From assembly GCA_944376975.1 (NCBI GenBank), contig CALWEE010000268.1:1-17928 (forward strand): a DNA stretch of 17,928 nt, in the 5' to 3' direction. Source of the DNA: an uncultured Lachnospiraceae bacterium (GTDB lineage Bacteria; Bacillota; Clostridia; Lachnospirales; Lachnospiraceae). Made by a program: the position numbers and the translations under genes. Shown here one piece after another: positions 1 to 17,928 of this stretch. Numbering within the stretch: the first letter of the stretch is position 1; each line of letters starts with the position of its first letter. The notes under the pieces are model-generated. The model was not told the origin of the DNA, searched no databases, and worked only from the letters and a program-made list of their open reading frames with translations.

Positions 1-206
1 AAAGCGATCTTGCCTTTGTCCAGGATATCGCCCTGTATCTTTGTTTCGATGCCCAGTTCCATGTCATTGGCTGTCAGGCGGATATCGTCCTGTGTTGTGT
101 CAATGAGGATACATTCCAATATGGGCATGGTCGTCTTGGAAGGCACTGCCTTTAAAACCGTGTTGACGCCTTTGAGAAGTTCCGATTTGCTGCAGATGAT
201 TTTCAT
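1..206 (-). CDS. dnaN: DNA polymerase III beta sliding clamp, N-terminal part (cut by window edge)
   Basis: The first 68 codons of a leftward gene are visible; the rest lies beyond the left edge. The protein begins MKIICSKSELLKGVNTVLKA and continues with a segment containing PSKTTMPILECILI and RLTANDMELGIET, the typical first domain of the ring-shaped processivity clamp. The clamp encircles DNA and tethers the polymerase III core and other replication and repair proteins. The ATG at 204-206 has only a weak purine-rich ribosome site (GGAAAGG, about 12 bases upstream). It lies downstream of dnaA in the same direction, the usual dnaA-dnaN order, but the two are separated by 364 bases of origin sequence, so dnaN may have its own promoter there. 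Identification is secure from the N-terminal sequence and the position. Confidence 0.93.
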   Translation of the reverse strand, partial: MKIICSKSELLKGVNTVLKAVPSKTTMPILECILIDTTQDDIRLTANDMELGIETKIQGDILDKGKIA

Positions 207-570
207 ATCACAGACCAACCTTTCCTGTGGATACCGGAAATGAAAAAGTGTGAATAACTTTCCGGGGCCACGAATATAAATATATAAATAATAGTGTATA
301 GTAGTAGTTGTAGTAGAGGATGTGGATATGTGGATATGCCCGTTTATGCCTTTATATCAAAGGAAAACCCGACGGGATAACTCTGTGGAGATCCTGTTGG
401 ATACCATGGGATAACTGGCAGGTTGTCCACAGCCGTAAAAAACGCCGATAAACGTCAAAATGGACAGTCCACATGATTTCACATCAAATCCACAAAGTTA
501 TTCACAATTTTATGTATACTTGTCAACAAAATGTGGATAAATTGTGTGGATTTATTGTGCATAGAGTGGA
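207..570. other. oriC: oriC, dnaA-dnaN intergenic half (DnaA boxes and unwinding region)
   Basis: This 364-base gap has no gene. Sites matching or one base off the DnaA box TTATCCACA (or its complement TGTGGATAA) occur at 226-234 (TGTGGATAC), 249-257 (TGTGAATAA), 321-329 and 329-337 (tandem TGTGGATAT, sharing one base), 423-431 (TTGTCCACA), 498-506 (TTATTCACA) and 532-540 (TGTGGATAA, exact). Weaker forms are at 486-494 and 545-553. An AT-rich element lies at 272-300. A 7-bp inverted repeat (CCGGAAA 234-240 with TTTCCGG 259-265) encloses the box at 249-257. In B. subtilis the equivalent interval holds the DNA unwinding element, so this is the probable melting half of the origin. Confidence 0.85.
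272..337 (-). other. DNA unwinding element with DnaA-trio repeats and tandem DnaA boxes
   Basis: Going leftward (the dnaA to dnaN direction), two abutting DnaA boxes ATATCCACA (337-329 and 329-321) are followed by a short GC-bearing spacer (320-317). Next come trinucleotide repeats that read on the plus strand as TAG at 299-301, 302-304 and 305-307, TTG at 308-310, and TAG at 311-313 and 314-316. Then comes an almost pure A/T stretch (300-272). This is the box, GC spacer, 3'-GAT-5' trio, AT-rich order described for the B. subtilis basal unwinding system, where DnaA moves from boxes onto single strands through the trios. The match is by eye against the known motif order. Confidence 0.8.
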
Positions 571-1938
571 TCATTTCGGCGGATTGATCTTCTTCACCAG
601 TATGTCGAGGGTCTTTCGGAGCGTTTCATCATTCTTAAGATCGTCGGAGATCTTCTTTTCTCCGTGGATGATCGTCGTATGATCTTTCTTTCCGAGAGAG
701 TTGCCGATGGACTGGAGCGAATCTTCCGTCATCTTCCGGCACAGGTACATACATATCTGCCGGGGATAGGCGATCTCTTTTGTACGTTTGATGCCTTTTA
801 TGTCGTCCGGAGAGATGCCGAAGTGCTCCGATACGATATGGATGATCAGATCGGAGGTGATCGGCTGCCTTTCTTCCGGTGAGATGATGTTCTTCAGCGC
901 TTCCTGGGTCAGGTCAAAATCAATGGGCTGTTTTTTGAGCCGGGAAAAATTGTAGACGTTTTTCAGGGCGCCTTCCAGTTCACGGATGTTGGATTTTATG
1001 TTGGCGGCGATATAGTTGAGTGATTCATCGTCTGCCTCGATATCGTCCAGTTCGGCCCGTTTTTTTAGGATGGCCATACGGGTTTCGTAATTGGGAGCCT
1101 GCACGTCCACGGTCAGGCCGCTCTTGAAACGGGTGATCAGCCTTTCTTCCAGATCTTTTATGTCTTTCGGCGGTTTATCGGAAGAAATGACGATCTGTTT
1201 TTTGTTTTCCGATAATGTATTAAACGTATGGAAGAATTCTTCCTGTGTACTTTCCTTATTAACAATGAACTGGATATCGTCGATGAGCAGCATATCGATG
1301 TTCCTGTACTTGTTCTTAAAGTTTTCGATCTGCTTATGCTGGATGGAATGGACCAGTTCGTTGGTAAAAGATTCGCTTGTCACGTATATGATCCGGTAAT
1401 CGGGATGTTTCGCGAGCACGTAATGGGCAATGGCCTGCATCAGGTGGGTCTTTCCAAGACCCGCCCCGCCGTATATGAACAGCGGATTGCCGTATGTACC
1501 CGGATCTTCCGCCACAGCCAGCGCCGTCGCGTGGGCGATGTCATTGTTCTTGCCGACAACGAAGGTATCAAAGGTGTACTTCGGGTTCAGGTTGGAATCA
1601 ATGGGCGCTTTGGCCTGAGCGTCGGACAGAGAAGTCTTTTCCTTATTATTAATAACGCCTTTTTCAGGAAGATCGTCCGGTGTGACAAAGATCACGTCAT
1701 ATTCGGATTCCATGACTTCCGCGATGGTTACGATCAGAGGCATGCGGTATTTTTTGGAGAACCAGTCGGCGTTAAGGAGAAGGTTTTCTTTGTCGATCAT
1801 GACGGTGAGTTTATTGCCGTCAACACTGTAAGGCTTCATATAACGGACCCAGGTTTCAAACGCGGCCTCGGTGATCTCGTTTTCAATCTTCATTTTTTCA
1901 AGGACTTCGTTCCATTTTTCTTCTATGACGGATAACAC
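571..1938 (-). CDS. dnaA: Chromosomal replication initiator protein DnaA
   Basis: DnaA is the ATP-dependent initiator that binds DnaA boxes and melts oriC; it is also a transcription factor. The 455-residue product has the family's normal length. Domain I is at about 1-85, a short variable linker at about 86-118, and the AAA+ domain begins near YTFDTFVVGKNN (121-132). Walker A is GGAGLGKT (157-164), Walker B LLIDD (217-221), and the ERLITRF segment around 265-271 carries the arginine-finger region. Domain IV has the box-recognition signature KKDHTTIIHG (417-426). The start is GTG at 1936-1938, preceded by the strong ribosome site AGGGGG; no better start is near. It is flanked by DnaA-box clusters on both sides, and its promoter lies against two perfect boxes, so autoregulation is likely. 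Confidence 0.98.
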   Translation of the reverse strand: MLSVIEEKWNEVLEKMKIENEITEAAFETWVRYMKPYSVDGNKLTVMIDKENLLLNADWFSKKYRMPLIVTIAEVMESEYDVIFVTPDDLPEKGVINNKEKTSLSDAQAKAPIDSNLNPKYTFDTFVVGKNNDIAHATALAVAEDPGTYGNPLFIYGGAGLGKTHLMQAIAHYVLAKHPDYRIIYVTSESFTNELVHSIQHKQIENFKNKYRNIDMLLIDDIQFIVNKESTQEEFFHTFNTLSENKKQIVISSDKPPKDIKDLEERLITRFKSGLTVDVQAPNYETRMAILKKRAELDDIEADDESLNYIAANIKSNIRELEGALKNVYNFSRLKKQPIDFDLTQEALKNIISPEERQPITSDLIIHIVSEHFGISPDDIKGIKRTKEIAYPRQICMYLCRKMTEDSLQSIGNSLGKKDHTTIIHGEKKISDDLKNDETLRKTLDILVKKINPPK

Positions 1939-1981
1939 AAGATAATCCCCCTAATTATAATTCTGGTATGATATCATATCT

Positions 1982-2010
1982 ATTTTATAATAATTTTTTT
2001 GAGATATCAA
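1982..2010 (-). promoter_or_regulatory. dnaA promoter (sigma-A type)
   Basis: On the minus strand TTGATA (2010-2005) and TAAAAT (1987-1982) are separated by 17 bases, a good housekeeping promoter about 45 bases upstream of the dnaA GTG. Two exact TGTGGATAA boxes (2020-2028 and 2032-2040) sit just upstream of the -35, placed for DnaA to control its own synthesis. A 12-bp palindrome TATGATATCATA lies between the promoter and the gene. A second, weaker -10 (TATAAT) nearer the gene would leave almost no leader. Confidence 0.65.
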
Positions 2011-2019
2011 CAATCAAAA

Positions 2020-2269
2020 TGTGGATAACTATGTGGATAAATTTAAGACGCAGATTGACATAAAGTCGTTGCGCATAACCGGTTTTATGTTAATGTTGAT
2101 AAATAAAGAAAAAATCATTCACACTTTTCACAGGTAAAAAAACCACGAAATATGGGATATTGATCAAATTATAACAAAATTGTCCACACTTATCCACATA
2201 TTATTCACATCGTGTGGATAAAATTATGTAAACGTGGGGATAATTCTGTTGATAGAAAAGTTATCCACA
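2020..2269. other. oriC: oriC, dnaA-rpmH intergenic half (DnaA-box cluster)
   Basis: Boxes exact to TTATCCACA or its complement lie at 2020-2028, 2032-2040, 2190-2198, 2213-2221 and 2261-2269. TTATTCACA is at 2201-2209 and TTGTCCACA at 2180-2188. One-mismatch or weaker forms are at 2115-2123, 2124-2132 and 2235-2243. Two groups are separated by about 140 AT-rich bases. The dense run at 2180-2269 reads box after box in both orientations. The whole dnaA-rpmH gap (1939-2373) holds only these boxes and the two divergent promoters; no gene is visible. It corresponds to the incA/incB half of the B. subtilis origin. Confidence 0.88.
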
Positions 2270-2295
2270 ATTCACTGAAAAAGCAAAGGTTTCAC

Positions 2296-2324
2296 TTGAC
2301 GATAAACCGGTGAATGAATATAAT
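2296..2324 (+). promoter_or_regulatory. Promoter of the rpmH-rnpA operon
   Basis: TTGACG (2296-2301) and a perfect TATAAT (2319-2324) are 17 bases apart, a near-consensus sigma-A promoter 50 bases before the rpmH ATG. It follows directly after the last DnaA box (2261-2269), so DnaA bound at the origin could influence it. It is the only strong promoter seen ahead of the rpmH to jag run. Confidence 0.85.
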
Positions 2325-2373
2325 AGAATAGATATTTTATCTAGTTACGCAGATGACAGGGAGGTGTATCCGA

Positions 2374-2508
2374 ATGAAAATGACATTTCAGCCGAAAAAA
2401 CGGCAGAGAAGCAAAGTTCATGGTTTCAGAAAAAGAATGAGTACTTCTAATGGCAGAAAAGTATTAGCAGCAAGAAGAGCTAAAGGAAGAAATAAATTGA
2501 CAGCTTAG
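2374..2508 (+). CDS. rpmH: Large ribosomal subunit protein bL34
   Basis: A 44-codon gene encodes a very basic protein beginning [20 protein letters not shown] and ending with [12 protein letters not shown]. The core matches bL34 (TFQPKKRxRxKVHGFRxRM, then GRxVLxxRRxKGR), a small protein bound to 23S rRNA. It is of normal length. The ribosome site AGGGAGG (2358-2364) sits nine bases before ATG 2374. A second in-frame ATG two codons later (2380) gives the more usual MTFQPKK start, but its spacing to the ribosome site is worse. It is the first gene of the rightward operon, followed by a hairpin that probably reduces read-through into rnpA. Confidence 0.97.
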
Positions 2509-2534
2509 GCCGCATATATGTGGCCTTTTTCTTT
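2508..2534 (+). terminator. Attenuator-like hairpin between rpmH and rnpA
   Basis: GGCCGCAT (2508-2515) pairs with ATGTGGCC (2518-2525), with one G-U pair and a tight loop. It is followed by TTTTTCTTT (2526-2534). The stem begins at the last base of the rpmH stop codon, so a ribosome finishing rpmH would hinder the hairpin. Partial termination here would give much more L34 than RnpA, which matches cellular need. Confidence 0.7.
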
Positions 2535-2572
2535 AGGAGAAGGTATACCAAGCGGAAAGGTGCCTGGTTGAT

Positions 2573-2932
2573 ATGCGGTTTTCGGAATCATTGAAAAAGA
2601 AAGAACAATTTAAAAACGTTTATGAATATGGCGTTTCTTACGCCGACCGGTTCATTGTGATGTATATACTGGAAAATCACCTGGACAGGAACCGGGTCGG
2701 TATTTCTGTCAGCAAAAGAGTTGGAAACAGTGTTGTCAGACATCGTTTTACGCGGCTTGTCAGGGAAAATTATCGTTTGAATGAGGGATCTTACAAAAAA
2801 GGATACGACCTGGTCATCATCGGTCGTATACCGGCGTCAAAAGCCGACTTCTATCGCGTGGGAAGATCCATGGAAAAACTGGCAAAGCTGCATGGTATAT
2901 TGGAGACGGAGGATAAAGCCGCGGATATCTGA
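2573..2932 (+). CDS. rnpA: Ribonuclease P protein component
   Basis: RnpA is the protein cofactor of RNase P; it binds the catalytic RNA and the pre-tRNA 5' leader. The 119-residue basic protein starts MRFSESLKKKEQFKNVYEYG, the common opening of the family. It has the central stretch GISVSKRVGNSVVRHRFTR (43-61). This is the family's RNR motif, but the usual RNR/KR residues read RHRFTR here (56-61). The ATG at 2573 has a distant ribosome site (GGAAAGG, about 12 bases upstream), in keeping with low expression relative to rpmH. It sits at its standard place between rpmH and yidD. Confidence 0.95.
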   Translation: MRFSESLKKKEQFKNVYEYGVSYADRFIVMYILENHLDRNRVGISVSKRVGNSVVRHRFTRLVRENYRLNEGSYKKGYDLVIIGRIPASKADFYRVGRSMEKLAKLHGILETEDKAADI

Positions 2933-2980
2933 CCGGCGGCGCATATCCTGAATGGATACAAGGATCTGAGATGGTGTAAG

Positions 2981-3190
2981 ATGAAAAAATTTTTAATCGG
3001 ATGTATCCGTTTTTACAGAAAGTATATTTCGCCGTATAAAAGCCCTTGCTGCATCTATATTCCCACCTGTTCGGAATACGCGCTTGAGGCATTGGAAAAG
3101 TATGGAGCCCTGAAAGGCAGTTATCTGGCGATAAGGCGGATACTGCGATGTCATCCTTTTCACAAAGGGGGATATGACCCGGTTCCATAA
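2981..3190 (+). CDS. yidD: Membrane protein insertion efficiency factor YidD
   Basis: This 69-residue protein of the YidD family is thought to assist YidC and Sec-dependent insertion at the inner face of the membrane. It shows the full family pattern: RFYRKYISP (10-18), the cysteine-rich [12 protein letters not shown] (23-34), and [14 protein letters not shown] at the C terminus (56-69). The N-terminal amphipathic helix is the likely membrane contact. It lies 48 bases after rnpA and 20 bases before yidC, the usual order. The ribosome site is weak (AGATGG, about 8 bases before the ATG), so the gene may partly depend on translation of its neighbours. Confidence 0.95.
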
Positions 3191-3210
3191 GTTAAGGAGG
3201 AAACAAAACA

Positions 3211-4482
3211 TTGAATGCGCTTGTTCTTACAAAAGTTGGAGGTATCTTAGGACCCTTTGCCTTCGTATTGGGTCTCATCATGAATTACATCTTTGAATTC
3301 CTGAATTTTGTAGGGATACCGAATGTTGGACTGACCATTATCCTGTTTACGTTGGTCGTCAATCTGCTTCTTCTGCCTTTGACGATCAAACAGCAGCGAT
3401 TTACCCGGATGTCTTCGCTGATCAATCCGGAGATACAAAAGATACAGAGAAAATATAAAGGAAAGACAGACACGGCGTCTGTCAACCGCATGCAGGCCGA
3501 AACACAGGCCGTGTACGCGAAATATGGATCAAGCCCGACGGCAGGCTGCCTGCCCATGCTGATCCAGCTGCCGATCCTGTTCGCCCTGTACCGGGTCATT
3601 TACAATATCCCCGCGTATGTGGACGTTATCGGCGATCTGTACCGGACGATAGCTGAGCCGATCCAGGCGACAGCCGGCGGCGCGGATATCATGAGCCAGC
3701 TTATGACCGATCTGAGCATCCGTGTGGGAAGTTTTGACTTTAATAACATGGACAAGATCGTCGACGCGCTCAACTTTGTAAAATCCACCGGATGGGATAC
3801 GCTCGTTCAGGCGTTTGCCTCCAATCCGGATGTGGGTACGGCAGTGACCGCCGTAAAAGACACGATCATCCATATGAACCAGCTCCCCGGCGGACTGAAC
3901 ATCATCGACGCGCCGGTACAGTTTGGGGCCGGGGTCGCCGGATTTTTCCCGGGTATCATCATTCCCGTCCTTGCCGGCGTGACCCAGTATATCAGTACGA
4001 GGGTCATCCAGCCGAAGCAGAAGGAATCTGAGGCGGAAGAAAATTCCATGATGGCGTCCATGCGCATGATGAACGTGACCATGCCTCTGATCTCCGTATT
4101 TTTCTGTCTGACGCTGCCGTCCGGTATCGGCGTATACTGGATCGCCAGCTCCGTATTCCGTACATTGAGCGTGATCGTGGCCAACCGGTATTTTGACAGC
4201 AAAGACCTGGATCTTCTTATAGAGGAGAATAAAAAGATCGCCGCTAAAAAGGCCGAAAGACGGGGCGGCAAACCGACTTTATCCGAGCGGATGATGGGAG
4301 CCAGCGCGGCTGCCCAGGCACAGCAGGAAAATGAAAAACAGAAATCTCTCAGCGAGATCGCGAAAGCCAATACGAAAAAGAACTATAAACCGAGGGATTA
4401 TCAGGCATCGGACAAGCCTGTCGACACCAGCAGTATTGCTTCCATTGCCCACATGCTTGACCGGAAAGATAAACAAGATTAG
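3211..4482 (+). CDS. yidC: Membrane protein insertase YidC/Oxa1
   Basis: YidC inserts and folds membrane proteins alone or with SecYEG. The 423-residue protein starts at TTG 3211, chosen because a strong AAGGAGG (3194-3200) lies ten bases upstream; the nearby ATG at 3215 is out of frame. Hydrophobic segments lie at about 13-35, 37-57, 112-132, 238-262 and 288-322. The cytoplasmic charged hairpin between the second and third segments (about 60-110) includes KQQRFTRM and NPEIQKIQRKYKGK. A roughly 100-residue external region (134-236) is longer than in Bacilli. The tail is basic and polar. There is no lipobox cysteine, so unlike Bacillus SpoIIIJ it is not a lipoprotein. The position of the conserved groove arginine before PLT is Asn51. 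Confidence 0.95.
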   Translation: MNALVLTKVGGILGPFAFVLGLIMNYIFEFLNFVGIPNVGLTIILFTLVVNLLLLPLTIKQQRFTRMSSLINPEIQKIQRKYKGKTDTASVNRMQAETQAVYAKYGSSPTAGCLPMLIQLPILFALYRVIYNIPAYVDVIGDLYRTIAEPIQATAGGADIMSQLMTDLSIRVGSFDFNNMDKIVDALNFVKSTGWDTLVQAFASNPDVGTAVTAVKDTIIHMNQLPGGLNIIDAPVQFGAGVAGFFPGIIIPVLAGVTQYISTRVIQPKQKESEAEENSMMASMRMMNVTMPLISVFFCLTLPSGIGVYWIASSVFRTLSVIVANRYFDSKDLDLLIEENKKIAAKKAERRGGKPTLSERMMGASAAAQAQQENEKQKSLSEIAKANTKKNYKPRDYQASDKPVDTSSIASIAHMLDRKDKQD

Positions 4483-4510
4483 TGCGTTGATATGATGGAG
4501 GATGAAAAGT

Positions 4511-5182
4511 ATGGATTATATCGAAGTATCAGCAAAGACCGTTGATGACGCGATAACGGAAGCACTTATCAGACTTGGAACAACAAGCGATAAGATCGAG
4601 TATGAAGTCATTGAAAAAGGCAGCACCGGATTTCTGGGGCTTATAGGAAAACAGAACGCGGTCATAAAAGTTCGTAAAAAAAGCAACATTGTTGACGATA
4701 CATACGAATTTTTAAACAAGCTGTTTGACGCCATGGATCTGGAAGTTACATCCACGATCGATTATAACGAAGAAGACAAAAATATGACCATCAACATGGA
4801 AGGACCTGAGATGGGCATCCTCATCGGTAAGCGCGGACAGACGCTGGATTCCCTCCAGTATCTGATCAGCCTGGTCGTCAATAAGGAAAGCGATTCGTAT
4901 ATCAAGATCAAACTGGATACGGAAAATTACAGAGAAAGAAGAAAAGCGACCCTTGAGAATCTGGCGCGCAACCTGGCCTATAAGGTAAAACGGACACGTC
5001 GTCCGGTCACATTGGAACCGATGAATCCTTATGAACGCCGGGTCATCCATTCGGCGCTCCAGGGCGACAGATATGTGGAGACGCACAGCGAGGGTGACGA
5101 ACCGTACCGCAAAGTGGTCATTACCTTAAAAAAACGGGAAAATAACAGAGACTACAGATCCAGACGGAATGTGGAAGAATAA
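4511..5182 (+). CDS. jag: KH/R3H RNA-binding protein Jag (KhpB)
   Basis: Jag/KhpB is a small-RNA and mRNA-binding protein linked to cell elongation and division, and is almost always next to yidC. The product of 223 residues has a Jag-N domain (about 1-52, with GSTGFLGLIGKQNAVIKV), a KH domain (about 78-135) with the loop GKRG (106-109), and an R3H domain (about 140-208, with RRVIH at 176-180). I place the start at ATG 4511, nine bases after GGAGG (4497-4501). An in-frame ATG at 4502 touches that ribosome site and would add only MKS. It follows yidC by 28 bases and is followed by a hairpin that may end the transcript. Confidence 0.94.
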   Translation: MDYIEVSAKTVDDAITEALIRLGTTSDKIEYEVIEKGSTGFLGLIGKQNAVIKVRKKSNIVDDTYEFLNKLFDAMDLEVTSTIDYNEEDKNMTINMEGPEMGILIGKRGQTLDSLQYLISLVVNKESDSYIKIKLDTENYRERRKATLENLARNLAYKVKRTRRPVTLEPMNPYERRVIHSALQGDRYVETHSEGDEPYRKVVITLKKRENNRDYRSRRNVEE

Positions 5183-5192
5183 GGATACAAAG

Positions 5193-5232
5193 TTACCCCC
5201 TTTTTTACGTATGTAAAGATGGGGGTAATTTT
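5193..5232 (+). terminator. Hairpin between jag and mnmE
   Basis: TTACCCCC (5193-5200) pairs with GGGGGTAA (5221-5228). The enclosed sequence can continue the stem (TTTTTAC with GTAAAGA, one G-U pair, one mismatch at the junction) to a four-base loop GTAT. Four T follow (5229-5232). The stem is long and stable but the T-run is short, so this may be a partial terminator or an mRNA-stabilising element rather than a full stop before mnmE. Confidence 0.55.
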
Positions 5233-5257
5233 AGGATAGAAAGGGGTTTTCCATACC

Positions 5258-6634
5258 ATGGAAATGGATACCATTGCCGCTGTTTCCACCGGGATGACCC
5301 ATTCCGGTATAGGGAAGATAAGGATCAGCGGGGACGAGGCGATAAGGATCGCCGATAAGATCTACCGAAGTCCTTCAGGAAAGAAAAAGCTTGCCGACGC
5401 GCCAAGCCATACGATCCACTACGGCCATATCTTCGATGGCGATCAGGTGATCGACGAAGTGCTGGTCCTTGTCATGAAAGCTCCGAAAACCTATACCGCG
5501 GAAGACGTGGTGGAGATCGACTGTCACGGCGGCATCGTGGTCATGAATAAAATACTGGAAACGGTGATCCGTTACGGGGCAAGACCGGCGGAACCCGGGG
5601 AATTTACGAAACGGGCGTTTTTAAACGGACGGATCGACCTTTCCCAGGCGGAAGCGGTCATGGATATCATCCGGTCAAAAAATGAATACGCCCTGGACAG
5701 TTCGCTCAGGCAGCTTAAAGGGGAACTGAAGGAAAAGATACAGGACATAAGAAAAAGCATCATTGAAAGCGTGGCTTTCATAGAGGCTTCGCTGGACGAT
5801 CCGGAACATATATCCATGGACGGACAGGATGAGATCTTCCGCGAAAAAGTGGACAGGCACATCGCGGAGCTGGAAAAACTCCTGGATACGGCGGACAGCG
5901 GAAGGCTGATCAAAGAAGGCATCAAAACGGCCATCGTCGGAAAACCCAACGCCGGGAAGTCTTCTTTGTTGAACATGCTTTCCGGAGAAGAAAGGGCCAT
6001 TGTCACGGACGTGGCCGGGACAACGAGGGACGTGCTGGAAGAAACGGTGAACATACACGGCATATCGCTGAACATCATGGATACCGCCGGGATCAGGGAT
6101 ACGCAGGACGTGGTGGAACGTATCGGCGTGGACCGGTCAAAAGACGCGATCCGTCAGGCGGATCTGGTCATCTACGTGATCGACGGCGCCGCGCCTTTTG
6201 ATGAAAATGACCGGGCCATCATGGATATGATACGGGATAAAAAGACGATCATCCTTTTGAACAAATCGGATCTTTCCCAGGCAATGGAAAAAGAGGAACT
6301 GGAAAAAGAACTGGATCGTCCCCTGATCGCCGTATCGGCGAAATTCGGTGACGGCCTGGACGAACTGGAAGACCGGATAAAAGACATGTTCTTCAATGGC
6401 CAGATCGATCTTAACGATCAGATCTATATCACGAACACGCGGCATAAAAAGGCGATCATGGACGCTCTTGACAGCCTGAAGCTGGTGAAGGAAAGCCTGG
6501 ACGCGGGCATGCCGGAAGACTTTTATTCCATCGACTTTATGAACGCCTATACGTCCCTTGGAAAGATCATAGGGGAATCGCTGGGCGAAGACCTGATCGA
6601 CACCATATTCAGCGAATTCTGCATGGGCAAATAG
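5258..6634 (+). CDS. mnmE: tRNA uridine-5-carboxymethylaminomethyl modification GTPase MnmE
   Basis: MnmE, with MnmG, installs the carboxymethylaminomethyl group at wobble uridine 34 of certain tRNAs, using GTP and a folate one-carbon donor. The 458 residues match the family length. The N-terminal folate-binding domain begins DTIAAVST (4-11). The inserted G domain has G1 GKPNAGKS (228-235), G2 TTRD (255-258), G3 DTAG (275-278) and G4 NKSD (335-338). The C terminus is FCMGK, holding the conserved Cys of the CxGK tail. ATG 5258 follows AAGGGG by 11 bases; an alternative ATG two codons on would fit the family start MDTIAA equally well. The next gene, mnmG, begins 10 bases after its stop. Confidence 0.97.
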
Positions 6635-6644
6635 GAGGAACGAT

Positions 6645-8558
6645 ATGGCATACCAATACGAAGATTATGATGTTGCCGTCATCGGCGCGGGGCACGCGGG
6701 ATGTGAAGCCGCCCTCTCCTGCGCCAGGCTTGGACTGAAGACGATCATGTTTACCGTGAGCATTGAAAGTATCGCCCTTATGCCCTGCAATCCCAATATC
6801 GGCGGAAGCTCAAAAGGGCATCTGGTGCGTGAGATCGACGCGCTCGGCGGCCAGATGGGCAAGACCATCGACGCCACGTTCATCCAGTCCAAAATGCTGA
6901 ACAGATCAAAAGGACCCGCGGTCCATTCCCTGAGAGCCCAGGCGGATAAACACGATTATACGGACCATATGCGCCGCGTGGTGGAAAATCAGGAAAACCT
7001 GACGGTCAAGCAGGCGGAGATCGTGGATTTTACAACCGAAGAAAAAGACGGGAAAAAGAGGATTACCGGCGTGGTGACCCATACGGGAGGTATATACCCG
7101 TGTAAAGCGGCCATACTGGCCACAGGCGTGTATCTGAAAGCCCGATGCCTGTGCGGCGAATCGATCACTTATACCGGTCCCAACGGCCTCCAGGCGGCCA
7201 ACGCCCTTTCGGAAGCGCTGAAAAGGTTGGGCATACGTCTGGTCCGGTTCAAGACCGGCACACCGGCCCGGATCGACCGGCGGACCATTGATTTTTCAAA
7301 GATGGAAGAACAGTTCGGCGATGAACGTATCGTACCCTTTTCCTTTACAACGGATCCGGAGTCGATACAAAAGGAACAGGTATCCTGCTGGCTGACCTAC
7401 ACCAACGAAAAGACCCATCAGATCATCCGGGACAACCTGGACCGGTCGCCCCTGTACGCGGGCGTCATTGAAGGCGTCGGCCCCCGCTACTGCCCTTCCA
7501 TCGAGGACAAAGTGGTGAAGTTCGCCGATAAATCCCGGCATCAGGTATTTATCGAACCGGAAGGAAATTATACGAATGAGATGTATGTGGGCGGTATGTC
7601 CAGTTCCCTTCCGGAAGACGTCCAGTTCCGTATGTACCGCTCCGTTCCCGGACTGGAACACGCCCAGATCGTAAGGCATGCCTATGCCATCGAATACGAC
7701 TGCATACCGGCGGTCCAGTTAAAGGCGTCGCTGGAATTTAAAGCGATCGACGGGCTTTTTTCCGGCGGCCAGTTCAACGGAAGTTCAGGATATGAGGAAG
7801 CGGCGGCCCAGGGACTGATGGCGGGCATCAACGCGGCCATGAAGATCAAAGGGCGGGATCCCGTCATCCTGAAACGTTCGGAAGCGTATATCGGCGTGCT
7901 CATTGACGACCTGATCACGAAAGAAACCCATGAACCCTACCGGATGATGACCTCGCGGGCGGAATACAGGCTGATCTTAAGGCAGGACAACGCCGATCTG
8001 CGGCTGACGCCCATCGGCCATGAGGTGGGCCTTATTGATGATGAACGATATGAAAAACTGCTCGAAAAGGAAAAGATGATCCGGGAAGAAATACGGCGGC
8101 TGGAACATACGACCATCGGAGGAAGCAAAGAGGTCCAGGATTTTCTTGAAAAACATGGAAGCACGCCGCTTAAGACGGCGGTATCCATGGCTGAACTCAT
8201 ACGCAGGCCGGAACTGTCTTATGAGACGCTCCTTCCCCTGGATGCCGGGCGGAAAAAGCTTCCGGAGGACGTGATCGTCCAGGTCGATATCAACATCAAA
8301 TATCAGGGATACATTGACAGGCAGATGCGCCAGGTGGAACAATTCCGGAAAATGGAAGACAAAAAGATACCGGAAGATCTGGATTACTCCGATATAAAGA
8401 GCCTGAGGACGGAGGCCTGCCAGAAGCTGACAGCCATACGCCCCCATTCCATAGGACAGGCGTCCCGTATATCCGGCGTCTCTCCCGCCGATATATCGGT
8501 CCTTATGATTTATCTGGAACAGTATAAACGGAAAAAACATATGAAGGAGACGGTATGA
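6645..8558 (+). CDS. mnmG: tRNA uridine-5-carboxymethylaminomethyl modification enzyme MnmG (GidA)
   Basis: MnmG is the FAD- and NADH-dependent partner of MnmE in wobble-uridine modification. The 637-residue protein has the N-terminal dinucleotide fold [15 protein letters not shown] (10-24), the conserved MPCNPNIGG segment (about 47-55), the [16 protein letters not shown] region, and the [21 protein letters not shown] block that closes the FAD site. The C-terminal helical domain for MnmE and tRNA contact ends [20 protein letters not shown] plus a short basic tail. AGGAGG lies directly before ATG 6645. Its stop codon overlaps the rsmG start (ATGA at 8555-8558), so the two are translationally coupled. 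Confidence 0.98.
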
Positions 8559-9274
8559 AAAGAACAGAAAAGCTGGCCAGAGGGGCCCTGGAACTGGGGA
8601 TCTGTCTGAGTGAAAGCCAGCTTGAACAGTTTGAACAGTATTATGAAATGCTGATAGAGACCAATAAGGTGATGAACCTTACCGGTATTACCCAGTGGGA
8701 AGACGTGGTCGACAAACATTTTATCGACAGTCTCTGCGTCGCGCGGGCAGTCCGGTTCAAAGAAGGCGACAAGGTCATCGACATGGGGACCGGGGCCGGT
8801 TTTCCCGGGATCCCGTTAAAGATCGCTTTTCCGGATATACAGATCACTTTAATGGATTCGCTCAATAAACGGATCGGATTCCTGAAAAATGTCCTGTTGG
8901 AACTGGGTCTTTTAAAGGCGGAGGCGGTCCACGCAAGGGCGGAAGATCTGGCAAGGGATCCAGGATACAGGGAACAGTATGACTACTGCTTTTCCCGGGC
9001 TGTGGCCAATATGTCCACCCTTTCCGAATACTGCCTGCCCTTTGTCAAAGTGGGCGGAAAGTTTATTCCATATAAGTCCGGGAATATAGACGAAGAACTG
9101 ACTAATAGTCAAAATGCCATAACCCGACTGGGCGGTAAAATATCCCGTGTGGATCAGTATACGCTGATGGGGACAGACGCCGGCCGTTCCCTGATCATTG
9201 TGGATAAGATCCGTCCTACAGGAAAGGCTTATCCGAGGAAGGCAGGAAAACCGTCCAGGGAACCTTTATCGTAA
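8555..9274 (+). CDS. rsmG: 16S rRNA (guanine527-N7)-methyltransferase RsmG (GidB)
   Basis: RsmG methylates N7 of G527 in the 530 loop of 16S rRNA, using S-adenosylmethionine. The 239-residue protein carries NLTGI (41-45), KHFIDSL (54-60), and the SAM-binding glycine loop [15 protein letters not shown] (76-90). Later come the FSRAVANM segment and the basic C terminus typical of the family. The ATG overlaps the mnmG stop codon and has an AAGGAG ribosome site inside the end of mnmG. Loss of this gene in other bacteria causes low-level streptomycin resistance. It closes the canonical mnmE-mnmG-rsmG unit; the next gene is 23 bases downstream and probably co-transcribed. Confidence 0.97.
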
Positions 9275-9297
9275 AAATCAGGAAAGAAGGAGATCAT

Positions 9298-9765
9298 ATG
9301 GTCCAGGGAATATGTTTCATGGGGATAAACGATGAACGCTACCCGCTTTGCCGGAAAATACGCCAGGACGTTTTTGTGACGGAACAGAAGGTGGATCCGG
9401 ATCTGGAGTTTGACGGAATGGATGACGCGGCGGCTCACGCGCTCATATACGACGAAAAAGGCGAACCGGCGGCCACAGGCCGGATGCTTGGAATGGGCGA
9501 AGGCGTTTTTCGGATAGGCCGGTTAGCTGTCCAAAAGTCATTTAGAAATATGGGATATGGACAGTTGGTCATGTTGATGCTGATGGATAAGGCCCGCCAA
9601 TGCGGCGGGAAAAAGATCTGTATCGACGCCCAGGTATACGCCAGAGGATTTTACGAAAAACTGGGATTTAAGGCGGATGGCGACGTGTTCATGGAGGCGG
9701 GGATCGAACACATCCGCATGAACCGCGATCTGGATCAGGTCCGCTCCTGCCCCTGCGGAAAATAA
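9298..9765 (+). CDS. GNAT-family N-acetyltransferase (YjcF/ElaA-like)
   Basis: The 155-residue protein is a single GNAT domain. The N-terminal RQDVFVTEQKV (22-32) followed by an acidic run EFDGMDDAAAHAL is typical of the YjcF/ElaA branch. The acetyl-CoA pyrophosphate loop is RNMGYG (83-88), preceded by strand IGRLAVQK (73-80). The FYEKLGF helix-strand (118-124) and closing IEHIRM (136-141) complete the fold. The acceptor substrate is unknown. AAGGAG stands seven bases before ATG 9298. The last residues SCPCGK add an unusual Cys pair. It is probably the last gene of the rsmG transcript, facing a leftward gene across a hairpin. Confidence 0.88.
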   Translation: MVQGICFMGINDERYPLCRKIRQDVFVTEQKVDPDLEFDGMDDAAAHALIYDEKGEPAATGRMLGMGEGVFRIGRLAVQKSFRNMGYGQLVMLMLMDKARQCGGKKICIDAQVYARGFYEKLGFKADGDVFMEAGIEHIRMNRDLDQVRSCPCGK

Positions 9766-9794
9766 AAGCAGCCTGCCCTGCAAAAGGACAGGCT
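9758..9794 (-). terminator. Terminator of the leftward alpha/beta hydrolase gene
   Basis: AGCCTG (9770-9775) plus CCT pairs with AGG plus CAGGCT (9786-9794), with one C-A mismatch and a five-base loop. Read leftward, the stem starts six bases after the hydrolase stop codon and is followed by GCTTTTATTTT, a proper U-run. Read rightward there is no T-run, so termination of the acetyltransferase transcript here would be less efficient. Confidence 0.7.
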
Positions 9795-9800
9795 GTCAGG

Positions 9801-10772
9801 TCACGGATCCAGATCGTCTTCGGAAGCCAGGTAAATGGAGCAGATCTCCATAAACGCGTCCGGTCGTTCAAGATGGGGATAATGGCCGCAGTCCGGAAGG
9901 ATCTCCGCTTCAATGGCGGGATTGATGGAAAGATAATGGTCCATGTTCTCTTCTGTCTCCGGTTCGGTCTCGCCAAAGATAAGGTACATGCTCTTATCCA
10001 GACGCCCTACCATTCGGAACATGTTGATGTTGGTAAAATGGCTGCGTTCGCTGGCGTAAAAGTAACGGACCGCCGGACCGCCGTGATGGGCGGCGCCATA
10101 GCCGGCCTGCGTCAGTCTTTCCACGACCTGTTCGTCGTCAAATACCTGATGTTCCCGCTCTTTTTTGATAAAATATCTGGAAAAGATCACGTTATATATG
10201 AAAGTTCCTATGATCGGACATTCGATAAGGTACTTTAAAGCCTTGTGGTTGGCTTTCGGATACTTGCGCAGCGTCTGCTCGGAAGGCGGATCGACCATGA
10301 CGATCCGGTGATACAGTTCCGATTCCGCCGTACAGCCCATAACGGCAATGCTCGCGGAAACGCCGCTTGTCATGACGTCGGTGGGCCTGCCGATCACATT
10401 GCGGATAAAATCGTTGACAAGCTGGACGTAGACATAGTTGGTATACGTCATTTTTGGTTTATCGGAACGTCCGCAGCCGATCAGGTCAATCGTATAGACG
10501 GTATGATTTTTCGCGAGGCGCGCCAGTATGCCTTCCCATTCGTTGGAAGAAGCCGTGCTCTTCAGGTCATGGATCAAAAGAATGGGTGAACCTTCGCCGG
10601 TTTTTGTATAGACTATATTGCCAAAGCGCCAGGGATAGATCTGATCCCGGTCTGTACTCAGATGGTCTTTCAGGCTGGACCGGACAAATATGAGCTTGTT
10701 GATGCACCATGTAGCGAACAGCGCGGAGGCCGAAACAGCAGCTATTTTAAATAAGGGTTTGCTTTTTTTCAA
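9801..10772 (-). CDS. Membrane-anchored alpha/beta-fold hydrolase
   Basis: The product of about 323 residues has an N-terminal hydrophobic helix (about 6-29) with a basic start, no signal-peptidase site that I can see, and then an alpha/beta hydrolase domain. The nucleophile elbow is SGVSASIAV, with Ser139 in the small-x-Ser-x-small pattern; the catalytic His is His297 in DCGHYPHLERP. The acid is probably Glu268 or Glu270 (FGETEPE) in place of the common Asp. The oxyanion loop reads LLIHDL where most relatives have HG. I prefer the TTG start at 10772, since AGGTGAG is well spaced from it; GTG 10781 would touch the ribosome site and add three residues. The substrate is unknown; it could be an esterase or lipase-like enzyme on the cytoplasmic or outer membrane face. 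It lies head-on to the replication fork. Confidence 0.85.
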   Translation of the reverse strand: MKKSKPLFKIAAVSASALFATWCINKLIFVRSSLKDHLSTDRDQIYPWRFGNIVYTKTGEGSPILLIHDLKSTASSNEWEGILARLAKNHTVYTIDLIGCGRSDKPKMTYTNYVYVQLVNDFIRNVIGRPTDVMTSGVSASIAVMGCTAESELYHRIVMVDPPSEQTLRKYPKANHKALKYLIECPIIGTFIYNVIFSRYFIKKEREHQVFDDEQVVERLTQAGYGAAHHGGPAVRYFYASERSHFTNINMFRMVGRLDKSMYLIFGETEPETEENMDHYLSINPAIEAEILPDCGHYPHLERPDAFMEICSIYLASEDDLDP

Positions 10773-10781
10773 TCGTCTCAC

Positions 10782-10960
10782 CTCATAGTTTATATTATCA
10801 TATACGATTAATTTTTTATAGCTATTTTTTTTATTTTGTTGTAAAATATACCTTATTGAGCAGGGCTTTGAAAGCCGGAAAACAGGCTTAAAAGGATTAT
10901 TAGATTACATAAATACTTCACATAATATGTTTACATATTCTATTTTAGGAGACAAAGTGT
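10782..10960. other. Divergent hydrolase/argS intergenic region
   Basis: These 180 AT-rich bases separate two divergent genes. No promoter is convincing: a possible argS pair is TTAGAT (10900-10905) and TAATAT (10923-10928) at 17 bases, and a possible leftward -10 is GATAAT (10799-10794). AGCC (10873-10876) can pair with GGCT either upstream (10864-10867) or downstream (10885-10888). No T-box signature (AGGGTGGNACCGCG) is present ahead of argS. Confidence 0.4.
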
Positions 10961-12646
10961 ATGAAAAATAAAGTGGCAGAATTGATATCCGCTCAGGTGG
11001 AAAGCCTGAGCAAAGAAGAGATCTTATCTCTTATTGAGATCCCTCCGAAAACAGAAATGGGTGATTTTGCCTTTCCGTGTTTTAAATTGGCGAAAACATA
11101 TCGGAAAGCGCCCCAGGCCATCGCGGCGGAACTGAAGGAAAAGATGGAAAACGCGTCTTTCCTCAGTAAAGTTGAATGTTTAGGACCTTATTTGAATTTT
11201 TATGTAAACAAACAGGAAATGGCCCGTCAGATCGTTGAAAATTACAAAAACTGTAAAAATTATGGCGGAGCCGAGGAGAAAAACAGTAAAACGATCTGTA
11301 TCGACTACTCCTCTCCCAACGTGGCGAAGAATTTCCACGTGGGCCACTTAAGGACAACGATCATCGGTAATTCTCTTAACAATATTTACAGAAAATCCGG
11401 TTACGATGTTGTCCGGATCAATCACCTGGGCGACTGGGGAACCCAGTTTGGAAAGCTTATCGTGGCATATAAACGCTGGGGAAGCCAGCAGGCTGTTGAG
11501 AATGAAGGTATTTCCGAACTGATGCGTATTTATGTCAAGTTCCATGAAGAAGCGGAAAAAGACGACAGCTTAAACGATGAAGCCAGATCCTGGTTTACGA
11601 AAATGGAACATGGCGACGAAGAAGCGTTGAGCATCTGGCGTTGGTTCAGAGAGATCAGCTTAAAAGAATTTATGAGCGTCTACAAAATGCTGGATATAGA
11701 TTTCGACTCTTACGATGGCGAAAGCTTTTACAACGATAAAATGGCTGCTGTCATCGAAGAATTGAAAGAAAAAGGGCTCATTAAGGTCAGCGAAGGCGCC
11801 CAGATCATCGATCTGGAGGAATACGGCATGCCGCCCTGTCTGATCACCAAGAAAGACGGAAGTTCTCTTTACGCGACCCGTGATATCACCGCTGCTTTAT
11901 ATAGAAAGAACACCTATCATTTTGATAAATGTCTTTATGTGACCGGGTTGGAGCAGAAACTTCATTTTGCCCAGTGGTTTAAGGTCATTGAACTGATGGG
12001 TTATGATTGGGCGAAAGATTTGTATCATGTACCTTATGGCCTTGTAAGCCTGAAAGGCGGAAAACTTTCCACAAGAAAAGGCAATATCATCTATGCTGAG
12101 GATATCCTGAACGAGTCGATCCAGAAAACACGAAGCATTATTGAAGAGAAAAATCCAGATATCAGCGACAAAGAAGAAGTTTCAAGAGAAGTCGGTATTG
12201 GAGCGATCATCTTCAACGATCTTTATAATCAGAGGATAAAAGACGTGGTATTCGATTGGGATAAAATATTGAACTTTGACGGCGAAACAGGTCCTTATGT
12301 TCAGTATACCTACGCAAGGGCAGCCAGTGTCCTGAGGAAGATTGGCGATAAAACAGATGAGATCGACTATAATGTACTGACAGACGATACATCTATGGCG
12401 TTGATCAAAGAAATCGAACGTTATCCCCAGGCTGTAAAAGACGCCGCTGATCGCATGGAACCTTATATCATTTCCAGATACGCGGTCGCGCTTGCTCAGG
12501 CATTTAACAAATTTTATCATGATTGTCAGATCAATGTACTGGAAGACAATATACGAAATACCCGGGCAAACATTGTGGAGATCGTAAAGAATATCATCAA
12601 AGACGCTCTGTCACTGCTTGGTATCAAATGTCCGGAACAAATGTAA
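10961..12646 (+). CDS. argS: Arginine-tRNA ligase
   Basis: This class I aminoacyl-tRNA synthetase charges tRNA-Arg and, unlike most class I enzymes, needs bound tRNA to activate the amino acid. The 561-residue protein has the N-terminal Add1 domain for the tRNA D-loop (about 1-100, with TEMGDFAFPCFKLAK), the HIGH motif as HVGH (126-129, in SSPNVAKNFHVGHLRT), and the KMSKS-equivalent KLSTRKG near residue 367. A helical anticodon domain ends in the typical LLGIKCPEQM. AGGAG (10947-10951) lies nine bases before the ATG. It stands alone between a divergent hydrolase and parA, a location I do not regard as the standard neighbour of parA. Its probable terminator contains a parS site. Confidence 0.97.
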   Translation: MKNKVAELISAQVESLSKEEILSLIEIPPKTEMGDFAFPCFKLAKTYRKAPQAIAAELKEKMENASFLSKVECLGPYLNFYVNKQEMARQIVENYKNCKNYGGAEEKNSKTICIDYSSPNVAKNFHVGHLRTTIIGNSLNNIYRKSGYDVVRINHLGDWGTQFGKLIVAYKRWGSQQAVENEGISELMRIYVKFHEEAEKDDSLNDEARSWFTKMEHGDEEALSIWRWFREISLKEFMSVYKMLDIDFDSYDGESFYNDKMAAVIEELKEKGLIKVSEGAQIIDLEEYGMPPCLITKKDGSSLYATRDITAALYRKNTYHFDKCLYVTGLEQKLHFAQWFKVIELMGYDWAKDLYHVPYGLVSLKGGKLSTRKGNIIYAEDILNESIQKTRSIIEEKNPDISDKEEVSREVGIGAIIFNDLYNQRIKDVVFDWDKILNFDGETGPYVQYTYARAASVLRKIGDKTDEIDYNVLTDDTSMALIKEIERYPQAVKDAADRMEPYIISRYAVALAQAFNKFYHDCQINVLEDNIRNTRANIVEIVKNIIKDALSLLGIKCPEQM

Positions 12647-12648
12647 GG

Positions 12649-12683
12649 AAAAAGGATGTTTCACGTGAAACATCCTTTTTTTT
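12649..12683 (+). terminator. Probable argS terminator formed by the parS-centred inverted repeat
   Basis: A perfect inverted repeat runs from 12649 to 12680 (16 bases per arm, centre between 12664 and 12665). As RNA it folds with GGATGTTTC (12654-12662) pairing to GAAACATCC (12667-12675) across the loop ACGT, with A-U pairs extending below. Eight T (12676-12683) follow directly, two bases after the argS stop codon region. That is the form of a Rho-independent terminator, and its core is the parS sequence. Confidence 0.7.
12657..12672. promoter_or_regulatory. parS: parS centromere site 1
   Basis: TGTTTCACGTGAAACA is an exact match to the 16-bp parS palindrome bound by ParB/Spo0J. ParB loads here, spreads as a CTP-dependent clamp and recruits SMC condensin. 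It lies 11 bases after the argS stop and about 270 bases before parA, within 11 kb of the origin as expected. Confidence 0.97.
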
Positions 12684-12837
12684 ATGCAAAATACGTATGG
12701 ATGACACAATACCAATAGGAACAATGTTTTGTTCATATTATACGCAAAACTATAAAATGACCAAAGTTCAGAAAAGAAGATCAAACGTTTTGTTTGTCAA
12801 AAACAAGGATAAGGTAGTTTTTTACAAAAATAGTAAA

Positions 12838-12853
12838 TGTTTCACGTGAAACA
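12838..12853. promoter_or_regulatory. parS: parS centromere site 2
   Basis: A second exact TGTTTCACGTGAAACA lies 181 bases from the first. The palindrome extends to 26 bp (12833-12858), but no T-run follows, so here only the ParB role is evident. It ends about 57 bases before the parA -10, near enough for ParB bound and spread here to repress parAB. The roughly 165 bases between the two sites are AT-rich and hold nothing I can name. Confidence 0.97.
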
Positions 12854-12909
12854 TTTACGTCATTTCATAGAATTTTTATATTATTGCTATAGAAGAACAG
12901 ATGATAAAA

Positions 12910-12918
12910 TGTTATAAT
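12910..12918 (+). promoter_or_regulatory. parAB promoter (extended -10)
   Basis: TGTTATAAT combines a perfect TATAAT (12913-12918) with the TGN extension (12910-12912), about 25 bases before the parA ATG. There is no good -35 at 17 bases, which extended -10 promoters tolerate. A ribosome site (GAGGAG, 12934-12939) follows. Confidence 0.55.
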
Positions 12919-12943
12919 AATCTCTGCAGGAAAGAGGAGAGTT

Positions 12944-13720
12944 ATGGGAAGAATTATTGCAATAGCGAATCAAAAAGGCGGCGTTGGGAAAACGACAACG
13001 GCGATCAATCTGTCTTCTTCTTTGGCCGAACTTCAGCAAAGGGTTCTGACAATCGATATGGATCCGCAGGGGAATACAACGAGCGGATTGGGCATCAATA
13101 AGGATGAAGCTGAAAATACAGTGTATGAACTGTTGCTGGAAGAAAATATTGAAGCGGCCGAATGTATTCAGCCTTCTGTCATGGATGGATTGGACGTTAT
13201 AGCATCGAATATAAATCTGTCCGGCGCGGAAGTTGAACTGATCAATGTGGAAAATAAAGAATATTTACTGAGGGACAAGATCGAACAGATCAAAGAAAAC
13301 TATGATTTTATCATTATTGACTGCCCTCCCTCGTTAAATATACTGACGATCAATGCTTTGACGACGGCAAATACGGTCATTGTACCGATCCAGTGCGAAT
13401 ATTATGCTTTGGAAGGCCTGACTCAGCTGATACATACCATCGATCTGATCCAGGAAAGGCTGAACGAGTCGTTGGAGATAGAAGGCGTTGTATTTACCAT
13501 GTTTGATGGACGTACAAATCTTTCGCTTCAAGTCGTGGAAAACGTGAAAGAAAATCTGGATCGAAATATCTATAAAACGATCATTCCAAGAAATGTGCGT
13601 CTTGCGGAGGCGCCAAGCTATGGTATGCCGATAAATATGTATGATAATCGTTCTGCCGGGGCGGAAGCTTATCGTCTTCTGGCGGAAGAAGTGATACACA
13701 GAGGGGAAGGTGAAAAATAG
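12944..13720 (+). CDS. parA: Chromosome-partitioning ATPase ParA (Soj)
   Basis: ParA/Soj is a deviant-Walker ATPase that dimerises on DNA with ATP. It is discharged by ParB, and through DnaA it can also influence replication initiation. The 258-residue protein begins with the deviant Walker A KGGVGKTT (11-18) with its signature lysine, then has DMDPQGNTTSGLG (38-50) and Walker B IIIDCPPSLNILT (123-135). It lacks an N-terminal helix-turn-helix, which places it with the chromosomal type rather than type Ia plasmid proteins. GAGGAG precedes ATG 12944. Its TAG stop overlaps the parB GTG by one base (13720), giving translational coupling. Confidence 0.97.
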   Translation: MGRIIAIANQKGGVGKTTTAINLSSSLAELQQRVLTIDMDPQGNTTSGLGINKDEAENTVYELLLEENIEAAECIQPSVMDGLDVIASNINLSGAEVELINVENKEYLLRDKIEQIKENYDFIIIDCPPSLNILTINALTTANTVIVPIQCEYYALEGLTQLIHTIDLIQERLNESLEIEGVVFTMFDGRTNLSLQVVENVKENLDRNIYKTIIPRNVRLAEAPSYGMPINMYDNRSAGAEAYRLLAEEVIHRGEGEK

Positions 13721-14652
13721 TGGCGGCACGTCGAGGCGGATTGGGAAGAGGCATAGACGCGCTCATCCCATCATCCACAGATAAAAAAACGGTAAAGAAA
13801 GCCGTAAAAGAGCCGGTTAAAGTGGAAAAAAAGAAACCGGAAGAAGAACATAAAGAGATATTGATCAAACTTAACGAGATCGAGCCAAACAGAAACCAGC
13901 CAAGAAAGAATTTTGACCAAGATTCACTTCAGGAATTGGCGGAATCGATAAAACATCACGGGATGATCCAGCCGATCATCGTAAAGAAACAGGCGGATTA
14001 TTACGAGATCGTGGCAGGCGAAAGGCGGTGGAGAGCCGCGCGCATCGCGGGATTGAAAGAAGTTCCGGTCATCATAAAGGATTATTCCGATGTGGAGACG
14101 GTAGAGATCGCGGTTATTGAAAATCTTCAAAGAGAGGATCTGAACCCTATTGAAGAAGCAATGGCTTTTGAGACGTTGATCAAAGAGTATGGCCTGAAGC
14201 AGGATGAAGTGGCGGAAAGGGTATCCAAAAGCCGGGCGGCGATAACCAATTCTTTGCGGTTGTTAAAGCTGGATAAAAGAGTCCGGCAGATGGTCATCGA
14301 TGAGATGATCAGCAGCGGTCATGCCAGAGCTTTGCTGGCGATCGAGAACGGTGAACAGCAATACAACGCGGCCATTCACGTATTCGACAATAAATTAAGC
14401 GTGCGGGAGACGGAAAAACTGGTCAAAGATCTTCTGACGCCGAAGAAAAAAGTGGAGAAACCGAAAGTTGACTATTCCCAGATGGAACTGATCTATCACC
14501 AGTTGGAAGAACGGATGAAATCTGTCGTGGGAACAAAAGTGGCGATCAAGAGTAATAATTACAAAAAAGGCAAGATCGAGATCGAATATTATTCCAATGA
14601 CGAATTGGAAAGGATCATCGATCTGATCGAGTCGGTAAGGCAGGTAGGATAA
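13720..14652 (+). CDS. parB: Chromosome-partitioning protein ParB (Spo0J)
   Basis: ParB binds parS, hydrolyses CTP and slides as a clamp; it stimulates ParA and loads SMC. The 310-residue protein opens with MAARRGGLGRGIDALIPSS, whose basic stretch is the ParA-activating peptide. A charged linker (about 22-46) follows. The CTP-binding N domain contains NRNQPRKNFD (57-66) and the GERRWRA box (100-106). The ENLQREDLNPIEEA segment (134-147) leads into the helix-turn-helix (about 158-182). A C-terminal dimerisation domain ends the protein. GTG 13720 has a good AGGGGAAGG ribosome site inside parA. Two exact target sites lie just upstream of its operon. Confidence 0.97.
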   Translation: MAARRGGLGRGIDALIPSSTDKKTVKKAVKEPVKVEKKKPEEEHKEILIKLNEIEPNRNQPRKNFDQDSLQELAESIKHHGMIQPIIVKKQADYYEIVAGERRWRAARIAGLKEVPVIIKDYSDVETVEIAVIENLQREDLNPIEEAMAFETLIKEYGLKQDEVAERVSKSRAAITNSLRLLKLDKRVRQMVIDEMISSGHARALLAIENGEQQYNAAIHVFDNKLSVRETEKLVKDLLTPKKKVEKPKVDYSQMELIYHQLEERMKSVVGTKVAIKSNNYKKGKIEIEYYSNDELERIIDLIESVRQVG

Positions 14653-14654
14653 AT

Positions 14655-15173
14655 ATGGATAGCAGGATACTGGCAAGCTTGAAATTTGATCCGGGAATTT
14701 TGATCATAGGGATGTTTGTCCTCATCATCATATTATTTGCGCTGTTGATCATCCTGAATCGCAAGCAAAACGCGCTGAACAAAAAGTATAAAGCGTTCAT
14801 GAGAGGCGGAAGGAACGCGAAATCCCTGGATGAATCCATACAAAATCATCTGGATGAGATCGAAACGCTGAAGAAAAACAGCAATACGTTGAATAACCGG
14901 CTTGTCCGTCTGGAAAAGAGCATGGCAAGATCTTATCAGAAGATAGGGATCGTCAAGTATGACGCGTTTAAAGAGATGGGCGGAAAGATGAGTTTCGCCT
15001 ATGCCATGCTGAACGATACAAACGATGGATTCATCATCAATTCCATACATAGCAAGGATGGCTGTTACAGCTATATCAAAGAGATCATCAAAGGTGAATC
15101 GTATATCGCCCTCGGAGATGAGGAGGCGGAAGCCCTGGAAATGGCCATGCAGATGGGGATCACAAAAGAATGA
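14655..15173 (+). CDS. DUF4446 family membrane protein
   Basis: The 172-residue protein has one transmembrane helix (about 14-35), a basic juxtamembrane segment, a likely coiled coil (about 58-95), and a compact C-terminal domain (97-165). That domain contains GIVKYDAFKEMGGKMSFAYAML and the FIINSIHSKDGCYSYIK segment characteristic of DUF4446. The function is unknown. It starts two bases after the parB stop, with AGGTAGGA overlapping the end of parB, so it belongs to the parAB operon. Members of this family are commonly found directly after parB in Clostridia. That position suggests a role around origin segregation or its link to the membrane, which is inference only. Confidence 0.9.
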   Translation: MDSRILASLKFDPGILIIGMFVLIIILFALLIILNRKQNALNKKYKAFMRGGRNAKSLDESIQNHLDEIETLKKNSNTLNNRLVRLEKSMARSYQKIGIVKYDAFKEMGGKMSFAYAMLNDTNDGFIINSIHSKDGCYSYIKEIIKGESYIALGDEEAEALEMAMQMGITKE

Positions 15174-15177
15174 GAAG

Positions 15178-15219
15178 AAGCTCTTAGTAAGGGAAAGAAC
15201 TTACTAAGAGCTTTTCTTT
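15178..15219. terminator. Bidirectional terminator between DUF4446 gene and AdhE-like gene
   Basis: Fourteen perfect base pairs (15178-15191 with 15200-15213, centred on CTCTTAGTAAG and CTTACTAAGAG) enclose an eight-base loop. TTTTCTTT follows rightward (15212-15219); leftward the flank reads as a C/T-rich run with fewer U. The AdhE-like stop codon (15218-15220) lies within the rightward T-run, so the two convergent genes share this element with almost no spare sequence. Confidence 0.88.
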
Positions 15220-17704
15220 ATTTCGCAAGGACAGCGTAAAAAGAATCATACAGCGCGCCCAGTTCGTCAAGAGACGGTGAACGGGGATTGGAACGGGCGC
15301 AGCCGTGGGAAAAAACCTTTTGGCATATTTCCGCTTTTTTCGCGCCGTATTCCCTGGAATTCAGGCCATATTCCCGGAAAGACCCGGGAATGGCCAGACG
15401 GGATCGCAGGTTCACGAAAGCATCCCGCAGGATGGACGCAGCCAACGGGGAGCGGTCGCGTTTTGCGTTTTTTTCTTCTGGAATATCCAATCCGAGGCAG
15501 CGGCAGGCGCGGATGAGTTTTTCGTTTATGTTGTAATGATCTTCCGGATAATCCGGAGAGATGCGGCTGGGTACGAGTACGCCGTTGTACATCAATATAA
15601 ACGGGAAAATAACGGCGTCGCACAGGCTTTTGTCAATGGAAAATGATTCACTGATCGTTTCTCCAAAAGCGCGGGTCAGGCCCGCGAACGCGTTGCCGAA
15701 AGCCATACCTGCCAGCAAAGAAGCGTTTTGGATATGGCTGCGGTTAAATGACAGACGCATGGCCTGCAAGGCGAAAGCATCGGAAAAATCGGACGCCAAA
15801 AGAGACATATACGCTTCCGAAGCCTGCACAAAAAGATGGATCCATTGGTAAGAAAGATCCGGGCAGGTCAGTTTATCCTGTATATCCGGATCGGATATAA
15901 GGATATCCGGCGTCAGATCATACCCCATGACCGGATAATGGATCCCGGTCGCCTGATCGGTGGACCTGAAAAAAGACGTTGTTTCCGTGCCGGAATCAAT
16001 AAAGGTGGGAATGGCGACAAATATCGGTTTATCACAGGACAAAGCGGTCTTCTGGGAAAATGACTGAACGTCCATATATTTTACGGACAGATCGTCAAAA
16101 TCTTTGTCGGGGAAACACCATTTGAGCAGGATGCCTTTGGCGATGTCGATGGTATACTGGTTTCCGAAAGCGATCACCATATCCGGTCGCAGAGCGGCCA
16201 TTTTTTCACGTCCCCGCTCGATCCTGTCATTTGCGCATATACTTCCGTCAATATGAAAGATATCATAACGAAGCGTGTTCTGTTCCTGTTTCCATCCGCG
16301 CAGGATAAGATCGGCATCCTGATCTGTAACGACCAGCACTTTCTGGACGTTTTCAAAGGAAGATAATTCACAGATCGACCCTTTGTTGAAAAAGATCTTG
16401 TCCGGGATCTTAAATACACGTGTATATTCCGGCCTGGAGGAAATATATTTCAGGCGGACCAGATCGGATGTATATGAGAGAAAATGGCTGTCCACCTCCG
16501 GCGGCGTATCGTTCACAAACAAATGACTTATAGTCAATTTGCTGGAAACATACTCGGATTCAGCCCGATGACATGAAAATAAGGAACAGCAGGCGCTCCC
16601 GGGGAAATCGGACAGTCCTTTTTGGCACAGTTCCAGGCCATGGTCCAGGTCTTTTGTCCTGTAAACGGCCAGGATGGGCATACGCCGCGGGATCGATAAG
16701 GGGTATTCCGGGCCAATATTCTCGGGCGTGACGCAAAGAACAGGACAGTCGGAAGAAACCTGTATTTTAGCGGCCTGGGCAAGACGGAAAGGGGGAAGGC
16801 CCGTCGCTTTTTTGTTCGGAACGCCGGCGGCCATATCATTCAGTATGGGAAGGATCTTCTGGGATTCTTCTTTATTGAGAAAACGGGCGTTGTGTTTTTC
16901 CATAAACGCGACCAGGCTGTCGTATACGCCGTTTTCCGCGAATACCGCCTGTATCCCGTTATGATCCAGGCCATAGTCACCGGCCCGGGATGAAAGGATC
17001 TTTGTGGCGGCAAGTTCCGGATCGGCTGTTTTGGAAACGATGGCCGGCACCCATTGGGAGGCGAAGATACGGCAGGGCTTTTGGGATTCTTTCATCCTGG
17101 CGCAGAAACGCGGGCTTCCGGAAGCCAGGATCGTCCGGATCGCTTTGTGCCGGATCAGTTCTTTCAGGCGGTTTTCCAGCGATATGGGCGCCCAGCTGAT
17201 CATATCGGCGGGAAGGCCGGACGATACGGCCGCTTCTTTTAAGACCCGGGCGATCTCGATGGACGTCTGTAAGGCTTTGGGGTGGAAACTCAGAAAAAGC
17301 GGGCTGCGGGTACGGACGGCCATATAGATCATATATAAAATGGACAGGGCCGGATCGTCCGCGCAGGTCAATCCTAATATCATACCGATGGGTTCGCGTC
17401 GCGCGCCGCAAGCAAAATGACCAAAAGTCACAATAGGATCGTGAAACGGGTGGGCATCGTTTCGTATCGATCGGACCGCGAGGATATGTTTCCGCGCTTT
17501 GTCTTCATACCGTCCGGTATGGGTTTCGTCAACGCACATTTTCGTGAGCCGGTCATTTGAATCGGTAAAAGCGCGCAGCATCTGTTCGATAACGGCGTCA
17601 ACGCGACCGCTTTCCAGATACCCCAACGTTTCGGCTGTTTTATCCAGTGTTTCGGGAAGCGAAAAGCTGTCCCGGCCATATGTCATTACTCCGGTCAAGT
17701 TCAT
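15218..17704 (-). CDS. AdhE-like bifunctional aldehyde-alcohol dehydrogenase homologue, probably catalytically dead
   Basis: The 828-residue protein has AdhE architecture: an aldehyde dehydrogenase-like half (about 1-410) and an iron alcohol dehydrogenase-like half (about 425-828). Regions that align with E. coli AdhE without gaps include DATGxxYPxxxYxLTPD (about 583-600), EAYMSLLASDFSDAFALQAM (630-649) and the end SNPRSPSLDELGALYDSFY. However, the catalytic Cys (E. coli C246) aligns with His248. The metal ligands D653, H657, H723 and H737 align with His623, Gln627, Arg678 and Lys692. The GGGS nucleotide loop reads GNQY (514-517). The frame is open throughout. I infer a pseudoenzyme, perhaps a structural or regulatory partner of a true AdhE; an unrecognised new activity or early decay are alternatives. 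AGGAGGGT precedes ATG 17704, after a hairpin leader. It is encoded head-on to the fork. Confidence 0.85.
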   Translation of the reverse strand: MNLTGVMTYGRDSFSLPETLDKTAETLGYLESGRVDAVIEQMLRAFTDSNDRLTKMCVDETHTGRYEDKARKHILAVRSIRNDAHPFHDPIVTFGHFACGARREPIGMILGLTCADDPALSILYMIYMAVRTRSPLFLSFHPKALQTSIEIARVLKEAAVSSGLPADMISWAPISLENRLKELIRHKAIRTILASGSPRFCARMKESQKPCRIFASQWVPAIVSKTADPELAATKILSSRAGDYGLDHNGIQAVFAENGVYDSLVAFMEKHNARFLNKEESQKILPILNDMAAGVPNKKATGLPPFRLAQAAKIQVSSDCPVLCVTPENIGPEYPLSIPRRMPILAVYRTKDLDHGLELCQKGLSDFPGSACCSLFSCHRAESEYVSSKLTISHLFVNDTPPEVDSHFLSYTSDLVRLKYISSRPEYTRVFKIPDKIFFNKGSICELSSFENVQKVLVVTDQDADLILRGWKQEQNTLRYDIFHIDGSICANDRIERGREKMAALRPDMVIAFGNQYTIDIAKGILLKWCFPDKDFDDLSVKYMDVQSFSQKTALSCDKPIFVAIPTFIDSGTETTSFFRSTDQATGIHYPVMGYDLTPDILISDPDIQDKLTCPDLSYQWIHLFVQASEAYMSLLASDFSDAFALQAMRLSFNRSHIQNASLLAGMAFGNAFAGLTRAFGETISESFSIDKSLCDAVIFPFILMYNGVLVPSRISPDYPEDHYNINEKLIRACRCLGLDIPEEKNAKRDRSPLAASILRDAFVNLRSRLAIPGSFREYGLNSREYGAKKAEICQKVFSHGCARSNPRSPSLDELGALYDSFYAVLAK

Positions 17705-17720
17705 GGTAACCCTCCTGTTA

Positions 17721-17771
17721 TGGAAATCAGCGTGTTCCGACGTGGAACAGCGGTTTCTTTTACTATTTCCA
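17721..17771 (-). promoter_or_regulatory. Structured leader hairpin ahead of the AdhE-like gene
   Basis: Two nested inverted repeats lie just upstream of the AdhE-like ribosome site: the outer arms TGGAAAT (17721-17727) and ATTTCCA (17765-17771), and the inner arms TGTTCC (17733-17738) and GGAACA (17744-17749) around five bases. In the leftward mRNA they form a stem-loop that ends a few bases before AGGAGGG. The outer ATTTCCA arm could instead pair with TGGGAAAAT at 17778-17786. No riboswitch class is recognised. Confidence 0.5.
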
Positions 17772-17822
17772 TATAAATGGGAAAATATGCTGAAGATAGG
17801 CCGGAGCGGCGGGTATATTAAC

Positions 17823-17851
17823 TTGCAAAAAGGATATGGCTATTATATAAT
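17823..17851 (+). promoter_or_regulatory. Promoter for the gene at the right edge
   Basis: TTGCAA (17823-17828) and a perfect TATAAT (17846-17851) are 17 bases apart, about 75 bases before the ATG at 17924. The -10 lies in the 16-bp perfect palindrome GCTATTATATAATAGC (17839-17854), so it is also a potential operator, and TATAAT can be read on the minus strand as well. The divergent AdhE-like gene has no equally good promoter of its own in this gap. Confidence 0.65.
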
Positions 17852-17923
17852 AGCAGATAGCTTATCCGGAAATAAATGGTTGATTTCCAGGGTTATACCG
17901 ATCCCAAAGAGGAGGACAGATTT

Positions 17924-17928
17924 ATGAT
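17924..17928 (+). CDS. Start of a gene cut by the right edge
   Basis: Only ATG and two more bases are in the window. The call rests on the ribosome site AGAGGAGG (17908-17915), eight bases before the ATG, and the consensus-like promoter upstream. The product cannot be named. Confidence 0.5.

Follow-up and report, generated by a model that had tools for sequence, protein, structure and literature searches.

What can an AdhE homologue do once the residues of both its active sites have been replaced? AdhE is an ethanol-making enzyme that assembles into filaments (spirosomes), and the question is raised by a contig of an uncultured Lachnospiraceae bacterium (CALWEE010000268.1), all 17,928 nucleotides of which were analysed (the window). 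A preliminary description, made from the letters alone, had placed a full-length AdhE homologue with lost catalytic residues at 15218..17704, and had suggested selection for a non-catalytic role, either within spirosomes or as a CoA/NAD sensor, while leaving room for a new metal site.

The AdhE-like gene and its place in the genome

The open reading frame runs from 17704 to 15218 on the minus strand, the strand having been left unstated in the preliminary description, with an ATG start, a TAA stop, normal codon usage and 828 unbroken codons, confirming an intact full-length homologue with an open frame of the length claimed. A plus-strand reading of the same interval was ruled out (many stops, no ORF). 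The 828-residue protein is one chain, with an N-terminal acetylating aldehyde dehydrogenase (ALDH) half and a C-terminal iron-containing alcohol dehydrogenase (Fe-ADH) half, the arrangement that marks membership of AdhE, and was recognised by Pfam (Aldedh 34.1 bits, Fe-ADH 56.3 bits, ADH_Fe_C 62.7 bits, all above their own cut-offs), by NCBIfam (PRK13805) and in the PDB, where the top match was Clostridium thermocellum AdhE (8uhw, E 1e-75). PADLOC gave no match. Domain order, the fold of each half and a similar linker length are shared with AdhE (NF010378; PDB 8uhw, 6ahc, 6tqh), whereas the chain is shorter (828 versus ~860-890 residues), its score against the top NCBIfam model, AdhE NF010378, lies far below the equivalog cut-off (400.9 versus 951 bits), and the nearest full-length AdhE aligned is ~31% identical. 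BdhE (PDB 9ldl), an independently fused ALDH-ADH reported to be active (PMC12454647), has the fusion in common with the protein, but matches it far more weakly than AdhE does (E 4e-4 versus 1e-75).

The source genome is a 1.83 Mb assembly of 274 contigs, 91% complete. The contig carries dnaA, argS, parA, parB and a DUF4446 gene (Pfam; other gene names were read by eye), and the AdhE-like gene comes after DUF4446, with a two-way terminator-like hairpin between them (15176..15215); beyond the AdhE-like gene, the contig ends with a ribosome site and an ATG. Elsewhere in the window, argS and a GNAT acetyltransferase gene flank an alpha/beta-hydrolase gene (Pfam; 9801-10781, minus strand). The order parA-parB-DUF4446 recurs in two sister genomes, where DUF4446 is followed by serS, 184 and 171 nt away, with no AdhE-like gene there; the other two genus genomes gave no parB match at 1e-60. 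Since the sole serS above the cut-off in the source genome is truncated where contig C38 ends, the AdhE-like gene was likely inserted between DUF4446 and serS, the junction itself being unseen. Past serS and a DUF3881 gene, both sister loci carry a long, repeat-rich protein of surface type as well as more ParA/ParB-like genes (all by eye), a region unseen in C38 of the source genome. An assembly or binning artefact was judged unlikely, given the genes on the contig, the parA-parB-DUF4446 synteny and the serS cut at a contig end.

Searching the source genome with the AdhE-like protein as query returned no other full-length AdhE (at 91% completeness). The genome does contain an EutE-type acetaldehyde dehydrogenase with a canonical Cys motif (contig C19, locus L050, in what appears by eye to be an ethanolamine-utilisation-like cluster) and a stand-alone Fe-ADH with its ligand motif kept, as read by eye (contig C134). 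From the four remaining genomes of the genus, of which two are 99% complete, the search likewise yielded separate halves only and no full-length AdhE.

Active-site replacements and the search for orthologues

For the main alignment, 120 BLAST hits with frames of at least 780 codons were taken, one was dropped for not spanning the protein before rows were counted, and the query is the 119th row beside 118 comparison rows (117 distinct sequences); a second alignment of 37 rows was made with MAFFT. All 118 comparison rows (117 distinct) keep the catalytic Cys together with the Asp/His/His/His set of iron ligands; the AdhE-like protein keeps 0/5. In both alignments, His248 (16961..16963) stands at the ALDH catalytic Cys (E. 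coli Cys246), and His623 (15836..15838), Gln627 (15824..15826), Arg678 (15671..15673) and Lys692 (15629..15631) stand at iron ligands Asp653, His657, His723 and His737, all on the minus strand. In the ADH half, the NAD loop GGGS has become GNQY (16154..16165, minus strand; G514 kept, G515N, G516Q, S517Y) in the 119-row alignment, so that every replacement named beforehand was borne out, and neither alignment placed a Cys or the Asp/His ligands elsewhere in register. Further near-invariant losses fall at the ALDH residues aligned with 117, 217, 218 and 251, and conserved ALDH motifs are lost around residues 114-121, 213-218 and 248-251 (119-row alignment). The 37-row alignment additionally shows ~36 residues deleted in the ALDH half, a gap presumably in the loop around GGIGDxYN ... 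GxNSVSxNV.

These losses were weighed against a chance model in which the protein keeps 46% of equally conserved columns (113/244). Losing all five residues named in the preliminary description then has P ~0.05, and losing those five together with the three GGGS residues has P 0.007. A list of 12 residues, all lost, gives P 6e-4, a value to be read with the fact that the list was compiled after the losses had been seen and omits the kept G514; with G514 added to this after-the-fact list, 12/13 are lost (P 0.004). Judged from its alignments, the AdhE-like protein is a pseudoenzyme, its catalytic residues gone and its fold apparently kept.

New chemistry, with the remodelled pockets (His623, Gln627, Arg678 and Lys692; His248) forming a new active site, seems decidedly improbable. 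The five replacements are without exception polar or charged residues, and Asp520 and Lys523 persist near the NAD loop (119-row alignment), as such a site might have it, but Arg or Lys at two of the four metal positions disfavours a cation, GGGS is lost, and the ~36 ALDH-loop residues are missing. A new metal site at His623 is unlikely, since Arg678 and Lys692 occupy two of the three remaining ligand positions, and the idea of CoA/NAD sensing is weakened by the loss of GGGS and of the three ALDH motifs.

Partial parallels exist among relatives of each half. Human ALDH16A1 is reported to have an ALDH fold without the whole catalytic triad and to serve non-enzymatic roles (PMC10650815); compared by description only, this human protein and the AdhE-like protein are both ALDH-fold proteins without residues for catalysis. 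ErcA/YiaY of Pseudomonas, Fe-ADH-like and reported to regulate alcohol metabolism, is described as an Fe-dependent dehydrogenase (PMC12997753); it is a single-domain protein, unlike the one studied here, which scores 63 bits against an NF041833 cut-off of 550. A limited text search of the literature found neither an AdhE described as inactive nor a pseudoenzyme among iron-containing ADHs.

Orthologues with the same substitutions, which the preliminary description had proposed to look for, were absent from all samples from genus to phylum: none was found among 98 relatives or five genus genomes (both at E 1e-3), or, with at most two candidates per genome scored among the rows listed, among 397 family genomes (1e-50), 392 order and 391 class genomes (1e-61) and 398 phylum genomes (1e-90), all these sets overlapping one another. 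The best hits, including full-span ones from five genomes (G343, G314, G1025, G876 and G987), were canonical AdhE. A first pattern scan of genome contigs found no relative, and a second, with the C-terminal half, reached at best 32% identity among the 80 of 402 relatives listed, with no orthologue; viral contigs gave no match, and the 602 matching plasmid records were all below 60% identity. We read the AdhE-like protein as an orphan within the sampled genomes.

Coding constraint, predicted fold and assembly surfaces

Retention was measured over near-invariant columns (identity of 95% or more among the comparison rows), of which 113/231 are kept and 13 more are gaps in the AdhE-like protein. 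Erosion is heavier in the ALDH half, where 40/100 conserved columns survive, than in the ADH half (27/52 plus 24/42). Retention drops with rising family entropy, as expected for a protein under constraint; losses are heaviest in active-site segments, and changed positions are conservative, with hydrophobic ones still hydrophobic in both halves. Windows of over-retention were found at 659-673 and 637-651, and also at 735-759 and 762-776, the last two having no role known to us. The fifth most under-retained window, among the six worst, is 543-557, which falls within loop 2, reported as an AdhE-specific loop at the ALDH-ADH interface (PMC7080775), so that not chemistry alone was lost. With a family sample of Neff only 10.8 and window z-scores that reach only ~2.8, this pattern of loss and excess is a suggestive, not a strong, sign of selection, and what is kept in the helical ADH half may owe its conservation to folding or to dimerisation of the ordinary Fe-ADH kind.

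In a FastTree phylogeny of 63 rows below 85% identity, the terminal branch of the AdhE-like protein measures 2.61 substitutions per site, against 0.35 for the second longest. Simulated random mutation at 0.05 per nucleotide introduced a stop in 98.7% of 400 copies; the fraction of frames left stop-free was 7% at 0.03 and 1.3% at 0.05 neutral changes per nucleotide. Given the open frame, nearly all of the ~2.6 branch must have been travelled under coding constraint, and neutral decay cannot explain it. A recent loss of function is compatible with both the branch and the simulation. A relic in early decay, which until lately had a role, catalytic or not, and on which selection has since relaxed, would fit a gene found in one genome only, missing from the corresponding position in two sister genomes, not found in any of four other genus genomes and carried on a very long branch. 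We nevertheless regard it as rather unlikely, since its 828 codons hold neither stop nor frameshift, a frame so intact allows only a few percent of neutral nucleotide change, codon usage is normal and substitutions are conservative in both halves.

AlphaFold2 built both domains of the AdhE-like protein (pLDDT 79.7), which, with the alignments, the retention and the substitution pattern, supports the proposal that chemistry was lost and the fold retained. Two stretches of the model fall below pLDDT 50, residues 405-418 (linker strand) and 88-105, the ALDH oligomerisation hairpin (residues 87-101 in E. coli AdhE). In a canonical AdhE control, the hairpin strands were formed at 105-128 (blocks with mean pLDDT 83-94), and 423-445 was largely below 50 too. 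The two halves of the model are arranged unlike those of AdhE spirosome chains (rmsd ~33 Å over 776 aligned residues).

The ADH-ADH surface is better preserved. The spirosome pocket of E. coli AdhE, reported as I460, F462, F670 and I712 (PMC6778083), is kept, as I437, F439, F640 and M667. Column 640 holds F in 73 and Y in 45 rows, and column 667 holds M in 117/118 rows; Phe640, aligned with E. coli F670 in the 119-row alignment, lies within the block EAYMSLLASDFSDAFALQAM (residues 630-649; 15758..15817, minus strand), whose survival had been noted correctly beforehand. The matching of E. coli 460 and 462 to I437 and F439 is presumably correct, and is consistent with the structure-alignment offsets. 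That the protein is a dead subunit capping, templating or tuning AdhE spirosomes is nonetheless scarcely credible: the pocket residues would suit it, but no full-length AdhE to be capped was found in the five genus genomes searched, the ALDH hairpin (88-105, pLDDT below 50) is formed in the canonical control and unformed in the model, and loop 2 is eroded. In a lineage without AdhE, a filament cap would be unlikely.

An improbable rival reading would make the protein a modulator, forming a heterodimer with the stand-alone Fe-ADH through the ADH surface or associating with the EutE-type enzyme. Both enzymes are present with their ligand and Cys motifs kept by eye, the ADH-ADH pocket residues persist, and AdhE is reported to have the EutE and PduQ families as its sister groups (PMC12454647), but no linkage or co-occurrence signal was found, and comparable separate enzymes occur in four sister genomes that lack the AdhE-like gene.

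The leader and the proposed role of the protein

A Shine-Dalgarno AGGAGG stands 6 nt before the ATG (17711..17716, minus strand), as expected of the strong ribosome site described earlier; that it is promoter-proximal was not upheld, since the scan for sigma-70-like promoters recognised sites on the plus strand only and none on the minus strand of the gene. The leader folds somewhat better than shuffled sequences (z -2.5), and Rfam gave nothing at the gathering threshold in the window. The leader also contains a perfect palindrome, TGTTCC-N5-GGAACA (17733..17749), with one other exact copy in the source genome (0.11 expected) and eight more places with one mismatch. The other exact copy (L142, 7005-7021) lies immediately ahead of the ATG that starts a WYL/WCX regulator gene. 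There were no exact copies in the four other genus genomes, and none upstream of other WYL homologues (0/29 loci, 120 nt each, from the 122/295 genomes with a match). The regulator matches the PADLOC WYL models. As it is widespread, the palindrome is only a regulatory lead.

The account that we favour, with some confidence, is of a full-length AdhE derivative that would have lost both dehydrogenase chemistries and been kept as a folded non-catalytic protein, its gene probably reused for something other than alcohol making. Long coding constraint upholds this part of the selection for a non-catalytic role that had been suggested, and the role in spirosomes proposed with it is not supported. Against the non-catalytic derivative stand its single genome, the lack of a recognised same-strand promoter, the erosion of loop 2 as well, and halves placed unlike those in spirosomes. 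Such a derivative would form dimers through the retained ADH-ADH surface and, its ALDH hairpin seemingly lost, would not form AdhE-type filaments; in a cell apparently devoid of full-length AdhE, it might bind a ligand or partner, as a sensor or scaffold, the first candidate partners being the stand-alone Fe-ADH and the EutE-type acetaldehyde dehydrogenase of the same genome. More tentatively, an AdhE without both chemistries and without the ALDH dimer contact could have been kept, in a lineage with no full-length AdhE, as a sensor or scaffold assembled through its ADH surface, and a regulator binding the leader palindrome might switch it.

Pseudoenzymes are already known in the ALDH family (reported for ALDH16A1, PMC10650815). 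In an AdhE dead in both halves, the structural duties of a filament-forming enzyme would be set apart from its catalytic ones, and such a protein would be a natural experiment on which of its surfaces are kept by selection.
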